A stretch of 64,000 bases of DNA. Origin: Hymenobacter yonginensis. GTDB lineage: Bacteria; Bacteroidota; Bacteroidia; Cytophagales; Hymenobacteraceae. This document shows positions 1 to 64,000 of this stretch, piece after piece. The notes under the pieces were generated by a model that was given only the letters and a program-made list of their open reading frames with translations, was not told the origin of the DNA and made no database searches. The stretch lies in contig NZ_CP115396.1 of the NCBI RefSeq assembly GCF_027625995.1, forward strand, positions 4,092,501 to 4,156,500, given 5' to 3'. Numbering within the stretch: the first letter of the stretch is position 1; every line of letters starts with the position of its first letter. Position numbers and translations under genes: made by a program.

Positions 1-67
1 TGGTTGACGACGTTAGAACGACGCACAAAAGAGCCGTTTGCGTTAGTTTGCGAAACCCAAGCACGAT

Positions 68-165
68 GTAGAGACGCGACACTTCGCGTCTCCCGTTGAA
101 CGACCCGAAACCGCACGACCCCAACAACCTCAGCAATGACGAGACGCAAGATATTGCGTCTCTAC
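68..165. repeat. Pair of mini-hairpins in inverted orientation
   Basis: Two arms, 68-92 and 141-165, begin and end with GTAGAGACGC and its complement. Each arm is also a hairpin by itself (GAGACGC, short loop, GCGTCTC). This two-level symmetry is typical of paired REP elements. No gene is seen between the left edge and paaZ. The element lies about 110 bases upstream of the paaZ start. Confidence 0.6.
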
Positions 166-215
166 ACCCCAAACTTCCCACCCACAAACCTCACAACCCG
201 CCCAGCTAGAAAACT

Positions 216-257
216 AGTCCCCCTCTCCCCAAGGAGAGGGGGCTAGGGGGTGAGGTC
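216..257. repeat. CCCCCTCTCC hairpin upstream of paaZ
   Basis: A 10-base-pair stem, 219-228 against 233-242 with a CCAA loop, is followed by a purine-rich CTAGGGGGTGAGG tail. A relative of the same element, again with a GGCCAGGGGG-type tail, sits at 12903-13004. It is an interspersed intergenic repeat rather than a terminator, because no T-run follows. Confidence 0.5.
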
Positions 258-271
258 CTCCAAATCCACCA

Positions 272-2323
272 ATGGCACAACTACTCGAAAACTACGCCCT
301 GGGCCGCTGGACGGCGGGCTCCGGCGACCAGCACGAACTCTACGACGCCTCCACCGGCGAGGTGGTAGCCATTGCCGACGGCGAGGGGCTCGACTTCGCG
401 GCCATGCTCGACTACGGCCGCCGCGTGGGCAACCCCGTGCTGCGCCGCATGACCTTCCACGAGCGAGGCCGCATGCTCAAGGCCCTAGCCCTGCACCTCG
501 ACAGCAAAAAGGAGGATTTCTACACCCTCAGCTACCGCAGCGGCGCCACCCGCGCTGACTCCTGGATTGACATCGAAGGCGGCATCGGCAACCTGTTCGC
601 CAATGCCTCCCTGCGCCGCAAATTCCCCGATACGCCGTTCTACGCCGAGTCGGACCCGATTGCGCTGTCGAAGGCCGGCAACTTCATGGGCCACCACCTG
701 ATGGTGCCCAAGGAGGGCGTGGCCGTGCACATCAACGCCTACAACTTCCCCATCTGGGGCATGCTGGAGAAGATTGCCGTGAACCTGCTGGCGGGTATGC
801 CGGCCATCGTGAAGCCGGCTTTGCCCTCGGCTTACCTCACGGAGGCCGTAGTGCGCGAAATCATCCGGTCGGGCATTCTGCCGGAGGGCGCGCTGCAGTT
901 GGTGGTGGGCACGGGCCACGGCCTGCTCGAGCACGTCACGTACCAGGACGTCGTCACGTTTACGGGCTCGGCGGAAACCGGCCGCAAGCTCAAGGGCCAC
1001 CCGCGCATTCTGGCCGAGTCGGTGCCGTTCAACATGGAGGCCGACTCGCTGAACGCCGCCGTGCTGGGCCCCGACGCCGTGCCCGGCACCGTGGAGTTTG
1101 ACCTGTTCATCAAGGAAGTACGCAAGGAAATGACGGCCAAAGCCGGGCAGAAATGCACCGCCATCCGCCGCATCATCGTGCCCGAGAACCTAGTGGAAGA
1201 TGTGCAGATTGCCCTGGGCAAAGCCCTGGCCCAGACCACCGTGGGCCATCCGCAGGCCGAGGGCGTACGCATGGGCGCCCTGGCCGGCCTCGATCAGGTG
1301 AAGCGCGTGCGCGAGCAGGTGCAGCGCCTGGCCCAGAATACGCCCATCGTGTACGGCGACTTGGACAACGTACAGGTTATCGGCGGCGACTGCAAAACCG
1401 GCGCGTTCATGTCGCCGATTGTGCTGCTGAACTCCGAGCCGTTCAAGTTCACCGACTCGCACGAAATCGAGGCCTTCGGGCCGGTGAGCACGCTGATGCC
1501 CTACAAGAACGTGGGCGAAGCCATCGAGCTGGCCAACATGGGCCGCGGGTCGCTGGTGTGCTCGGTGGCCACCAACAGTCCCGCCACCGCCACCGAGTTT
1601 GTGCTGGGCGCGGCCACGCACCACGGTCGCATTCTGGTGCTCAACGGCGAGGTTGCCAAGGAAAGCACTGGTCACGGCTCGCCACTGCCGCTGCTGGTGC
1701 ACGGCGGCCCCGGCCGGGCCGGCGGCGGCCAGGAAATGGGCGGTCTGCGCGGCGTGGAGCACTTCATGCAGCGCGTGGCCATCCAGGGCTCGCCCAGCAT
1801 GATTACGGCCATCACCCAGGTGTACCAGCCCAAGGCCAAACAGATCGAGAAGGACAAGCACCCCTTCCAGCACTACTTCGAGGAGCTGGAAATCGGGCAG
1901 ACTTACACCACCCACCGCCACACCGTGTCGGAGGCCGACATCACCAACTTCGCGCAGGTATCGGGCGACAATTTCTACGCCCACGTCGACGCCACTTCCC
2001 TGGACGGCACGCTGTTTACGGGTCGCGTGGCCCACGGCTACTACGTGCTCAGCAAGGCCGCCGGCATGTTCGTAGACCCGCGCAAAGGCCCCGTGCTGCT
2101 CAACTACGGCCTCGATGAGTGCCGCTTCACCAAGCCCGTCTACCCCGGCATGACCATCGGCGTGAAGCTCACCGTCAAGGAAAAAATAGCCCAGGAGAAG
2201 CGCGATGAGCAGGATGTAGCCAAAGGCATCGTGCGCTGGCTGGTAGACGTGTCCGACGAAACCGGCGAAACCGTAGCTGTCGCTACCATTCTGACGATGG
2301 TGAAAAAGAAAGACCAGGAGTAG
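272..2323 (+). CDS. paaZ: Phenylacetate-degradation bifunctional protein PaaZ (aldehyde dehydrogenase + MaoC hydratase)
   Basis: A 683-residue two-domain enzyme of aerobic phenylacetyl-CoA breakdown. In the family, the MaoC domain hydrolyses the oxepin-CoA ring and the aldehyde dehydrogenase domain oxidises the resulting semialdehyde with NADP. Residues 1 to about 520 are the dehydrogenase, with E256 (NMEADS) and C295 (GQKCTA) at the same numbers as the catalytic pair of E. coli PaaZ. Residues about 535-683 are the hot-dog MaoC domain, with D566 and H571 in SGDNFYAH. Length matches the family (about 680). The ATG at 272 starts a conserved N-terminus. The paaABCDE oxygenase genes are not here; they may lie left of the window or elsewhere. 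A crotonase-fold gene follows after a 202-base repeat-filled gap. Confidence 0.93.
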   Translation: MAQLLENYALGRWTAGSGDQHELYDASTGEVVAIADGEGLDFAAMLDYGRRVGNPVLRRMTFHERGRMLKALALHLDSKKEDFYTLSYRSGATRADSWIDIEGGIGNLFANASLRRKFPDTPFYAESDPIALSKAGNFMGHHLMVPKEGVAVHINAYNFPIWGMLEKIAVNLLAGMPAIVKPALPSAYLTEAVVREIIRSGILPEGALQLVVGTGHGLLEHVTYQDVVTFTGSAETGRKLKGHPRILAESVPFNMEADSLNAAVLGPDAVPGTVEFDLFIKEVRKEMTAKAGQKCTAIRRIIVPENLVEDVQIALGKALAQTTVGHPQAEGVRMGALAGLDQVKRVREQVQRLAQNTPIVYGDLDNVQVIGGDCKTGAFMSPIVLLNSEPFKFTDSHEIEAFGPVSTLMPYKNVGEAIELANMGRGSLVCSVATNSPATATEFVLGAATHHGRILVLNGEVAKESTGHGSPLPLLVHGGPGRAGGGQEMGGLRGVEHFMQRVAIQGSPSMITAITQVYQPKAKQIEKDKHPFQHYFEELEIGQTYTTHRHTVSEADITNFAQVSGDNFYAHVDATSLDGTLFTGRVAHGYYVLSKAAGMFVDPRKGPVLLNYGLDECRFTKPVYPGMTIGVKLTVKEKIAQEKRDEQDVAKGIVRWLVDVSDETGETVAVATILTMVKKKDQE

Positions 2324-2329
2324 CCTTTA

Positions 2330-2503
2330 GAACGTCATGCAGAGGCGCAGCCGAAGCATCTCGCCAGAGGCTAACCATCATGCTGAGTGCAGCCGGAGGC
2401 GAAGTCGAAGCATCTCTACCGCTTCGTTGGGTCACTACTGCAACGAAGCGGTAGAGATGCTTCGGCAAGCTCAGCATGACTGACTATTTGCAGCATGACG
2501 TTC
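2330..2503. repeat. Long intergenic inverted repeat (GTCATGCTGAG family, copy 1)
   Basis: A composite element between paaZ and the enoyl-CoA hydratase-like gene. The outer ends are GAACGTCATGC and GCATGACGTTC. The inner hairpin (about 2404-2466) has arms GAAGCATCTCTACCGCTTCG and its complement. The left half also carries degraded pieces of the same consensus. It may fold in mRNA between the two genes. Confidence 0.75.
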
Positions 2504-2525
2504 TTTTTACAACTCAATTCCCCCA

Positions 2526-3287
2526 ATGACCACAGGAACCGTTACCACCCACACCACCGCGGAAGGCATCAGCACCATCCGCTTCTTCCATCCCTCGCAC
2601 AACTCGCTGCCGGGCGCGCTGCTCACCCAACTGGCCGCCACCATCACCCAGACCGCCCAGGATGAAGCCACCAAAGTCATCATTCTGGAAAGTGAGGGCG
2701 AGAAGACCTTCTGCGCTGGGGCCAGTTTCGATGAGCTGATTGCCATTGAGGACGCCACCCAGGGCCTGGAATTCTTCTCCGGCTTCGCCAAGGTGATTAA
2801 CGCCTGCCGCACCTCGCCCAAAATTATCATCGGGCGGGTGCAGGGCAAGGCCATTGGCGGCGGCGTGGGCGTGGCCGCGGCCACCGACTACTGCTTTGCC
2901 ACCACCAACGCCAGCGTGAAGCTGAGCGAGCTGGTGGTCGGCATCGGGCCGTTTGTGGTGGGGCCGGCCGTGGAACGCAAGATTGGTACGGCCGCCTTTG
3001 CCCAGCTGGCCCTCGATGCCGGTGAGTTCCGCCCCGCCGAGTGGGCGTTGCAGAAAGGCCTCTACGCCGAGCTGCACGATTCCGCCGAAGCCCTCGACGC
3101 GGCCGTGCTGGCCTTTGCCCGCAAGCTGGCCGCCTACAACCCCGAGGCCCTCACCGACCTCAAGCGCGTCATCTGGCAGGGCACCGACCACTGGGATGCG
3201 CTGCTGCCGGAGCGCGCCGCCATCAGCGGCCGCCTCGTGCTGTCCGACTTCACCCGCGACGCCATCCGCCAGTTTAAGAGCCGGTAA
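2526..3287 (+). CDS. Enoyl-CoA hydratase/isomerase family protein (crotonase fold)
   Basis: A 253-residue crotonase-superfamily protein that acts on enoyl-CoA esters in beta-oxidation-type pathways. The oxyanion-hole segments are visible: CAGASFDEL near residue 62 and GKAIGGGVGVA near residue 110. The Glu that aligns with E164 of crotonase is kept (LSELVVG). The position aligning with E144 (usually GGxCE) reads GGGVG, so one of the two hydratase glutamates is missing. This pattern is common in enoyl-CoA isomerases, so an isomerase such as a PaaG-type enzyme is as likely as a hydratase. It follows paaZ on the same strand, which suits a phenylacetate or related aromatic pathway. Exact substrate is not determinable. 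Confidence 0.85.
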   Translation: MTTGTVTTHTTAEGISTIRFFHPSHNSLPGALLTQLAATITQTAQDEATKVIILESEGEKTFCAGASFDELIAIEDATQGLEFFSGFAKVINACRTSPKIIIGRVQGKAIGGGVGVAAATDYCFATTNASVKLSELVVGIGPFVVGPAVERKIGTAAFAQLALDAGEFRPAEWALQKGLYAELHDSAEALDAAVLAFARKLAAYNPEALTDLKRVIWQGTDHWDALLPERAAISGRLVLSDFTRDAIRQFKSR

Positions 3288-3291
3288 AACG

Positions 3292-3325
3292 AAGGGTAGC
3301 GTAGGCTGCGGCCTGCGCTGCCCTT
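3292..3325. repeat. Small palindrome (GTAGC..AGGCT family, copy 1)
   Basis: AAGGGTAGCGTAGGCTG pairs with CCTGCGCTGCCCTT just after the stop codon of the crotonase-fold gene. Related palindromes occur at 12872-12900 and 29081-29108, each also just downstream of a stop codon. It lacks a T-run. Confidence 0.5.
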
Positions 3326-3551
3326 ATGCCGCTTGTAATTCCTTCGTTTGGCAGTTTTGGATGGAGACAATCTGCAGGCCTACCAAACATGGGCTGCGGA
3401 ATTGTTCGTAGAGGTCGGCGAAGACCTCGCTCACTTCTGAAGTGGCGCTTAGAAGCTGATGTTCAGTGCGTTTGGCGGTAACTATTTCTCCGCAATCCGT
3501 CTGCGCAGTTATCACTTGGCAGTGCACTTGGTAGCTGAGATTCTGTTTCAT
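3324..3551 (-). CDS. Small hypothetical protein (75 aa)
   Basis: An ATG-started frame of 75 residues with ordinary amino-acid composition, several cysteines, no signal peptide and no membrane segment. I do not recognise a family. It has lower GC than its neighbours and sits between a stop-adjacent palindrome and the tRNA-Phe terminator, on the strand opposite to the metabolic genes. No convincing promoter or ribosome-binding site is visible. It could be a chance frame in an AT-richer gap. Confidence 0.4.
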   Translation of the reverse strand: MKQNLSYQVHCQVITAQTDCGEIVTAKRTEHQLLSATSEVSEVFADLYEQFRSPCLVGLQIVSIQNCQTKELQAA

Positions 3552-3660
3552 AGCGAGAAGGAGCAGTCAGATCATACAGTAGTCAAAAATACTAATAAAA
3601 ATAGCAAAAACAACTAATGCCGTGAGCGGGTTTAGTTGTGTAGGCAGTAGGGGATAGTGT

Positions 3661-3698
3661 AAAAACAAAAAACCCTCTCTGCGCTTTGCAAAGAGGGC
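3661..3698 (-). terminator. Terminator of tRNA-Phe
   Basis: Read on the minus strand, GCCCTCT pairs with AGAGGG across a short loop and is followed by a run of T (the A-rich stretch at 3661-3672 on the plus strand). It lies a few bases past the 3' end of the tRNA. Confidence 0.75.
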
Positions 3699-3703
3699 TT
3701 TCG

Positions 3704-3776
<73 letters not shown>

Positions 3777-3817
3777 AGCTCTGGGTGCCCCGAGTGCGTT
3801 ACCGCCGTTGGGGAGCA

Positions 3818-3847
3818 CAAAAGTAGTAAACCATTTTCAACCTGCAA
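3818..3847 (-). promoter_or_regulatory. Promoter candidate for tRNA-Phe
   Basis: On the minus strand, TTG (3845-3847), 19 bases, then TACTTTTG (3818-3825), which fits the Bacteroidota TTG / TAnnTTTG pattern. It sits about 41 bases upstream of the tRNA 5' end. Confidence 0.55.
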
Positions 3848-3906
3848 GCCTAAGCTCAAAAAAATCTTTCAGCTGAAAAGTATGCGGGCAAATTCTGCAA
3901 TTTGTT

Positions 3907-5352
3907 ATGCATACCGAGTATATTTCGGATCCAACTCCAAACCTACCCTTTCCTGTGCATTTCTCTATTCAAAACCTCCTCTTCCTGCTGGTGGCGGTAG
4001 CGGGCTTCGGCCTGTTTGCCTGGCAGGCGCGGAAGATCCGGGCCAATATCCTCGTCGGGCGCGACCGGGACATGAGCGGCCACGTTAATGAGCGCCTCTG
4101 GAAGACGCTGCTGGTGGCCTTCGGGCAGCAGAAGATGTTCAAGCGCCTCACGCCGGCTTTCCTGCACCTGATTGTCTACGTCGGCTTCATCGTCATCAAC
4201 ATTGAAGTCATTGAAATCATGGTGGACGGCCTGTTTGGCACCCACCGGTTTCTGCAGTTTCTGGGGCCGCTCTACGATGCCCTGACTGCCACCAACGAGG
4301 TACTGGGCGCACTAGTGGTGCTGGCCGTGGTGGCCTTCTGGTGGCGCCGCAACGCCAGCGTGGTGCGCCGTTTCACCGGCCCCGAGCTGCGCGCCTGGCC
4401 CAAGCTCGACGCCAACGTGATTCTGTACGTGGAGGTGATTCTGATGGTGGCTCTGTTCACCATGAATGCCGCCGACCTGAAGCTGCACCAGCTGGAAGGC
4501 AAGGACCTACCCGGCGCGTTTCCCATCAGCAGCCTGCTCACGGGTCTGTTCCCGGACAACCTCACGGCCCTGGCCGTGCTGGAGCGCGTGGGCTGGTGGG
4601 CGCACATTGTGGGCATCCTGCTGTTTCTGAACTACCTGCCCAGCAGCAAGCACTTCCACATCATCATGGCCTTCCCGAACGTGTTCTACTCCCGGCTGGT
4701 GCCGCAGGGGCAGTTCTCGAACGTGGACAGCATCACCTACGAGGTGAAAGCCATGATGGACCCCAGCTACCAAGTGCCCGCTCCGGCCACCAACCCCGAT
4801 GGCTCGGCCGCCGCGCCCACACCCTTCGGCGCCAAAGACGTGGACGACCTGGCTTGGACCAACCTGCTCAACGCCTACTCCTGCACCGAGTGCGGCCGCT
4901 GCACCTCGGTGTGCCCGGCCAACCTCACCGGCAAACTCCTCTCGCCCCGCAAAATCATCATGGATACCCGGGATAGGGTAGAGGAGAAGTACAACTCGCC
5001 GCTGATTTTCCACCCCAGCCTGTACGGCCCCGAGGCCAAGCACAACCCCCAGGAGCAGCTCGACAAGGAAAACCACACCCTGCTGCGCGGCTACGTGACG
5101 CCCGAGGAGCTGTGGGCCTGCACCACCTGCAACGCCTGCGTGGAAGCCTGCCCCGTGAACATCAATCCTCTGGAAAGCATCATCGAGATGCGTCGCTTCC
5201 TGGTGCTGGAAGAGTCGGCCGCCCCCAACTCCCTGAACGTGATGTTCAGCAACATCGAAAACAACGGCGCGCCGTGGGCCTTCTCGCCCTCCGACCGGTT
5301 CAACTGGGCCGACGACCTGTTCGTGACGGAAAAAACGCCGGTAACGGCCTAG
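3907..5352 (+). CDS. Membrane Fe-S oxidoreductase, NarI-like membrane part plus 2x[4Fe-4S] (EtfD/HdrC-like)
   Basis: A 481-residue protein with about six hydrophobic segments in the first 270 residues, resembling the cytochrome-b/NarI-gamma type, then a cytoplasmic 4Fe-4S dicluster domain. The two cluster motifs are CTECGRCTSVCP near residue 325 and CTTCNACVEACP near residue 405. The following gene supplies the cysteine-rich CCG domains. Together the two have the domain content of EtfD-type electron-transfer-flavoprotein:quinone oxidoreductases, here split into two proteins. That role is an inference; heterodisulfide-reductase-like or lactate-utilisation-like oxidoreductases share these modules. 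It lies 127 bases upstream of its partner on the same strand, so co-transcription is likely. Confidence 0.85.
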   Translation: MHTEYISDPTPNLPFPVHFSIQNLLFLLVAVAGFGLFAWQARKIRANILVGRDRDMSGHVNERLWKTLLVAFGQQKMFKRLTPAFLHLIVYVGFIVINIEVIEIMVDGLFGTHRFLQFLGPLYDALTATNEVLGALVVLAVVAFWWRRNASVVRRFTGPELRAWPKLDANVILYVEVILMVALFTMNAADLKLHQLEGKDLPGAFPISSLLTGLFPDNLTALAVLERVGWWAHIVGILLFLNYLPSSKHFHIIMAFPNVFYSRLVPQGQFSNVDSITYEVKAMMDPSYQVPAPATNPDGSAAAPTPFGAKDVDDLAWTNLLNAYSCTECGRCTSVCPANLTGKLLSPRKIIMDTRDRVEEKYNSPLIFHPSLYGPEAKHNPQEQLDKENHTLLRGYVTPEELWACTTCNACVEACPVNINPLESIIEMRRFLVLEESAAPNSLNVMFSNIENNGAPWAFSPSDRFNWADDLFVTEKTPVTA

Positions 5353-5360
5353 TGTAAGCA

Positions 5361-5459
5361 GAACGTCGGGTCGCGCGGAGCAAACAGCTCGTGCGCTGGC
5401 GTTGTAATCGTAATCAGACATCAGCACGCGAGATGCTTCGGCTCCGCCTCTGCATGACG
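5361..5459. repeat. Degenerate intergenic inverted repeat (GTCATGCTGAG family, copy 2)
   Basis: Starts with GAACGTCGGG and ends with the well-kept half TCAGCACGCGAGATGCTTCG followed by CATGACG. The left arm has decayed, so the hairpin is weak compared with other copies. It occupies most of the gap between the two Fe-S genes. Confidence 0.5.
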
Positions 5460-5479
5460 ACCCTAACCACCTCAATATA

Positions 5480-6376
5480 ATGGCTGAGCAAACTGCCAAG
5501 CGTCCCGTATCTGTTCCGTTGATGGCCGACCTGGCCGCCCGGGGCGAGTCGCCGGAAATCCTGTTCTGGGTGGGCTGCGCCGGCGCCTTCGACGACCGGT
5601 ACAAGCGCGTGACCCGCGCCTTCGTCCGTATTCTGGAGCACGTGGGCGTGAGCTACGCCGTGCTGGGCATGGAGGAATCCTGCACCGGCGACCCGGCCAA
5701 GCGCGCCGGCAACGAGTTCCTGTTTCAGATGCAGGCCATGACCAACATTGCCACCCTCAACGGCTACGGCATCAAGAAGGTGGTAACGGCTTGCCCGCAC
5801 TGTTTCAACACCATCAAAAACGAGTACCCCGCGCTGGGAGGCGAGTTTGAGGTGATTCACCACAGCACTTTCCTGCAGCAGCTCATCAACGAGGGCAAGG
5901 TGACGGCCAAAGGCGGCGAGTCTTTCAAAGGTCGCCGCATCACCTTCCACGACTCCTGCTACCTGGGCCGCGCCAACAACATATACGAAGCGCCCCGCGA
6001 GGTGCTGGAGGTGCTCGATGCCGACCTGCTGGAAATGAAGCGCTGCAAAACCAACGGCCTCTGCTGCGGAGCCGGCGGTGCCCAGATGTGGAAAGAGCCT
6101 GAGCCCGGCAAAAAAGACGTGAACGTGGAGCGCGCCGAGGAAGCCCTGGCCACCCTCGATGGCGACGCCGACGTGCTGCTGAACCTGCAGGGCGTGGAAA
6201 GCACCGCCCCAGTGCTGCCCGCCGGCTCCAACCGCGGCGGCAGCGTCATTGCCGTGGCCTGCCCCTTCTGCATGACCATGATGGCCGATGGCGTAAAGAA
6301 CAAGGAGCGCGAGTCCGACGTGCAGGTGTTCGACCTAGCCGAGCTGATTGCCTCCGCCGAAGGCCTCAACGCATAA
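5480..6376 (+). CDS. CCG-domain (Fe-S)-binding protein (HdrB/EtfD C-terminal-like)
   Basis: A 298-residue soluble protein made of two cysteine-rich domains. The first has WVGCAG, EESCTGD and ACPHCF; the second has HDSCYLGR, GLCCGAGG and VACPFCM. These are the CX(n)CCX(n)CXXC signatures that hold a non-cubane Fe-S cluster or interact with one in HdrB, GlpC, LldE and EtfD. The gene lies directly after the membrane 4Fe-4S partner on the same strand, and a terminator hairpin follows. I infer that the pair forms one quinone-linked electron-transfer complex. The ATG at 5480 gives the family length. Confidence 0.87.
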   Translation: MAEQTAKRPVSVPLMADLAARGESPEILFWVGCAGAFDDRYKRVTRAFVRILEHVGVSYAVLGMEESCTGDPAKRAGNEFLFQMQAMTNIATLNGYGIKKVVTACPHCFNTIKNEYPALGGEFEVIHHSTFLQQLINEGKVTAKGGESFKGRRITFHDSCYLGRANNIYEAPREVLEVLDADLLEMKRCKTNGLCCGAGGAQMWKEPEPGKKDVNVERAEEALATLDGDADVLLNLQGVESTAPVLPAGSNRGGSVIAVACPFCMTMMADGVKNKERESDVQVFDLAELIASAEGLNA

Positions 6377-6386
6377 TGAGTTGTCG

Positions 6387-6423
6387 GTTGTTAGTTGTCA
6401 GGACGATGCTGGCAACTAACAAC
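6387..6423. repeat. Short inverted repeat GTTGTTAGTTG
   Basis: GTTGTTAGTTG (6387-6397) and CAACTAACAAC (6413-6423) form an 11-base-pair stem right after the CCG-domain gene. A second CTAACAAC follows at about 6430. The sequence is AT-rich compared with the surroundings and looks like an interspersed element. Confidence 0.45.
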
Positions 6424-6445
6424 TATAAACTAACAACGAAACAGC

Positions 6446-6482
6446 AGCCCCGTGCCGGAACTTCCGGGCGGGGCTGTTTCTT
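6446..6482 (+). terminator. Terminator after the Fe-S gene pair
   Basis: AGCCCCG (6446-6452) pairs with CGGGGCT (6469-6475), with an inner CCGGAACTTCCGG stem, and GTTTCTTTG follows. Position and shape fit a Rho-independent terminator for the upstream operon. Confidence 0.65.
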
Positions 6483-6544
6483 TGTATCAGTAGGGGAGGA
6501 TGCCGCAGGGCGTTCGGCCCCGGTTTTCCCAGATCCTCCATCCT

Positions 6545-7039
6545 ATGTACGTTCCTTTCGACCAGCTGCCGGCCAGTGCCCGTATCTGGATATACCAGGC
6601 CAACCGGCCCTTCACGGCCACTGAACTGGAAAACCTGCAGCCGGCGCTGAGCCGTTTCGCCGATGAGTGGACCAGCCACGGCCGTGCCCTAGCCGCTTCG
6701 GTGGCCGTGCTGCACCAGCAGTTTCTGGTAGTAGGGCTGGACGAGGCCGTGGCCGATGCCAGCGGCTGCTCCATCGACGCGTCGGTGCGTTTCGTGCAGG
6801 GCATCGAGCAGCAATTGGGAATACAACTGCTGGAAAAGTCGCGCATGGCGTTCCTGCTGGACGGCACTGTAACGCTCCTTGACCGCACGGCTCTGAAAGG
6901 TGCCGTGGCCGCGGGGCAGCTCGCCGCCGAAACTCCTTACTTCGACGCTACGATAGCGCAGAAGGGGCAGCTGGCTGCTGCGTTTCCGGCGCCGGCAAGC
7001 CAGACCTGGCTGGGCCGGTACTTCCCATCGGCAGGCTAA
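6545..7039 (+). CDS. Conserved Bacteroidota protein (often labelled 'ABC transporter ATPase')
   Basis: A 164-residue protein beginning MYVPFDQLP. Homologues of this size and N-terminus are common in Bacteroidota and usually carry the database label ABC transporter ATPase, but I see no Walker A, signature or Walker B motif, so that label looks wrong. The sequence contains the segment RIWIYQANRPFT and a central SGCSIDASVRFVQGIE. No signal peptide or membrane helix is visible, so it is probably cytoplasmic. The start at 6545 was chosen over an upstream ATG because conserved homology begins at MYVPF. Function is unknown. Confidence 0.75.
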   Translation: MYVPFDQLPASARIWIYQANRPFTATELENLQPALSRFADEWTSHGRALAASVAVLHQQFLVVGLDEAVADASGCSIDASVRFVQGIEQQLGIQLLEKSRMAFLLDGTVTLLDRTALKGAVAAGQLAAETPYFDATIAQKGQLAAAFPAPASQTWLGRYFPSAG

Positions 7040-7140
7040 TTTTTGTTTTTCGACTATTATACTGTACAAACTTAGTATTATTAGGGCCGGGTTTGCTGAC
7101 TTGACAGCTAGCTTGTTATCCACTCCATCGTTCACCACCT

Positions 7141-9069
7141 ATGAAGAAATTACTACTGGTCTGTGCTGCGGCCGGCTCTGCCGCCTTATTGAGCGGATGT
7201 GCTACCTCCGGCAGCGCCAGCAAAGCAGATAAGCGCTTTGCTCAGGGCGAGTACGAAACCGCTATTGAGCTCTATAAAGCCGATGTTGCGAAAGGTAAAA
7301 ACGTGGCAACGGCCAACTATCGGGTGGCAGAAGCATACCGGCTGTCTAACCGCATTGAGCAGGCAGAAAGCTTTTACAAAGCGGCAATTGACGGGGGCGT
7401 AAAGGCGCCCGACGTGCTGTTCTACTACGGGCAGGCCCTGAAGGCCAACGGCAAGTTCGACGAAGCCGCCCAGCAGTTCGACGCTTACACCCAGGCCAGC
7501 GCCGGCCGGGCGCTGGCTCCCCGCGCCGAGATGGAATCCCGCAATGCCAAGATGGCCAACACCATCATGGCGATGCGCTCCAACAACGAGGTGATGGCGC
7601 TGGACCAAGTGAACACGCCTTCCTCGGAGTTCGGCTCGACCCTGATGCCGGACACCAAGGAGCTGGTGTTTGCCTCCGGCCGCGAAGGCAAGAAGTACCT
7701 GGGCAACGGCGAGAACTTCAGCGACCTATACGCCGTGAAGTTTGATGATGCCGAGAAAATGACCGGGGGCTCGGTGCGCAAGCTGGAGGCTCTCTTCAAC
7801 ACTGAAGACAAGCACGAGGCCAGTGCCACCTACACGCCGGATGGCAAAACGATGGTGTTTGCCCGCTCCAATAACGGCTCCAAAAAAGGCCTGCTGAGCG
7901 TGGATCTGTGGATTTCCTACTTCAAGAATGGCGCTTGGAGCGAGCCGGTACTGGCCAACATCAACGACCGTACGGCCGACGATTTCTCGCCGGCTTTCAG
8001 TGCCGACGGCCAGACGCTGTACTTTGCCTCGGGCCGCAAAGGAGGCCTCGGCGGCAACGACATCTACAAAGCCACGCTGGGCCCCAACGGCCGCTTCTCG
8101 CCCGCCGAAAACCTGGGCGACCAGGTGAACACCGCCGGCAACGACAACTTCCCGGCCGTAGCGCCGGATGGCACGCTCTACTTCTCCTCCGACGGGCAGC
8201 CCGGCCTGGGTAAGCTCGACATATTTATGGTGGAGAAGGGCAAGGTGAAAAACCTGGGCACGCCCATCAACAGCGCCGGCGACGACTTCGCACCGTTTTT
8301 CACCAGCAAGAACGGGGGCGTGTTTTCCTCCAACCGCGCCGGTGGCAAGGGCTCGGATGACCTGTACATGTTCCGCCAGAAGCCGCTGCGCCTCGTGACC
8401 TTCTACGCCGATGGCACGGTGATGACCCGCAACGAGAAAACCGGTGCCATGGCCCCCGCCAGCGGCGAAACCGTGACGTTGTACGGCCGCAACGGCCAGA
8501 AAATCCAGGACGTGACGGCTGATGCCGAAGGCAAGTTCAGCCTGAAGCTAGATTCGGCAGCGGCCAACTACGCGCTGGTAGCCGACCGGCCGGGCTTCTT
8601 CACGGCCCGGGCGCCGCTGAGCACCGTGGGGCGCAAGCCTGCCCAGGACCAGCTGGTGAACGAAATGACCGACGTGCGGATTCCGGTGGCGCTGACGCTC
8701 ACGGAAATCGTGAAAAACAAGGCCATCCGCGTCGAGAACATTCTTTACGACTATGATAAGGCCGATATCCGTCCGGATGCGGCGCTGGAGCTGGATAAGC
8801 TGGTGGAAACCCTCAACGACAACCCCGCCATCACCATCGAGCTGAGCTCCCACACCGACTCGCGCGGCAAAGACGCCTACAACCAGGCCCTGTCGCAGCG
8901 CCGGGCGCAGTCGGCCGTAGACTACATCATCTCGAAGGGCATTGACAAGGCCCGCATCACGGCCAAAGGCTACGGCGAGAGCCGGCCGGAGGTGAAGGAC
9001 GCCAAAACCGAAGACCAGTTCCAGCGCAACCGCCGCACCGAATTCAAGGTGACCAAGATTGCCGAATAG
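7141..9069 (+). CDS. OmpA-family lipoprotein with TPR and WD40-like propeller (PorE-like)
   Basis: A 642-residue outer-membrane-associated lipoprotein. The signal peptide ends in the lipobox LLSGC with C20. TPR-type helices follow (about 25-130), then a PD40/WD40-like beta-propeller (about 150-420) with repeated SADGQTLYFAS-type blades, a carboxypeptidase-regulatory-like beta-sandwich (about 430-510), and a C-terminal OmpA peptidoglycan-binding domain (about 530-642) with SSHTDSRGKDAYN and a following R..A...Y pattern. This domain order is that of PorE, the peptidoglycan anchor of the type IX secretion system in Porphyromonas. Several paralogues usually exist in Cytophagales, so a T9SS role is plausible but not proven. 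A strong terminator follows. Confidence 0.88.
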   Translation: MKKLLLVCAAAGSAALLSGCATSGSASKADKRFAQGEYETAIELYKADVAKGKNVATANYRVAEAYRLSNRIEQAESFYKAAIDGGVKAPDVLFYYGQALKANGKFDEAAQQFDAYTQASAGRALAPRAEMESRNAKMANTIMAMRSNNEVMALDQVNTPSSEFGSTLMPDTKELVFASGREGKKYLGNGENFSDLYAVKFDDAEKMTGGSVRKLEALFNTEDKHEASATYTPDGKTMVFARSNNGSKKGLLSVDLWISYFKNGAWSEPVLANINDRTADDFSPAFSADGQTLYFASGRKGGLGGNDIYKATLGPNGRFSPAENLGDQVNTAGNDNFPAVAPDGTLYFSSDGQPGLGKLDIFMVEKGKVKNLGTPINSAGDDFAPFFTSKNGGVFSSNRAGGKGSDDLYMFRQKPLRLVTFYADGTVMTRNEKTGAMAPASGETVTLYGRNGQKIQDVTADAEGKFSLKLDSAAANYALVADRPGFFTARAPLSTVGRKPAQDQLVNEMTDVRIPVALTLTEIVKNKAIRVENILYDYDKADIRPDAALELDKLVETLNDNPAITIELSSHTDSRGKDAYNQALSQRRAQSAVDYIISKGIDKARITAKGYGESRPEVKDAKTEDQFQRNRRTEFKVTKIAE

Positions 9070-9386
9070 TATCGCAGATGGTGCAGATGAATGGATAGCG
9101 CAGATGAGGACAGTATGTGTGTTGTTTGGTTCAGATGCCTGTTTATAAGCTAGTTGAGTTCTGTTTTTTTAGATTAAAGGAAAGGCCGCTTTATTTAAGG
9201 CGGCCTTTCTTTTTATGCCGGTTTATGTCGGCGGGCAGGCCGGCGGAAATACGACGGCGCATGGCCACGCCGCCTGCATCTGCGTCATCCGCATCTTTAT
9301 CTGCAACATCTGTGATTTGGCATAATCCTTGGCTTAGGTATATAGACGGAGGCAGATGGGCTGCCTTCGGCCAACGACCTACTGCC
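9070..9386. other. Gene-free stretch with CAGATG / CATCTG repeats
   Basis: This 317-base gap holds a terminator at 9181-9215. Direct repeats of GCAGATG lie at 9073-9106, and their complement ATCTGC/CATCTG repeats at 9273-9314, so the gap is framed by a loose inverted arrangement. No coding frame with a plausible start was found before the DUF4476 gene. A related ATCAGCG series occurs at 63774-63815. Confidence 0.45.
9181..9215 (+). terminator. Terminator after the PorE-like gene
   Basis: AAAGGCCGC pairs with GCGGCCTTT across TTTATTTAAG, followed by a T-rich CTTTTT. It is a good Rho-independent terminator 112 bases past the stop codon. Confidence 0.8.
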
Positions 9387-10307
9387 ATGAAAAAGGCGCT
9401 ACTCTTCTGCCTCAGCCTGCTGCTGCTGACGGCCGCCCACCTGCAGGCCGCTCCGGCCAACATGAACATCACCTCGGAGCGGGGCGTGCCCTTCAATCTG
9501 CGCTTCGATGGCCGCACCCTCACGCGCGGCGGCGCCCGCCAGGTACACCTCGACCGGGTTGCGGCCGGCGTACACTGGGCCGAGTTTATGATTCCGGTGA
9601 GCTACGGCCGCTCCGTCAGCTACCGCACCCGCGTATTTTTGGACCCCGGCCTGGAAACCAGCTTCGTGCTCCTGACGCGCCCCGGCCGTGGGCCCGAGTT
9701 GCGCAAAGTGGCCGCCGTGCCGCTGCGGGGCGGCTACGGCAACGGAGGCTACGGAAATGGCGGTTATGGCAATGGCAGCTACGATGGCTACGGTTATGGT
9801 AGTGCACAGGGCAACAGCCAACAGGGCGCTGATGAGGACTACGACGACGATGCTTATGGCAACCAGCCTGCTCCCGGCCAGCCCGGTGGCTACGGTAGCA
9901 ACGGCTACCCCAACGGCGGCAGCAACAACGGTTATCCTAACGGCAATGGCTACCCCAGCGGCGGCATCAACGGCGGCGGCTACTACCCCGGCAGCAGCGT
10001 GAGCTACAACCGCGTGATGGCTCCGCAGGACGTAGACGCCCTGGTGGCCGCCGTGCACCGCCAGTCGTTCGATAAAGACAAGCTGCCCATGGCCCGCCTG
10101 GCCCTCAGCGAAACCGGCTTGCGCGCCGAAGACCTGACCCGTCTGATGAAGGAGCTGAGCTTCGAGGACTCGAAAATGGAGCTGGCCAAATACGGCTCCA
10201 GCCGCGTAGTAGACCGCCAGAACCTGTACCGCCTCAACGAAGGCTTCACCTACTCGCACTCAGCCAACGAGCTGCAGGAATACCTGGCTCAGCAGGCCCC
10301 GCGCTAA
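9387..10307 (+). CDS. Secreted DUF4476 protein with Gly/Tyr/Asn-rich linker
   Basis: A 306-residue exported protein. The signal peptide MKKALLFCLSLLLLTAAHLQA is followed by a beta-rich domain (about 25-110), a low-complexity linker of GGYGNG, NGYPNG and similar units with an acidic DEDYDDDAYG stretch (about 115-205), and a C-terminal DUF4476 domain (about 215-300) with QSFDKDKLPMA, SFEDSKMELAKY and VVDRQNLYRL. DUF4476 is widespread in Bacteroidota and has no known function. The ATG at 9387 is preferred over an upstream in-frame start because it begins the signal peptide. It ends at a bidirectional terminator shared with the convergent DUF4293 gene. Confidence 0.85.
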   Translation: MKKALLFCLSLLLLTAAHLQAAPANMNITSERGVPFNLRFDGRTLTRGGARQVHLDRVAAGVHWAEFMIPVSYGRSVSYRTRVFLDPGLETSFVLLTRPGRGPELRKVAAVPLRGGYGNGGYGNGGYGNGSYDGYGYGSAQGNSQQGADEDYDDDAYGNQPAPGQPGGYGSNGYPNGGSNNGYPNGNGYPSGGINGGGYYPGSSVSYNRVMAPQDVDALVAAVHRQSFDKDKLPMARLALSETGLRAEDLTRLMKELSFEDSKMELAKYGSSRVVDRQNLYRLNEGFTYSHSANELQEYLAQQAPR

Positions 10308-10335
10308 GCGTCCTCTCTTCCGAAAACAAGCATAT

Positions 10336-10369
10336 AAAAAGGGCTTCCACGCGAGTGGAAGCCCTTTTT
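10336..10369. terminator. Bidirectional terminator between DUF4476 and DUF4293 genes
   Basis: AAAAAGGGCTTCCAC, a GCGA loop, then the exact complement. A-run and T-run flank the stem, so it can stop transcription from both converging genes. Confidence 0.88.
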
Positions 10370-10395
10370 GTTGTGTACTGGAAAGCGTGAATCGC

Positions 10396-10872
10396 CTACC
10401 GAAGGCGGTCCATGCTGCGTACCAGCTGCTCGTCGCGGCGGATGAAGCGGTTGGCCAGCAGGTTCAGCAGCAGCGCCAGCGTGGGCAGGTAGAAGCCGGC
10501 CTGGTAGGAGCCCAGCATCTTCACGTTGAGCGCCTGTTCGCCCAGGGTGGAGAAGTAGAAGCCAGCCCCGATGGTGCACAGAATCAGCAGCAGGTTGAGC
10601 ATGCCCAGCTTGAGCTGCAGGAACCGGTTGCGGAACTGGAAAATCTCGAACAGCGCCACCGCCGCCGAAGCCGCTGCAAACGCTGCAATAACCCAAACTG
10701 TGCCGGGTGGCGTGAGGCCTGCGCCGGTTTTGTTGTAGCTAAATCCCAGAGCCGTCATGGTCAGCTCCTGGCCGGTGGTGGGGTCGACTTTGTGCCAGAG
10801 GGGCAGAAACAGCACGGCTATCATGCACAGCGCCAGCAGCAGCAGGAATACGCTTTGGATTCTTTGTATCAT
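10396..10872 (-). CDS. DUF4293 family membrane protein
   Basis: A 158-residue protein with four predicted transmembrane helices (about 7-25, 55-78, 85-105 and 118-138) and the N-terminal MIQRIQSVFLLL typical of DUF4293. The family is restricted to Bacteroidota and has no known function. The gene is divergent from the thiolase, separated by 92 bases that hold a minus-strand TACTTTTG box. Confidence 0.88.
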   Translation of the reverse strand: MIQRIQSVFLLLLALCMIAVLFLPLWHKVDPTTGQELTMTALGFSYNKTGAGLTPPGTVWVIAAFAAASAAVALFEIFQFRNRFLQLKLGMLNLLLILCTIGAGFYFSTLGEQALNVKMLGSYQAGFYLPTLALLLNLLANRFIRRDEQLVRSMDRLR

Positions 10873-10918
10873 CTTTGTGTTTTGTCAGTTTAGGCCGTCG
10901 GCAGTGCCGCCGGGCCGG

Positions 10919-10926
10919 CAAAAGTA
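10919..10926 (-). promoter_or_regulatory. -7 box candidate for the DUF4293 gene
   Basis: TACTTTTG on the minus strand, 47 bases upstream of the start codon, fits TAnnTTTG. No clear TTG box lies at the expected distance. Confidence 0.4.
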
Positions 10927-10964
10927 GCCAACAACGACTGGAATAACTGCATCTGTACATACCA

Positions 10965-12167
10965 ATGCCTACCGCTTACATAGTTGACGCCGTCCGGACG
11001 CCCATTGCCCGTTTCGCAGGCGCCCTGAGCAGCGTCCGTCCCGACGACCTGGCCGCCCACATTCTGCGCGAGCTGCTGCGTCGCAACCCTTCCCTCGATA
11101 AAAGCGCGGTAGAAGACGTGATTATCGGCGCCGCCAACCAGGCCGGCGAAGACAACCGCAACGTGGCCCGCATGGCGGCGCTGCTGGCCGGCCTGCCCAT
11201 CACGGTGCCCGGCTGCACCGTGAACCGCCTGTGCGCCTCCGGCCTGCAGAGCATCACCGATGCCTCGCGTGCCATCATGGCCGGCGAGGGCGACGTGTAC
11301 CTGGCCGGCGGGGCCGAAAGCATGACCCGTGCCCCGTTCGTGATGGCCAAGTCGGAAACCGCCTTTGGGCGCGAGCTGACGGCCCACGACACCACCCTGG
11401 GCTGGCGCTTCGTGAACCCCAAGCTGAGCAAGATGCACCACCCGTTTGCCATGGGCGAAACGGCCGAAAACGTGGCCCGCAAGTACGGCATCACGCGCAC
11501 CGAGCAAGACGAGTTTGCCTTCGATTCGCAGCGCAAATACCACCGGGCCGCCGAAAAAGGGCGCTTCCGCAAGGAAATTGCGCCGGTGTTTGTGGCCAAC
11601 CCCAAAGGAGCCGCCGCGCTGTTCGACACCGACGAGCCGCCCCGCCTGAGCAGCATGGAGAAGCTGGCCGCCATCCGGCCGGCATTTCAGCCCATTGATG
11701 GCACCGTGACAGCCGGTAATTCGGCTGGCATCAACGACGGCGCCGCGGGCGTACTGGTGGTGAGCGAGGCGGCCCTCAAGCGTTTCAACCTCAAGCCGAT
11801 GGCCCGCGTGGTAGCGTCGGCAGTGGCGGGCGTCGACCCGGCCTACATGGGTCTGGGCCCGGTGCCGGCCACCCAGAAGGTATTGCAGCGCGCCGGCCTG
11901 ACCTTGCAGGACATCGGCCTGATTGAACTCAACGAGGCCTTCGCCGCCCAAAGCATTGCCTGCGTCCGCGACCTGGACCTGAACATGGATATCGTGAACG
12001 TGAACGGCGGCTCCATTGCCATCGGACACCCGCTGGGCGCGGCCGGCTCGCGCATCACGGCCACGCTGCTGCACGAAATGCAGCGCCGCGAAAACGTGCG
12101 CTACGGCCTCGTGACCATGTGCGTAGGCGTAGGGCAGGGCGCTTCCGTGATTTACGAGCGGATGTAG
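10965..12167 (+). CDS. pcaF: Thiolase, 3-oxoadipyl-CoA / acetyl-CoA acyltransferase type
   Basis: A 400-residue type I thiolase that cleaves 3-oxoacyl-CoA with CoA. The catalytic residues are visible: C90 (NRLCASG), H355 (IGHPLGAAG) and C386 (MCVGVGQG). The N-terminal half, with AYIVDAVRTPIARFAG and the loop GWRFVNPK, resembles 3-oxoadipyl-CoA thiolases (PcaF/PaaJ), which release succinyl-CoA and acetyl-CoA at the end of phenylacetate or beta-ketoadipate degradation. This fits the nearby paaZ, but a general fatty-acid thiolase (FadA type) cannot be excluded. Length is normal for the family. Confidence 0.85.
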   Translation: MPTAYIVDAVRTPIARFAGALSSVRPDDLAAHILRELLRRNPSLDKSAVEDVIIGAANQAGEDNRNVARMAALLAGLPITVPGCTVNRLCASGLQSITDASRAIMAGEGDVYLAGGAESMTRAPFVMAKSETAFGRELTAHDTTLGWRFVNPKLSKMHHPFAMGETAENVARKYGITRTEQDEFAFDSQRKYHRAAEKGRFRKEIAPVFVANPKGAAALFDTDEPPRLSSMEKLAAIRPAFQPIDGTVTAGNSAGINDGAAGVLVVSEAALKRFNLKPMARVVASAVAGVDPAYMGLGPVPATQKVLQRAGLTLQDIGLIELNEAFAAQSIACVRDLDLNMDIVNVNGGSIAIGHPLGAAGSRITATLLHEMQRRENVRYGLVTMCVGVGQGASVIYERM

Positions 12168-12191
12168 ATTGGCTGTTGGTTGAGGGATTCT

Positions 12192-12300
12192 ATACGAACG
12201 TCATGCTGAGCTTGTCGAAGCATCTCGCGTGCTGATGTTGCAACGGTGTCCAGACGTCAGCACGCGAGATGCTTCGACAAGCTCAGCATGACGTTCGTAT
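12192..12300. repeat. Long inverted repeat (GTCATGCTGAG family, copy 3)
   Basis: Arms 12192-12240 and 12251-12300 match over nearly their whole length (ATACGAACGTCATGCTGAGC at the outer left end, its complement at the outer right end). The loop side carries GCGTGCTGATG and CGTCAGCACGC. It fills the gap between the thiolase and the GNAT gene. Confidence 0.9.
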
Positions 12301-12329
12301 GGAAACCAGCAACTGAAACCAACAACCTA

Positions 12330-12869
12330 ATGGCCAACCTGCTGCTTACGCCTACGCTTCCTCTGCCTCAGCCGGGCGCGTGCCTGCGGCCCTGGCAGCC
12401 GGCCGATGCCCCGGCCCTGGCTGGCTACGCCAACGACCGGAGCATCTGGCAGAACCTGCGCGACACGTTTCCGCATCCTTACACCACCCACGACGCCGAG
12501 TACTTCCTGGCCGCCGTGGCCGACAACCAGCGCGACCTGCACCTGGCGTTTGCCGTTGACGGCGTGGCCGTAGGCAGTATTGGGGTGCATTTTAAGAGCG
12601 ACGTGCGCCGCCGCTCGGCTGAAATCGGCTACTGGCTGGCGCGGCCGTATTGGGGGCAGGGGCTGGCTACGGCGGCCGTGCAGGCCGTGGCGGCCTACGT
12701 GCTGGCGAACTTCGACGTCTGCCGGCTGTATGCCGTGGTGTTTGAGCCCAACGCCGCCTCGGCGCGGGTGCTGGAAAAGGCCGGCTTTGCGCTGGAAGCC
12801 ACGATGCGCAAAAGCGTGGTGAAAGACGGCCAGATGCTGGACTCCCGCCTCTACGCGCTGGTGGTGTAA
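12330..12869 (+). CDS. GNAT family N-acetyltransferase (RimJ/RimL-like)
   Basis: A 179-residue acetyltransferase of the Acetyltransf_3 type, which transfers acetyl from acetyl-CoA to an amine such as a protein N-terminus. The acetyl-CoA pyrophosphate loop is YWGQGLATAA near residue 111, preceded by AEIGYWLARP. The C-terminal NAASARVLEKAGF is the usual GNAT end motif. The start at 12330 gives the normal length of about 180; an upstream in-frame start would run into the inverted repeat. The target is unknown. Confidence 0.85.
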   Translation: MANLLLTPTLPLPQPGACLRPWQPADAPALAGYANDRSIWQNLRDTFPHPYTTHDAEYFLAAVADNQRDLHLAFAVDGVAVGSIGVHFKSDVRRRSAEIGYWLARPYWGQGLATAAVQAVAAYVLANFDVCRLYAVVFEPNAASARVLEKAGFALEATMRKSVVKDGQMLDSRLYALVV

Positions 12870-12871
12870 AC

Positions 12872-12900
12872 TGTAGCATAGGCTTTAGCCTGTGCCGCGG
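12872..12900. repeat. Small palindrome (GTAGC..AGGCT family, copy 2)
   Basis: TGTAGCATAGGCT and AGCCTGTGCCGCGG flank a two-base centre immediately after the GNAT stop codon. It is related to the elements at 3292-3325 and 29081-29108. Confidence 0.4.
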
Positions 12901-12902
12901 AC

Positions 12903-13004
12903 CTCACCCAAACCCCTCTCCAAAAGAGCGGGACTCTGGTTTTATAGTATTAGCAGCTAGTTCCCCCTCTCTTCTGGAGAGGAGGCCAGGGGGGGAGGCC
13001 CCCG
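12903..13004. repeat. CCCCTCTCC-type intergenic repeat
   Basis: Contains CTCACCCAAACCCCTCTCC, an AT-richer middle (TTTTATAGTATTAGCAGCTAG) and then CCCCTCTCTTCTGGAGAGG followed by GGCCAGGGGG. It is the same type as the element at 216-257 and lies just upstream of truA, followed by TCATCACC octamers at 13014-13029. Confidence 0.45.
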
Positions 13005-13035
13005 TCATCCCTTCATCACCTCATCACCCAAAACA

Positions 13036-13827
13036 GTGCGCTACTTCCTTCATCTGGCCTACGACGGCACCCGCTACCACGGCTGGCAGGTGCAGCCCAA
13101 CACGCTCACGGTGCAGCAGGAGTTGGACCGCTGCCTGTCGCAGGTGCTGCGGCAGCCGGTGTTCTGCCTGGGCAGCGGCCGCACCGATACCGGCGTGCAC
13201 GCCAGCCACCAGGTAGCGCACTTCGAGGCCGAGTTGCCGGAAACGCTGGACATCAAGACCCTGCTCTACCGCCTCAACCGCGCCCTGCCGCCCGACATTG
13301 CCGCCTACGCCCTGCACCCGGTGCCGCCGCAGGCCCACGCGCGCTTTTCGGCCGATGCCCGCACCTACGAGTACTACGTGCGCCAGGTACCCGACCCGTT
13401 CAGCGTGGGCCGCGCCCTCTATCTTGACCTTGACCTCGACGTGGCCGCCATGAACGAAGCCGCTGCCCACCTGCTCGGCTCGCGCGACTTCACGGCGTTT
13501 TCCAAGGTGAAAGGCGGCGAAAACCACTATGTCTGCGTGGTGTACGAGGCGGGCTGGCACCCCATGCCGGGCGGGCTAGTGTTCCGCATCCGGGCCAACC
13601 GCTTTGTGCGCGGCATGGTGCGACTGGTGGTGGGCACGCTCCTGAGCGTGGGCCGCGGCAAAATCACGCCCGCTCAGTTTCAGCAGATTCTGTGGGCCCA
13701 GAGCCGCGTAGACGCCAGCGGCGCCGCCCCGGCCCAGGGCCTCTACCTGAGCCGCGTGGAATACACGCCCGATGTGGTGCCCGCCGACCTGGTGCCGCCC
13801 GGTTTGCCGTACTTTGTAGGCCGGTAG
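13036..13827 (+). CDS. truA: tRNA pseudouridine synthase A
   Basis: A 263-residue enzyme that converts uridines 38-40 of the tRNA anticodon stem-loop to pseudouridine. The catalytic aspartate is D51 in the motif GSGRTDTGVHA. The N-terminal LAYDGTRYHGWQ and the C-terminal FRIRANRFVRGMVR are both TruA signatures. The start codon is GTG at 13036, directly after a TCATCACC repeat. Length is standard. Confidence 0.95.
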   Translation: MRYFLHLAYDGTRYHGWQVQPNTLTVQQELDRCLSQVLRQPVFCLGSGRTDTGVHASHQVAHFEAELPETLDIKTLLYRLNRALPPDIAAYALHPVPPQAHARFSADARTYEYYVRQVPDPFSVGRALYLDLDLDVAAMNEAAAHLLGSRDFTAFSKVKGGENHYVCVVYEAGWHPMPGGLVFRIRANRFVRGMVRLVVGTLLSVGRGKITPAQFQQILWAQSRVDASGAAPAQGLYLSRVEYTPDVVPADLVPPGLPYFVGR

Positions 13828-13865
13828 CCCGTTAGGCAGCGCAAGAACTTCAGGCAGCGGCGCAG

Positions 13866-14004
13866 GAACGTCATGCAGAGGCGCAGCCGAAGCATCTCGC
13901 CCGAGGCTATTGTCATTCCGAACGCAGTGAGGAATCTGGCTTATCTAGTGTTCTAATAAGTTACTGCGCTGGCGAGATTCCTCACTGCGTTCGGAATGAC
14001 GTTC
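13866..14004. repeat. Composite inverted repeat (copy 4, two subtypes nested)
   Basis: The left outer part is GAACGTCATGCAGAGGCGC, with an AGCATCTCGC tail. A second left arm of the GTCATTCCGAACG subtype follows at 13911. The right arm GGCGAGATTCCTCACTGCGT continues to CGGAATGACGTTC. Two element subtypes are therefore joined in the gap between truA and the ABC exporter. Confidence 0.8.
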
Positions 14005-14080
14005 TACTAAGGTCGTTCTGCCGACCGCTGCAACTTCCCACCGCTGGCCCCGGTTACTACGTTTCACCCCACCCGCTACT

Positions 14081-15859
14081 TTGGACCCGACTACTGCTAC
14101 CCCCGCCAAATCCGGCAACATCTTCGACTGGCAGGTGCTGCGTCGGCTGATGGTGTACGTGCGGCCCTACCGGCGCATCTTCTATTTGCTGGTGTTCCTG
14201 ACCGTGGCCACGGCTGTGCTGGGCACGCTGCGGCCCTTCCTCATTCAGCGCATGGTCGATGTGACCATTGAGCAGAACGACTGGGTGGGGCTGAACCGGG
14301 GCTTCGGCATCTTGCTGGTGCTGCTAGTGGCGCACGCCTTCGTGAGCTACCTCCAGACCTACTTCGGCGGTTGGCTGGGCCAGTATATCGTGCGCGACAT
14401 CCGCGTGGACCTCTACAAGCACATTCTCAACCTGCGCCTCAAATTCTTCGACCGCACGCCCATCGGCGTGCTCGTCACGCGCAATATCTCCGACGTCGAG
14501 ACGCTTTCCGACGTGTTCAGCGAGGGGCTGGCGGCCATGATCGGCGACATTCTGCAGATCGTGTTCATCATGGCCTTCATGTTCTACATTGACTGGCGCC
14601 TGACCTTGGTGAGCCTTTCCGTGATTCCGCCGCTGCTGTTCAGCACCTACGTGTTCAAGGAAAAGGTGAAACGCTCGTTTCAGGAGGTGCGCACGGCCGT
14701 AGCCGGCCTCAACGCCTTCGTGCAGGAGCACCTGACGGGCATGAACGTGGTGCAGATCTTCAACAACGAGCAGCGCGAATACCGCAAGTTTCAGGCCCTC
14801 AACCAGGAGCACACCCGCGCCAACATCCGCTCGGTGCTCTACTACAGCATCTACTTTCCGGTGGCCGAGGTGCTGGCGGCGGTAGGGGTGGGGCTGCTGG
14901 TGTGGTACGCCGCCCAGGGCCAGATCGAGGGCACCATCTCCAAAGGCGCGCTCATTGCCTTCATCATGTACAATGCACTGTTCTTCCGGCCCATCCGCCA
15001 GATTGCCGACCGGTTCAACACGCTGCAGCTGGGGCTGGTGAGCACCGAGCGCCTGCTCAAGCTGCTCGACAGCCAGGAGTTTGTGCCCAACAACGGCACG
15101 CTGGCCCCGGCCACGCTGCGCGGCGAAGTGGAGTTCGAAAACGTCTGGTTTGCCTATAACGACGAGGAGTGGGTGCTGCGCGACATCAGCTTCCGGGTGG
15201 AGCCCGGCCAGACCGTGGCCTTCGTGGGCGCTACCGGGGCCGGCAAAACTAGCATCATCAACCTGCTCAGCCGCTTCTACGACATCAACAAGGGCCACAT
15301 CCGCATCGACGGCCACGACCTGCCCCTCTACGACCTGAGCGTGCTGCGCCGCCACATCGGGGTGGTGCTGCAAGACGTTTTCCTGTTCGCGGGCACCATC
15401 CGCGACAACATCACGCTCGGCCACGAAGACATCACCGACGCCCAGATCTGGGAAGCTGCCGACCTAGTGGGCGCCCGCCGCTTCATCGAGCGCCTGCCCG
15501 GCTCCCTCGACTACCCAGTGATGGAGCGCGGCGCCACGCTTTCCGTGGGCCAGCGCCAGCTCATCAGCTTCGTGCGGGCCATGGTCTACCAGCCAGCCAT
15601 CATCATCCTGGATGAAGCCACTTCGTCCGTCGACTCCGAAACTGAGGAGCTGATTCAGGAGGCCATTGAGAAGCTGATGCAGGGCCGCACCGCCCTCGTC
15701 ATTGCCCACCGTCTGAGCACCATCCAGAAAGCCGACCGCATCATCGTGCTCGACCGCGGCGAAATCAAGGAATCGGGCCGCCACGAGGAGCTGCTCCGCC
15801 AGGACGGCTACTACCGCCAGCTCTACCAGATGCAGTACAAAGACGTGCTGGCCGGCTAA
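14081..15859 (+). CDS. ABC exporter half-transporter, MdlB-like (permease + ATPase)
   Basis: A 592-residue type IV ABC exporter. Residues about 20-320 are the six-helix transmembrane domain; the ATPase follows, with Walker A GATGAGKTSI, signature LSVGQRQLIS and Walker B IIILDEATSSVD. The catalytic Glu is present, but the signature reads LSVGQ in place of LSGGQ. E. coli MdlB shows the same pattern. The other ABC exporter of this window (23009-24796) has the complementary changes, so the two may form one heterodimer. The start codon is TTG at 14081; no better ATG lies nearby. Substrate unknown; lipid or drug export is typical. Confidence 0.88.
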   Translation: MDPTTATPAKSGNIFDWQVLRRLMVYVRPYRRIFYLLVFLTVATAVLGTLRPFLIQRMVDVTIEQNDWVGLNRGFGILLVLLVAHAFVSYLQTYFGGWLGQYIVRDIRVDLYKHILNLRLKFFDRTPIGVLVTRNISDVETLSDVFSEGLAAMIGDILQIVFIMAFMFYIDWRLTLVSLSVIPPLLFSTYVFKEKVKRSFQEVRTAVAGLNAFVQEHLTGMNVVQIFNNEQREYRKFQALNQEHTRANIRSVLYYSIYFPVAEVLAAVGVGLLVWYAAQGQIEGTISKGALIAFIMYNALFFRPIRQIADRFNTLQLGLVSTERLLKLLDSQEFVPNNGTLAPATLRGEVEFENVWFAYNDEEWVLRDISFRVEPGQTVAFVGATGAGKTSIINLLSRFYDINKGHIRIDGHDLPLYDLSVLRRHIGVVLQDVFLFAGTIRDNITLGHEDITDAQIWEAADLVGARRFIERLPGSLDYPVMERGATLSVGQRQLISFVRAMVYQPAIIILDEATSSVDSETEELIQEAIEKLMQGRTALVIAHRLSTIQKADRIIVLDRGEIKESGRHEELLRQDGYYRQLYQMQYKDVLAG

Positions 15860-15969
15860 CGCCAGCCAAGGTCTACCGGGGCTGGCTTGCCGAAACTACC
15901 GGGCCGGGCCCCCTCGCCCACGCTGCTGCCAAACGCACCGTGGCATCTTCAGAAATGCCAGTTGCGGCG

Positions 15970-15977
15970 TAGCTTTG
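15970..15977 (+). promoter_or_regulatory. -7 box candidate upstream of the GyrI-like gene
   Basis: TAGCTTTG fits TAnnTTTG and lies 57 bases upstream of the ATG at 16035. No good TTG box is seen at the expected distance. Confidence 0.35.
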
Positions 15978-16034
15978 CTGCTTTCACACTCTTTTGCCGA
16001 TGGGCGCGTGCAACGCGCCCCTACTTCCTGATTT

Positions 16035-16559
16035 ATGAACCGAATTTTCCTGCTGCTTTCCCTGCTGCTGATTGTGGCCGCCGGCGTGGCCTATTACATG
16101 CTGGGCGGCCTGAAAAAAGCCGAGGTGACGCTGGAAACCACCAGCCAGCCCATCTTCCTGGCCGGCCGCTACTTCGAGGGCCCGGCCAACAGCGAGCAGT
16201 TCGGCGACCTGACCCGTCAGGCCTACGAGCTGCGCACATCCGGGAAGCTGCGCGGCACCTTCGGCAACCTGTTCTACAACGACCCCGTCAAGGCCAGCGA
16301 CGACGCCAAGGTGTTCGTGGGCCTGATCCTCGATGATACCGTGTCGCAGCCGCTGCCGCAGGGCTACCGCCACCGCGTCTTTGCCGCCGGCCAGCGTGTG
16401 CTGCACGCCCGCATCGAGGCCAGCTACCTCGTGGCCCCCGATAAGCTCTACACCGGCGTGAAAGACTACGCCAACCAGAACAACCTCACCCTGCAGAACA
16501 TCTATCTGGAGCGGTTCCCCACCACCGGCCCCGTGGAAGTGTGGGCCGTGGTGAAGTAA
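16035..16559 (+). CDS. GyrI-like effector-binding domain protein, membrane anchored
   Basis: A 174-residue protein with an N-terminal hydrophobic helix (about residues 4-24) and then a SOUL/GyrI-like fold: EVTLETTSQPIFLAGRYFEG, a central GLILDD strand and a final VEVWAVVK. GyrI-like domains bind small molecules in AraC- and MerR-type regulators or act alone. Here there is no DNA-binding domain, and the membrane anchor suggests a periplasmic or surface position. A larger frame overlapping from 15887 in another phase is not supported. A hairpin at 16582-16620 follows. Confidence 0.72.
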   Translation: MNRIFLLLSLLLIVAAGVAYYMLGGLKKAEVTLETTSQPIFLAGRYFEGPANSEQFGDLTRQAYELRTSGKLRGTFGNLFYNDPVKASDDAKVFVGLILDDTVSQPLPQGYRHRVFAAGQRVLHARIEASYLVAPDKLYTGVKDYANQNNLTLQNIYLERFPTTGPVEVWAVVK

Positions 16560-16581
16560 GAAGCAACAGTTAGCCGCCAAT

Positions 16582-16620
16582 ACAACGGCCGCCTCATCCA
16601 TCGGTTGAGGCGGCCGTTGT
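16582..16620. terminator. Hairpin between convergent GyrI-like and beta-barrel genes
   Basis: ACAACGGCCGCCTCA pairs exactly with TGAGGCGGCCGTTGT across TCCATCGGT. No T-run follows, but position between convergent genes suits a terminator for both. Confidence 0.65.
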
Positions 16621-16637
16621 GCGTACATAATAGGCTG

Positions 16638-17327
16638 TTAATTGCTGCCTAAGTAGATAGATGCTCCAATGTTGAGGTTCTGCAAGCCGAAGTATGCACC
16701 AAAGCCCGAGGACTTGTTGTCTTGCCCTATTCTTTGCCGCGTTGGTTCCTGCGTGTTTTTATTGTTGTAATAGCCAATGCTGCCAGACGTCAGTTCCAAG
16801 CCAATTTTGGGCGTCGGAAAAAAGACAAAGCCAGGCGTCAGATTAGCATATGAGCCTCTATACTTACCATCTGAGCCCTCAAAAAAAGGAGCATTGCTTT
16901 CTGAGCGTGAGCGCCCTGTCCGATATCCCCCCGCAAGCTGGCCATAAAACCCAGCTTTTTCGCCTATCATCTTATAGTAGCGAACAAACGGGCCTATGGA
17001 TTTATAAGACCCGGTGGATTCAAATCTGTAAGTTGAGGGTACTCCTTGGTCATACTCAGTGTAAGGCTGCTTCGTCTTATTGGTCTGGAGGTCTGCTATG
17101 AGGCCAACAGCAAGATTATCGGCTACGAAGTAACCTACGCTTGGCGAGAAGCGGAATTCACGCTGGGTTCTTTCCGAGCTAGAAGAGCCAAGGGAACTGG
17201 GGGAATACTCCTCTTTAGAAGAACTGTACCCGACGTTGCCGCCAAGCAATACAGTTCCAGCAGATGTTTGAGCGTGGGCCGCTGTGGCCGCACCAAGTAA
17301 TAGCAAGCTGGTAGCAAGCTTTTTCAT
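16638..17327 (-). CDS. Outer-membrane beta-barrel protein
   Basis: A 229-residue protein with signal peptide MKKLATSLLLLGAATAAHA, then alternating amphipathic strands, for example FRFSPSVGYFVADNLAVGL and IGPFVRYYKMIGEKAGFYG. This is the eight-stranded small-barrel pattern (OmpX/OmpW/PorT-like families). The last residues, NIGASIYLGSN, are plausible for a barrel end. GC is clearly lower than in neighbouring genes, which may mean recent acquisition or relaxed codon use. The ATG at 17327 was chosen because it begins the signal peptide. Function unknown. Confidence 0.78.
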   Translation of the reverse strand: MKKLATSLLLLGAATAAHAQTSAGTVLLGGNVGYSSSKEEYSPSSLGSSSSERTQREFRFSPSVGYFVADNLAVGLIADLQTNKTKQPYTEYDQGVPSTYRFESTGSYKSIGPFVRYYKMIGEKAGFYGQLAGGYRTGRSRSESNAPFFEGSDGKYRGSYANLTPGFVFFPTPKIGLELTSGSIGYYNNKNTQEPTRQRIGQDNKSSGFGAYFGLQNLNIGASIYLGSN

Positions 17328-17453
17328 ATAAGAAAGGATAAAAATGTACAGCGGCGGGCGCTGCAAGTATTAAGCCAGTGATATGTGTAGGGAGGCTCGA
17401 ATCTATAGATATGTTACTCTTACTCAGACTTTCAGTGTGTTATAAACGCAAAT

Positions 17454-17495
17454 AAAAAAGGCCCTACCGAACATATGTTCAGCAGGGCCTTTTCT
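17454..17495 (-). terminator. Terminator of tRNA-Pro (TGG)
   Basis: AAAAAGGCCCT and AGGGCCTTTTC flank a short loop just past the 3' end of the tRNA; the plus-strand A-run gives the T-run on the minus strand. Confidence 0.75.
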
Positions 17496-17505
17496 TAAAA
17501 CGAAG

Positions 17506-17579
17506 TCGGGGTGGCAGGATTCGAACCTGCGGCCTCCTGCTCCCAAAGCAGGCGCGATACCGGGCTACGCTACACCCCG
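17506..17579 (-). tRNA. tRNA-Pro (TGG)
   Basis: A 74-nt cloverleaf: acceptor arms CGGGGTG and CACCCCG, discriminator A, anticodon loop TTTGGGA (anticodon TGG) between CCTGC and GCAGG, and T-arm GGTTCGAATCC. No encoded CCA. It is the second gene of a tRNA-Pro pair on the minus strand. Confidence 0.95.
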
Positions 17580-17632
17580 AACTGTGCCGTTGGTGCGATG
17601 ATCTGCACCGGGCAACTCAGTCGGTTTTGCCG

Positions 17633-17667
17633 AAAAAAGCCTCCGGGTGGGGTTCCCAGAGGCTTTT
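17633..17667 (-). terminator. Terminator between the two tRNA-Pro genes
   Basis: AAAAAAGCCTC pairs with GAGGCTTTT. It gives a T-run on the minus strand after tRNA-Pro (GGG), so the two tRNAs may be partly separate units. Confidence 0.65.
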
Positions 17668-17686
17668 CGGGCAAGAAATTCTTCGG

Positions 17687-17760
17687 TCGGAGTGGCAGGA
17701 TTCGAACCTACGACCTCCAGCACCCCATGCTGGCGCGATACCAGGCTACGCTACACCCCG
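17687..17760 (-). tRNA. tRNA-Pro (GGG)
   Basis: A 74-nt cloverleaf: acceptor arms CGGGGTG and CACTCCG with one G-T pair, discriminator A, and anticodon loop ATGGGGT (anticodon GGG) between CCAGC and GCTGG. It is highly similar to the neighbouring TGG gene in the D-arm and T-arm, which suggests ancient tandem duplication. Confidence 0.95.
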
Positions 17761-17774
17761 ATAGAATTGAGACA

Positions 17775-17806
17775 CAAAGGTAAGCGAAGAAGTGAGAGTT
17801 GCGCAA
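17775..17806 (-). promoter_or_regulatory. Promoter candidate for the tRNA-Pro pair
   Basis: On the minus strand, TTG (17804-17806), 21 bases, then TACCTTTG (17775-17782), ending 14 bases before the tRNA. It is a good match to the Bacteroidota promoter. Confidence 0.6.
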
Positions 17807-17967
17807 TAGCTGCCGAAGAAAATTGCGTCTGCGGCGCCCACAGCCGGCTTTTTGGACTCGTTTCCGGGTTGATTTTGCCCTGAATGCGCCTCATATTCTG
17901 CAGCTTGTGTTGTGGCACGGCGCCTATGAACTCCGATAAAAAAACTTACGCCGGTATTAGCCTACCC

Positions 17968-18010
17968 AAAAAAACCGCCCCTTCCGCAGAGCAGAAGGGG
18001 CGGTTTTTTT
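17968..18010. terminator. Strong bidirectional terminator after fbaA
   Basis: An A-run, CCGCCCCTTC, a short loop, GAAGGGGCGG and a T-run. It lies 22 bases past the fbaA stop codon on the minus strand. Confidence 0.9.
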
Positions 18011-18031
18011 GAGGATGACCCGGATAGAAGC

Positions 18032-19114
18032 CTAGGGGCGGCGGTTCACGGCGTTCAGGTCTTCGAAGGCCTGCTTGAGGCGGGCAACGAAGGTTTTTTC
18101 GCCTTCACGCAGCCATACGCGTGGGTCGTAGTACTTCTTGTTGGGCGAGTCGGCGCCGTTGGGGTTACCGATCTGGCCCTGCAGGAAGCCCTCGTTTTTC
18201 ACGTAGTTGTTCTTGATGCCTTCCCAGAACGCCCACTGCAGGTCGGTGTCGATGTTCATCTTGATGGCCCCGTAGCTGATGGCCTCGCGGATTTCCTCCT
18301 GCGTCGAACCCGAGCCGCCATGGAACACGAAGTCAACGGGCTGCGGGCCGGTGTTGAAGTGCTCCTGCACGTAGAGCTGCGAGTTATGCAGAATCTTGGG
18401 CTGCAGCTTCACGTTGCCGGGCTTGTACACGCCGTGCACATTGCCGAAGGCCGCGGCCACCGTGAAGCGGGGGCTCACCTCGCTCAGCTCCTTGTAGGCA
18501 TAGGCCACTTCCGAGGGCTGGGTGTAGAGCTTGGAACTGTCCACGTCGGAGTTGTCCACACCGTCTTCCTCGCCGCCGGTTACGCCCAGCTCGATTTCCA
18601 GCGTCATGCCGATTTTGGCCATGCGCTCCAGATAGCGCTTGCAGATTTCGATGTTCTCCTCAATCGGCTCCTCCGACAGGTCGAGCATGTGCGAGCTGTA
18701 GAGCGGCTGGCCATACTGGGCGAAGTGCTTTTCGCCGGCCGTCAGCAGGCCGTCGATCCAGGGCAGGAGCTTTTTGGCGGCGTGGTCGGTGTGCAGGATC
18801 ACTGGCACATCGTAAAGCTCGGCCATGGCGTGCACGTGCTGGGCGCCCGAGATGGCACCGGCAATGCTGGCGCGCTGGCCATCATTGGAAGGATACTTGC
18901 CCGCGAAGAACTGGGCTCCGCCGTTGGAGAACTGAACGATAACCGGCGAGTTTACCTCATGCGCGGCTTCCAGTGCGGCATTTACCGTGTTGGTGCCCGT
19001 TACGTTGACGGCCGGCAGCGCAAACGAATTTGCCTTGGCATATTGGAACAGGGATTGAACTTCGTCGCCGTGCAGGACGCCGGCACGCAGCCCGGTCAGT
19101 GATTGTGCAGCCAT
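18032..19114 (-). CDS. fbaA: Class II fructose-bisphosphate aldolase
   Basis: A 360-residue zinc-dependent aldolase that interconverts fructose 1,6-bisphosphate with dihydroxyacetone phosphate and glyceraldehyde 3-phosphate, in glycolysis and gluconeogenesis. Visible motifs are HTDHAAKK (Asp and zinc His near residue 109), LEIELGVTGGEEDGVD, the zinc and phosphate loop GNVHGVYKPGNV, and FHGGSGS. The length and TGGEEDGV loop fit the class IIA type as in E. coli FbaA. It is a single-gene unit: a terminator follows, and a 422-base region precedes it. Confidence 0.95.
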   Translation of the reverse strand: MAAQSLTGLRAGVLHGDEVQSLFQYAKANSFALPAVNVTGTNTVNAALEAAHEVNSPVIVQFSNGGAQFFAGKYPSNDGQRASIAGAISGAQHVHAMAELYDVPVILHTDHAAKKLLPWIDGLLTAGEKHFAQYGQPLYSSHMLDLSEEPIEENIEICKRYLERMAKIGMTLEIELGVTGGEEDGVDNSDVDSSKLYTQPSEVAYAYKELSEVSPRFTVAAAFGNVHGVYKPGNVKLQPKILHNSQLYVQEHFNTGPQPVDFVFHGGSGSTQEEIREAISYGAIKMNIDTDLQWAFWEGIKNNYVKNEGFLQGQIGNPNGADSPNKKYYDPRVWLREGEKTFVARLKQAFEDLNAVNRRP

Positions 19115-19536
19115 TGCAGGAAAGATGGAGATGGAGTTTGTGAGGCTTCGAACTTACTCACTTTCTGCTTAGCAGCCGCCATCGGGCGCCGTTGGGGCCC
19201 AGTGGCGGGCCGTTCACTGCTTCGTCTGGAAAGGATTAATTTTTATCATAAACATTTGATAGTCAATTAATAATGCTTAATGCGCTTTAGGGCTTACGGG
19301 AGGCGGACGGCGCTGACTTGTACGGATTGGTTCTGGCACAAAATTCTGGCTCTGGCACGGCTACCCGGCCGGCCGCTCCGGTTCCGGCAGGCCACTGCGT
19401 CGATATGAAATATTGGAGAGGCGGAATATTGAAAAATCTGATGGTGAGAACTTTACCAATAGGGTAGCAGTCCGATGTGAATATTGGCTATCTTTACCCG
19501 ATACTAGCCCTCATCCCTTTCGCGTTAGGCGTGCGT
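19115..19536. other. Long divergent intergenic region
   Basis: This 422-base region separates divergent fbaA and the small secreted protein gene. Its middle (19236-19280) is AT-rich with TTTATCATAAACATTTG and AATTAATAATGC, unlike the rest. TATCTTTA at 19490-19497, 40 bases before the ATG at 19537, is one mismatch from TAnnTTTG. No convincing gene was seen; promoters for both neighbours are expected here. Confidence 0.4.
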
Positions 19537-20052
19537 ATGAAAACACTCGTTACTCTCGTTTGCCTGGCAATTGCTACAGCATTGTCGGTATCTGCTCAGG
19601 CCCAAACCAAGCCGGCCGCCAAAAAGCCCGTGCCCGCCGCGAAGAAGCCCGTAGCAGCCCGTCCGGGCGCCGCAAAGCAGGTAGCCAAGCCCGCCGCGCC
19701 GGCCGCCAAGAAGCCAGCCGTGGCCACGGCAGCCAAGCAGGAGGAAGCTCCTGCCGGCCCGCCCGCCCTCGTAACCGACAAAATGGTGCAGCAGCCCACC
19801 AATACGGGCCCGCTGAAAGTACGTGCCGAAGCTAACCCCGTGACCAAGCGTCTCACGGTGCGCACCAATTCCAGCAACCCCACCCGCGTGGAAATCAACG
19901 GCCCTGACGGCCGCCCCGTCATTACCCGCGACCTGCTCAACAGCAACGAGGTAGCCACCCTCGATGTAAGTAAGCTACCAGCCGGCGCTTACCTGGTGCA
20001 GTGCACCTCGGGCGAGCGGCGCGGTATGAAGCGTGTGATGGTAGGGCGCTAG
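19537..20052 (+). CDS. Small secreted protein: Lys/Ala/Pro-rich spacer plus T9SS-type C-terminal domain
   Basis: A 171-residue protein in three parts. Residues 1-22 are a signal peptide ending in SAQA. Residues about 24-75 are a low-complexity stretch of KPAAKKP, AAKKPVA and similar units. Residues about 95-171 look like a type IX secretion C-terminal sorting domain: TKRLTVRTNSSNPTRVEING, DGRPVITRDL, a Leu-rich VSKLPAGAYLVQC and a final MKRVMVGR. No catalytic domain lies between, so it resembles a T9SS cargo without a payload. It may be an adhesive or structural surface protein. An upstream in-frame ATG (19477) would disrupt the signal peptide. Confidence 0.68.
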   Translation: MKTLVTLVCLAIATALSVSAQAQTKPAAKKPVPAAKKPVAARPGAAKQVAKPAAPAAKKPAVATAAKQEEAPAGPPALVTDKMVQQPTNTGPLKVRAEANPVTKRLTVRTNSSNPTRVEINGPDGRPVITRDLLNSNEVATLDVSKLPAGAYLVQCTSGERRGMKRVMVGR

Positions 20053-20075
20053 GCGTTGCCCGTCAAAATTCAAAG

Positions 20076-20107
20076 GCCCGTCTGGCTTACGCCGGGCGGG
20101 CTTTTTT
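20076..20107 (+). terminator. Terminator after the small secreted protein gene
   Basis: An 11-base-pair stem, GCCCGTCTGGC against GCCGGGCGGGC with two wobble pairs, followed by TTTTTT. Confidence 0.85.
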
Positions 20108-20154
20108 GTGCCCGCACTTTGGCGCAAAGCCGCGCGGTCCCTTACTTTTCCGGC

Positions 20155-21297
20155 ATGAGCATCTCAAGTCTTTCCTATTGGGAGCACCAGACGTTTCTGC
20201 AAGGCTTCGATGTGATAGTCATCGGGGCTGGTATTGTGGGGCTTACGGCCGCGCTGCACCTGCGGCGCCTACGCCCCACGGCCCGGGTGCTGGTGCTGGA
20301 GCGCTCCGTGCTGCCCAACGGGGCCAGCACCAAAAACGCTGGTTTCGCCTGCTTCGGCAGCGTGTCGGAGCTGCTGGAGCAGGAGGCGCGGGGCGGCACG
20401 GCCGCGCTGCTGGCCGTGGTGCAGGCCCGCTGGGAAGGCCTGGCCGAACTGCGGGCCCTGCTCGGCGACGAGGCGCTGCAGTACCAGCCGGTAGGAGGCT
20501 ATGAGCTGTTCCGGCCCGCCGAGGCCGAGCTGGCGGCCCGCTGCCGCGCTGCCCTGCCGTATTACAACGAGCTGCTGTCCCCCATCATCGGCCGCCCCGA
20601 CGTATTCCGCGACGCCACCGCGCAGGTGCCCGCCACCGGCTTTGCGGGCGTAAGCACCATGCTGGAGAATACGGCCGAAGGCGCGCTGCACACTGGCCGG
20701 CTGATGGAGGCGCTGCTGCGGCAGGCCTGGGCGGCGGGCGTGGTGGTGCTGCACGGCTGCGCGGCCCTGGGGCTGGAGCCGGGTCCGGCGCAGGTCCGCA
20801 TCCGGACGCTGCTGGGCGAAATCCAAGCGCCGCAGGTGCTGCTGGCCACCAACGCCTTCAGCCAGCAGTTCTTCCCGGAGCTCGACGCCCAGCCCGGCCG
20901 CGGGCAGGTGCTGGTCACGGAGCCCATAGCCGGCCTGCACCTGCCCGGCACCTTCCACTACGACCGCGGCTATACCTACTTCCGGCAGATCGACGGCCGC
21001 ATCCTGCTCGGCGGTGGCCGCCACCTTGATTTCGCCGCCGAAGCCACTACCAAGCCCGGCCTCACGCCTCGGGTGCAGCAGTATCTGGAGAAGCTGCTGC
21101 GCGAGGTAATCCTTCCCGGCCGCGCCGTGCGCATCGAATACCGGTGGAGTGGCGTGATGGCCTTCGGGGCTGATTTGGAGCCGATTGTGCGGCCGCTGGC
21201 GCCGGGCGTGTTCGGGGCGCTGCGCTGCAACGGGATGGGCGTGGCGCTGGGCGCGGGGGTGGGGCGGCGGGCGGCCGAGATGGTGGTCAGCGCGTAA
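20155..21297 (+). CDS. FAD-dependent oxidoreductase (DAO family)
   Basis: A 380-residue flavoprotein of the D-amino-acid-oxidase / glycine-oxidase fold. The N-terminal dinucleotide-binding motif is DVIVIGAGIVGLTAALHL at residues 19-36, followed by VLVLERS. The C-terminal part has GRILLGGGRHLDFA and ending NGMGVALGAGVGRRAAEMV, where FAD contacts are expected. It probably oxidises an amino acid or other secondary amine; the exact substrate cannot be read. The ATG at 20155 is preferred over one at 20056 because that upstream extension runs through the terminator. Confidence 0.85.
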   Translation: MSISSLSYWEHQTFLQGFDVIVIGAGIVGLTAALHLRRLRPTARVLVLERSVLPNGASTKNAGFACFGSVSELLEQEARGGTAALLAVVQARWEGLAELRALLGDEALQYQPVGGYELFRPAEAELAARCRAALPYYNELLSPIIGRPDVFRDATAQVPATGFAGVSTMLENTAEGALHTGRLMEALLRQAWAAGVVVLHGCAALGLEPGPAQVRIRTLLGEIQAPQVLLATNAFSQQFFPELDAQPGRGQVLVTEPIAGLHLPGTFHYDRGYTYFRQIDGRILLGGGRHLDFAAEATTKPGLTPRVQQYLEKLLREVILPGRAVRIEYRWSGVMAFGADLEPIVRPLAPGVFGALRCNGMGVALGAGVGRRAAEMVVSA

Positions 21298-21415
21298 AAA
21301 CGCGCTGGGCTCGGCTGAGTTGCTCGCAATGCACAGCAAGTGACGCATTGTTTGCAATCAATATTTCACGATCCATTTTACAGCCGAATTCAGTCAGTGA
21401 ACATTGTTTCCCAAG

Positions 21416-21443
21416 TTGGCTCCGGTGCAAATAAGTAGTTTTG
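21416..21443 (+). promoter_or_regulatory. Promoter candidate for the GT39-like gene
   Basis: TTG (21416-21418), 17 bases, then TAGTTTTG (21436-21443), with the ATG 23 bases further on. It is a clear match to the Bacteroidota promoter pattern. Confidence 0.6.
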
Positions 21444-21466
21444 CAGAATATTCCCGCTGATTTCTT

Positions 21467-22978
21467 ATGTCCGATATTCTGACGAATTGGAGTAAACTAC
21501 CCCGCTGGTTCTGGCCACTACTCATCGGGTTGAATTTCCTGTTGCACGCGCCCTTCTTCAGCCAGCCTCCGGTAGGCCTGCATACCTGGAGGCAGAGCAA
21601 TACCATGGCGGTTATCCGCAATTTCTACGAGGAGGATATGAACATCATGCGGCCGCGTGTAGACCGCCGCAACGAGTCGGACGGCGTAACCGGGATGCAG
21701 TTTCCTTCCTACGAATGGACAGTAGCGGCGGTATGCAAGGCTGTTGGCTTTCACGAGGGCGTGGCCCGCGTAGTGAACTGGCTGATTTTTGCGGGCGGCG
21801 TAATTTTTTGCTACCACCTTTTTCGGCGCATCACTCAGTCGGTGTGGATGGCGGCCGTGGCGGCGTGGTGCCTGTCCTGGAGTCCGGAGTTGTTTTACCA
21901 CTGTATTAGCGCCTTGCCCGATGTGTTGGCCTTAAGTGCATCGTTGGGTGGCTTGTGGCTGTTTTTGCGGTGGTGGGATACCCGGCACAGTCTGTCTTTC
22001 TGGGGTAGTTTGCTGCTGACCACGCTAGCCGGCGCTACGAAGCTGCAGTTTCTGCTTATCGGGTTTCCCATAGCCGGCTTGGTTGTGCAGGCACTATTGA
22101 GCCGGCAGTTCGACTGGCGCCGCAGCTTGCTACCCTTGTTCTTTTTCGCGGTAGTGTCCGTCGGCTTACCATTGGCCTGGTACGCCTATTCCCTGCGCTT
22201 GATTGAAACCTCAGGGCTGGCTGATTTCGGCCTGGAAGTCCGGCCGGCCGACGACTTGCGCACAGGATTAGGTATCCTGTTGTTTAATATTAAATCGGAC
22301 TGGCCGGAAATGCTGCTAGGCTACGGGTCGGCGGTGATGGTGCTGGTAGGTGCAGGGCAGATGCGTTTGGCTGGAGTACGCCGCAGCCCGTGGATGTGGC
22401 CGGCGCTGCTGTGGGTAGGCGGAGTCGCAGTGTACTACGTATTTGAGCTTCGTCAAATGAAGGACCATGGGTATTATATGCTACCGCTGCTACCCCTGTT
22501 TGTGTGGGCCGCCGCCAAGGGCAGCGAGGTACTGCGCCGCAATGTTCGGTGGCACTGGCTGCTGGCGCTCATCCTGTTTTCGCAGCCTGTATGGGCTGGT
22601 GTACGGGTGATGAAATACTGGTTGCGCGGGCCGCGCGACGTCCCGTCGGAAATGTACTATCCGCAGAGCCGCGCCCTATTGGAAAACGCGGTTCCCAATG
22701 ATGCCTTATGTTTGGTCGGGCCCGACGAATCCGGGTGCAAACAGTTTTACTTCGTGCATAAAAAAGGCTTTGGCCTGGAAAGCAGCGAGCGACTAAGCTG
22801 GCCCACCACTACGGGCGAGCCATACGTAGCCGATTGTATTGCCCGTGGCGCTCAGTATCTGTATTTGTCTGATAGCACGTTGCTGACCAATCCCTATCTG
22901 GCGCCTTACGTTGGGCCACGGGTGGTGCGGGTAGGAGCAGTGCAGGTATTCAAACTACAAATGCCAGCCGGGCGCTAA
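21467..22978 (+). CDS. GT39/ArnT-like glycosyltransferase, polytopic membrane protein
   Basis: A 503-residue protein with about ten hydrophobic helices. After the first helix, the periplasmic loop HTWRQSNTMAVIRNFYEE contains the acidic/WRQ segment seen in dolichol/undecaprenyl-phosphate sugar transferases of family 39, and RPRVDRRNESDGVTG follows. The C-terminal 120 residues form a soluble domain. Such enzymes transfer a sugar from a polyprenyl carrier to lipid A, proteins or glycans at the outer face of the inner membrane. GC is visibly lower than in neighbours, with more TTG and TTA Leu codons, which suggests transfer. Acceptor unknown. Confidence 0.72.
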   Translation: MSDILTNWSKLPRWFWPLLIGLNFLLHAPFFSQPPVGLHTWRQSNTMAVIRNFYEEDMNIMRPRVDRRNESDGVTGMQFPSYEWTVAAVCKAVGFHEGVARVVNWLIFAGGVIFCYHLFRRITQSVWMAAVAAWCLSWSPELFYHCISALPDVLALSASLGGLWLFLRWWDTRHSLSFWGSLLLTTLAGATKLQFLLIGFPIAGLVVQALLSRQFDWRRSLLPLFFFAVVSVGLPLAWYAYSLRLIETSGLADFGLEVRPADDLRTGLGILLFNIKSDWPEMLLGYGSAVMVLVGAGQMRLAGVRRSPWMWPALLWVGGVAVYYVFELRQMKDHGYYMLPLLPLFVWAAAKGSEVLRRNVRWHWLLALILFSQPVWAGVRVMKYWLRGPRDVPSEMYYPQSRALLENAVPNDALCLVGPDESGCKQFYFVHKKGFGLESSERLSWPTTTGEPYVADCIARGAQYLYLSDSTLLTNPYLAPYVGPRVVRVGAVQVFKLQMPAGR

Positions 22979-23008
22979 GCCGTAAAGGCCCCTTGTAAGA
23001 GGCTCTGC

Positions 23009-24796
23009 CTACGCCGCGTCCTCGCTTTGCAGCTGGCGCTCATACAGCGCCCGGTACAGGCCGTTTTCGTCCTGCATCAGGGCTTCGTGGGTGCCGTGTT
23101 GTACAATCTGGCCGTCGTCGAGCACCAGAATTTCATCGGCCAGCTTCACGGAGCTCACGCGGTGCGAGATGATGAGGCTGGTGCGGTTGTGCATGATGCG
23201 CTGCAGGGCGCCCAGAATGGCGTTTTCGGTGTTGGTATCCACGGCCGACAGCGAGTCGTCGAGGATCAGGATTTTGGGCTCTTTCACCAGGGCCCGTGCA
23301 ATGCTGACGCGCTGCTTCTGGCCGCCCGAGAGCGTGATGCCCCGCTCGCCCACTTTCGTATCAAAGCCTTCGGGGAAGCGCATGATGTTGTCGTAGACGT
23401 TGGCATCTTTGGCGGCTTGCTGCATACGGGCCTCGTCGGGCTGGTCGAGGCCGAAGTTGATGTTGTTGCGGATGCTGTCCGAGAACAGGAACACGTCTTG
23501 GGGCACGTAGCCGATTTGCTCGCGCAGGCTGGTCAGGGCGTAGTCGCGCACGTCCACGCTGTCGATTTTGATGGCGCCTTCGCTCACGTCGAACAGGCGG
23601 CAGAGCAGCACGGCTATGGTGCTTTTGCCCGAGCCGGTGTTGCCGATGACGGCCAGCGTCTGACCCGGCCGGATGCGGAAGCTCACGTTGCGCAGGGCCT
23701 GAATGCCGGTGTCGGGGTAAGTGAAGCTGACGTTGTCGAAGACGATGTCGCCCTGAATTTCCTGCTGCACGTTCTCGCGCAACACGATGTCGGTTTTCTG
23801 GTCCAGAAACTCGTTGATGCGGGCCTGCGAGGCTTCGGCGCGCTGCACCAGGCTGCTGGTCCAGCCCAGCGCCGTGACGGGCCAGGTGAGCAGGTTCACG
23901 TAAATCAGGAACTCGGCAATGCTGCCCGTGGTGATGGTGCCCCGGATAACCTCCTGCCCGCCTAACCATACCGTGACGATGGTACTGAGGCCCACCAGAA
24001 ACAGAATCAGCGGGAAAAACAGCGAGTTCACAAAGTTAAGGCTCAGTGACTTGTCCTTGTAGTGCTCCGAGGCAATGGCGAACTGCCGGTGCGAATCCTG
24101 CTCCCGCACAAACGACTTCAAGACCCGAATCCCCGAAAACGCCTCCTGCACGAAGGTGGTCATGGCCGCCAAAGAGCGTTGGATTTCGTCGGACTTGCGC
24201 TCAATCAGCGTGTTCACGTAGAAAATGCTCACGCTCAGTACCGGCAGCGGCAGCAGCGTATAGAGCGTCAGCTTCACGTTCACCATCAGCATCAGCGGCA
24301 CGATGAGGATGAACAGGATAACGAGCTGCATGAAATACATCAGGGCCGGCCCGATGTACATGCGCACCCGTCCCACGTCCTCCGAAATGCGCGACATCAG
24401 GTCGCCGGTGCTGTGGCGGCGGTAGAAAGCCAGCGGCAGGCTTTGGTAGTGCTGGTAGATTTCGTTTTTCTGGTCATTTTCCACCAGCCGGCTCATCACG
24501 ATGAGCGTCTGGCGCATGAAGAACAGAAATACGCCACGCAATAGCGCCAGCACAATAATGAGCGTGCCGTAGAGCAGCACGTTGCGCCCGAACAGCGAGT
24601 ACACCTCGCCCTGCGCCGACGTGCCCGCAAACAGGTGGTACAGGTCGATGCCCTCGCTTACCAGATCGAAGGCGTAGCGCACAATCTGGGCCGGGAAAAT
24701 GGCCAGCAGCGTGCTCAGGGCCACAAACAGCACGCCGCCTAGGAAGTGCCATTTATAGCGAAACAGGTATTTGTTGGTAGCGGAAAGTGCGCGCAC
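23009..24796 (-). CDS. ABC exporter half-transporter, MdlA-like (permease + ATPase)
   Basis: A 595-residue ABC exporter half: six transmembrane helices (about 15-320), then the ATPase with Walker A GNTGSGKSTI, signature LSGGQKQRVS and Walker B ILILDDSLSAVD. The residue after the Walker B Asp is Asp where the catalytic Glu normally stands. E. coli MdlA has LDDALSAVD in the same place. A canonical signature with a degenerate catalytic base is complementary to the half-transporter at 14081-15859, so a heterodimer is likely. The start codon is GTG at 24796. It is divergent from leucine dehydrogenase. Confidence 0.88.
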   Translation of the reverse strand: MRALSATNKYLFRYKWHFLGGVLFVALSTLLAIFPAQIVRYAFDLVSEGIDLYHLFAGTSAQGEVYSLFGRNVLLYGTLIIVLALLRGVFLFFMRQTLIVMSRLVENDQKNEIYQHYQSLPLAFYRRHSTGDLMSRISEDVGRVRMYIGPALMYFMQLVILFILIVPLMLMVNVKLTLYTLLPLPVLSVSIFYVNTLIERKSDEIQRSLAAMTTFVQEAFSGIRVLKSFVREQDSHRQFAIASEHYKDKSLSLNFVNSLFFPLILFLVGLSTIVTVWLGGQEVIRGTITTGSIAEFLIYVNLLTWPVTALGWTSSLVQRAEASQARINEFLDQKTDIVLRENVQQEIQGDIVFDNVSFTYPDTGIQALRNVSFRIRPGQTLAVIGNTGSGKSTIAVLLCRLFDVSEGAIKIDSVDVRDYALTSLREQIGYVPQDVFLFSDSIRNNINFGLDQPDEARMQQAAKDANVYDNIMRFPEGFDTKVGERGITLSGGQKQRVSIARALVKEPKILILDDSLSAVDTNTENAILGALQRIMHNRTSLIISHRVSSVKLADEILVLDDGQIVQHGTHEALMQDENGLYRALYERQLQSEDAA

Positions 24797-24880
24797 GGCA
24801 GAGGAGGATAGAGGCCGGCCACTCTACGGCCCGCCAGCCACGAAGGTAGCGCAACCGATGGCCGGAACCGGAAATAGGGT

Positions 24881-24888
24881 TACTTTTG
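24881..24888 (+). promoter_or_regulatory. -7 box candidate upstream of leucine dehydrogenase
   Basis: TACTTTTG fits TAnnTTTG, 179 bases before the ATG. On the opposite strand, TAACTTTG (25002-25009) could serve the divergent ABC exporter gene. Neither has a strong TTG box, so both are tentative. Confidence 0.35.
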
Positions 24889-25067
24889 CACCCGAATTGA
24901 GGCCTGTGCCTCGTCGTGGGGTTCTATACGTACGAAACAGCGGGCAGCACCAAACTGCTCAACTTCAACGTAAATGAAGTCTCGCTTCGCGCTACAGCGT
25001 CCAAAGTTACACGCCCCGCTCTCTTCCCTCTCCCTCCTCCTCCCACCCACCCCCATTTCTTCATCCA

Positions 25068-26156
25068 ATGGTTGAAATCCAGCAAGTGACCGATACATCG
25101 GTCTTCAGTCAGATTGCCGAGCACCAGCACGAGCAGGTGGTATACTGCCACGACCACGAAACCGGGCTGCGCGCCATCATCGGCATCCACAATACGGTGC
25201 TGGGCCCGGCCCTAGGCGGCACCCGCATGTGGCACTATGCCTCCGACGCCGAAGCCCTCAACGACGTGCTGCGTCTCTCGCGCGGCATGACCTACAAAGC
25301 CGCCATTTCGGGGTTGAACCTGGGCGGTGGCAAGGCCGTCATCATCGGCGACCAGAGCCTGAAGACCGAAGCCCTGCTGCGCAAGTTTGGCCGCTTCGTG
25401 AAAAACCTCAACGGCAAGTACATCACGGCCGAAGATGTGAACATGACCACCAAGGACATGGAGTACATCCGGATGGAAACCAAGCACGTGGCGGGCCTGC
25501 CCGAAAGCATGGGCGGCTCCGGCGACCCCTCGCCGGTGACGGCCTACGGCACCTACATGGGCATGAAGGCCGCCGCCAAAAAGGCGTTCGGGTCTGATTC
25601 GCTGACCGGCAAGCGCATTGCGGTGCAGGGCGTGGGCCACGTGGGCACGTATCTGCTGGAGTATCTGCAGAAGGAAGGCGCCCAGCTGGTGCTCACCGAC
25701 TACTACGAAGACCGCGCCCTGGAGGCCGCCGCTCGCTTTGGCGCCCGCGCCGTGGGTCTCGACGAAATCTACGACCAGGACGTGGACATCTACTCGCCCT
25801 GCGCGCTGGGTGCTACCATCAACAACGACACCATCGATAGGCTGAAGTGCCGCGTGGTGGCGGGATGCGCCAACAACCAGCTCCAGGACGAAAACACGCA
25901 CGGACCGGCCCTCGTGGAGCGTGGCATCGTGTACGCCCCCGACTTCCTCATCAATGCCGGTGGCCTGATCAACGTATATTCGGAAGTTATTGGGGGCAGC
26001 CGCCAGTCGGCCCTCACCCAGACTGAGAAAATCTACGACATCACCACCCAGGTTCTCAACAAAGCCGAACAGGAGCAAAGCCACCCACAAGCCGCCGCCA
26101 CCCGGCAGGCCGAGGAGCGCATTGCCTCGCTCGGCAAAGTCAAATCCACTTTTTAA
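25068..26156 (+). CDS. Leucine dehydrogenase (Glu/Leu/Phe/Val dehydrogenase family)
   Basis: A 362-residue NAD-dependent enzyme that reversibly deaminates leucine, valine and isoleucine to their 2-oxo acids. K77 (MTYKAA) and K89 (LGGGKAV) have the 12-residue spacing of the substrate and catalytic lysines of Lysinibacillus LeuDH (K68/K80), and TAEDVNM supplies the catalytic Asp. The Rossmann motif is GVGHVGTYL near residue 189. It heads a same-strand run with nusB. Two paralogues of the superfamily occur at 40467 and 62259. The stop codon is followed almost at once by an inverted repeat. Confidence 0.92.
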   Translation: MVEIQQVTDTSVFSQIAEHQHEQVVYCHDHETGLRAIIGIHNTVLGPALGGTRMWHYASDAEALNDVLRLSRGMTYKAAISGLNLGGGKAVIIGDQSLKTEALLRKFGRFVKNLNGKYITAEDVNMTTKDMEYIRMETKHVAGLPESMGGSGDPSPVTAYGTYMGMKAAAKKAFGSDSLTGKRIAVQGVGHVGTYLLEYLQKEGAQLVLTDYYEDRALEAAARFGARAVGLDEIYDQDVDIYSPCALGATINNDTIDRLKCRVVAGCANNQLQDENTHGPALVERGIVYAPDFLINAGGLINVYSEVIGGSRQSALTQTEKIYDITTQVLNKAEQEQSHPQAAATRQAEERIASLGKVKSTF

Positions 26157-26158
26157 AT

Positions 26159-26241
26159 GGTTGAATGGCTTAATGGTTAAATGGCTGATCGGGCAACGAG
26201 TTAGCTGAACGACCAGCCATTTAACCATTAAGCCATTCAAC
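26159..26241. repeat. Inverted repeat GGTTGAATGGCTTAATGG
   Basis: The left arm 26159-26187 and right arm 26214-26241 match over 28 bases. It is AT-rich against a GC-rich background, begins three bases after the leucine dehydrogenase stop codon and ends 10 bases before the nusB start. Confidence 0.85.
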
Positions 26242-26251
26242 ACCCAATTCA

Positions 26252-27436
26252 ATGCTCAACCGTCGCACGCTCCGCATCAAGGTCATGCAGGCCCTGTACG
26301 CCTACCATCAGGCCGTCGGGTCCGATTTTTTGTTGGCCAATGACCGGATTGCGGATGCCTTCGCGCCCGATCTGACTTCGCCCGAACCGCAGGACCGGCG
26401 CAAGCTGCAGGGCCAGCGCAAGTTGGCGGAGGTGGTGTTCAAGGACTGGCACAAAACCGGCGAAGAACCCGAAAAGGGCGACGACGCTGCCATCCATTCG
26501 GCCGTGCAGGACGCCATCAGCTTTTACAAGAAGGCCATTGCCAAAGACGGCACCTTCTACGGCGGCCAGATGGTGCACGCCGCCGAGAGCATTCACGACC
26601 AGTACCTGCACCTGCTCAACATCCCCGAGTCGCTGCTGCAGGTGATTGAGGAAGACAAGGCCCGCGCCGCCCGCAAGCACATTGCGTCTGCGGAGCCGGC
26701 CCTGGACACCACGCGCCTCGAAGAAAACCTGGTGATTCAGAAGCTTATCGGCAATACGCAGCTGCAGGCCCTCACCATCCGGCGGGCCCAGCAGTGGCAC
26801 GGCGAAGAGGAAATGGAGGCCCTGCGCATGGCCTGGCGCAACGAAATGCGCCAGGACCCCGAGCTGATCAGCTACCTGGCCGCCCCGGCCGGCAACTACA
26901 CCGAGGACCAGGAGATGCTCAAGCACCTCTACAAAACCTACGTGTTCAAAGGCGAAAACCTGCCCCGCTACATCGAGGAAGACGACCTGAACTGGGAGGA
27001 AAACCGGTCCATCGTGAAAAACCTGGTGCTCAAGACGGTGAAGATGCTCGACGAGCCCGCCACCGAGGAGTTGGAGCTGATGGCGCTGTCGGCGAACTGG
27101 GCCGAGGACAAGGAGTTTGCCGAAAGCCTCTATCAGCAGACCCTAGCCGACGACGACAAGTACGAGAAGCTGATTGCCGAATCGGTGCAGAACTGGGACG
27201 TGGACCGCGTGGCCCTCACCGACAAGATTCTGCTGAAGATGGCCCTCTGCGAGATGCACCTGTTCCGGGGTATTCCGGTGAAAGTGACCATCAACGAGTA
27301 CATCGAAATCAGCAAAATCTACAGCACGCCCAAGAGCAAGCAGTTCGTGAACGGGATTCTGGATAAATTAGCCCAGGACCTGACCGCCAGCGGCGCCATA
27401 CGCAAGTCGGGCCGTGGCCTGCTCGACAACCAGTAA
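26252..27436 (+). CDS. nusB: Transcription antitermination factor NusB, long form
   Basis: A 394-residue protein. The NusB fold occupies roughly residues 235-375, with VQNWDVDRVALTDKILLKMALCEM and IPVKVTINEYIEISKIY as signatures. In the family this domain binds boxA RNA with NusE to control rRNA transcription. Typical NusB is about 140-160 residues; here an N-terminal helical extension of about 230 residues begins with LNRRTLRIKVMQALYAYHQ, which itself copies the normal NusB start. The NusB domain therefore seems interrupted by a large insertion after its first helix. Long NusB forms are usual in Bacteroidota. Confidence 0.88.
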   Translation: MLNRRTLRIKVMQALYAYHQAVGSDFLLANDRIADAFAPDLTSPEPQDRRKLQGQRKLAEVVFKDWHKTGEEPEKGDDAAIHSAVQDAISFYKKAIAKDGTFYGGQMVHAAESIHDQYLHLLNIPESLLQVIEEDKARAARKHIASAEPALDTTRLEENLVIQKLIGNTQLQALTIRRAQQWHGEEEMEALRMAWRNEMRQDPELISYLAAPAGNYTEDQEMLKHLYKTYVFKGENLPRYIEEDDLNWEENRSIVKNLVLKTVKMLDEPATEELELMALSANWAEDKEFAESLYQQTLADDDKYEKLIAESVQNWDVDRVALTDKILLKMALCEMHLFRGIPVKVTINEYIEISKIYSTPKSKQFVNGILDKLAQDLTASGAIRKSGRGLLDNQ

Positions 27437-27587
27437 GGCGTGGTGGGAGCCTGGTATCGGGCAAGCAGAGCAGGCGGCGCCGGTTTTGCTGACCCCGGGC
27501 AAGTTGCATCTCGTTTGTGCGTTACTTCGTACTCAAGCTCATCAAGTTTGTCTCCTTACTCCCTACTTCATACTCAAGACTAAAAAA

Positions 27588-27899
27588 ATGGGTAGCAAAA
27601 CCACTACCGGTATTCTGTGCTTCGCGGGCGGAGCCCTGGCCGGCGCCGCCATTGGCCTCCTGTATGCGCCTGAAAAAGGCCGCGAAACCCGCAGCTGGCT
27701 GAGCTATCAGCTGGAGAAGTACCGCGAAACCCTGGCCGACCTCACCGAAAACCTGGTGACCAACCGCGCCGACCAGGGGCCCAGCTCGGCCAAGAGCGAA
27801 GGCCAGCGCGTGATTCAGGACGCCAAGAGCAAGGCCGAGCAGCTGCTCGGCGACGTGGATCAGCTCATCAACCAGATCAACTCGCGCAAGACAGTTTAA
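27588..27899 (+). CDS. YtxH domain protein
   Basis: A 103-residue protein with one N-terminal transmembrane segment GILCFAGGALAGAAIGLLYA, the PEKGRETR motif after it, and a helical Lys/Gln-rich tail. This is the YtxH (gas-vesicle/stress-related) family; function is unknown, possibly envelope stress. The ATG at 27588 is preferred because it begins exactly at the conserved start. The 15-base near-repeat TACTTCGTACTCAAG / TACTTCATACTCAAG lies just upstream. Confidence 0.8.
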   Translation: MGSKTTTGILCFAGGALAGAAIGLLYAPEKGRETRSWLSYQLEKYRETLADLTENLVTNRADQGPSSAKSEGQRVIQDAKSKAEQLLGDVDQLINQINSRKTV

Positions 27900-27974
27900 G
27901 TGACCAACCGAACGTGACGATGTGCTGAGGTGCTGCGTGCAGGAAACTGTCGGCAGCGCGTCAGCACATTTTCA

Positions 27975-28006
27975 TTTTCAGCACCGGCCGCGCTTGGGTA
28001 CCTTTG
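27975..28006 (+). promoter_or_regulatory. Promoter candidate for the isocitrate dehydrogenase gene
   Basis: TTTTC (27975-27979), 19 bases, then TACCTTTG (27999-28006), 67 bases upstream of the ATG. The hemA promoter candidate has the same TTTTC-19-TA spacing. Confidence 0.5.
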
Positions 28007-28073
28007 CGCTGCCGATGGGCAACGCTGGTCCTGGCGGCACCTTAGTACATCAAACAATCAGCAAATCAATACA

Positions 28074-29075
28074 ATGCACCTTATCACCCTCATCCCCGGC
28101 GACGGCATCGGCCCGGAAATCACGAAAGCTGTTACGGACATCTTCACGGCGGCCCAGGTGCCGGTGCAATGGGAAGAGCAGAACGCCGGCCAGACCACCT
28201 TCGACCAGTCGGGCGAGCTGATTCCGCAGGCGCTGCTGACGTCGCTGGAGAAAAACCGCGTGGCGCTGAAAGGCCCCATTACGACGCCGGTGGGCAAGGG
28301 CTTCCGCAGCATCAACGTGACGCTGCGCCAGAAGTACGACCTCTACCAGAACGTGCGCCCGTCTAAAACCACCGACGGCATCAAAACGCGCTACGAGGGC
28401 ATTGATCTGGTGCTGTTCCGCGAAAACACCGAGGGCCTGTACTCGGGCCTGGAAGTGTACGATGAGCGCCTGGGCATTGCCGACTCGTTCAACCGCATCA
28501 CCAAGGAAGGCTCGCGCAAAATCTGCCGCGCCGCCTTCGCCTACGCCGACAAGCACGGCCGCAAGAAGGTGACTCTGGCCCACAAAGCCAACATCCTGAA
28601 GATGGCCGGCACCCTGATGCTGAACGCCTGCAAGGAAGCCAGCAACGAGTTTCCGCACATCGTGTTCGAAGACAAGATCATCGACAACATGTGCATGCAG
28701 CTGGTGGGCAAGCCCGAGCAGTTTGATGTGGTGGTAACCACCAACCTGTTCGGCGACATCCTGTCTGACCTGTGCGCCGGCCTCGTGGGCGGCCTGGGCG
28801 TGGTAGCCGGTGCCAACATCGGCGACGACATGGCCATCTTTGAAGCCGTGCACGGCTCGGCCCCCGACATTGCCGGCCAGGGCAAAGCCAACCCCACGGC
28901 CCTGCTGCGCTCGGCCCTGATGATGCTGCACCACCTCGGCGAGCACCAGCACGCCGACCGGATTGAGAAGGCCCTGGAAGCCACCCTCAAGACCAAGGAA
29001 AAATGTACCGGCGACCTGGGCGGCACGGCCTCGACCAGCGAGTTCACCCAGTCGATTATTGCTAATTTGCAGTAG
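28074..29075 (+). CDS. NAD-type isocitrate dehydrogenase (isocitrate/isopropylmalate dehydrogenase family)
   Basis: A 333-residue beta-decarboxylating dehydrogenase. Motifs are IPGDGIGPEI at the N-terminus, the substrate-binding LFRENTEGLYSG near residue 120, the metal-binding TNLFGDILSD near residue 225, and HGSAPDIAGQGKANPTA. RENTEGLYSG and the length fit the isocitrate enzyme of the mitochondrial-type NAD-dependent group, which makes 2-oxoglutarate in the TCA cycle, better than 3-isopropylmalate dehydrogenase. Homoisocitrate dehydrogenase is a less likely alternative. The ATG at 28074 follows a good promoter; an upstream start would overlap that promoter. Confidence 0.88.
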   Translation: MHLITLIPGDGIGPEITKAVTDIFTAAQVPVQWEEQNAGQTTFDQSGELIPQALLTSLEKNRVALKGPITTPVGKGFRSINVTLRQKYDLYQNVRPSKTTDGIKTRYEGIDLVLFRENTEGLYSGLEVYDERLGIADSFNRITKEGSRKICRAAFAYADKHGRKKVTLAHKANILKMAGTLMLNACKEASNEFPHIVFEDKIIDNMCMQLVGKPEQFDVVVTTNLFGDILSDLCAGLVGGLGVVAGANIGDDMAIFEAVHGSAPDIAGQGKANPTALLRSALMMLHHLGEHQHADRIEKALEATLKTKEKCTGDLGGTASTSEFTQSIIANLQ

Positions 29076-29080
29076 CACCA

Positions 29081-29108
29081 AGTAGCCCAGGCTCCCGCCT
29101 GTGCTGCC
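29081..29108. repeat. Small palindrome (GTAGC..AGGCT family, copy 3)
   Basis: AGTAGCCCAGGCTCCCGCCTGTGCTGCC is partly self-complementary around its centre (AGGC..GCCT, with flanking AGTAGC/GCTGCC). It begins six bases after the isocitrate dehydrogenase stop codon. Confidence 0.4.
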
Positions 29109-29205
29109 GGTCAGCCGAAGCGTGTTTGACCGTTTTCGGGCGGCCGCTTGTTGTGCTGCTATCCGGCCCCGGCGGAAGCCTTGGCTACATTCCAACTCTC
29201 ATTCC

Positions 29206-29721
29206 ATGAAACGCACGTTCCTTTTCCTGCTGGCCGGCACTCTGCTGACCAGCGCCTGCAACACCGATAAAACCACGGAAGTGGGCGCCGAAGGCATGAA
29301 TGCCGCCGCCACCGAGGCTGCCGCCAACCCCACCGTGGACAACCCCAACGTGACCAACGAAACGGAGGTGCCCAACCCCAACGCCCCGGTGATGACCTTC
29401 GCCGAGTCGGACCACGACTTCGGCGACATCCAGCCCGGCTCGGTGGTGAAGCACACGTTCACGTTCACCAACACCGGCAAAACGCCGCTGCTGATTGGAA
29501 ACGCCACCGCATCGTGCGGCTGCACCACGCCCAACTGGACCAAAGAGCCGATTGCGCCCGGCGCCACCGGCACGATTGACGTGCAGTTCGACAGCCACGG
29601 CAAGTCGGGCATGCAGAACAAGCAGATTTCGGTGCAGGCCAACACCACGCCCAGCACCACGGTTATTGCCATTAAGGCCAACATCCTGCCCGACGGCGCG
29701 CAGGGCCCGGTTCGGCAGTAG
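29206..29721 (+). CDS. DUF1573 lipoprotein
   Basis: A 171-residue lipoprotein with signal peptide and C18 lipobox (LLTSAC). An Ala/Asn/Pro-rich linker (about 20-65) precedes a DUF1573 Ig-like domain (about 65-165) with DHDFGDIQPGSVVKHTFTF, ASCGCTTP and PGATGTIDVQF. DUF1573 is common in Bacteroidota and is often encoded beside yajC, as here; its function is unknown. The conserved Cys pair in SCGC may bind metal or form a disulfide. The ATG at 29206 begins the signal peptide. Confidence 0.88.
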   Translation: MKRTFLFLLAGTLLTSACNTDKTTEVGAEGMNAAATEAAANPTVDNPNVTNETEVPNPNAPVMTFAESDHDFGDIQPGSVVKHTFTFTNTGKTPLLIGNATASCGCTTPNWTKEPIAPGATGTIDVQFDSHGKSGMQNKQISVQANTTPSTTVIAIKANILPDGAQGPVRQ

Positions 29722-29766
29722 TGCCTCTTTGCTGAGCCTGGCCGACCCGCCAAGCTGCGCTGCGCC

Positions 29767-29830
29767 AAGGACCTTATGGCAGCGGAATGCGTCGCGACAA
29801 CGTCGGCGGTTCTGCTGGCATAAGGTCCTT
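29767..29830. repeat. Inverted repeat AAGGACCTTATG
   Basis: Arms 29767-29778 and 29819-29830 match exactly; extending inward, 18 of 20 bases match. It lies between the DUF1573 and yajC genes and is followed by a second GGTAC-rich segment. Confidence 0.6.
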
Positions 29831-29894
29831 CGCGTTACCCCGGATGGCAGTACCTTGCCACCTCATTCTTTTTCACCTCCTCACGCCTTTTTAC

Positions 29895-30221
29895 ATGTTT
29901 GCTACCCTTTTGCTGCAGGCTGCTGCCACCAACGAGAGCTTTATGTCGTATCTGTTTCCGGTGGCCATTGCGGTGGTGCTCTACTTCTTCATGATCCGGC
30001 CCCAGCAACGCAAAGCCGCCGAAGCCAAGAAATTCCGCGAGTCGATTGGCAAAGGCGCTACCGTGGTAACCATCGGCGGCCTGCACGGCAAAGTGGTGGA
30101 CCTGACCGACGAAGCCGTTATCATTGAAGTGGACCGCGGCACCAAGCTCAAGTTCGACCGTTCGGCCATTGCCCGCGAAGTGAAGCCCGCCAAGGACAGC
30201 GTAAAAGACACTGTAGCGTAA
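29895..30221 (+). CDS. yajC: Preprotein translocase subunit YajC
   Basis: A 108-residue inner-membrane protein with one transmembrane helix (about 17-37) ending in the family signature FMIRPQQRK. The soluble domain has VVTIGGLHGKVV and KLKFDRSAIARE. YajC binds SecDF and assists protein export. It lies in the usual Bacteroidota order DUF1573-yajC-ybbR-coaE. An in-frame ATG at 29787 is less likely because it would run through the inverted repeat. Confidence 0.95.
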   Translation: MFATLLLQAAATNESFMSYLFPVAIAVVLYFFMIRPQQRKAAEAKKFRESIGKGATVVTIGGLHGKVVDLTDEAVIIEVDRGTKLKFDRSAIAREVKPAKDSVKDTVA

Positions 30222-30304
30222 GCCAGACCCGGGACGAAGGACAACGCCGACAGTGAGTTGCCTTCGTCCTGGCTTGCCAAGCCCGAAACCTTACTCCGTA
30301 CCCA

Positions 30305-31288
30305 ATGCCGCTAAACCGCTCTGCCCAGTTGATGCGCTGGTTTTTCAGCCCGTTTTACGGGCAGGAGCGGAGCTATTGGCGGGCCGTGACGGCGTGCTTT
30401 CTGGCGGCCAGCACGTTCTGGCTGCTCAATGCCCTCAACAAAACCTATACTACCCGCATTGCCTATCCGCTGGCCTGGCGCTACGATGCCACGCGCTACG
30501 TACCGGTGCAGCCGCTGCCCACCGAGGTAGCTGTGAACGTGACAACCCGGGGCTGGAAGCTGCTGCGCAAGCACCTGATGCTGGACATGAAGCCCGCCGA
30601 AATCACGCTGCCCGGGCTGCCCGCCACGCGCTACGTGACGGGGCGGGTGGTGCGGCCGGCGCTACAGGCCTCCATGGAAGGGCTGCAGTTCAACTACCTG
30701 ATTTCTGATACCCTGTGGGTGGCCTTCGACCGGCTGCTGAGCCGCCGGCTGCCTTTGGCCCTGAGCCCCGCCGCCGACGGCTCGGCGCTGCCGTTTGCGG
30801 CCCGATTTACGCCGGCTTCGGTGGTGTTTCGGGGGCCGGCGCGGCAGGTGCTGGCGCTGTCCAACCCCTACCCGGTGCACCTGCCCCGCGCCCCGGCCAG
30901 CAGCTCCAACGGCGACATGAGCGTGCCCATCGGCGGGCCCGACCTGGTGAAAACCAGCGTGCCCGAGGTGCGCGTGCGCCTGCAGCCCCGCCCGCTGGTG
31001 AGCGTGCTGATGCGCATTGTGCCCGAGCTATCCGGATTTCCGGCGGGCCGGGAGTACCAGCTGCGGCCGGCCACGGTGCAGGTGCGCCTGCAGTGCTTCC
31101 CCGAGGACAGCGCCCGCCTCAGCCAGCAGCGTAGCCAGGTTCGCGTGCAGCTCCACTACGGCCAGTTCGCCGGCCCCGATTCCAGCCTGCAGCCCGTGCT
31201 GGCCCAGGTGCCGGCCCTCGTCCGGGGCCGCCGCGTCATCACCCCCACCGTCCGCGTATCTGTGAGTGGGGGTGGGGTGATGAAGTAG
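30305..31288 (+). CDS. YbbR-like domain protein
   Basis: A 327-residue protein with one N-terminal transmembrane helix (about 25-45, VTACFLAASTFWLLNAL) and then repeated YbbR-type beta modules (about 55-130 and 215-320), for example YVPVQPLPTEVAVNVTTRGW. YbbR (CdaR) regulates diadenylate cyclase in Firmicutes; in Bacteroidota the homologue is regularly placed between yajC and coaE, as here, with unknown role. The last residues, SGGGVMK, run into the repeat region. Confidence 0.85.
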   Translation: MPLNRSAQLMRWFFSPFYGQERSYWRAVTACFLAASTFWLLNALNKTYTTRIAYPLAWRYDATRYVPVQPLPTEVAVNVTTRGWKLLRKHLMLDMKPAEITLPGLPATRYVTGRVVRPALQASMEGLQFNYLISDTLWVAFDRLLSRRLPLALSPAADGSALPFAARFTPASVVFRGPARQVLALSNPYPVHLPRAPASSSNGDMSVPIGGPDLVKTSVPEVRVRLQPRPLVSVLMRIVPELSGFPAGREYQLRPATVQVRLQCFPEDSARLSQQRSQVRVQLHYGQFAGPDSSLQPVLAQVPALVRGRRVITPTVRVSVSGGGVMK

Positions 31289-31320
31289 TGGGGTGATGGG
31301 GGTTATGAAGTAATAGGGTA

Positions 31321-31434
31321 AAGGAAGAACGTCATTCCGAGCGGAGCGAGGAATCTCGCGTGCTGACGTTGGATTATTATTGCAACATCAGCACGCGAGA
31401 TTCCTCGCGCTGCTCGGAATGACGTTCTTCCTTT
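31321..31434. repeat. Long inverted repeat (GTCATTCCGAG subtype, copy 5)
   Basis: The left arm starts AAGGAAGAACGTCATTCCGA; the right arm ends with its complement. The centre is GCGTGCTGACGTTG against CAACATCAGCACGC. The arms match over about 45 bases with few mismatches. Confidence 0.9.
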
Positions 31435-31527
31435 ACCTGTCACCTGTCACCTGTCACCTGTCACCTGTCACCTGTCACCTCATCACCTCATCACCTCATC
31501 ACCCCATCACCCCATCACCCCATCACC
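31435..31527. repeat. Tandem repeat TCACCTG / TCACCTCA / TCACCCCA
   Basis: Six copies of the 7-mer TCACCTG, then three of TCACCTCA and three of TCACCCCA, ending 10 bases before the coaE ATG. The unit length changes from 7 to 8. Similar TCATCACC octamers occur at 13014-13029 (before truA) and 57611-57650. Confidence 0.9.
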
Positions 31528-31536
31528 AAATAAAAT

Positions 31537-32130
31537 ATGCTTCGAATTGGAATTACGGGTGGGATAGGCTCGGGTAAGAGCGTGGTGTGCCGGCTGTTTC
31601 AGGTGCTGGGCGTGCCCGTGTACGACTCAGACTTCCGGGCCAAATGGGTGATGGCCAACGATGCGCAGCTGCGCGACGAGCTGGTGGCCGCCTTCGGGCC
31701 CGAAACCTTTGACGCGGCCGGCCAGCTGAACCGCGTGCACCTGAGCCGCGTCGCCTTTGCCGATGCCGCCGAGCTGGCCCGCCTCAATGCCCTGGTGCAC
31801 CCCGCCGTCGGCCGCGACTTTGCTGCCTGGAGTGCCGCCCGCGCCCAGGAAGGCCACCGCTACACACTGAAGGAAGCTGCCCTGCTCTTTGAATCGGGGG
31901 CGTACAAGGGCCTCGACCAGATCATCACCGTGTTTGCCCCGCTGCCCGTGCGCCAGGCCCGCGTGCTGCGCCGAGACCCCCACCGCACCCCCGCCGACAT
32001 CCTGGCCATCATCGGCAAGCAGCTCAGCGAAGAGGAAAAGATGCAGCGCGCCCACTACATCGTTCGCAACGACGACGAGCATCTGCTTATTCCGCAGGTA
32101 CTTGAGCTGCACGCACAGTTCAGCAAATAG
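31537..32130 (+). CDS. coaE: Dephospho-CoA kinase
   Basis: A 197-residue kinase that phosphorylates dephospho-CoA to coenzyme A, the last biosynthetic step. The P-loop is GGIGSGKS at residues 8-15, followed by GVPVYDSDF with the catalytic Asp. LVHPAVGRDF and EAALLFESGAYKGLD are CoaE signatures, and the lid arginines lie in RVLRRD. The gene is the last of the leucine dehydrogenase-nusB-yajC run. The ATG follows the TCACC tandem repeat, so repeat length could alter its translation. Confidence 0.95.
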   Translation: MLRIGITGGIGSGKSVVCRLFQVLGVPVYDSDFRAKWVMANDAQLRDELVAAFGPETFDAAGQLNRVHLSRVAFADAAELARLNALVHPAVGRDFAAWSAARAQEGHRYTLKEAALLFESGAYKGLDQIITVFAPLPVRQARVLRRDPHRTPADILAIIGKQLSEEEKMQRAHYIVRNDDEHLLIPQVLELHAQFSK

Positions 32131-32302
32131 CCTGTCATTGCGAGCGGAGCGAAGCAATCCTTCCTCTCCGTGAGACAAGCGACCCTCAGCAGAAAGCCCT
32201 CCGGCAGTAGTGTGGTGCACTAACGCCGGAGGGCTTTGCGGTAAGGAAAGTGCCTGCCACGAGAGGAAGGATTGCTTCGTCCTTCGTCCTCGCAATGACA
32301 GG
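32131..32302. repeat. Long inverted repeat (GTCATTGCGAG subtype, copy 6) with inner hairpin
   Basis: The outer arms are CCTGTCATTGCGAGCGGAGC and the near complement ending GCAATGACAGG. The second arm segment, AGCAATCCTTCCTCT, pairs with AGAGGAAGGATTGCT. An inner hairpin at 32193-32237 (AAAGCCCTCCGGC with its complement) sits where the loop should be and may act as a terminator for coaE. Confidence 0.85.
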
Positions 32303-32319
32303 TGTGCAACGACAGTCTA

Positions 32320-33492
32320 CTACCGGATAATCGGGCTGCGCTCGAATGGCCGGTTCCGGTCGAAGAGGTAGCGGTAGGTGATGTGCGTTTTGTAGATGCG
32401 CGCCCCGATGGAGCGGATAACGGCTAGCATGCGCGGGTTGAAGTCGCCGATCCAGTTCATTTCAAACTCGGTGTAGCCGGCCCGCATCATCTCGGCGCGG
32501 GCGTGCACCATCAGGGCCAACTCGATGCCCTTGCCCTGCCACGCCGGCACCACCCCGAAAATCACGCCGAAGCCTTTTTTGTCGGTGCGCTGCTCGTAGC
32601 GGTGCTTCAGCCACAGGAAGCGCAGCTTGTTCCAGAGGTTGAAGTTGCGGCTCACCTGCTTGAACAGCTGGTTCAGCTCAGGCAAGCTCACGAAGAAGGC
32701 AATTGGCTCGTCGTTATGATAGGCGAAGTACACCAGGCGCTCATCCAGCACGGGCTTCATCTGGCGCACCAGGTCGCGGGCCTTTTCCAGGGTCATGGCC
32801 GCAATGCCGCTATGGTTGGCCCAGGCCAGGTTATACACGTGGTGGAAGTCGCGGGCCATGCGCTCTGGGTCGCGCTTGCTGGCGTGCCGGAACTGGAACT
32901 CCGGAAACTGCGCGGCGTAGCGCTCGGTTGCCTCGAAGAAGCGGGCGTGCAGCGGCGCGGCTATTTCGCGGTAGCAGGTATACTGCTTGAAATACAGCTG
33001 AAAGCCGTAGGTTTCAAACAGCTGCTGGTAGTAGGGCAGGTGGTAAAACATGCCGTAGTTGGGCTCGGTGAAGCCGTCTGTCAGCAGCCCCCAGTACCGG
33101 TCCCGCTCGCCGAAGTTGATGGGGCCGTCCATGGCGTCCATGCCCCGCGCCGTCAGCCACGTCCGGCAGGCCTCGAAGAGCTGGTTGGCCGCCGCTTGGT
33201 CGTCAATGCACTCAAAAAAGCCCATGCCGCCGGTGGGCAGCGCCGGCTCGGCGTGGGCGGTGCTGCCGTTCACGAAGGCCGCCACCCGGCCCACTACCTC
33301 GCCGGCCTCGGTGGTCAGAATCCAGCGAATGGCCTCACCGTGCGCGAAGTTGGGGTTCTTCTTCGGGTCGAAAACAGCCTCCAGTTCGTGGTCGAGGGGC
33401 GCAATCCAGTTGGGGTGGCCGTGGTAGAGGCGAACGGGCAGGTCGCGGAACTGGCGGGCGCGGGCGGTATCCGTAACTTCGAGCAGGAGCAT
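32320..33492 (-). CDS. GNAT-fold protein, conserved in Bacteroidota (FemAB-like architecture)
   Basis: A 390-residue protein of the two-lobed GNAT type. The N-terminal half has YHGHPNWIAPLDHE, an ancestral ATP/CoA-free lobe, and GPINFGERDRYWGLL. The second lobe contains VVPAWQGKGIELALM, which resembles the acetyl-CoA loop. Homologues are common in Bacteroidota and are variously annotated as GNAT N-acetyltransferase or, mistakenly, GTP cyclohydrolase. No cyclohydrolase motif is visible. No signal peptide. Substrate unknown. A terminator-type hairpin and two tRNA-Val genes lie just upstream on the same strand. Confidence 0.75.
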   Translation of the reverse strand: MLLLEVTDTARARQFRDLPVRLYHGHPNWIAPLDHELEAVFDPKKNPNFAHGEAIRWILTTEAGEVVGRVAAFVNGSTAHAEPALPTGGMGFFECIDDQAAANQLFEACRTWLTARGMDAMDGPINFGERDRYWGLLTDGFTEPNYGMFYHLPYYQQLFETYGFQLYFKQYTCYREIAAPLHARFFEATERYAAQFPEFQFRHASKRDPERMARDFHHVYNLAWANHSGIAAMTLEKARDLVRQMKPVLDERLVYFAYHNDEPIAFFVSLPELNQLFKQVSRNFNLWNKLRFLWLKHRYEQRTDKKGFGVIFGVVPAWQGKGIELALMVHARAEMMRAGYTEFEMNWIGDFNPRMLAVIRSIGARIYKTHITYRYLFDRNRPFERSPIIR

Positions 33493-33581
33493 GGCAGGCA
33501 GAATAGAAGGAAAGGGGAGCAGCTATACGCAACCCGGCCGCCGCATAGGCAACACTCGCCCGCTGCCAGCCGGCCGGAAAC

Positions 33582-33612
33582 AAAAAAGGACAGCCGGTAG
33601 GGCTGTCCTTTT
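33582..33612 (-). terminator. Terminator of the tRNA-Val pair
   Basis: AAAAGGACAGCC and GGCTGTCCTTTT flank GGTAG; the plus-strand A-run gives the T-run on the minus strand. It lies just past the second tRNA-Val. Confidence 0.8.
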
Positions 33613-33618
33613 GGGGTG

Positions 33619-33693
33619 TGGGAGATACTGGGTTCGAACCAGTGACCCTCTGCTTGTAAGGCAGATGCTCTGAACCAGCTGAGCTAATCTCCC
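33619..33693 (-). tRNA. tRNA-Val (TAC), copy 2
   Basis: A 75-nt cloverleaf: acceptor arms GGGAGAT and ATCTCCC, discriminator A, anticodon loop CTTACAA (anticodon TAC) between TCTGC and GCAGA, T-arm GGTTCGAACC. It is identical to the gene 28 bases upstream. Confidence 0.95.
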
Positions 33694-33721
33694 GATAGGG
33701 TAATGTACTAAAATAAAAAAG

Positions 33722-33796
33722 TGGGAGATACTGGGTTCGAACCAGTGACCCTCTGCTTGTAAGGCAGATGCTCTGAACCAGCTGAGCTAATCTCCC
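33722..33796 (-). tRNA. tRNA-Val (TAC), copy 1
   Basis: Same 75-nt sequence as 33619-33693, in tandem, with an AT-rich 28-base spacer. Perfect identity points to recent duplication or concerted evolution. A promoter-like TTG / CATATTTG pair lies upstream. Confidence 0.95.
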
Positions 33797-33820
33797 GTTG
33801 GGCGTGTCCCGTTGGGGATG

Positions 33821-33851
33821 CAAATATGGCAGGTCGTTTCTGATTACGCAA
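33821..33851 (-). promoter_or_regulatory. Promoter candidate for the tRNA-Val pair
   Basis: On the minus strand, TTG (33849-33851), 20 bases, then CATATTTG (33821-33828), one mismatch from TAnnTTTG, 24 bases before the tRNA. Confidence 0.45.
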
Positions 33852-33937
33852 CACTTTGTGCGAACTTTAGCACAGAAAAATGTTCGGGACCGGGCTGATT
33901 TGCAGGCAACTCTTTTAGAGTCAGAAATTTTCGAAGA

Positions 33938-36499
33938 TTGGGAAAGCTGCGGCGAGTGCTATTTTTTTTTCTGACCGGGCTGGTTTTGCTGGTGGCGGCG
34001 GTGGTTGGGGGCGTGTGGCTGGGGCAGGAGCGCATCATTGCGCTTTTTGTGCAGGAAGCCAACCGCTACCTGGCCACGCCCGTGCAGGTGGGCCGCATGG
34101 AGGTGTCGGTGCTGGACCAGTTTCCGCGCGTTTCCATCACGCTGCATGAACTGCGCGTAAGCGGCTCGCTGCCCCAGGACACGGTGCCGCTGGCCCGGGC
34201 GCGCCGCCTCTACTGCGCCTTCGACGCTTGGGACATGCTGCGCGGCCACTACCGCATCCGGGCCGTGACGCTGGCCGACGGCCGCGTGTGGGTGCGCCAC
34301 GATGCCCAAGGCCGCCCCAACTACGACGTGCTGCGCTTCGATACCACCGCCGCGCCCAGCAGCCAGCCGCTGGCCTTCGCCCTGGAAAACATCCAGCTGG
34401 AGCGCGTGAACACTGTGTACGCCGACGACCAGCGCCAGCAGCGCTACACCGTGCAGGCCCACGACGTGCGCGCCCAACTGGACGTGCAGGGCCCGCTGGT
34501 GGATATCGTGGCCCAGGGCCGCACCCATGTGGATGCCCTGCAGCTGGGCCCCGACGCATACTTCCAGAACAAGCCCCTGACCCTGAACACCCGCCTGCGC
34601 GTGGACCGGGACGCGCGGCTCGTGACCCTGCAGCCCTCAGAATTGCGCGTGGGGGCCGCATCCTACGAGCTGGGCGGCCGGATTGACTACCGCCGGGCCG
34701 TGCAGCTGGATCTGCAGGTGGCGGGCCGCAACACCGATGTGCAGTCGGTGCTGGCACTGCTGCCGGCGCGGGTGGCACGGCGGCTGCGCGCCTACCGCAG
34801 CCGCGGGGCCGTGTACTTCGGCGGGACGGTGCGCGGGGAGCTGTCGGGGCGGGCCAGCCCGCGCATTGAGGCCCGGTTTGGTTGCCGCGACGCTTCCTTC
34901 TACCACCCCGAGTTGCGGCAGGCCGTGGAGCACGTGTTTCTGGCGGGCACCTTCAGCAACGGAGCGGCCCAGGCGGCGCGGACCTCGGTGCTGAGCTTGC
35001 GGGAGGTGCGCGGCACGCTGCGCGGGCGGCCTTTCAGCGGCAGCTTGCGCTACGCCAATTTCCAGGACCCTACCGTGCAGCTGCAGGTGCGCGCCGACCT
35101 GGACGTGGCGCAGGCGCTGCAGTTCTACCCGGTGGCGGCCGTGCCGGGCGGGCAGGGGCAGGCCCAGCTGCTGCTGGCGTTTGCCGGCAACCTGCGGCAG
35201 TTTCGGGCCCGGCCGGCTACGGCGGCGGTGCAGGCCAGCGGCACGCTGCAGCTCCAGAACGTGCAGCTGCGCCTGCGCGACCTGCGCCAGCCCCTCACGG
35301 GCCTTACAGGCAGCTTCCGGCTGCAGGGCCGCGAGGTGGAGGTGGCCGGCTTCACGGGCCGGGTGGGCGGGTCGGATTTCCGGCTGCAGGGGCGGCTGCG
35401 CAATGCTTTGGCCTGGGCGCTGCTGCCCAACCAGACGCTGCTGCTCGACGCCGACCTGACGTCGCAACTCCTGGATTTCGACCAGCTCCTGCGCCTTACT
35501 ACGCCCGCGGGCCCTGCTGCGGCCACTAGCACCGGCGCGCCCGGAGCCGGCAGCTACGAGTTCCGGCTGCCCACCCAGCTGGCCCTGAACGTGCGGGCGC
35601 AGGTGGAGCGGCTGCGGTTTCGGCGGTTTCGGGGGCGGCAGCTGCGCGGCACCATCCGGTTGCAGCAGCAGGTGCTGAGCGCGCCGTCCCTGACGGTGCG
35701 GGCCGGCGGCGGCCAGGTCAGCTTCCGGGGCACCCTCGATGCCCGCCAGCCGCGGCTGCTGCACCTGCATTCCACCATCAGCTGCCAGCAGCTGCCGCTG
35801 GATAGTCTGTTTTACACGTTCGAGGATTTCGGCCAGCAGTTCATTACGGCTCGGCACCTGCGCGGGGCCCTCACGGCCACCGCCGAGTCGGATTTGTACT
35901 TTGATGGGGCCCTCACGCCGCTCACCAACCGTCTGGAGGCCGAGCTGAACCTGCAGGTGCGCAACGGGGAGCTCAACAACTTCGAGCCGCTGCAGAAGCT
36001 GTCCATGATTGCCGGGCGGGAACGGCTGCGGCATTTGCGCTTCGCCCAGCTCACCACGCCGGTCTACATTCAGAGCCGCACGGTGTACCTACCCGAAATG
36101 GAAATCCGCTCCAACGTGCGGGCGGCCTCCCTGATCCGGGTGACGGGCACCCACACCTTCGACCAGCAGATGGACTACCACCTCAGCATCCCGATTCTGC
36201 CCGGGCTGCTGCAGCGCACCGTGGGCATGGCCACCGGCCCCAGTTTGCTGCTGGCTATTCAGGGCGATGAAGACAACTTCCGGGTGAGCTACGACCGGCG
36301 CCCGCAGCCAGGCCGGGTGCCAACGGCCCCGCGCGAAACCGCCCGGCCCGCCAGCCGCCCCGGCTTGCCCGGGACCAGCTTGCCCGGGCCCGCAGCCCCG
36401 GCCGCACCGGCCCCGGAGCCGCGCAAACCTTTCGAGCTGAAAAAGCCGCCCGCAAAGAAGCCCGCGCAGCCCCAGACCGGCGAATACTTCGAATTTTAG
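33938..36499 (+). CDS. AsmA family protein
   Basis: An 853-residue inner-membrane-anchored protein. One transmembrane helix (about 7-28) is followed by a long periplasmic beta-rich body with the AsmA N-terminal signature (ATPVQVGRMEVSVLDQFPRVSI) and a C-terminal AsmA_2-like segment with LQVRNGELNNFEPLQKLSMI and SNVRAASLIRVTGTH. Residues after about 770 are a Pro/Ala-rich low-complexity tail. AsmA-type proteins are proposed bridge-like carriers of phospholipid to the outer membrane. The start codon is TTG at 33938; no in-frame ATG lies nearby. Confidence 0.85.
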   Translation: MGKLRRVLFFFLTGLVLLVAAVVGGVWLGQERIIALFVQEANRYLATPVQVGRMEVSVLDQFPRVSITLHELRVSGSLPQDTVPLARARRLYCAFDAWDMLRGHYRIRAVTLADGRVWVRHDAQGRPNYDVLRFDTTAAPSSQPLAFALENIQLERVNTVYADDQRQQRYTVQAHDVRAQLDVQGPLVDIVAQGRTHVDALQLGPDAYFQNKPLTLNTRLRVDRDARLVTLQPSELRVGAASYELGGRIDYRRAVQLDLQVAGRNTDVQSVLALLPARVARRLRAYRSRGAVYFGGTVRGELSGRASPRIEARFGCRDASFYHPELRQAVEHVFLAGTFSNGAAQAARTSVLSLREVRGTLRGRPFSGSLRYANFQDPTVQLQVRADLDVAQALQFYPVAAVPGGQGQAQLLLAFAGNLRQFRARPATAAVQASGTLQLQNVQLRLRDLRQPLTGLTGSFRLQGREVEVAGFTGRVGGSDFRLQGRLRNALAWALLPNQTLLLDADLTSQLLDFDQLLRLTTPAGPAAATSTGAPGAGSYEFRLPTQLALNVRAQVERLRFRRFRGRQLRGTIRLQQQVLSAPSLTVRAGGGQVSFRGTLDARQPRLLHLHSTISCQQLPLDSLFYTFEDFGQQFITARHLRGALTATAESDLYFDGALTPLTNRLEAELNLQVRNGELNNFEPLQKLSMIAGRERLRHLRFAQLTTPVYIQSRTVYLPEMEIRSNVRAASLIRVTGTHTFDQQMDYHLSIPILPGLLQRTVGMATGPSLLLAIQGDEDNFRVSYDRRPQPGRVPTAPRETARPASRPGLPGTSLPGPAAPAAPAPEPRKPFELKKPPAKKPAQPQTGEYFEF

Positions 36500-36609
36500 C
36501 GCGGCGGGCAGTGGCGTACGACAGGGTAGGAGGCCGGGCGCTAACCAAATCAGGTAGCGTGCGTTAAGGAGTGCAGCAAATTCCCCTCCTACTTTCCAAC
36601 TGCACGACG

Positions 36610-37533
36610 ATGAGCAATTCCCAACTTCTCCAGAACTACTCCGATTCCGAAAAAGCGGCCTACCTGAGTGTTATTGCCAGCCTCGCCTCGGCCGACCGGG
36701 AAGCTTCCGCCACCGAAATAGAGTTTCTGCAACAGCTGGCCCACGAAGCTGGCCTGTCCGGCGGGGCTACCCAGCAGGTGCTGGGCGCTGCCCGCGACGC
36801 CAGCAACGAAAGCATCAAGAACAACCTCGACGCGCTCCGCAACAGCGACCTGCGCTACTCGCTCGTGACGGACCTCATCAGCTTTGCCCGCGCCGACGGC
36901 GCGTACGCCAACGATGAGGAAGCCATGATCAACAAGATTTCGGCCTACCTCGGCATCACGCCCCAGCAAACTCAGACCCTGAACCAGGTGGTAGACCAGG
37001 CGGCCCACGTGCCGCACGATGCCAGCGACCCGGCCAAGCAAGGCTTCTTCGGCGGCATCACCGACAAGCTGGAAAGCGCCGGCATCCCGAAAGGCGCACT
37101 GATGGCCGGCCTGCTGGGCGTAGTGGCCCCGATGGTATTGTCGAAGGTGATGAGTGGCGGCCGCAGCCAGAGCAGCGGCGGCGGTCTGCTGGGCGGCGCT
37201 ATGGGCGGCGGCACCCTGGGCGGCCTGATGAGCGGCGCCATGGGCGGCAGCTCGATGGGCGGTTTGCTGGGCGGTCTGCTCGGTGGAGGCCTGCTGAGCG
37301 GCGTACTGGGCGGTGGCGGTTCACCAGCCGGGGCGCAGGGTTCTTATGGCAGCCTGCCGCAGCAAGGCTCGCACGTGGGTAGCGGCGGCCTCGGCTCGCT
37401 GATGTCGATTCTGGGTGGTTTGGGTGGCCAGCCTGGTTCGCAGCCCCGCAGCGCCGGCGGTGGCGGCCTAGGTGGCTTGATGAGCGGTGGCATGGGCGGC
37501 TTGCTCGGCGGCCTGCTCGGCGGCGGCCGCTAG
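36610..37533 (+). CDS. TerB-like protein with long Gly-rich repeat tail
   Basis: A 307-residue protein. Residues 1-145 are helical and TerB-like: YLSVIASLASADREASATEI and LISFARADGAYANDEEAMI show the paired acidic segments of the TerB (tellurite-resistance/DUF533) fold. Residues about 160-307 are a tail of MGG, LLGG and SGGG units with a hydrophobic MAGLLGVVAPMVLSKVM in front. The tail could be membrane-associated or aggregate-forming. No tellurite genes are nearby, so a tellurite role is not supported. A strong terminator follows. Confidence 0.75.
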   Translation: MSNSQLLQNYSDSEKAAYLSVIASLASADREASATEIEFLQQLAHEAGLSGGATQQVLGAARDASNESIKNNLDALRNSDLRYSLVTDLISFARADGAYANDEEAMINKISAYLGITPQQTQTLNQVVDQAAHVPHDASDPAKQGFFGGITDKLESAGIPKGALMAGLLGVVAPMVLSKVMSGGRSQSSGGGLLGGAMGGGTLGGLMSGAMGGSSMGGLLGGLLGGGLLSGVLGGGGSPAGAQGSYGSLPQQGSHVGSGGLGSLMSILGGLGGQPGSQPRSAGGGGLGGLMSGGMGGLLGGLLGGGR

Positions 37534-37558
37534 GCGTCAGCTGTAGTTTCCGGAATAT

Positions 37559-37601
37559 AAAAAAGGCCGGCGGCTTCCTGAGGGAGCCGCCGGCCTTTTT
37601 T
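37559..37601 (+). terminator. Strong terminator after the TerB-like gene
   Basis: A-run, GGCCGGCGGCT, TCCTGAGGG loop, AGCCGCCGGCC and a T-run. It is one of the most stable hairpins in the window and is symmetric, so it can also act on the other strand. Confidence 0.92.
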
Positions 37602-37652
37602 ATTGCCGTTTGATCTGCGCACCTTGGCTGCCCAATTCTGAATCGGGAAGCT

Positions 37653-39206
37653 ATGCGCCAATATTTACGTGTCTTTCTGCTGCTTCTGCCCGGGGCCGCC
37701 GCCGCTCAAACCTCTACCCCGCTTGTCCCGGCCAGGCCTCCCCTCACCAGCGTAGTGGTGTACCTGAACGGGACGTCGCTGGAACATAAGGGGCAGGTGC
37801 AGCTGCCGGCTGGCCTGAGCCGGCTGGTATTCGATAACCTGTCGGCCAAAATCAAATCCGAGTCGTTGGAGCTGCAGCTGGGCCCGGCGGCCGAGCTGGT
37901 TTCATTGGATGCCGCCGATGAGCTGCCGGCCTCGCCAGCCAACCAGCCTGCCCTCGACAGCCTGCGCCGCACCCGCGACGAAATAGAGCAGGTGGAGGCC
38001 GAGCTGAAAGGGCTGGAAGAAGAGAAGGTGTTTTTGCAGGCCAACCGCACGCTGCCCGCCGGCACCCAGGCCAACTGGAGCGCGGAAGTGCAGAAAGGCG
38101 CCACCCTGCTGCGCACCCGCACGGCCGCCATCCTGCGCGAAACCCAGCGGCTGCAGCTGCGCCAGACAGAGCTAAAGAAACAGGCAACGCTGCTGGAACC
38201 CCGAACGGCCAAAGACCCTGCCGACCGGGTAGTGGCGCTGGTGCGCACCAAGCAGGCCGGGCCCGTGCCGCTCACGGTGCGCTATTACGTGAGTAGCCGC
38301 ATGCCGTGGCAGCCCAAGCTGGATATCCGGGCCGATGAAGCGGGGCGGGAGCTGCGCTTCGATCCGCATGGGATGCTGCGTAATCAGTCGGGGCTGGCGT
38401 GGCAGCAGGTGCGCCTCACCATCATGAACTACGCCCTGGCCGACGATGTGTCGCGCCCGCAGCTGGAGCCCTGGGCGCTGGACTTTGCTGGCGGCGACCA
38501 TATCGGCGAGGGCCGCATTGATGAGTTCGTGGTGAAAGGCACGGCCAAAGGCCAGCCCGCCAACGTGGCGCAAAGCACCCGCTACGAGGTGCCCGAGCCC
38601 ATTACGCTGGCCGTAGGGGGCCGACGCGACGTCTCGTTGCCGCCCCTGCGGCTGGCGGCCCGCCCCGAATACCTGGCCCTGCCCAAACTCTCCGACAAAG
38701 TATACCTGACGGCCAAAGCCACAGGCTGGGAAGGCCTGCACCTGCCTGACGATGCGGCCGTGTACCACAAAGGCGGCTACGTGGGCCAAGTTGACCTGAA
38801 CGAGCGGGCCTACAACGATTCCTTGGAAGTAACGCTGGGCTACGATGAGCAGGTGGTAGTGAGCCGCACCAAGCTCAAAGACTTCAGTGGCAAGGCAGGC
38901 CTGAGTGGTAAGCGCCGCGTGCAGCTGGCCTACGAGCTGAACGTGCGCAACCGCCACACCGAACCCATCCGCATCCGGATACAGGATCAGATTCCGGTTG
39001 CCAGCGAAAAGGAAATTGAAGTGAAAGCGCTGGAAATCAGCGGAGCCCAGCTAGACGAGCGCACCGGCCGGCTCACGTGGGTGCTGACGCTGGCTCCCGG
39101 CACCAGCCAGCGCCTGGGCTTCAGCTTCCAGGTCGACTACCCGCAGGACGAGAAAGTGGAAATCATCCAGCACCGTGCTACCATCAAGTCGCCGAAGTTC
39201 CGCTAG
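37653..39206 (+). CDS. Mucoidy inhibitor MuiA family protein (DUF4140/DUF4139)
   Basis: A 517-residue exported protein with a signal peptide (MRQYLRVFLLLLPGAAAAQ). The N-terminal DUF4140 domain (about 30-120, VVVYLNGTSLEHKGQVQLPAG) is followed by a coiled coil (about 105-190) and a beta-rich DUF4139 domain (about 200-517, VRYYVSSRMPWQPKLDIRAD). The name comes from MuiA of Klebsiella-type studies; the molecular role is unknown. The protein probably resides in the periplasm. It is convergent with the MscS gene, 15 bases away. Confidence 0.87.
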   Translation: MRQYLRVFLLLLPGAAAAQTSTPLVPARPPLTSVVVYLNGTSLEHKGQVQLPAGLSRLVFDNLSAKIKSESLELQLGPAAELVSLDAADELPASPANQPALDSLRRTRDEIEQVEAELKGLEEEKVFLQANRTLPAGTQANWSAEVQKGATLLRTRTAAILRETQRLQLRQTELKKQATLLEPRTAKDPADRVVALVRTKQAGPVPLTVRYYVSSRMPWQPKLDIRADEAGRELRFDPHGMLRNQSGLAWQQVRLTIMNYALADDVSRPQLEPWALDFAGGDHIGEGRIDEFVVKGTAKGQPANVAQSTRYEVPEPITLAVGGRRDVSLPPLRLAARPEYLALPKLSDKVYLTAKATGWEGLHLPDDAAVYHKGGYVGQVDLNERAYNDSLEVTLGYDEQVVVSRTKLKDFSGKAGLSGKRRVQLAYELNVRNRHTEPIRIRIQDQIPVASEKEIEVKALEISGAQLDERTGRLTWVLTLAPGTSQRLGFSFQVDYPQDEKVEIIQHRATIKSPKFR

Positions 39207-39221
39207 CCGGCCGCCCGGCTG

Positions 39222-40364
39222 CTACACCGTGGGCGTGCCTGCGGAGTTGAGGCCGTCGAAGCGGCTGCCGGGCGCCAGCTGCACCACGGTATTGCCGGTG
39301 CTGGCAAAGTGGCCGCCGGCTTGCTCCACCACTTCCACGAGGCGGTAGTTGAGCTCTTCCTTCACCTGCAGGTACTCGTCGTAGTTGGTGGTTTCCACGA
39401 AGTACTGCACGGTCACTTCCTTGGCGGCCGGCGTCAGGGCCGAAAACTGCATCTGCACGTCCTTGGTGACCAGCGCATTTTCGGCAATGAGGCGCTTGCC
39501 TTCCTCCACGATGCGGTTCAGCTGCTGGCTGGAGGTGGTGTGGCTCAGGGCCAGCGTGAAGCTCACGCGCCGCGCCGTGCGCAGCGAAAGGTTGTCCAGG
39601 GGCTTGTCGATCATGGACTTGTTAGGCACCGTGACGTAGCTTTTCTCGGCCGTGCGCAGGCGCGTGCTGCGGAAGCCTACCTTCTCCACCGTGCCCGCCA
39701 CGCCCCCCACTTCCACCAAATCGCCGACGGCAAAGGGCCGGTCGAGGAAGATGGTGAACGAGGCAATCAGGTTTTCCAGGCTTTCCTTAGCGGCAAAAGC
39801 CACGGCCAGGCCCCCGATGCCGAGGCCGCCAATCAGGGCCGTAACATCCACCCCAAATACACGGCCCAGAATGCCCAGAAACGCCAGCACAATGATGAGC
39901 ACTTTCATCAGGTCTTTGGCAAACGGCACCAGCTCGGCCTGCAGGCTGCCGCCGGCACTGGTGCGGCGCCGAAACACCAGCACCGCAAAATCGACGAGGC
40001 GCAGGGCAATCCAGGCCACACCCCAGATAATGCCGATCTGGTAGAGCCGGAACAGCGCCACTTTCGGCCAGGGCTCGTTGTGGGTCAGTTCCGAGCTGCG
40101 TACCGGGTAGTCGAGCACCTGAAACGCCAGGTAAATCGTCACGAAAAACACCACGATGGACAGCGGCCGGATCAGCAGCGCCTGAAACTGATCCTCACTG
40201 ACTCCCTCGGTTTTGCGCCGGATAAACCGGAATACCACCCGCGACACCAGCCGCGACAGCAGCGTTTTGAACGCGTAGCCGAACAGCAGAATGCCCACGC
40301 ACCACAGGTAGGCGGCTACGTTGTTGCCCAGAAAGCGGTAATGCAGGATTTCGGAAAGGGTCAT
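39222..40364 (-). CDS. Mechanosensitive ion channel (MscS family)
   Basis: A 380-residue channel with about five transmembrane helices. The pore-lining helix TM3 is VTALIGGLGIGGLAVAFAAKESLENL (positions about 175-200), with the Gly/Ala pattern of MscS. The cytoplasmic beta domain follows, with FLDRPFAVGDLVEVGGVAGTVEKVG and VPNKSMIDKPLDN. The protein releases solutes on osmotic downshock. The ATG at 40364 is chosen over 40400 because the extra 12 residues lie in the intergenic repeat. Confidence 0.9.
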   Translation of the reverse strand: MTLSEILHYRFLGNNVAAYLWCVGILLFGYAFKTLLSRLVSRVVFRFIRRKTEGVSEDQFQALLIRPLSIVVFFVTIYLAFQVLDYPVRSSELTHNEPWPKVALFRLYQIGIIWGVAWIALRLVDFAVLVFRRRTSAGGSLQAELVPFAKDLMKVLIIVLAFLGILGRVFGVDVTALIGGLGIGGLAVAFAAKESLENLIASFTIFLDRPFAVGDLVEVGGVAGTVEKVGFRSTRLRTAEKSYVTVPNKSMIDKPLDNLSLRTARRVSFTLALSHTTSSQQLNRIVEEGKRLIAENALVTKDVQMQFSALTPAAKEVTVQYFVETTNYDEYLQVKEELNYRLVEVVEQAGGHFASTGNTVVQLAPGSRFDGLNSAGTPTV

Positions 40365-40387
40365 TCTATCTGTAGAGTTTAGGGAAT

Positions 40388-40461
40388 AGGGCTTCGGCAA
40401 TAGGGCCTGGTGATATTGGGCCGTCTATTGCCTAACCACCAAGCCCTATTGCCGAAGCCCT
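40388..40461. repeat. Inverted repeat AGGGCTTCGGCAATAGGGC
   Basis: Arms 40388-40406 and 40443-40461 match exactly over 19 bases. A degenerate third unit (AGGGAATAGGGC) overlaps the left arm, and GGTTAGGCAATAG the centre. It fills the gap between mscS and the dehydrogenase, both on the minus strand. Confidence 0.85.
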
Positions 40462-40466
40462 AGTAA

Positions 40467-41696
40467 CTATACCAGCTGGCGCAGAGCCATTTCAAACGAT
40501 TTCTGGGCCACGCCGGTGCGCGAATCGCCCTGCAGGCGGGTGCGCTCCAGGGCCCGGCGGATGATGCGCGAGGTGTCGCCGAAGATGGCCTGGTCGGTGA
40601 TTTCGGCGTTGGTTTCCATCAGGTAGGCAAACACGCGGGCCATGCCGCAGTTGGCCACGAAGTCGGGGATGACGGACGTGTGCTGGTCGGCAAACTCGCC
40701 GGTGGGGCCGAAGAAGATTTCCGGGTCCTGGAACGGCACGTTGGCGCCGCACGAAATCACCTCCAGGCCGCCCGCAATCAGCTGCTCCACCTGCTGGCGC
40801 GTGACGAGGCGCGAAGCTGCCGCCGGAATGAAGATTTCGGCGCCGCTGCTCCAGATGCGCTGGTTTACCTCCTCAAACGACAGCAGATCCGGCGCGGTGA
40901 GGGCGTTGCCTTCGCGCTGCAGAAACAGCGTCCGGATTTCTTCCAGCGAGAAACCCTCTTCCTTGATCAGGCCGCCGGCCCGGTCGATGATGCCGGTGAT
41001 GCGGGCGCCCTGGCTGGCCAAGTAGTAGGCCGCCGCGGCGCCCACGTTGCCCCAGCCTTGCACGATGGCGCGCTTGCCGGCCACGCTCCGCTCGCCCCAC
41101 AACTCGTAGTAGTGGCGCACGGCCTCAGCCACGCCGTAGCCCGTAATCAGGTCGGCGACGGTGTATTTGCGGCTCAGGTCGGGCGTGAAGGCGGCATCTT
41201 CCAGCACCTTTACCACACCTTGGCGCAGCTGGCCCAGCTTCTGAATCTTCTGGGGCTCGGTGGCGCGGTAGTGGCCGTTCACGATGCCTTCCTGCGGATG
41301 CCAGAGGCCGTAATCCTCCGTAATCGGAATTACGTCGTGGATTTCGTCCACGTTCAGGTCGCCACCGGTGCCGTAGTAGTTCTTGAGCAGCGGAATCACG
41401 GCCCGGTACCAGCGCTCCAGCACGCCGCGCTTGCGCGGGTCCTGCGGATCGAAGTTGATGCCCGATTTGGCGCCCCCAATGGCGGGGCCCGACACCGTAA
41501 ACTTCACTTCCATGGTTTTGGCCAGGCTTTCCACCTCGCGCTTATCCAGGCCCTTGCGCATGCGGGTGCCGCCGCCGGCCGCGCCGCCGCGCAACGAGTT
41601 AATCACCACCCAGCCTTCGGCTTCCGTTTCGGCGTCTTTCCATTCGAATACAATTTCCGGGCGCTTATTCTCGAATTTAGCCAGCAGGTCTTTCAT
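40467..41696 (-). CDS. Glu/Leu/Phe/Val dehydrogenase family protein, divergent
   Basis: A 409-residue member of the amino-acid dehydrogenase superfamily. K65 (MEVKF) and K77 (GGAKSG) keep the family's 12-residue spacing, GDLNVDEIHDVIP replaces the usual PAPDxGT segment around the catalytic Asp, and GWGNVGAAA is the Rossmann motif. It is more distant from GDH and LeuDH than they are from each other, and RGGAAGGGTRMRKG near the N-terminus is distinctive. Substrate is unresolved: glutamate or a branched-chain or aromatic amino acid. The start at 41696 is preferred over one 51 bases upstream. Confidence 0.82.
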   Translation of the reverse strand: MKDLLAKFENKRPEIVFEWKDAETEAEGWVVINSLRGGAAGGGTRMRKGLDKREVESLAKTMEVKFTVSGPAIGGAKSGINFDPQDPRKRGVLERWYRAVIPLLKNYYGTGGDLNVDEIHDVIPITEDYGLWHPQEGIVNGHYRATEPQKIQKLGQLRQGVVKVLEDAAFTPDLSRKYTVADLITGYGVAEAVRHYYELWGERSVAGKRAIVQGWGNVGAAAAYYLASQGARITGIIDRAGGLIKEEGFSLEEIRTLFLQREGNALTAPDLLSFEEVNQRIWSSGAEIFIPAAASRLVTRQQVEQLIAGGLEVISCGANVPFQDPEIFFGPTGEFADQHTSVIPDFVANCGMARVFAYLMETNAEITDQAIFGDTSRIIRRALERTRLQGDSRTGVAQKSFEMALRQLV

Positions 41697-41744
41697 GGAT
41701 GGGTGGAAAAAGGGTGGGGGAGGGAAGGCAATAATTTTGTTGGT

Positions 41745-41752
41745 CAAAGGTA
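41745..41752 (-). promoter_or_regulatory. -7 box candidate for the divergent dehydrogenase
   Basis: TACCTTTG on the minus strand, 49 bases upstream of the ATG at 41696, fits TAnnTTTG. Confidence 0.45.
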
Positions 41753-41938
41753 AGCAGCCCCCCGTAAGAATTGGGGTCTTTGCTGCGTTAGGGCAGCAAA
41801 TAGCGTTGCCTGCCTGCCCTGTATGGCCCCGGTTTTTCTGGTTCGATTTCTGTTACCGGAACTCTTTGAGGCGTAAATATCGTAGTAGGCATATTCCTGA
41901 CGACAACGTCCTCCACTTCGCCACCGTAGTACCTCCTT

Positions 41939-42247
41939 ATGAAACCTTTGCTGTCACGCGTAGAATCCAAAAAAGTAGACAAGGCTGCCGCCATGCTCAA
42001 AGTGCTGGCGCACCCGAAGCGTTTGGCCATTGTTGATTTGCTGGGCAAAGAGGATAAGATGACCGTAACGGAAATCTACCGCTCGCTCGATTTGCCACAG
42101 GCTATTGCTTCCCAGCACCTTATCACCCTCAAAGACCGCGGCATTCTGTCGTCGTTCAAGGTGGGTACCAAAATCTATTACTCGCTGTCCATTCCCAAGC
42201 TGCTCGACGTTATCGACTCGCTGGAAGAGTGCTGCGACACGATGTAG
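41939..42247 (+). CDS. ArsR-family winged-helix transcriptional regulator
   Basis: A 102-residue DNA-binding protein: LKVLAHPKRLAIVDLL is the first helix pair, VTEIYRSLDLPQAIASQHLITLKDRGIL the recognition helix region, and FKVGTKIYYSLS the wing. A Cys pair near the C-terminus (EECCDTM) could bind metal or sense thiol redox state; the usual ArsR ELCVC box is absent. No efflux or resistance gene is adjacent, so the target is unknown. A terminator follows. Confidence 0.85.
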   Translation: MKPLLSRVESKKVDKAAAMLKVLAHPKRLAIVDLLGKEDKMTVTEIYRSLDLPQAIASQHLITLKDRGILSSFKVGTKIYYSLSIPKLLDVIDSLEECCDTM

Positions 42248-42275
42248 GCACTGCCTGCTCGTTCTTCTTAATCGG

Positions 42276-42303
42276 AAAAGACCGCCATCAGACGGTCTTT
42301 TTT
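42276..42303 (+). terminator. Terminator after the ArsR gene
   Basis: AAAAGACCG and CGGTCTTTTTT around a CCATCAGA loop, 28 bases past the stop codon. Confidence 0.85.
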
Positions 42304-42476
42304 CGTTGGTGGGCAGGCCATCCGCCGCAAATATGGCGGGCCCGCCGCAGGCACACTCAGCCGGCTGCCGATGGCGGCGGCAGTCCAGCGTATAGACCAG
42401 AAATCCAGAGCCTGGCCTTCCTGCCGGCCCCCGGAATCAACTCCAATACTCGTCTGTAGTCCCCGGGGCAGGCAGC

Positions 42477-42510
42477 AAAAAAGGCCTTCTTCCGCTGGAA
42501 AAAGGCCTTT
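42477..42510 (-). terminator. Terminator of hemA
   Basis: AAAAAAGGCCTT and AAGGCCTTT flank a loop; the plus-strand A-run gives the T-run on the minus strand. It lies 38 bases past the hemA stop codon. Confidence 0.8.
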
Positions 42511-42548
42511 GCGCTTATGAGGGACTTGTAGAATTGCCGCTTAGGCTA

Positions 42549-43820
42549 TTACGCTACCGTCGGCTGGTGTTCCAGGTCAAACAGGTCGGTGAGCACGTCG
42601 ATCAGCTGGTCGGCCTCGCCGCGCTTGCAGGCAGCTTTGAGCTGGATGACGGGCTGCTTGAGGATCTTCTGCATCAGCGACTTGGTAACCTCGTCCATGC
42701 GGCGGGCTTCCTCGGGACTCATCTTCTTCTGGAAGCGGTCCATTTCCTCCTGCCGGATCTGCTCCAGGGCGTTTTTGAGCTTCTGGATGGTCGGCGACAC
42801 CATCATTTCCTTGCTCCAGTCGTTGAGGCCGGCAATGCTTTCGGCAATGATGGCGCGCACGTGCGGCACGGCGGCCAGACGGCGCTCCAGCGCGGCCGAG
42901 GCCTTGCTCTGGATGGCGTCGATGTTGTAGACGAGCACGCCCGGCACGGTTTCCACCTCGGCCTCAATGCTGCGCGGCACCGATAGGTCGATGAAGAACT
43001 TGTAGCTGAGCACGTCGAGGTGCTGCACCATCTCGCGGGTGAAGAAGGGCGTGGCGGCCGCAATCGACGACACGATAACGTCGGCTTCCTTCATGCCCTG
43101 CACCAAGTTCTCGAAGTCCAGCACCTTCAGGCCGCACTCTTCGGCCAGCGTTTCGGCCTTGGAGCGGGTGCGGTTGCAGATGGTTACGTCCTGAAACTGC
43201 TTGCTGTCGCCGAAGTGGCGGCACACATCGGCCCCGATTTCACCCAAGCCAACCACTAGCACGCGTGGGTTGGCGACGTCGGCGGTCAGCTCCTCTACCA
43301 GCTCCAGAGCGGCGTAGGAAGTGGAAGCGGCGCCGTCGCGGAAGCTGGTTTCCTGCTGTACGCGCTTGTTGGTGAAGAACACGGTGTGCAGCAGGCGGTG
43401 CAGAAACGGGCCGGCGGCGTCTTCGTCGGCGGCCCACTGGTAGGCCTGCTTCACCTGGTTGCTGATCTGCAGGTCACCAACTACTTGGGCGTCAAGCCCC
43501 ATGGCTACCTCAAACAGGTGCTGCACGGCAGCATCCGCCTCGGTGAGCAGGTCAAAGTAAGGCTCGTAGCTGCTGGCGTCGGCCAACCCCTTGAGCTTGC
43601 CCAGGGCGGCAATAATGGCGGTGCTGTAGTCGAGGTCGGCGGAGTAGTACACTTCCGTCCGGTTGCAGGTGCTTAGCACCAGCAGGTCGGTAAGGCCCAA
43701 CTCGTGGTGCAGCGTGTGCAGAAAGCGGCGGCAGGCGGCTTCGTCCAGTGCAATAAGCTCCCGAATTTGCAGGGGGGCTTTTTTGAACGAAAGACTGACT
43801 GCCTTGAAAGGATGGGACAT
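42549..43820 (-). CDS. hemA: Glutamyl-tRNA reductase
   Basis: A 423-residue NADPH-dependent enzyme that reduces glutamyl-tRNA to glutamate-1-semialdehyde, the first step of C5 haem synthesis. The catalytic C52 is in LSTCNRTEVYY. QVVGDLQISNQVKQAY and the Rossmann motif VLVVGLGEIGADV follow, and the C-terminal half is the long dimerisation helix. It is divergent from a sensor kinase; hemC and hemD are not adjacent. Its minus-strand promoter candidate is strong. Confidence 0.95.
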   Translation of the reverse strand: MSHPFKAVSLSFKKAPLQIRELIALDEAACRRFLHTLHHELGLTDLLVLSTCNRTEVYYSADLDYSTAIIAALGKLKGLADASSYEPYFDLLTEADAAVQHLFEVAMGLDAQVVGDLQISNQVKQAYQWAADEDAAGPFLHRLLHTVFFTNKRVQQETSFRDGAASTSYAALELVEELTADVANPRVLVVGLGEIGADVCRHFGDSKQFQDVTICNRTRSKAETLAEECGLKVLDFENLVQGMKEADVIVSSIAAATPFFTREMVQHLDVLSYKFFIDLSVPRSIEAEVETVPGVLVYNIDAIQSKASAALERRLAAVPHVRAIIAESIAGLNDWSKEMMVSPTIQKLKNALEQIRQEEMDRFQKKMSPEEARRMDEVTKSLMQKILKQPVIQLKAACKRGEADQLIDVLTDLFDLEHQPTVA

Positions 43821-44129
43821 AGCGGGTGGCTACTGCAATTGCAGAAGGCAAAATTACGGCACAATTTGGTACCGTGAAAACAGCCAGCAACCTATCCTGG
43901 TTCGAGAAAGGTTGAAATTGCGTTTTAGGGCTTTAAAGCGTCTTTTTGAATCGATAAACTGACAAAAATCAACTGATAAGCGGCCCGGTGGGTGGCCTTG
44001 GGCGTAACGGCAGCGCCCGGCGGCGCGTTGTACCTTCGTTCCGCTCGGCGGGCTTCGGGGTAAACCGGAGCCGGCGCCGCGCCCAGCGGCCCGCTGCTGC
44101 CGGACTTTCACCCGCGTTTCCTTCGTGCT
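43821..44129. other. Divergent control region between hemA and the histidine kinase
   Basis: A 309-base gap with no gene. It holds a hemA promoter candidate at 43849-43880 and a weaker TACCTTCG (44031-44038) on the plus strand before the kinase. The right half is GC-rich with several GCCGG/CCGGC segments. No operator symmetry was clear. Confidence 0.45.
43849..43880 (-). promoter_or_regulatory. Promoter candidate for hemA
   Basis: TTTTC (43876-43880), 19 bases, TAATTTTG (43849-43856) on the minus strand, 28 bases before the ATG. Confidence 0.55.
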
Positions 44130-45311
44130 TTGATAGCCATCTACGACCAAAAATCCCGCATCAAGCTGCTGATTGTAGCCGTGGCGCTGCTCATTGCGGC
44201 AGCTACCGTTATCTACACCAACATTCTGGTGCAGCGCGTATCGGAGCGGGAGCAGCAGCAGATTGCGCTCTACGCCAAGGCCCAGCGCTTCATTATCAAC
44301 TCCGAGGTCGACTCGAACACCAACTTTGTGTTCGAGGAAATCATCAACGCCAACACCACCATTCCCATCATCCTCACTGATGACGAGGGCAACATCGTGG
44401 ATGCCAAAAACGTGACCGTGCCCAAAGGCAGGTCGGAAAAGGCGGCCATTGCGTACCTACGGCGCGAAATTGCGGTGATGGAGCAGCAGCACCGCCCCAT
44501 TATTATTGAGCTGGGCGCCGGGCTGCGCAACCGCATTTACTATAAGGATTCTGTGCTGCTGGCGCAGCTGCGCACGTATCCGCTGGTGCAGCTGGCCGTT
44601 ATTGCCTGCCTGGGCGTCATTGCCTACTTCGCGTTCAGCTACTCGCGCCGCTCCGAGCAAAACCGCGTGTGGGTGGGTTTGGCCAAGGAAACCGCGCACC
44701 AACTGGGCACGCCCCTGAGCAGCCTGATGGCCTGGCAGAGCTACCTGAGCGAGAGTGAGCGGTTCAAGGACGAGCCGATTGTAGAGGAGCTGAGCAAGGA
44801 CATCCGGCGGCTGCAGATCATCACGGAGCGGTTCAGCAACATCGGCTCGGTGCCGGTGCTCAAGCCCGAAAACATCCTGCGCACCACCCAGAACGCCATT
44901 GCCTACCTGCAGAGCCGCGTTTCGAAGAAGGTGACGTTTGAAATCAAGACCGACCTGCCCACCGACACGCCGGCGCTGGTGAACGTGCCGCTGTTCGACT
45001 GGGTGATTGAGAACATCTGCAAAAACGCCGTGGATGCCATGGACGGCCGCGGTAGCATCACGCTGCACCTGCGCCGCCCCGTGCGCGACAAAACCGGCAT
45101 TGCCATCGACATCACCGACACCGGCAAGGGCATCCCGAAAAGCAAGATCGACAACGTGTTCCTGCCCGGCTACACCACCAAAAAGCGCGGCTGGGGCCTG
45201 GGGCTAGCGCTAGCCAAGCGCATCATCGAGAACTACCACCAAGGCCGCCTCTTCGTGAAATGGAGCGAAGTCGGGCGCGGCACCACGTTCCGGGTGGTCC
45301 TGAAGGGATAG
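44130..45311 (+). CDS. Membrane sensor histidine kinase
   Basis: A 393-residue two-component kinase. Two transmembrane helices (about 11-31 and 151-171) bracket a periplasmic sensor of about 120 residues with a conserved IPIILTDDEGNIVDAKN, as in other Bacteroidota kinases. The phosphoacceptor is H190 in KETAHQLGTPLSSL. ATPase boxes are N (ENICKNAVDAM), G1 (ITDTGKGIP) and F/G2 (GYTTKKRGWGLGLALAKRI). No receiver gene is adjacent, so its partner is unknown; it is divergent from hemA. The start codon is TTG at 44130. Confidence 0.88.
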   Translation: MIAIYDQKSRIKLLIVAVALLIAAATVIYTNILVQRVSEREQQQIALYAKAQRFIINSEVDSNTNFVFEEIINANTTIPIILTDDEGNIVDAKNVTVPKGRSEKAAIAYLRREIAVMEQQHRPIIIELGAGLRNRIYYKDSVLLAQLRTYPLVQLAVIACLGVIAYFAFSYSRRSEQNRVWVGLAKETAHQLGTPLSSLMAWQSYLSESERFKDEPIVEELSKDIRRLQIITERFSNIGSVPVLKPENILRTTQNAIAYLQSRVSKKVTFEIKTDLPTDTPALVNVPLFDWVIENICKNAVDAMDGRGSITLHLRRPVRDKTGIAIDITDTGKGIPKSKIDNVFLPGYTTKKRGWGLGLALAKRIIENYHQGRLFVKWSEVGRGTTFRVVLKG

Positions 45312-45321
45312 GCAGCGGTGC

Positions 45322-46494
45322 CTAGCGCGCAGCCGGCGCGGCCGTGGTAGCAGTAGGCGGCGGAGTGAGCGGGTCTTTGCCAGCCTTCCCCCGATTCGTT
45401 AGCTCCACGTAGCTGTTGCCGCTTACGGGCTTGCCGTTGTGGGTGCCCTCTACCCGGCACATGCCTTCCCAATAGCGCATCTTGATGCCGGCAAACAGCT
45501 TGAGGGTCAGCTCCTGGTCTGCGACGAGGGGCGTGATGGTGAGGTCGTATTGCTGGCTGGGGATGCGCAGGCTCCACTTGCTAGGATAGCGTAGCTTGGA
45601 GTGCGGGCTGGTCCAGTATTCCAGCACATCGAGCTGAAAGTCTTTGGCTTCCAGGTCTACGGCCTGGCCCGGCTGGGGGCCGTTGTAGGTGCCGCCGTTT
45701 ACTACTCTGCTGGAGTTGCGGTCGAACAGCTGGTAGGTCATGATTTCGTGGCGCGTCACGCTGCCCGGCGCGGATGCCGTACCGGCCACGGCGGCGGCAG
45801 GCTCATCGAGCTGCAGCGAAAACCAGTCCCAGCCGATGCCTTTGTTGGTGACGGAGTTGCAGTTCCACTGCCGGTCATACCACATGTCGCCGGTTACCTC
45901 GTGCACTTTGCCGTCGACTTCAATGGTGCCGGTAGTGGTCAGGCGCGGGTAGCTGTAGTAGCCGGCCTTGGCCACGTCGCCGTAATTTTCGTAGCCGGTG
46001 CCGCTGTGCAGCAACACGGGCTTCTGCGGCTTGGTGCTCAGGTTGATGGCGTAGCCTTTGTGGCTGGCCATGCGGCCCTGCAGCTGGTACTCGCCGGTGA
46101 CGCCGGCCAGGGTCCAGCGCTGGTCGTCCTTTTGCATATGCAGGCTGACGGGCAGCGCCGAGTCGAGCAGCTTGGGCAGGCGCTCCACTTTGTAGTCGTA
46201 GCGGAACTGCTTGGTTTGCGGGTCGGTGATGGCGAAGTTCACCATCTGCCAGTCTTTCTTGCCGGTGATGTTGAAGTGGAAGAACACATACTCCACGCCG
46301 AACTGCTCGCCGGTTTTCACGTCGCGCAGGTGGCCCGTGAAGTACCACCACTCCAGCGAGTTCTGCTTGTGCACGGCTTCTTCCTGCGGCAGCTGGGCCC
46401 GCTCCGTGAATACGTCGTACTTATTGGTGGGCTTGAGGGCGCAGCCCGAGGTGGCAAAAACCAGAAATAAGGCGGCAAGCAACAGATTCTTCAT
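45322..46494 (-). CDS. Lipocalin-like (CrtC/AttH family) lipoprotein
   Basis: A 390-residue lipoprotein (lipobox ATSGC, C18). The two lipocalin-type halves of the AttH/CrtC superfamily are visible: LEWWYFTGHLRD and FGVEYVFFHFN near the N-terminus, then GYYSYPRLTTTGTI and VTGDMWYDRQW in the middle. Members include carotenoid 1,2-hydratase and hydroxyneurosporene synthase, but most are uncharacterised. The tail after about 365 is a Pro/Thr/Ala stretch. With no carotenoid genes around, a lipid-binding or hydratase role is an inference only. Confidence 0.78.
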   Translation of the reverse strand: MKNLLLAALFLVFATSGCALKPTNKYDVFTERAQLPQEEAVHKQNSLEWWYFTGHLRDVKTGEQFGVEYVFFHFNITGKKDWQMVNFAITDPQTKQFRYDYKVERLPKLLDSALPVSLHMQKDDQRWTLAGVTGEYQLQGRMASHKGYAINLSTKPQKPVLLHSGTGYENYGDVAKAGYYSYPRLTTTGTIEVDGKVHEVTGDMWYDRQWNCNSVTNKGIGWDWFSLQLDEPAAAVAGTASAPGSVTRHEIMTYQLFDRNSSRVVNGGTYNGPQPGQAVDLEAKDFQLDVLEYWTSPHSKLRYPSKWSLRIPSQQYDLTITPLVADQELTLKLFAGIKMRYWEGMCRVEGTHNGKPVSGNSYVELTNRGKAGKDPLTPPPTATTAAPAAR

Positions 46495-46538
46495 ACCCCG
46501 GAATAAGGATTTTGGGGGCAGAAAGGTTTAGGCGGCTG

Positions 46539-47294
46539 CTACCGAAAAGGTGCACGTACCCGATTCCAGAGGCTACGTGGGTGCCAGGGTTTTGCATAGT
46601 AACTGCGAGTTACCACTACTTCCCCCAGAGCTTGAGTAGACATTTTCAGTTCAATTGGTACGGTCAGCTGTTGGAGCACGTCCCAGCGAATATCCTGATT
46701 TTGGTAGCCGATGCAGGAGATGCTCAACGTAGTAGATGGAGTGAGGACGTAGGAATGCGCAAGGCGCAATTCAAACGTGCCATCCACATTCGTCGACGTA
46801 CCGATACGTGTGCCCTGTATGAGAATCGTAACGCCAGGCAGACCGTCGCCGGTGCTGGCATCCGTGACCCGGCCGCGCACTACTTGACTCATGCTATCGG
46901 TAAGCACTTGATGCTGCGGATGGCGGATGAGCTTGCGCTGGTCCTGGGTCAGAAAATCGGTGTACACAGAAGCCGTAGGCTGCTGCCCGACGCTTTGCTC
47001 CGCCGCCAGTTCCCGCAACCCCAGCACGGCGGCCGCTGCCGCCAGCCAGGTGCGCCAGCGCGGTGCCGGCTCCGCCAATGGCCGCAACACGCGCTGCAGC
47101 TGGTCTGAGCGGAAACGGCCGCAGGGGGCGGCGGTGCGGTGCAGCAACGCCACTACCTCGGCGTCGCTGAGGGTGGTGAAGTCGATGACGACTTTGGCGC
47201 AGGCGGCGCAGTGGCGGCCCTGGGCGGCGGGCGTCATGGCGGCCCAGCTTTCGGAGCAGGACTGCGGAACGGAGAGGCGAAGCAGCTGAGGCAT
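46539..47294 (-). CDS. Cys-pair domain + carboxypeptidase-regulatory-like domain protein (paralogue B)
   Basis: A 251-residue protein. The N-terminal domain (1-60) has SCSESWAAMTPAAQGRHCAA with HCAACAKVVIDFTTL, a CxxC motif. One hydrophobic helix at about 85-100 links to a carboxypeptidase-regulatory-like (CNA-B-type) beta-sandwich (about 135-225) with VVRGRVTDASTGDGLPGVTI and TNVDGTFELRL. The end LGEVVVTRSYY is typical of TonB-receptor N-terminal segments. It is a paralogue of the next gene. Role unknown; a CxxC metal or redox site tied to a surface domain is the visible design. Confidence 0.75.
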   Translation of the reverse strand: MPQLLRLSVPQSCSESWAAMTPAAQGRHCAACAKVVIDFTTLSDAEVVALLHRTAAPCGRFRSDQLQRVLRPLAEPAPRWRTWLAAAAAVLGLRELAAEQSVGQQPTASVYTDFLTQDQRKLIRHPQHQVLTDSMSQVVRGRVTDASTGDGLPGVTILIQGTRIGTSTNVDGTFELRLAHSYVLTPSTTLSISCIGYQNQDIRWDVLQQLTVPIELKMSTQALGEVVVTRSYYAKPWHPRSLWNRVRAPFR

Positions 47295-47382
47295 GGCGGG
47301 TAGTAGAAATGTTGCCCCTCTGATGCCGCCCGCTGCCCGATTCCACAGCCGTGTTCAAATTTTTTTGTCTGGATAGCTCCGG

Positions 47383-47492
47383 GTGTGGCACGGACTTCAG
47401 TCCGTAGCCCGACTATGTTGCGCCAGCCGGCTCGTTTGGGTGGCGCGCTCTGGCCGTTGCAGTCGGGCTACGGACTGAAGTCCGTGCCACAC
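47383..47492. repeat. Paired REP element (GGCACGGACTTCAGTCCGTAG), copy 1
   Basis: Two 32-base arms, 47383-47414 and 47461-47492, are exact complements. Each arm contains its own mini-hairpin, CGGACT-TC-AGTCCG, next to GTAGCCC. The spacer is 46 bases. The same REP unit flanks the transposase pseudogene at 56381-56463, which marks it as a REP/BIME of that RAYT family. Confidence 0.9.
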
Positions 47493-47500
47493 ACAGCGGG

Positions 47501-48208
47501 CTACTTCAGCGGGGGCTTCTGGGGCGGGTCGTGCTGCACAATCCGGCCCATAATCTGCCCGCGGCCTTCCCGCGACTTCAGGCGCACCGTGAGCGGCGCC
47601 GGGGCCGGTGACACGGCCACGGATACCTGCTGCGCCACGAACACGAATGGGCTGTCCTGCACGCGCAGCTGCACGCTGCCGTTCTGCACGGCGGCCCACT
47701 TCTGCAGCATCACGAAGCTGAAATTGCCTTGCTCATCGGTGGTAGCGCCGTAAGGCGTGTCGCCGATGAAGATTTCGGCGCCGGGCACGCCCAGGCCGGT
47801 GGAGTCATCAAGGACGCGGCCGCGCACGGTCACTTGGCCGTTGGGGGCGTCGGCGAGGGCGTCGGTTTGGGAAGTGGGAGCGGTGCCGGCCGTGGTGGTG
47901 GGGGCCGTGGTCTGGCAGGAGCTGACCAGCGGCTTGAAGCTGAGCAGCGCCAATGACGTGAGCACCCAGCGGCGCCAGCGCGGGGCGGGCGGCGCCAGCA
48001 CGGCGGCGGGCGGCGCAAACTGCCCGGCCCGGAAGAAGCCGCAGACGCTGCCCGCCGCCGGCCGGGCCAGCCAGGCCGTCACTTCGGCCTCGGTCATGCG
48101 CGAGAAATCCACGACTTCGTGCTGGCAGCTGCCGCAGTGGCGGCCGTCGGCGGTGGGCGTCATGTCGGCCCAGGCTTTGGGGCAGGGACTCGGAACGGAG
48201 AAGGCCAT
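47501..48208 (-). CDS. Cys-pair domain + carboxypeptidase-regulatory-like domain protein (paralogue A)
   Basis: A 235-residue paralogue of the protein at 46539-47294. The N-terminal domain has the matching PSPCPKAWADMTPTADGRHC with CGSCQHEVVDFSRM, a hydrophobic helix near 80-95 with a following LVSSCQT, a Thr/Ala-rich linker, then the regulatory sandwich VTVRGRVLDDSTGLGVPGAE and GATTDEQGNFSFVML. The two share the N-terminal CxxC domain and arrangement but differ in the C-terminal domain. Orientation is the same, separated by the REP pair. Confidence 0.75.
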   Translation of the reverse strand: MAFSVPSPCPKAWADMTPTADGRHCGSCQHEVVDFSRMTEAEVTAWLARPAAGSVCGFFRAGQFAPPAAVLAPPAPRWRRWVLTSLALLSFKPLVSSCQTTAPTTTAGTAPTSQTDALADAPNGQVTVRGRVLDDSTGLGVPGAEIFIGDTPYGATTDEQGNFSFVMLQKWAAVQNGSVQLRVQDSPFVFVAQQVSVAVSPAPAPLTVRLKSREGRGQIMGRIVQHDPPQKPPLK

Positions 48209-48390
48209 AGCGGAAGGGAAAGGTGAGGGAAAGTAGCAGCAGGCAAGGCAATTAGGCAGTGGCCCGGCCGCCGCCGGGGAAAGCTACCGAAAAATCAGGC
48301 CAGAGTCATCTGCCGGGGTTGTGAAGCAGCAATACGCAGCCTAGCCGCATTATTCTGTATCTTTTGCCCCTCTTACCTCGCTCCACTGCT

Positions 48391-50151
48391 TTGTCTAATA
48401 CACTACCTCCCTCCCGTTTTGGCGGCCTGTTCCGCCGCAAAAGCCTCACTGATATCCTGCACAACCCGCCTGCCGACGCCGAAGGCCACGGCGGGGGCGG
48501 GGGCCTGGCGCGCCACCTCACCGTCCGCGACCTGACGGCGCTGGGCATTGCGGCCGTTATCGGGGCCGGTATTTTCAGCACCATCGGTAATGCCTCGCAC
48601 GACGGCGGCCCGGCCGTGTCGCTGCTGTTTGTGTTCACCGCCATTGCCTGCGCGTTTTCGGCGCTGTGCTACGCGCAGTTCGCCGCCACCATCCCGGTGT
48701 CGGGCTCGGCCTACACCTACGCCTACGCCTCGTTCGGCGAGCTGGTGGCCTGGATTATCGGTTGGGCGCTGATTATGGAATATGCCGTCGGCAACATTGT
48801 GGTGGCTATTTCGTGGTCGGACTACTTCACCGGCCTGCTCTCGGGCGTAGGCTGGGATATGCCCGTGTGGCTCACGATGGGCATGCAAAGTGCCCACAAG
48901 CATTACAGCGAAGTGCTGGCCCTGATGCAGGCCGGCCAGCCCCTCTCGGCCGCCACAGCCACCCAGCTGGAAGGCTACAACGCCTGGAACTCGGCCCCCA
49001 CGCTCTTCGGCGACCTGAAGCTGGTGATTGACCTGCCGGCCGGCCTGATCACGCTGCTCATCACGGCCGTGGTGTACATCGGCATCAAAGAATCCAAGAA
49101 CGCCTCCAACCTGCTGGTGCTGCTCAAGCTGCTGGTGGTGGCCACGGTTATTGCCGTGGGCGTGTTCTACGTGAATCCCGACAACTGGAGCCCCTTCGCG
49201 CCCAACGGCGTGGGCGGCGTGCTCAAGGGCGTGTCGGCCGTGTTCTTCGCTTACATCGGCTTCGATGCCATTTCGACGACGGCCGAGGAGTGCAAAAACC
49301 CCCAGCGCGACCTGCCCCGGGCCATGATTTACGCCCTCATCATCTGCACCGTGCTCTACGTGGTGATTACGCTGGTGCTCACTGGCATGGTGAGCTACAC
49401 CGAGCTGGGCGTGGGCGACCCATTGGCGTTTGTGTTCCAGAAAGTAGGCCTCAACTGGCTGGCGGGCGTGGTGGCCGTATCGGCCATCTTCGCCATGGCC
49501 TCGGTGCTGCTGGTGTTCCAGATCGGGCAGCCCCGCATCTGGATGACCATGAGCCGCGACGGGCTGCTGCCGCCGGTGTTTGCCCGCGTGCACCCGCGTT
49601 TCCACACGCCGTCGTTCAGCACCATCGTCACGGGCTTTTTCGTGGGCGTGCCGGCGCTGCTGCTCAACATGGACCTCGTGATTGACCTGACCAGCATCGG
49701 GACGCTGTTTGCCTTTGCGCTGGTGTGCGGCGGCATTCTCGTCATCGACCCGCACGGCCAGAGCGACGCCCGCTTCAAAGTGCCCTACATCAACGGCCAG
49801 TTTCTGGTGCCGATCATCATGCTGATCGGGCTGGGTTTGCTGTTCGCCTACAACCAGGCTGGCCTCGCGGCCTTCGGCAGCGCCGTGCGCGGCGACGGTG
49901 GCTACGAGGAGTTTCGCCACTACATCCCGATGCTGGTATTCATCGTGTTCTGCATCGGGCTGGCGTGGCTGTCGTTCCGCAAGAAGCTGAGCTTGCTGCC
50001 CACCCTGGGCCTGCTCACCAACCTCTACCTGATGACCCAGCTCGGCATCAACAACTGGCTGCTGTTCTTCGGCTGGCTGATTATCGGGCTGTTTCTGTAC
50101 TTCAACTACGGCTACAAGCACAGCAAGCTGGGGCTGAAAAAAGCCGCGTAG
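48391..50151 (+). CDS. Amino-acid permease (APC superfamily, cationic type)
   Basis: A 586-residue transporter with about 12-13 transmembrane helices. The N-terminal FRRKSLTDILH, the helix-1 motif LGIAAVIGAGIFSTIG and the FFAYIGFDAISTTAEECKNP motif in the middle are those of the cationic-amino-acid/CAT group. Substrate is likely an amino acid taken up by proton coupling. TTG at 48391 is preferred over TTG at 48364, because the earlier codon overlaps a TATCTTTT -7-type box. It is upstream of the Hhe-like gene on the same strand, with a terminator between. Confidence 0.87.
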   Translation: MSNTLPPSRFGGLFRRKSLTDILHNPPADAEGHGGGGGLARHLTVRDLTALGIAAVIGAGIFSTIGNASHDGGPAVSLLFVFTAIACAFSALCYAQFAATIPVSGSAYTYAYASFGELVAWIIGWALIMEYAVGNIVVAISWSDYFTGLLSGVGWDMPVWLTMGMQSAHKHYSEVLALMQAGQPLSAATATQLEGYNAWNSAPTLFGDLKLVIDLPAGLITLLITAVVYIGIKESKNASNLLVLLKLLVVATVIAVGVFYVNPDNWSPFAPNGVGGVLKGVSAVFFAYIGFDAISTTAEECKNPQRDLPRAMIYALIICTVLYVVITLVLTGMVSYTELGVGDPLAFVFQKVGLNWLAGVVAVSAIFAMASVLLVFQIGQPRIWMTMSRDGLLPPVFARVHPRFHTPSFSTIVTGFFVGVPALLLNMDLVIDLTSIGTLFAFALVCGGILVIDPHGQSDARFKVPYINGQFLVPIIMLIGLGLLFAYNQAGLAAFGSAVRGDGGYEEFRHYIPMLVFIVFCIGLAWLSFRKKLSLLPTLGLLTNLYLMTQLGINNWLLFFGWLIIGLFLYFNYGYKHSKLGLKKAA

Positions 50152-50184
50152 TAGGGGTAGTTCTATAGTTCGGCCACCCTTTTT

Positions 50185-50219
50185 ACAAACCCGCCCGCTG
50201 TTGCAGTAGGCGGGTTTGT
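50185..50219 (+). terminator. Terminator after the amino-acid permease
   Basis: ACAAACCCGCC and GGCGGGTTTGT flank CGCTGTTGCAGTA. It separates the permease from the Hhe-like gene and argues that the latter is transcribed separately or by read-through. Confidence 0.75.
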
Positions 50220-50273
50220 TGTGTCAGGAAGCCGAAGCTGCCGGCTTGCCTTCATTGATTTTTATGGTGCTTT

Positions 50274-53200
50274 ATGCCTGCTGATTCCCTCCTTGCCGCC
50301 CGCCTGGAAGCTGCCCGCCAGGAGCTGCTGGATTTGGGGCTGCGCAACCCGCTGCTCAACTTCCGGCCCTCGAAGGTGCGCGGGGTGGCAGTGGTGGGTG
50401 AAGACGCGGCGGCGGTGTACGAGCTGCTGGTGCGACGGCTGCGGGTGCTGCAGTTTGCGCCCCTGCCCGAAGCCCAGGCCGCGCCCCGCCTCGGCTGGAA
50501 AGGCGACCCCGCCCGCGCCGCCCGCCGGGCCGAAGCCCTGGGGTTGCCGCTCCCGGAGCCGGTTCCGGCCGCGCCCCCGCTGCCGCCGGTGGTAGACCCA
50601 CTCGACAGCCGCCTGCAAACCGCCGAAACCGCCGACCAGCTGGAAAGCCGCCTGCTGAACACTTACTACACGGCCCGCACCAGCCTCGAAGAAACCGGCG
50701 CCAACATCCTGTACTTGGCGCTGGGCTGCCTCACCTGGTACGAAACCCCCACCAGCCCCGAGCCGCGGCAGGCGCCGCTGCTGCTGCTGCCCGTGGTGCT
50801 GGAGCGCGGCACTGTGGCCGAGCGGTTTCGGCTGCTGTATTCCGGCGCCGAGCCCGAAGGTAACCTCAGCCTGCAGGCCCGCCTGAAAGCCGATTTCGGC
50901 GTGCACCTGCCGCTGCCCGACCTCGACGAGCAGCCCTGGCCCGATTACGTGGCCGCCGTGCAGGCCGCCGTGGCGGGCCTGCCGCGCTGGGCGGTGGCCC
51001 CCGACAGCATCACGCTGGGTTTCTTCTCATTCAGCAAGCTGATGCTCTACCGCGACCTGGACCCGGCTGCCTGGCCCGCCGAAAGCCCGCTGCTCCAACA
51101 CGCCGCCCTGCAGGCGCTGCTCGGCCCCGAAACCGGCTTTCAGGACCAGCCGCCCACCTTCAGTGAAACCGATTTTCTTGACGACGCTCGCCCCACTGCC
51201 GAGCTGCACCAAGTGCTGGACGCCGACAGCTCACAGCTGCTGGCTTTGCTGGCCGTGCATGAAGGCCGCAACCTGGTCATTCAGGGTCCGCCCGGCACCG
51301 GCAAGTCGCAGACCATTGCCAACCTGCTGGCCGAGGCTATCGGAGCGGGCAAGAAAGTGCTGTTCGTGGCCGAGAAGATGGCAGCGCTGGAAGTTGTGAA
51401 GCGCCGCCTCGACGCGCTGGGGCTGGGCGCCGCCTGCCTGGAACTGCACAGCAACAAAGCCAATAAGAAAAGCCTCCACGACGAATTGCGCGCTACCCTG
51501 GCCCTGGGCCGTCCGGCCGCGTCCACCGTGCTGGATGAGCAGATTGCGCAGTTGCCGCCGTTGCGCGAGCAACTGAACCGCTACGCACTGGCCGTGAATG
51601 CGCCCCTGGGCCGCAGCCGCCGCACCGCTCAGCAGGTAGCCGGGGCGTTGCTGGCCCTGCGCGAGGAAGTGGGCACGCAGCTGCTGCCGCGCCCGCCCTT
51701 CGCTGACCTCGCCACCTGGACTGACGCCGACGCCACCCGCGCCGATGTGCTGGCCGGTCGGCTCCAAGCCACCTTGCAGAAAATCGGACCGCCCCCGCAG
51801 CTGCTGTACTGGGGCTCTGGCCTCACCATGCTGCTGCCCGCCGACCAGGAAGAGCTGGTGGCGCGCCTGACCGCTGCCCGCCGGGCCGTAGAGGAATTGG
51901 CGCATACCAGCACCGTGCTGGCTGCGCTGCTGGGCTTGCCCGCGCCGCCCGATGCCGCTGCTGTGGCGGCGTTGCGGCCCGTGGCAGAGCAGGCGGAGCG
52001 GGAAGCGAAAGCCGCCCACAAGTTGGCAGCTGTGGCCGCTGTAGAGGCTTTACAGACTGCCGCCTCCGGGCTGGCCTGCCTGCTGCAGGCACCGAAACCC
52101 ACCGGCCGGGCCACCACCGAAATCTTGGTAAACCTGGCCCGGCAGCGGCACGGTGAAGCGCTGGTAGCGCATTCGGGCGAGGCCGAAGCGGCCCTTGGCG
52201 CGGTGCAGACGGCATCCGCGGAAATGGCCCGGCTGCTGGGTGTACCCACTCCGCCCGACCACGCTACGGCCGCCGCGCTGCTGCCTCTGGCCGAGCATGC
52301 CGCGTTGGCTCCGCCTTTGCCCGGTGTGGCCGTTACCGACGCCTTCTGGCAGCAGCCTCACAGCCCGCTGCCTGCCGCCCAGCAGGCCGCCACTACCCTC
52401 AACGAGTTGCGCCAGCGCCATGCGGCCACATTGCTGCCCGAAGCCTGGGACCAGGATCTGGCCGCCGAGCGGGCCGTGCTGCTGACCACCGGCAGCAAGT
52501 GGTGGCGCTTTTTGAGCGGCGACTACCGTCGGGCCCGCCGCCGCCTGCAGCAGTTATGGCGGCAGCCCTTGCCTGCTTCGGCCGCCGAAGTCATGACCGT
52601 TATCGATGATATCCACGAGGCTGCCCAACACAAGCGGACCCTGCAGGAAGTCAGCCCGCTGGCAGGCAGGCTGTTTAGCACGGGCTGGTTGGCCGAGGCC
52701 TCCGACTGGCCTGCTCTCATGCGCGCCGCCGCCTACCTCACCCACACGCACCAACTGCTGACCCGGCAGCAGCTGCCTGCTGCTATCCTGCCTTATCTGG
52801 CTGCCAACCCGGAGGCCGCCTCACTGAGTGAGCCGCTGGCAGCTCTCAAAACCACTTTGCCCCGGCACCAGCAGGCGCTGCAACAAGCCGTAGCCGCGTG
52901 CCAGCCATCAGCCGATCGGCCGCAAAGCCTCACGAATCAACTGCCCGAAGCTTCATTTGCCGTGCAGGCCGCTGCCTTGGCTGCCTGGGCAAGCGCGACG
53001 CCCCGCGCCGATGCTATTGCCGCACAGGTAGCGGCCTGTTCCGCTGCTTTGCAGCAGGTGAAGCAGACGGAACAGGCTATCTGGCAGGCCGTGCCCGGTG
53101 CTTTCTTGTTCGGATTGGCTCCTGATTGGACACAGCAACCCTTCAACTCCCAAAAGGAGTTGTTGCGTGCCTGGGTAGCTGCCACGCCATTGCCTGCCGA

Positions 53201-55727
53201 ACTGGCCGCTGCCGCGCAGGCTGTGGAAACTGCCCTGTCTGATCAGCAGCGGACTGTTATGGCGGTGGTGGCGGCATTGGCGCTGGACGAGGCACGCCGC
53301 TTCGGCCAGGCTGGCCCGCTGGTAGCGCAGCCACTGCTGGCCCAGTCCGAATTGCTAGCTGCCTGGGCTGCCGACGTGCCGGCTTTGCAGATGGCGCTGG
53401 AGTGGAACAACGTGGCCGGCGTGGTACGCACCGAGGGCCGGCCCGAACTGCTGCCGCTGGCCGAAACCTGGTCCGAAGCCCCGCGCTACTTGGTGGCGGC
53501 GGTGCGGCAAACCTGGCTGGAATACCTGCAGCGGCTGGCTTACACGCAGTTTCCGGCGCTGCCGCAGTTCGAGCGGGCCGGGCACGAGGACGTGGCCGCG
53601 CAGTTCCGCGCGGCCGACCGCGCCAGTCTGTACCACAACCGCACCCGCGCCATGACGCGGCACTTCGACAACCTGCCCAACCCGCTACTGCCCACTGCCG
53701 GCGGCCAGATGAGCATCCTTAAAAACGAGTTTGCCAAAAAGACCCGCCACCTGCCCATCCGCCAGCTGATGCAGCGGGCCGGGCGCGTGGTGCAGGCCAT
53801 CAAGCCGGTATTCATGATGTCGCCGCTGTCGGTGGCCAGCTTCCTGCCGCCCGGTGCCGTGGAGTTTGATCTGGTGGTATTCGATGAAGCCTCGCAGGTG
53901 AAGCCCGTGGATGCGCTGGGCGCTATTGCGCGGGGCAAGCGGCTGGTGGTAGTCGGCGACTCCAAGCAGCTGCCGCCCACCTCGTTCTTCGACTCGCTGA
54001 CCGGCACTGGCGAAGCTGCCGATGAGGAAAACGTGACGGCCGACATCCAAAGTATTCTGGAGTTGTGCAAGGCCCGCCAGATGCCCGAGCGGATGCTACG
54101 CTGGCACTACCGCAGTCTGCACCAATCACTGATTGCGGCTTCCAACCACCTGTTTTACGAGGATAAACTGGTGATTTTCCCCAGCCCCGGCGGCAAGGGC
54201 CAGCTCGGGCTGCTCTACCATCATCTGCCTGAAACGCATTACGAACGGGGTACCACCCGCACCAACCCGCTGGAGGCGCAGGCTGTGGCCGCCGCTGTCC
54301 TTCACCACGCCCGCACTACGCCCAAACTCACGCTGGGCGTGGTGGCGTTCAGCACGGTGCAGCGGCAGGCCATCCAGGATGCGCTGGAAGTGCTGCGCCG
54401 CCAGCACCCCGAAACTGAGGTTTTCTTTGCCGCACACCGCCACGAGCCGTTCTTCATCAAGAATCTGGAGAACGTGCAGGGCGACGAGCGTGACGTGATT
54501 CTGATCAGCATCGGCTACGGGCGCACTAAAGACGGTTACTTGAGCATGAGCTTCGGGCCGCTGAACGGCGAGGGTGGCGAGCGGCGCCTCAACGTGCTCA
54601 TCACCAGGGCTAAGCAGCGCTGCGAAGTCTTTGCCAACCTCACGGCCGACGACCTTGATTTGAGCCGGACCCGCGCCCGGGGCGTAGCGGCGCTCAAAAC
54701 CTTTCTCAACTTCGCCCAGCACGGCCGCCTCAACCAGAACGAGGAAACCGGCCGCGAAATGGAGTCGCCGTTTGAGGAATCGGTGTACCGCGCCCTCTCG
54801 GCCCGCGGCTACCAGTTGCGCCCTCAGATCGGTAGCCAGGGCTTCTACATCGATCTGGCCGTAGTCGACCCCGACCAGCCGGGCCGCTACGTGCTGGGTA
54901 TTGAGTGTGACGGAGCCATGTACCACTCGGCGCGCTCGGCCCGCGACCGGGACCGGCTGCGCCAGCAGGTGCTGGAGGCCGTGGGCTGGCGCCTGCACCG
55001 CATCTGGAGCACCGACTGGTTCCGGGACCCCGGCCGCGAAACCGAGCGGGCCGTGCAGGCTATTGAAGAAGCCCGCCGCCTGGCTGCCCTTGATGAGCCC
55101 GACGAGCCGGACGCAGAGCCATTGCCCGAGCCCGCCGAGCTGGAACGGGAAGAGCCCGTGGCGCCCGACGTCAACCCGGCCGTTGTGCCCTACCAAGTAG
55201 CCTTGCTGCCCGATACCATCCGGCAGCAGGAGCTGCACCAATATAGCCTGGGCCAGGTGGTGAACTGGCTGAACGTGGTGGTAGGCGTGGAAAGCCCCAT
55301 CCATATCGAGGAAGCCACGCGGCGTCTAGCCAACGCCAGCGGAGCCAGCCAGGTAGGCGCCCGCCTGCGCAAAGTGGGCCGGGATGCGGCCCTGCTGGCT
55401 CAGAACCTCCACTACCTGCGCCGGGAAGGCGACTTCCTTTGGGCCCCGGCTATGCAGCAACCTACTCTGCGCGACCGAAGCCAGCTGCCGGCCATCTCGC
55501 GTAAACTTCTTTATGTGGCCCCCGAAGAGCTGGCCCTGGCTTTGCGCACGGTGGTCGAGCAAAGCTTCGCGCTGCCTCGGGAGGCAGTGTTTCTGCCAGC
55601 CGTGCGGCTACTCGGCTTCGCCCGCCTCAGCGAGGAGATGCGCCAGCAGCTGGAGCCGGTGCTGGCCGGCCTACTGGAGCGTGGCGACTTGGTAGAAATC
55701 AATGGGATATTGAAGCCTATCAGCTAA
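50274..55727 (+). CDS. DUF4011-helicase-Vsr-DUF3320 protein (Hhe-like antiphage candidate)
   Basis: An 1817-residue protein. DUF4011 begins at residue 12 (ARQELLDLGLRNPLLNF). A superfamily 1 helicase follows: Walker A GPPGTGKS at 338-345, Walker B VVFDEASQ at about 1202-1208, GDSKQLPP at 1228, and RRLNVLITRAKQR at 1437-1449. Between them, residues about 500-1100 are Ala/Gln-rich helices. A Vsr/MTES_1575-type PD-(D/E)xK nuclease follows, with E1501, D1527 (FYIDLAVV) and IECDGAMYH at about 1543. DUF3320 closes the protein (about 1650-1710). This domain order matches single-gene Hhe defence proteins (Gao et al. 2020). All motor and nuclease motifs look intact. Defence activity is inferred from domain order, not shown here. 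Confidence 0.88.
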   Translation: MPADSLLAARLEAARQELLDLGLRNPLLNFRPSKVRGVAVVGEDAAAVYELLVRRLRVLQFAPLPEAQAAPRLGWKGDPARAARRAEALGLPLPEPVPAAPPLPPVVDPLDSRLQTAETADQLESRLLNTYYTARTSLEETGANILYLALGCLTWYETPTSPEPRQAPLLLLPVVLERGTVAERFRLLYSGAEPEGNLSLQARLKADFGVHLPLPDLDEQPWPDYVAAVQAAVAGLPRWAVAPDSITLGFFSFSKLMLYRDLDPAAWPAESPLLQHAALQALLGPETGFQDQPPTFSETDFLDDARPTAELHQVLDADSSQLLALLAVHEGRNLVIQGPPGTGKSQTIANLLAEAIGAGKKVLFVAEKMAALEVVKRRLDALGLGAACLELHSNKANKKSLHDELRATLALGRPAASTVLDEQIAQLPPLREQLNRYALAVNAPLGRSRRTAQQVAGALLALREEVGTQLLPRPPFADLATWTDADATRADVLAGRLQATLQKIGPPPQLLYWGSGLTMLLPADQEELVARLTAARRAVEELAHTSTVLAALLGLPAPPDAAAVAALRPVAEQAEREAKAAHKLAAVAAVEALQTAASGLACLLQAPKPTGRATTEILVNLARQRHGEALVAHSGEAEAALGAVQTASAEMARLLGVPTPPDHATAAALLPLAEHAALAPPLPGVAVTDAFWQQPHSPLPAAQQAATTLNELRQRHAATLLPEAWDQDLAAERAVLLTTGSKWWRFLSGDYRRARRRLQQLWRQPLPASAAEVMTVIDDIHEAAQHKRTLQEVSPLAGRLFSTGWLAEASDWPALMRAAAYLTHTHQLLTRQQLPAAILPYLAANPEAASLSEPLAALKTTLPRHQQALQQAVAACQPSADRPQSLTNQLPEASFAVQAAALAAWASATPRADAIAAQVAACSAALQQVKQTEQAIWQAVPGAFLFGLAPDWTQQPFNSQKELLRAWVAATPLPAELAAAAQAVETALSDQQRTVMAVVAALALDEARRFGQAGPLVAQPLLAQSELLAAWAADVPALQMALEWNNVAGVVRTEGRPELLPLAETWSEAPRYLVAAVRQTWLEYLQRLAYTQFPALPQFERAGHEDVAAQFRAADRASLYHNRTRAMTRHFDNLPNPLLPTAGGQMSILKNEFAKKTRHLPIRQLMQRAGRVVQAIKPVFMMSPLSVASFLPPGAVEFDLVVFDEASQVKPVDALGAIARGKRLVVVGDSKQLPPTSFFDSLTGTGEAADEENVTADIQSILELCKARQMPERMLRWHYRSLHQSLIAASNHLFYEDKLVIFPSPGGKGQLGLLYHHLPETHYERGTTRTNPLEAQAVAAAVLHHARTTPKLTLGVVAFSTVQRQAIQDALEVLRRQHPETEVFFAAHRHEPFFIKNLENVQGDERDVILISIGYGRTKDGYLSMSFGPLNGEGGERRLNVLITRAKQRCEVFANLTADDLDLSRTRARGVAALKTFLNFAQHGRLNQNEETGREMESPFEESVYRALSARGYQLRPQIGSQGFYIDLAVVDPDQPGRYVLGIECDGAMYHSARSARDRDRLRQQVLEAVGWRLHRIWSTDWFRDPGRETERAVQAIEEARRLAALDEPDEPDAEPLPEPAELEREEPVAPDVNPAVVPYQVALLPDTIRQQELHQYSLGQVVNWLNVVVGVESPIHIEEATRRLANASGASQVGARLRKVGRDAALLAQNLHYLRREGDFLWAPAMQQPTLRDRSQLPAISRKLLYVAPEELALALRTVVEQSFALPREAVFLPAVRLLGFARLSEEMRQQLEPVLAGLLERGDLVEINGILKPIS

Positions 55728-55785
55728 GCAGAGCGGCTCTGCATCCTCTGCGCTAACCGCTGCGCCCTCTGCGGGCTAAAACCGT

Positions 55786-56372
55786 ATGCTTCCACCTCCC
55801 GAAACCATCCTGCTCACGCTGCGTCTGGCGGGCTCCGTGCCGGCGCGGGCCGGCCGTGAGCTGCACGCCCAGCGCGTTGCCGCCCAGGAAACGGCGCGTG
55901 GTGCCGCCACCGAAACCGAAGCCCAGGCGGCCCACCGCCGGGCCGAGAAGGTGTTTTTTGCGGGGTTTGATGCGCTGCTGGATACCCGCACCGTGGGGCC
56001 CGACTATCTGGCCGGGAGAAGGTGGCGGAGGCCGTGGCCGGCGAGCTGCTGATGCTGGAGGAGCAGGGGCTGCGGGTGCCGTGCTTTGTGCTGCTGCCCA
56101 ACCACCTGCACGCCGTGCTGCAGCTGCCGGCCGGCGCGGGCCTCTCGCTCTACAAAGCCGTGGAGCTTTTGTACCAGCGCACCGCCGCCCAGGCCCGCCG
56201 CCTGCTGCGCGGCCAGCTCCCGCCCGAAGCCGACTTCTGGCAAACAGGCTTCCACGAACTGCCCATACTGGATGTCGCCGAGCTGAGCCGCGTGCAAGCG
56301 TATCTGCTGGCTCACCCGCAGCGCCTGCGCCTGCCCGAACGGTTTCACAGCTGGCCCTATCTGCCAGAGTAG
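55786..56372 (+). pseudogene. REP-associated tyrosine transposase (RAYT), frameshifted
   Basis: Two overlapping frames make one RAYT. The first (55786 to about 56015) reads TILLTLRLAGSVPARAG and ends FFAGFDALLDTRTVGPDYLA. The second (from about 56013) reads EKVAEAVAGELLMLEEQG and then LLPNHLHAVLQLP with the HUH pair (His codons 56103 and 56109), ELLYQRTAAQA with the likely catalytic Tyr (56172) and FWQTGFHELPILD. A change of frame is needed at about 56013-56019. The protein ends at 56372, nine bases before the REP pair it probably mobilised. It lies directly downstream of the Hhe-like gene. Confidence 0.82.
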
Positions 56373-56380
56373 CCCCATCT

Positions 56381-56463
56381 GTGACACGGACTTCAGTCCG
56401 TAGCCCACCGGCACCGGCTACTTTGTGCAACGTGTTCGGGCTACGGACTGAAGTCCGTGCCAC
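56381..56463. repeat. Paired REP element (GGCACGGACTTCAGTCCGTAG), copy 2
   Basis: Arms 56381-56406 and 56438-56463 are complements with one mismatch (GACACGGACTTC against the right arm); each contains CGGACT-TC-AGTCCG. It shares the unit of 47383-47492 and lies directly after the RAYT pseudogene. Confidence 0.9.
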
Positions 56464-56519
56464 AGGGGGCAAGGCCGAAGTGCGGGCGGCTGCGTAGGTA
56501 GCGGAAAGTATTCCTGCTG

Positions 56520-57488
56520 ATGCGCGTATTTCTTCTGCTGCTGTGCCTTACCGCCCGCCTCGCCCAGGCCCAGCGCCCGGACAGCGCCCACACCAGCCCC
56601 GACCGGCTGGTGTACTACACTTTCGCCAACGACGCCTTTTTCCGCTCCGACTACTACTTCACCCAGGGCCAGACGCTCATGCTAGTGCTGCCGGGGCTTA
56701 GCCGCTCGCCCATAAACCGCCTGCTGGGCCCCGTGCCGGCGGGCAGCACCCGCTACCACGGCATCCGGCTGCACTACGACGGCTTCACGCCGCTGCGCAT
56801 CCAGGACCCGTTCATCCGGGTCGGCGACCGGCCGTATGCTTCGTATTGGTACGCCGATTTCCTGCGCATCGCCAACCAGCCAGCACGCAGGTTTCGCCTG
56901 ACGACGGCGCTCAATCTGGGTTTTATGGGGCCGGCGGCCGGCGCCAAGGGCTTCCAGACCAAGCTGCACGAGTGGCTGGGTGCCCCCACGCCCCGCGGCT
57001 GGGACTACCAGATCCACAACGATCTGGTGCTGGGCTACGAGGCGCACGCCGAAAAGCAGCTGCTGGCCGTCGGGCGCGGGGCCGAGCTGATTGGGGCGGC
57101 GGATGCTTCCCTGGGCACGCTTTACACCTACGCCGGGGCCGGCGCCCGCCTGCGGGTGGGACTGCTCAACCCGTATTTCGATAACCTGGGCGTGAGCGGC
57201 CCGGCCACCCGCGCCGGCCAGCGCCGGGTGCAGCTCTACGCCGAAGGCCAACTGGAAGGTCGCCTCATCGGCTACGACGCCACGCTGCAGGGCGGCCTGC
57301 TCCGCTCCGACAACCCCTACACGCTGCCCGCCAGCGCCATCCGCCGCACGGTGGCGCGCCGCACCGCCACCCTCGGGCTCGGCTACGCCGGCGTGCGCTT
57401 AGAAGCCTCCGCTGTCCACATTTCCCCGGAGTTCGATGGTGCCCGCTCGCACAAGTGGGTGCAGTTTGGCGTGCGGGTAGGGTTTTGA
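56520..57488 (+). CDS. Lipid A deacylase LpxR family outer-membrane protein
   Basis: A 322-residue barrel with signal peptide (MRVFLLLLCLTARLAQA). The family active-site segment near the N-terminus is YYTFANDAFFRSDYYFTQG, with the Asn-Asp pair and Thr seen in Salmonella LpxR. GWDYQIHNDLVLGYEAH supplies a His and acidic residues in the second conserved region. LpxR removes the 3'-acyloxyacyl chain of lipid A. Function in Bacteroidota is untested. Barrel strands with alternating aromatic residues run to the final VQFGVRVGF, which ends in Phe as outer-membrane barrels do. Confidence 0.8.
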   Translation: MRVFLLLLCLTARLAQAQRPDSAHTSPDRLVYYTFANDAFFRSDYYFTQGQTLMLVLPGLSRSPINRLLGPVPAGSTRYHGIRLHYDGFTPLRIQDPFIRVGDRPYASYWYADFLRIANQPARRFRLTTALNLGFMGPAAGAKGFQTKLHEWLGAPTPRGWDYQIHNDLVLGYEAHAEKQLLAVGRGAELIGAADASLGTLYTYAGAGARLRVGLLNPYFDNLGVSGPATRAGQRRVQLYAEGQLEGRLIGYDATLQGGLLRSDNPYTLPASAIRRTVARRTATLGLGYAGVRLEASAVHISPEFDGARSHKWVQFGVRVGF

Positions 57489-57509
57489 GGTGCTGGAATA
57501 GAAGGGGGA

Positions 57510-57608
57510 GAGCGTCATCCCGATCCTGCGAGGAATCTCGCTAGTGTAGTAAAAATAGCATCACAACGTCAGCACGCGAGATTCCTCGCAGGCTCGGAAT
57601 GACGTTCT
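57510..57608. repeat. Long inverted repeat (copy 7, partly degenerate)
   Basis: Left arm AGCGTCATCCCGATCCTGCG then AGGAATCTCG; right arm GCGAGATTCCTCGCAGGC then TCGGAATGACGTTC. The inner part is CAACGTCAGCACGCGAG, seen in copies 2, 3 and 5. Mismatches in the left arm show decay. It is followed by TCATCACC octamers (57611-57650). Confidence 0.7.
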
Positions 57609-57610
57609 TC

Positions 57611-57650
57611 ATCACCTCATCACCTCATCACCTCATCACCTTCATCACCC
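57611..57650. repeat. TCATCACC / CTCATCACC tandem octamers
   Basis: Four or five units of ATCACCTC at the 3' end of the EamA gene, attached to the inverted repeat. The same unit occurs before truA and coaE. Confidence 0.7.
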
Positions 57651-57659
57651 AAAGCCACT

Positions 57660-58619
57660 TCACTTTGCCCGGTGGATGATGAAGACGCCGGCTAGGATGA
57701 TGACCATGCCCAGCAGGTGCCAGAGGTTGAAGGCTTCGCCGTCGAGCACGCCCCAGGTGAGGGCCACGATGGGAATGAGGTAGGTGTTGGAGGCCGCGAA
57801 TAGCGTGGTGCTTTGCTGAATCAGCTTGTTGAAGAGCACCATGGCCACGGCCGTGCTCATGGTGGCCAGCAGCGCAATGTAGCCGAGGGCCGTCCAGGCG
57901 CCCGGCACGGTGGCTAGCTTGTGCGTGAAATCGGAGACGCCGAATAGGTACAGCAGCCCCAGCGGCCCGATGCTGAGCAGCGTGAGGCTGGTGACGGCCA
58001 CCGGCGACGGGCCGTGCAGGTGCTGCTTTATCACGTTCACGCTGATGCCGTAGCCGATGGTGGCGGCCACGATGTAGAGCCCGTACCAGGCGTTGGAGTC
58101 GCCGGAGGGCGTGGCCGCGCCGCCGCTGCCGCCCAGCAGCATCAGCACCACTGTGCCCACGAGGCCCAGTGCAATGCCCAGCACCCGCAAACTGGTGAGC
58201 TTCTGCCCAAACAGCACCGCGCCCACCACCAGCGTAAACACGGCCGTCAGGCCATTGAGCACCCCGGCCAGGCCCGAGGCCAGCTTGGTTTCGGCGTAGG
58301 CGAAAAGAAAGGCCGGGAAAAACGTGCCCACCACCCCGCTCAGCAGCAGCCACTTGTAGCGCTCGGCATCGACGCGGCGCACGTTGCGGAGCGCAAACGG
58401 CAGCAGCAGCAGCGCCGCAATGCTCACCCGCGCCGCCCCCAGTTCCATGGCCGAAAACACCACCAGTCCCTTCTTCATCAAGATAAACGAGGTGCCCCAG
58501 ATGGTGGCCAGCACCAAAAGCAGCCCCCAGGCCGAAGCCGTAATTCGCTGCGGCGGTGGCGGCGCTACGGGCGGCAGGGTAGGAGCGGTGGCAACGGCCG
58601 GAGCAGGAGGGGTGGGCAT
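57660..58619 (-). CDS. EamA family (DMT) transporter
   Basis: A 319-residue inner-membrane protein with ten predicted transmembrane helices in two EamA repeats (about 30-165 and 175-315). WGTSFILMKKGLVVFSA near the N-terminus is the EamA signature. Members export amino acids, nucleosides or metabolites; the substrate is unknown. Residues 1-25 are a Pro/Ala-rich tail before the first helix. The ATG at 58619 is preferred over 58667, which would extend into a repeat-adjacent segment. Convergent with lpxR. Confidence 0.85.
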   Translation of the reverse strand: MPTPPAPAVATAPTLPPVAPPPPQRITASAWGLLLVLATIWGTSFILMKKGLVVFSAMELGAARVSIAALLLLPFALRNVRRVDAERYKWLLLSGVVGTFFPAFLFAYAETKLASGLAGVLNGLTAVFTLVVGAVLFGQKLTSLRVLGIALGLVGTVVLMLLGGSGGAATPSGDSNAWYGLYIVAATIGYGISVNVIKQHLHGPSPVAVTSLTLLSIGPLGLLYLFGVSDFTHKLATVPGAWTALGYIALLATMSTAVAMVLFNKLIQQSTTLFAASNTYLIPIVALTWGVLDGEAFNLWHLLGMVIILAGVFIIHRAK

Positions 58620-58657
58620 GGGCGGGAAACTTGATCCGGCAGAACCGGAATAAAGAA

Positions 58658-58757
58658 AGAACGTCATGCTGAGCTTGCCGAAGCATCTCTACCGCTGGCT
58701 AACTTTCTTGATTAGCACTGCGGTAGAGATGCTTCGGCAAGCTCAGCATGACGTTCT
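58658..58757. repeat. Long inverted repeat (GTCATGCTGAG subtype, copy 8)
   Basis: AGAACGTCATGCTGAGCTTG at the left end and its exact complement at the right end, with CTACCGC and GCGGTAG inside. The arms match over about 38 bases. It lies between the minus-strand EamA and dusB genes. Confidence 0.92.
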
Positions 58758-58769
58758 AATGATAAAGAA

Positions 58770-59759
58770 CTACCCCACCAAAACCGGCTCGGCGGCAATG
58801 ATTTCGTTGAGGATGGCGTGTACTTCCTCGATGGAGTCGGTTTCGACGAGGCGCATGCGCCACTGCTTGGCGCCTTCGAGGCCGCGGAAGTACTGGGCGT
58901 AGTGGCGGCGCATCTCGAAGATGCCCACGCGCTGGCCTTTCCACTCGATGCTTTTCTCGAAGTGCATGCGGCACATGTTCACGCGTTCCTCCACGGTGGG
59001 CGGGGCCAGCAGCTCGCCGGTGGCCACAAAGTGCTTCACCTCCCGGAAAATCCAGGGGTAGCCGATGCTGGCGCGCCCAATCATCACGCCATCCACGCCG
59101 TAGCGGTTTTTGTACTCCACCGCCTTCTGCGGCGAGTCGATGTCGCCGTTGCCGAAGATGGGGATGTGGATGCGCGGGTTGTTCTTGATGGCCGCAATCA
59201 GGCGCCAGTCGGCGTCGCCTTTGTACATCTGCACGCGGGTGCGGCCGTGCACCGTGAGGGCCGCAATGCCAATGTCCTGCAGACGCTCGGCCACGTCCTC
59301 TACGTTTTTGGTGTTTTCGTCCCAACCGAGGCGGGTTTTCACGGTCACGGGCAGGTGGGTGTTGCGCACCACGGCGCTGGTCATTTCCACCATCTTCGGC
59401 ACGTCGCGGAGAAGGGCGGCGCCGGCACCGCGGCAGGCCACCTGCTTCACGGGGCAGCCGTAGTTGATGTCGATGAGGTCGGGGCCGGCCAGCGTGCTGA
59501 TGCGGGCGCACTCGCCCATCGTCTCCACGTCGGAGCCGAAGAGCTGAATGCCGATGGGCCGCTCGTAGTCGAACACGTCGAGCTTCTTGCGGCTTTTGGC
59601 AGCGTCGCGGATGAGGCCTTCCGAGGAGATGAACTCGGTGTACATCAAATCGGCTCCGTTGGCCTTGCAGACCGCCCGGAAAGGCGGGTCCGACACGTCC
59701 TCCATGGGCGCGAGCAGCAACGGAAAATCAGGCAAAGCAATGTCGCGGATGTAGACCAC
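58770..59759 (-). CDS. dusB: tRNA-dihydrouridine synthase
   Basis: A 329-residue flavoenzyme that reduces uridines in the D-loop of tRNA. Signatures: LLLAPMEDVSDPPFR at the N-terminus, INYGCPVKQVACRGAGAALL with the catalytic Cys of GCP, VHGRTRVQMYKG, and the FMN phosphate loop FGNGDI and GVMIGRASIGYPWIF. It is closest in shape to DusB. The start codon is GTG at 59759. Confidence 0.93.
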   Translation of the reverse strand: MVYIRDIALPDFPLLLAPMEDVSDPPFRAVCKANGADLMYTEFISSEGLIRDAAKSRKKLDVFDYERPIGIQLFGSDVETMGECARISTLAGPDLIDINYGCPVKQVACRGAGAALLRDVPKMVEMTSAVVRNTHLPVTVKTRLGWDENTKNVEDVAERLQDIGIAALTVHGRTRVQMYKGDADWRLIAAIKNNPRIHIPIFGNGDIDSPQKAVEYKNRYGVDGVMIGRASIGYPWIFREVKHFVATGELLAPPTVEERVNMCRMHFEKSIEWKGQRVGIFEMRRHYAQYFRGLEGAKQWRMRLVETDSIEEVHAILNEIIAAEPVLVG

Positions 59760-59816
59760 GGGTAGGGGAGTTAGCGGATTTTACGCAAATTTACGTCTTT
59801 CAGCGTCTTGGCAGCA

Positions 59817-59910
59817 GAACGTCATTCCGAACGGAGTGAGGAATCTCGCTGGTGTAGCAGAATCAGTTAGTACACTAGCGAGATTCCTCACTCCGTTCGG
59901 AATGACGTTT
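59817..59910. repeat. Long inverted repeat (GTCATTCCGAAC subtype, copy 9)
   Basis: Left arm GAACGTCATTCCGAACGGAG then TGAGGAATCTCGCT; the right arm is the complement. The loop is GGTGTAGCAGAATCAGTTAGTACACT. It lies between divergent dusB and the CPBP protease gene, where both promoters should be, so it may influence them. Confidence 0.92.
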
Positions 59911-59944
59911 TAGAATGACACTACGCACTAAGCACCAATTGCCC

Positions 59945-60991
59945 ATGAAAGGTTTCGTGTCCAGCCGCTTGCACCCAGCGGCCAATCTGCTGTTGCTGGT
60001 GGGGCTGATGCTGCTGGCGTTCTGTATTGGCAGCTTTCTGGTGATGGTGTTCAACTACCTGCTGTTTGGGGTGGGGCTGCGCGAGATTGGCGACGTCACG
60101 AAGGAGCCCTCGGGCCATCCGCAGGGCTGGGGCGTGTCGATGCTCAGCCAGGGCGTGCTGCTGTTGGTGGGGTTTGGCGGGGCCGCGCTGGCTTTGCCGC
60201 GCCTCACCGGCTATTCGCTTGCCGACTATTTCACGCCGCGCCGGCCGGTGCCGCTGGAGTGGCTGCTGGCTGCCGCCGGCCTCATCATTCTGAGCGTGCC
60301 CTTCATGTCGGGGCTGATTGAGTGGAACGCCGGCGCGCACTTTCCGGGCTTTCTGAAAGGCTGGGAAGCCGAGGCCCGCGAGATGGAAGACCGCGCCCAA
60401 GACCTGACGCGCTACCTCACGCAGTTCAGCACCGCCACCCGGTTTGTGGTGGGGCTGGTAGTAATTGGTGTGGTGCCGGCCATCAGCGAGGAGCTGGTGT
60501 TCCGGGGCGTGGTGCAGCGTAACTTGGTACAGTGGACTGGCTCGCGCCACGTGGGCATCTGGCTGGCGGCGGCCGTATTCAGCGCCATTCACTTTCAGTT
60601 CTTCGGCTTCGTGCCGCGCTTTGTGCTGGGGCTGGTGCTGGGCTACTTATATGAGTGGAGCGGCAACATTCTGGTGCCCATGGCGGCCCACTTCACCCAG
60701 AATGCCTTCCAGATCATCCTGCTCTACGCCCAGCAGCGCGGCGCGCTGGCCGGCGCCGGCTTCGACCCCGACTCGACGGAGGCGCTGCCGTGGTGGTGGC
60801 AGGTGGTGTCGTTGCTGCTGAGCGGGGCGGTGCTGTGGCTGCTCTACAAGCGTACCCGCGAGCTGCGCCCCGACCCTTTGCCCACCCAGATGCACACGCT
60901 TGGCAGTGGCGGCATGGCTATTGCCCGGCCCACAACGCCGCCCCCCGCCGCCCGTACCATCAGCCACGACGGCGTGGATACCACCCGGTAG
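59945..60991 (+). CDS. CPBP family intramembrane metalloprotease
   Basis: A 348-residue protein with about eight transmembrane helices of the Rce1/CAAX-protease-like (Abi) family. The catalytic residues are visible: E182/E183 and R187 in AISEELVFRG, H216 in FSAIHFQFF, and H249 in AAHFTQNAF. The family processes membrane substrates or is a self-immunity protein. A Pro/Thr-rich tail follows residue 310. The start at 59945 is chosen over one 30 bases upstream in the repeat. It is 67 bases upstream of cdsA. Confidence 0.87.
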   Translation: MKGFVSSRLHPAANLLLLVGLMLLAFCIGSFLVMVFNYLLFGVGLREIGDVTKEPSGHPQGWGVSMLSQGVLLLVGFGGAALALPRLTGYSLADYFTPRRPVPLEWLLAAAGLIILSVPFMSGLIEWNAGAHFPGFLKGWEAEAREMEDRAQDLTRYLTQFSTATRFVVGLVVIGVVPAISEELVFRGVVQRNLVQWTGSRHVGIWLAAAVFSAIHFQFFGFVPRFVLGLVLGYLYEWSGNILVPMAAHFTQNAFQIILLYAQQRGALAGAGFDPDSTEALPWWWQVVSLLLSGAVLWLLYKRTRELRPDPLPTQMHTLGSGGMAIARPTTPPPAARTISHDGVDTTR

Positions 60992-61058
60992 CGCCTTTCC
61001 CGTTTCACTCTCTCCCTCCTGACTTCGGCGCGCCCCGCCCGCCCTTACGCTCCCTCCC

Positions 61059-62006
61059 TTGTCCGATACCGTTACCACTGCCTCCACCGACCCCGCCGCA
61101 CCCGGCAAAAAGCCCATGTCCAACCTCGCGCAGCGGGTCGTTTTCGGGCTGATTGGGGCCGCCATGCTGTTGGGCAGCATCTGGTACAGTGCCTGGACGT
61201 TCGCCCTGTTTTTCGGGGCCGTGCAGATGCGGATGCTGTGGGAGTTCTACCGCATGATGCGCGAAGCTGGCTACAAACCGGCCGCGCTGCTGGGTGGGGG
61301 GATTAGCATCATAATATTCGCGTCGCTCTTCCTGGTACAGACCGGGGCAACCACAGCTACCGGCCTGAGCTATGTGGAGCCAGGCTGGCACACCGTCATA
61401 TATCCCGGCAGTAGAATAGGAGCGTTGTTGGGTTTGCCGTTGCTGCTGCTGCCCACCATCCTCATCCTGCGCGAAATGGCGGCCTGGCCCCGCGAGAATC
61501 AGAATTTCTCGCCGTTTTCCAACGTGGGCGTGGCGTTGCTGGGCTTGCTCTACGTGAGCTTACCCATGAGCCTGCTCAACGTGGTGGCCTTCACCGAAAC
61601 CGGCTACGACTACCGCCGCGTGCTGGCGCTGCTGTTCCTGGTCTGGTCTTCCGATACGGGTGCCTACGCGGCCGGCAAAACCTTCGGCAAGCACAAGCTG
61701 GCCCCAAAAATCTCGCCCGGCAAAACCTGGGAGGGCGCCATCGGGGGCTTCCTGCTGACGCTGGCCATGGGCTGGGCGCTGGGCTACCTGCTGCCCGAAC
61801 TCTCGCTGACCTACCGCCTCGTGGTGGCTACGGCCGTGGCCATCTTCGGCCCCCTCGGCGACCTAGCCGAATCCATGCTCAAGCGCAGCGTGGGCGTGAA
61901 GGATTCCGGCCGCATCATGCCCGGCCACGGCGGCCTGCTCGACCGGTTCGATGCCTTCCTGTTTATTCTGCCGGTGCTGGCGCTGCTGCAGCTGCTCTGG
62001 GGCTGA
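61059..62006 (+). CDS. cdsA: Phosphatidate cytidylyltransferase
   Basis: A 315-residue membrane enzyme that makes CDP-diacylglycerol from phosphatidate and CTP, the branch point of phospholipid synthesis. The C-terminal signature is complete: SMLKRSVGVKDSG followed by GHGGLLDRFD. WSSDTGAYAAGKTFGKHKLAP and ISPGKTWEGAIGGF are further family motifs. About eight helices. The start codon is TTG at 61059. It lies upstream of gdh and psd. Confidence 0.93.
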   Translation: MSDTVTTASTDPAAPGKKPMSNLAQRVVFGLIGAAMLLGSIWYSAWTFALFFGAVQMRMLWEFYRMMREAGYKPAALLGGGISIIIFASLFLVQTGATTATGLSYVEPGWHTVIYPGSRIGALLGLPLLLLPTILILREMAAWPRENQNFSPFSNVGVALLGLLYVSLPMSLLNVVAFTETGYDYRRVLALLFLVWSSDTGAYAAGKTFGKHKLAPKISPGKTWEGAIGGFLLTLAMGWALGYLLPELSLTYRLVVATAVAIFGPLGDLAESMLKRSVGVKDSGRIMPGHGGLLDRFDAFLFILPVLALLQLLWG

Positions 62007-62162
62007 TTTCCGGGTTTCGGTAGATTTATTTCGCGGCCAGCCTCACCCAGGGCTGGCCGTTGCCGTTGAACGGTTCTGCTATCAACAGCACAAACCGAGC
62101 AGGGCTGCGGCGAGGCCTTCAACTACCAAAATCCACTCGCCCGCAACTCCACGTAAACCGTT

Positions 62163-62170
62163 TACCTTTG
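62163..62170 (+). promoter_or_regulatory. -7 box candidate for the glutamate dehydrogenase gene
   Basis: TACCTTTG fits TAnnTTTG and lies 88 bases before the ATG; no clear TTG at the expected distance. Confidence 0.45.
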
Positions 62171-62258
62171 ACGCCACAAATTCCCGCATAGCCGGCGGCG
62201 CATCCCCCGCAAAACCGGCCGTGTTATCCCCACCACCACCCCCAAACCCCCACTCCGC

Positions 62259-63548
62259 ATGGCTGCCACCACGGTGTACAAAGAACCGGCCCCTAGAGTA
62301 GATGCCGAAAATCCGCTCGAATCCATGATGTCGCGCTTCAACGTGGCCACCGAGATTCTCGGCCTCGATGAAGAAACCTACGACGTACTCAAAGCCCCTG
62401 ACAAGCAGGTTATCGTGCACATTCCCGTCACGATGGACAACGGCAAAGTGCGCGTGTTCGAAGGCTACCGCGTGGTGCACAACACCATCCTGGGCCCCTC
62501 GAAAGGCGGCATCCGCTACGACAAAAACGTGCACCTCGACGAGGTGAAGGCCCTGGCGGCCTGGATGACCTGGAAGTGCGCCGTGGTAGACATTCCGTAC
62601 GGCGGTGCCAAGGGCGGCATCATCTGCGACCCCACGAGCATGAGCGCCGGCGAAATCGAGCGCCTGACCCGCGGCTACACGCTGGCCCTGAAAGACGTTT
62701 TCGGTCCTGATAAAGATATTCCGGCCCCCGACATGGGCACCGGCCCGCGCGAAATGGCGTGGCTGATGGACGAGTTCAGCAAGACGGTGGGCGCTACCTC
62801 GCCGGCTGTCGTGACGGGCAAGCCACTGGTAATGGGTGGCTCGCTGGGCCGCACCGAGGCTACCGGCCGCGGCGTGATGGTGTCGGCGCTGGCCGCCCTC
62901 AAAAAGCTGAACCTCAACCCCAACGAGGTATCGGCCGCCGTGCAGGGCTTCGGCAACGTGGGCTCCTGGGCTGCCAAGCTCCTGAGCGAGCAGGGCGTGA
63001 AAATCAAGTGCGTGTCGGACGTAAGCGGCGCGTACTGGAACGACAACGGCATCAACATTGATGATGCCGTGGCCTACAAAAACGCCCACAAAGGCCGCCT
63101 CGACGGTTTCACCGGCGCCACCCTCATGGACAACGCCGACGACCTGCTGACTTCCGACGTGGACGTGCTGGTACCGGCTGCCGTGGAAGACGTCATTACC
63201 GAGCACAACGCCCACGCCATTAAGGCCAAGCTGATTGTGGAAGGCGCCAACGGCCCGACTTCGGCCTCCGCCGACCCCATCATCAACGAGAAAGGCATCA
63301 TGGTGGTGCCCGACATCCTAGCCAACTCGGGCGGCGTGACGGTTTCCTACTTCGAGTGGGTGCAGAACCGCCAGGGTTTCAAATGGACCGAGGAAATGGT
63401 GACCGAGCGCGCCGACCGGATCATGTCCGACGCGTTTGAGAAGGTGTACGCCACCAGCCAGAAATACAACATCCCGATGCGCATCGCGGCCTACGTGGTA
63501 GCTATCGACAAAGTGGCCCAGACCTACCGCTTCCGCGGCGGCTTCTAA
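62259..63548 (+). CDS. gdhA: Glutamate dehydrogenase (Glu/Leu/Phe/Val dehydrogenase family)
   Basis: A 429-residue enzyme that interconverts glutamate and 2-oxoglutarate plus ammonia. K106 (MTWKCA) and K118 (GGAKGG) have the family's 12-residue spacing, PAPDMGTGPREM holds the catalytic Asp, and GFGNVGSWA is the Rossmann motif. The length and PYGGAKGGIICDP segment fit hexameric GDH of the NAD-type group. Coenzyme cannot be read with certainty. It lies between cdsA and psd. Confidence 0.92.
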   Translation: MAATTVYKEPAPRVDAENPLESMMSRFNVATEILGLDEETYDVLKAPDKQVIVHIPVTMDNGKVRVFEGYRVVHNTILGPSKGGIRYDKNVHLDEVKALAAWMTWKCAVVDIPYGGAKGGIICDPTSMSAGEIERLTRGYTLALKDVFGPDKDIPAPDMGTGPREMAWLMDEFSKTVGATSPAVVTGKPLVMGGSLGRTEATGRGVMVSALAALKKLNLNPNEVSAAVQGFGNVGSWAAKLLSEQGVKIKCVSDVSGAYWNDNGINIDDAVAYKNAHKGRLDGFTGATLMDNADDLLTSDVDVLVPAAVEDVITEHNAHAIKAKLIVEGANGPTSASADPIINEKGIMVVPDILANSGGVTVSYFEWVQNRQGFKWTEEMVTERADRIMSDAFEKVYATSQKYNIPMRIAAYVVAIDKVAQTYRFRGGF

Positions 63549-63693
63549 CCGCTTCGCCTCCCGCAGATCAGGCGGCTTTTGCTGAGTGCTTCGGTGAAAT
63601 CAGTGTCTGATGGCGGCGGGGCGCGCTGTAGTGGCCTATCTGGCCGCCGCTGCTTATATTTGCTTTCGGATAGCCCGGGCCGGTGGCTCGGGC

Positions 63694-63701
63694 TATCTTT
63701 G
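63694..63701 (+). promoter_or_regulatory. -7 box candidate upstream of psd
   Basis: TATCTTTG fits TAnnTTTG, 117 bases before the psd ATG. A second match, TATATTTG, is at 63655-63662. No clear TTG box for either. Confidence 0.35.
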
Positions 63702-63773
63702 TGTCAGCTGAACCCAACCGGGCTGCCGGGATGGTACCGAGGGTCGGGCGCGTACTTTTATTTTTAGAAAGTC

Positions 63774-63815
63774 GTCTGAATCAGCGAAATCAACGTAATC
63801 AGCGCAAATCTGCGA
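63774..63815. repeat. ATCAGCG / AATCTGCG direct repeats before psd
   Basis: Units GAATCAGCG, AAATCAACG, TAATCAGCG and CAAATCTGCG follow one another directly before the psd ATG. They resemble the CATCTGCG series at 9273-9314. Confidence 0.5.
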
Positions 63816-63818
63816 TAC

Positions 63819-64000
63819 ATGAAGATTCATAAAGAAGGGCGACGGATACTGTTCTTTACCCTGCTGGCGCTGCTGGCTATCAACCTGCTGCTGTTTCGCG
63901 TGAATGCGCGTAACCTGCTGTTCAACCAGATTTTTGCCGGTGCCTCGGTAGTGGCGTTTCTGATTCTGCTGCAGTTTTTCCGGAGCCCGGCGCGCCGCCT
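63819..64000 (+). CDS. psd: Phosphatidylserine decarboxylase (5' part, cut by window edge)
   Basis: The first 60 codons of a protein starting MKIHKEGRRILFFTLL, with two hydrophobic segments and RSPARR near the cut. This N-terminus is typical of the Bacteroidota phosphatidylserine decarboxylase of the archaeal-type (short) group, which makes phosphatidylethanolamine. The position near cdsA supports this, because the two enzymes act in the same phospholipid branch. The serine-cleavage site of the enzyme lies outside the window, so the call rests on the N-terminus and context. Confidence 0.7.
   Translation, partial: MKIHKEGRRILFFTLLALLAINLLLFRVNARNLLFNQIFAGASVVAFLILLQFFRSPARR

Follow-up and report, generated by a model that had tools for sequence, protein, structure and literature searches.

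Can a large helicase-nuclease gene that lies among ordinary genes, at one chromosomal address in most of its carriers, be a phage-defense gene, and to which family would it belong? We address this question for an open reading frame of Hymenobacter yonginensis, located in a 64,000-nucleotide stretch of the chromosome (hereafter the window). It is a single intact frame of 1817 codons with zero internal stops, and its ATG start is the earliest in-frame ATG, GTG or TTG. The gene and its parts are:

50274-55727, plus strand: whole gene, encoding a DUF4011-SF1 helicase-MTES_1575 nuclease-DUF3320 protein of 1817 aa (ORF, Pfam, PADLOC, NCBIfam)
50322-50885, plus strand: DUF4011 domain, residues 17-204 (Pfam, 3e-38)
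51171-51503, plus strand: first half of RecA1, residues 300-410, with Walker A GPPGTGKSQ at 51285-51311
51504-53603, plus strand: almost all-helical insert within RecA1, residues 411-1110 (AlphaFold2 model of a shorter homologue, L059)
51876-52436, plus strand: diverged internal duplication in the insert, residues 535-631 and 637-721
53862-54638, plus strand: second half of RecA1 and RecA2, residues 1197-1455, with Walker B DEASQ, GDSKQLPP and RRLNVLITRAKQR (Pfam, alignment)
54771-55064, plus strand: MTES_1575/Vsr-like PD-(D/E)xK nuclease, residues 1500-1597 (Pfam, 1.6e-38)
55212-55442, plus strand: winged-helix-like domain 1, residues ~1647-1723, which includes Pfam DUF3320 (AlphaFold2 model m952b43738b84)
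55521-55718, plus strand: winged-helix-like domain 2, residues ~1750-1815, without a Pfam match (AlphaFold2 model)

The first-pass annotation had read four modules in the order DUF4011, helicase, nuclease, DUF3320, and Pfam profile searches recover all of them in that order, with DUF4011, AAA_11, AAA_12, MTES_1575 and DUF3320 each exceeding the gathering score. AAA_11 matches in two stretches (the best at residues 1197-1237), AAA_12 spans 1264-1455, DUF3320 covers 1653-1700 (3.9e-9), and the MTES_1575 match extends over positions 1-96 of the 96 in the model. The motifs said to be intact are indeed so in an alignment of 72 sequences (the window protein, 35 from Hymenobacter and 36 others, after 9 of 79 loci were excluded as cut or split): Walker B residues D1204-E1205 and the motif VI arginines R1437, R1438 and R1445 are invariant in all 72, and Walker A (338-346) shows a single exception, at T342. 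The proposed nuclease residues E1501, D1527 and E1544 are likewise invariant in 72/72, together with C1545 and D1546; the conservation of E1544-D1546 was partly favored by the search, as the search patterns, six peptides that retrieved 70 of the 71 relatives, included ECDGAMYH, which spans these residues (the remaining relative, L001, came from the genus-genome search).

Helicase motifs and a RecA1-RecA2 fold place the motor among UPF1-like SF1 helicases. Structural comparison with Foldseek and VIA-align finds it nearest to IGHMBP2, Dna2, Sen1 and UPF1, and sequence comparison with the PDB puts SMUBP-2/IGHMBP2 and Sen1 on top. The fold matches fell on the motor and none covered the nuclease part, for which pLDDT is just 58-91 per block of ten residues; its assignment to the MTES_1575/Vsr-like PD-(D/E)xK group comes from the Pfam match and the invariant acidic residues of its core. 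Winged-helix-like domain 1 is modeled with pLDDT 90-96 as three helices and a hairpin, and domain 2 was read in the same way, in both cases from secondary structure and not from a fold match. Sequence and models together show a UPF1/IGHMBP2/Dna2-type SF1 motor, with the helical insert in its RecA1, fused to a PD-(D/E)xK nuclease that is followed by a pair of winged-helix-like domains at the C-terminus.

The helical insert had been described as Ala/Gln-rich, unusual and possibly a sensor. Its composition is as stated (23.0% A and 8.3% Q over residues 481-1110), but it is not unusual, since an insert of 392-1353 residues separates the Walker A half of RecA1 from its Walker B half in 71 of 71 aligned relatives, the 36 from outside Hymenobacter spanning this whole range. 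Counted over window residues 400-1120, the insert measures 491-539 residues in 31 of 35 Hymenobacter homologues; longer ones have 720 residues in the window (717-721 across the window, L001 and L022) and 837-838 in L023 and L049. Part of the extra length in the window is accounted for by the internal duplication, whose Smith-Waterman local alignment scores 103 against 72 for the highest of 1000 shuffles; at the DNA level, a repeat of 76 nt is 71% identical at a spacing of 306, and when the insert was compared with itself by BLAST, neither it nor its shuffles produced an off-diagonal match. The insert is among the most allele-variable parts of the protein and may be a sensor, but DUF4011 and the C-terminal part are equally good candidates for such a role.

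Among defense families, PADLOC gives PDC-S37 as the best match, with 1981.6 bits in three stretches (the best at model positions 709-1545 of 1550), a strong whole-model match; Hhe follows at 795.2. G001, the nearest genome compared, has an allele of 1588 aa that aligns with PDC-S37 end to end, residues 7-1585 on positions 6-1545 of 1550. PDC-S37 is a computational phage-defense candidate family, and its name was not found in the literature searched. The curated NCBIfam model for ProA (NF058533) is passed by a margin of 2 bits, at 1502.3 against a cut-off of 1500. Four close alleles score between 1499.1 and 1544.3 on the same model; three pass, and that of the nearest genome fails with 1499.1. 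The window protein does not match the whole ProA model of 1903 positions with its N-terminal region: its best stretch places residues 960-1784 on positions 1069-1903, and its DUF4011 begins already at residue 17. Some 350 N-terminal model positions thus appear to be missing. Because two close alleles whose best stretch spans the protein enter the model only at position 353 or 357, while two relatives with a ~400-residue extension before DUF4011, L099 and L067, match all of it (positions 2-1903 and 1-1903, with 2357 and 2161 bits), the window protein is, on these profile matches, a short-form ProA relative, for which the candidate family PDC-S37 is the best place. None of the titles listed in a literature search concerns an antiphage ProA.

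Hhe, which reportedly goes back to Gao et al. 2020, has the domain order DUF4011-helicase-Vsr-DUF3320, and the Pfam matches put the same modules in the same order here, which had led to an Hhe-like label for the gene. That label does not survive the curated model (NF042953): with a cut-off of 2000 bits, the window protein reaches 1012.7, four further close alleles score 978-1046, and both PDC-S37 and ProA score higher. Shared modules, in the order of Hhe, and strong second matches (795 bits with PADLOC, 1013 with NCBIfam) speak for Hhe proper, but with the cut-off missed by about half and two families ahead of it we consider this assignment highly improbable and reject Hhe as the family. Beyond the genus, the peptide-pattern search finds relatives scattered patchily over many bacterial phyla and archaea. 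One of them, from Sphingomonas (L051:9908-16048), has a Schlafen (SLFN) AlbA_2 domain added C-terminally after DUF3320.

The gene occupies a slot bounded as follows:

48364-50151, plus strand: amino acid permease gene, left flank of the slot (Pfam; a match with E <= 1e-200 in 99/101 genus genomes)
55786-56369, plus strand: REP-associated tyrosine transposase-like gene, split over two reading frames (tblastn of the G003 copy)
56379-56465, no strand: 28-nt inverted repeat, a REP-like palindrome (repeat search)
56520-57488, plus strand: LpxR outer-membrane protein gene (Pfam)
57660-58667, minus strand: right flank of the slot, which we take to be an EamA-type transporter gene (a match with E <= 1e-80 in 101/101 genus genomes)

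Our survey covered 101 genus genomes that were taken out of a larger group. The gene is present in 45 of them, with 62-87% identity in the C-terminal part, and was not found in the other 56. In 33 of the 45 carriers it lies between the permease and EamA-type genes on one contig, and in 7 more beside one of the two, with a contig break or the other flank out of reach; 40 of 45 copies therefore adjoin the same genes, 5 lie elsewhere, and the gene is a resident chromosomal gene of the genus. The window's flanking genes are syntenic with other Hymenobacter loci, reaching 97-99% protein identity to L028, and in many of these loci the neighborhood is kept further out as well. Open frames of at least 1539 aa are found in all but two of the 45 copies; the G045 copy is cut by a contig end and the G083 copy by contig ends, and in the 1539-aa copy of G004 the first ~69 codons lie in a different open frame.

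Variable location beside defense genes, as expected of a mobile defense island, was not observed, and with 40 of 45 copies beside the same flanks we reject the idea of a mobile-island gene for the window copy. Clear defense-type neighbors accompany two of the five off-slot copies: a type IIG restriction enzyme in G023, and a DpdF-like helicase with a type I restriction-enzyme-like protein in G051. In the latter, a 1530-aa RecQ/DpdF-like helicase (L163:14133-18722) is encoded on the same strand upstream of the gene copy, with a 330-aa ORF between them. PADLOC assigned no equally clear defense neighbor to the copies of G045, G050 and G077 (37 neighbors of the five off-slot loci, six rescanned singly); the 37 pooled neighbors include matches to PDC-M64A/B, mads_3 and CARF-LolE models, which may belong to any of the five loci. 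Outside Hymenobacter, a PADLOC scan of 80 of 161 candidate neighbors, from 31 of 33 loci, gave hits to 90 families at 1e-25, a count made without a control; the 25 families listed include unspecific kinase and helicase models. An ORF of Agrobacterium vitis (L050:14002-16311), 16 bp downstream of a relative, matches the defense candidate PDC-S06 with 913 bits. Of the other window proteins, the three scanned with PADLOC gave no match. Two window ORFs, 21467-22978 and 37653-39206, have no PADLOC match at 1e-5; at the DNA level, the former is unmatched in the stretches retrieved from G001 and G003, and the latter in those from G001.

Such an address raises the possibility of a genome-maintenance enzyme, a lineage-typical, Dna2-like repair or replication helicase-nuclease with at most an incidental antiviral effect. 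The conserved position in 40 of 45 carriers, the kinship of the motor and the ordinary genes around it in the window all suit this reading. A large DUF4011 gene flanking the hotspot cDHS1 also belongs to the core genome, present in every isolate, of Pseudomonas aeruginosa according to PMC10250203, a likeness in domain name. A maintenance role is harder to reconcile with 56 genomes of the genus in which the gene was not found and with the patchy occurrence across phyla including archaea.

A different alternative is that the enzyme acts mainly against plasmids, transposons or conjugative DNA and not against phages. The transposase-like gene of the slot, whose G003 copy scores 53.9 bits on NF047646 (cut-off 80), has homologues in 39 of the 60 slots fetched. 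A helicase-nuclease build would be compatible with such targets. However, the transposase-like homologues also occur in slots without the helicase-nuclease gene, nothing specific in the sequence points to such targets, and the families ProA and Hhe are named as anti-phage; we regard a role mainly against these elements as quite unlikely. Near the right flank, a stretch at ~57502-57662 has many similar copies (~76-94% identity) scattered through the genus genomes, probably REP-type repeats.

Slots of genomes without the gene were fetched for 49 of 56 (leaving out G026, G037, G044, G047, G060, G063 and G085) and their ORFs clustered; the gap between the permease and EamA-type genes ranges from 180 bp to 19.9 kb. 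Six of them hold, at the position of the helicase-nuclease gene, a different gene of ~1520-1560 codons:

L103:208-4860 and L100, L109, L126, L141 and L146: second-family gene copies, in the slots of G008, G002, G016, G042, G080 and G090, respectively

The L103 protein, the only member scanned, has AAA_11/12 and MTES_1575 matches and just 219 bits on PDC-S37; Pfam gives no DUF4011 or DUF3320 match. The second gene (65-100% identity, E <= 1e-60) was found in only 6 of the 101 genomes, always in this slot and never together with the DUF4011 gene, an exclusion with a probability of 0.026 by chance when taken alone. This second helicase-nuclease may be an undescribed defense candidate. Of 13 representative proteins read from the non-carrier slots, most of those other than this helicase-nuclease resemble histidine kinases, a TonB-type receptor, a peptidase and the like. 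We found no evidence for a general defense hotspot at the slot among these 13 representatives, L103 being the one non-carrier protein scanned with PADLOC.

Comparison of alleles reveals that the gene is a mosaic. In G001, DNA matches exist for 35 of 37 other window ORFs, and 33 of these matches have 92.8-98.7% identity. DNA identity is ~96-97% for the adjacent genes and the DUF4011 part, against 76% for the rest of the gene: the first 877 bases stand at 96.9% and the remainder at 75.9% (over 75% covered), identity returns to 92-97% past the stop codon, and of 119 bins of 500 bases, the five with the lowest identity are in the gene body. Against a second comparison genome, G003, the pattern within the gene is reversed, with 77.2% in the 5' part (78% covered) and 90.6% in the body; here the lowest 500-base bins of the window are mostly outside the gene, which is therefore the most diverged stretch only relative to G001. 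The window allele turns from G001-like to G003-like within the conserved RecA1 half that bears Walker A, at ~51200-51450; a second switch relative to G001 lies at ~55780-55800, just past the stop codon. In quick trees, with AU groups named after the identity profile had been seen, so that the p-values are descriptive, residues 1-300 join the window with G001 (support 100; window with G003 rejected, AU p 8e-50), residues 1111-1600 join it with G003 (99; window with G001 rejected, p 0.004), and four flanking proteins join it with G001 (99), the AU test not rejecting window with G003 (p 0.127).

The same pattern extends to other pairs of loci. Over 454 pairs, which are non-independent and include two genomes entered twice, the identity of the DUF4011 part (residues 1-290) shows a Spearman correlation of 0.04 with that of the flanking proteins, compared with 0.24 for the insert, 0.42 for RecA1a, 0.46 for RecA1b-2, 0.42 for the nuclease and 0.58 for the C-terminus. 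In L170/L173 the flanks are 98.9% identical, DUF4011 78% and the insert 67%; in L025/L029 the flanks are 97.0% identical and DUF4011 59%; L033/L039 are mosaic in the same way. Mean identities are highest for RecA1a (91.3%), RecA1b-2 (85.6%) and the nuclease (81.2%), and lowest for DUF4011 (65.9%), the insert (65.3%) and the C-terminal part (66.3%).

Between the window and G001, DUF4011 has a dS of 0.10 and the other segments have values of 0.49-0.94; dN/dS stays within 0.03-0.51 across the six pairs for which it was computed. This jump in dS, together with low dN/dS, indicates that divergent alleles were imported while the protein kept working. A fast rate alone is rejected, as synonymous divergence shifts five- to tenfold within the gene. 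An assembly chimera is not favored either: G001 itself departs from its kin, its residues 1111-1600 grouping with L052/L056, and the three other locus pairs show the same pattern. Local allele import, like replacement at the same site by another enzyme, would be unexpected for a repair enzyme, and a genome-maintenance role therefore appears unlikely to us. At a fixed address under purifying selection, such import fits what would be predicted for an immune gene.

Taken together, the fixed address, the nearly always intact copies, the 56 of 101 genomes in which the gene was not found, the module-wise import and the replacement by a like-built enzyme are best explained if the gene encodes a resident, single-protein, DNA-degrading defense enzyme against phages or other invading DNA, a reading to which we give a probability of roughly 70%. 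The defense role has good indirect support, and we infer an antiphage function. Several observations count against it: the slot neighbors have ordinary roles in metabolism or the membrane, defense genes less typically keep a stable chromosomal address, PDC-S37 is a predicted defense family and the ProA score is marginal, and the gene is most diverged only in the comparison with G001. Surface antigens and further genes exposed to diversifying pressure exchange alleles too, and such exchange is no proof of phage defense.

We propose that a defense enzyme of this kind would be held inactive in healthy cells. DUF4011, the insert and/or the winged helices may recognize a phage protein or a DNA structure specific to infection, upon which the motor would load on DNA ends or single strands and move, probably 5' to 3' as its UPF1/IGHMBP2/Dna2-type structural relatives do, feeding DNA to the nuclease and so destroying the invading DNA, or the cell's own if unrestrained. 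Conservation is highest in the RecA halves and lowest in DUF4011, the insert and the C-terminal part, which makes these three the best candidates for recognizing the invader or escaping phage inhibitors; the modules that are swapped would be those that detect or elude the opponent, and motor and nuclease the more constant engine. More tentatively, and with rather less than even odds in our judgment, the permease-EamA slot may be a locus of immune alleles, in which homologous recombination, running through the conserved RecA core, swaps DUF4011, insert and winged-helix modules around a fixed engine, sometimes with replacement of the whole gene by another helicase-nuclease, because these modules set which invader is recognized or which phage inhibitor is escaped. 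The exchange of target-recognition domains in hsdS offers a likeness, and DUF4011 would then be an exchangeable specificity domain.

What is new here is the distribution in the genus (45/101), the fixed address (40/45), the mosaic alleles and the same-site replacement in six genomes. In the literature searched, only 4 papers mention DUF4011 or DUF3320, and none of the papers listed deals with target choice by DUF4011-helicase-nuclease proteins; the window, G001 and G003 form a natural allele series with one module different in each, which could show which module sets specificity. Our findings also suggest that a gene at a stable address outside islands can carry the local allele import typical of immune genes, and discovery based on defense islands would miss such fixed-address genes.

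Compared with known systems, the window protein shares its module order with Hhe while reaching half the curated score, and it carries a longer insert than PDC-S37. UPF1, IGHMBP2, Dna2 and Senataxin are eukaryotic SF1 helicases with other accessory domains, and the nuclease of Dna2 is N-terminal. Two systems offer mechanistic parallels. According to PMC13381803, Hna is an exonuclease with an ATPase that is autoinhibited and activated by phage SSB, a single protein with nuclease and ATPase sites that resists phage and a mechanistic analogue only; according to PMC12278908, the helicase of Hachiman senses damage and frees the nuclease. We offer Hna and Hachiman as analogues of the window protein and not as its relatives.
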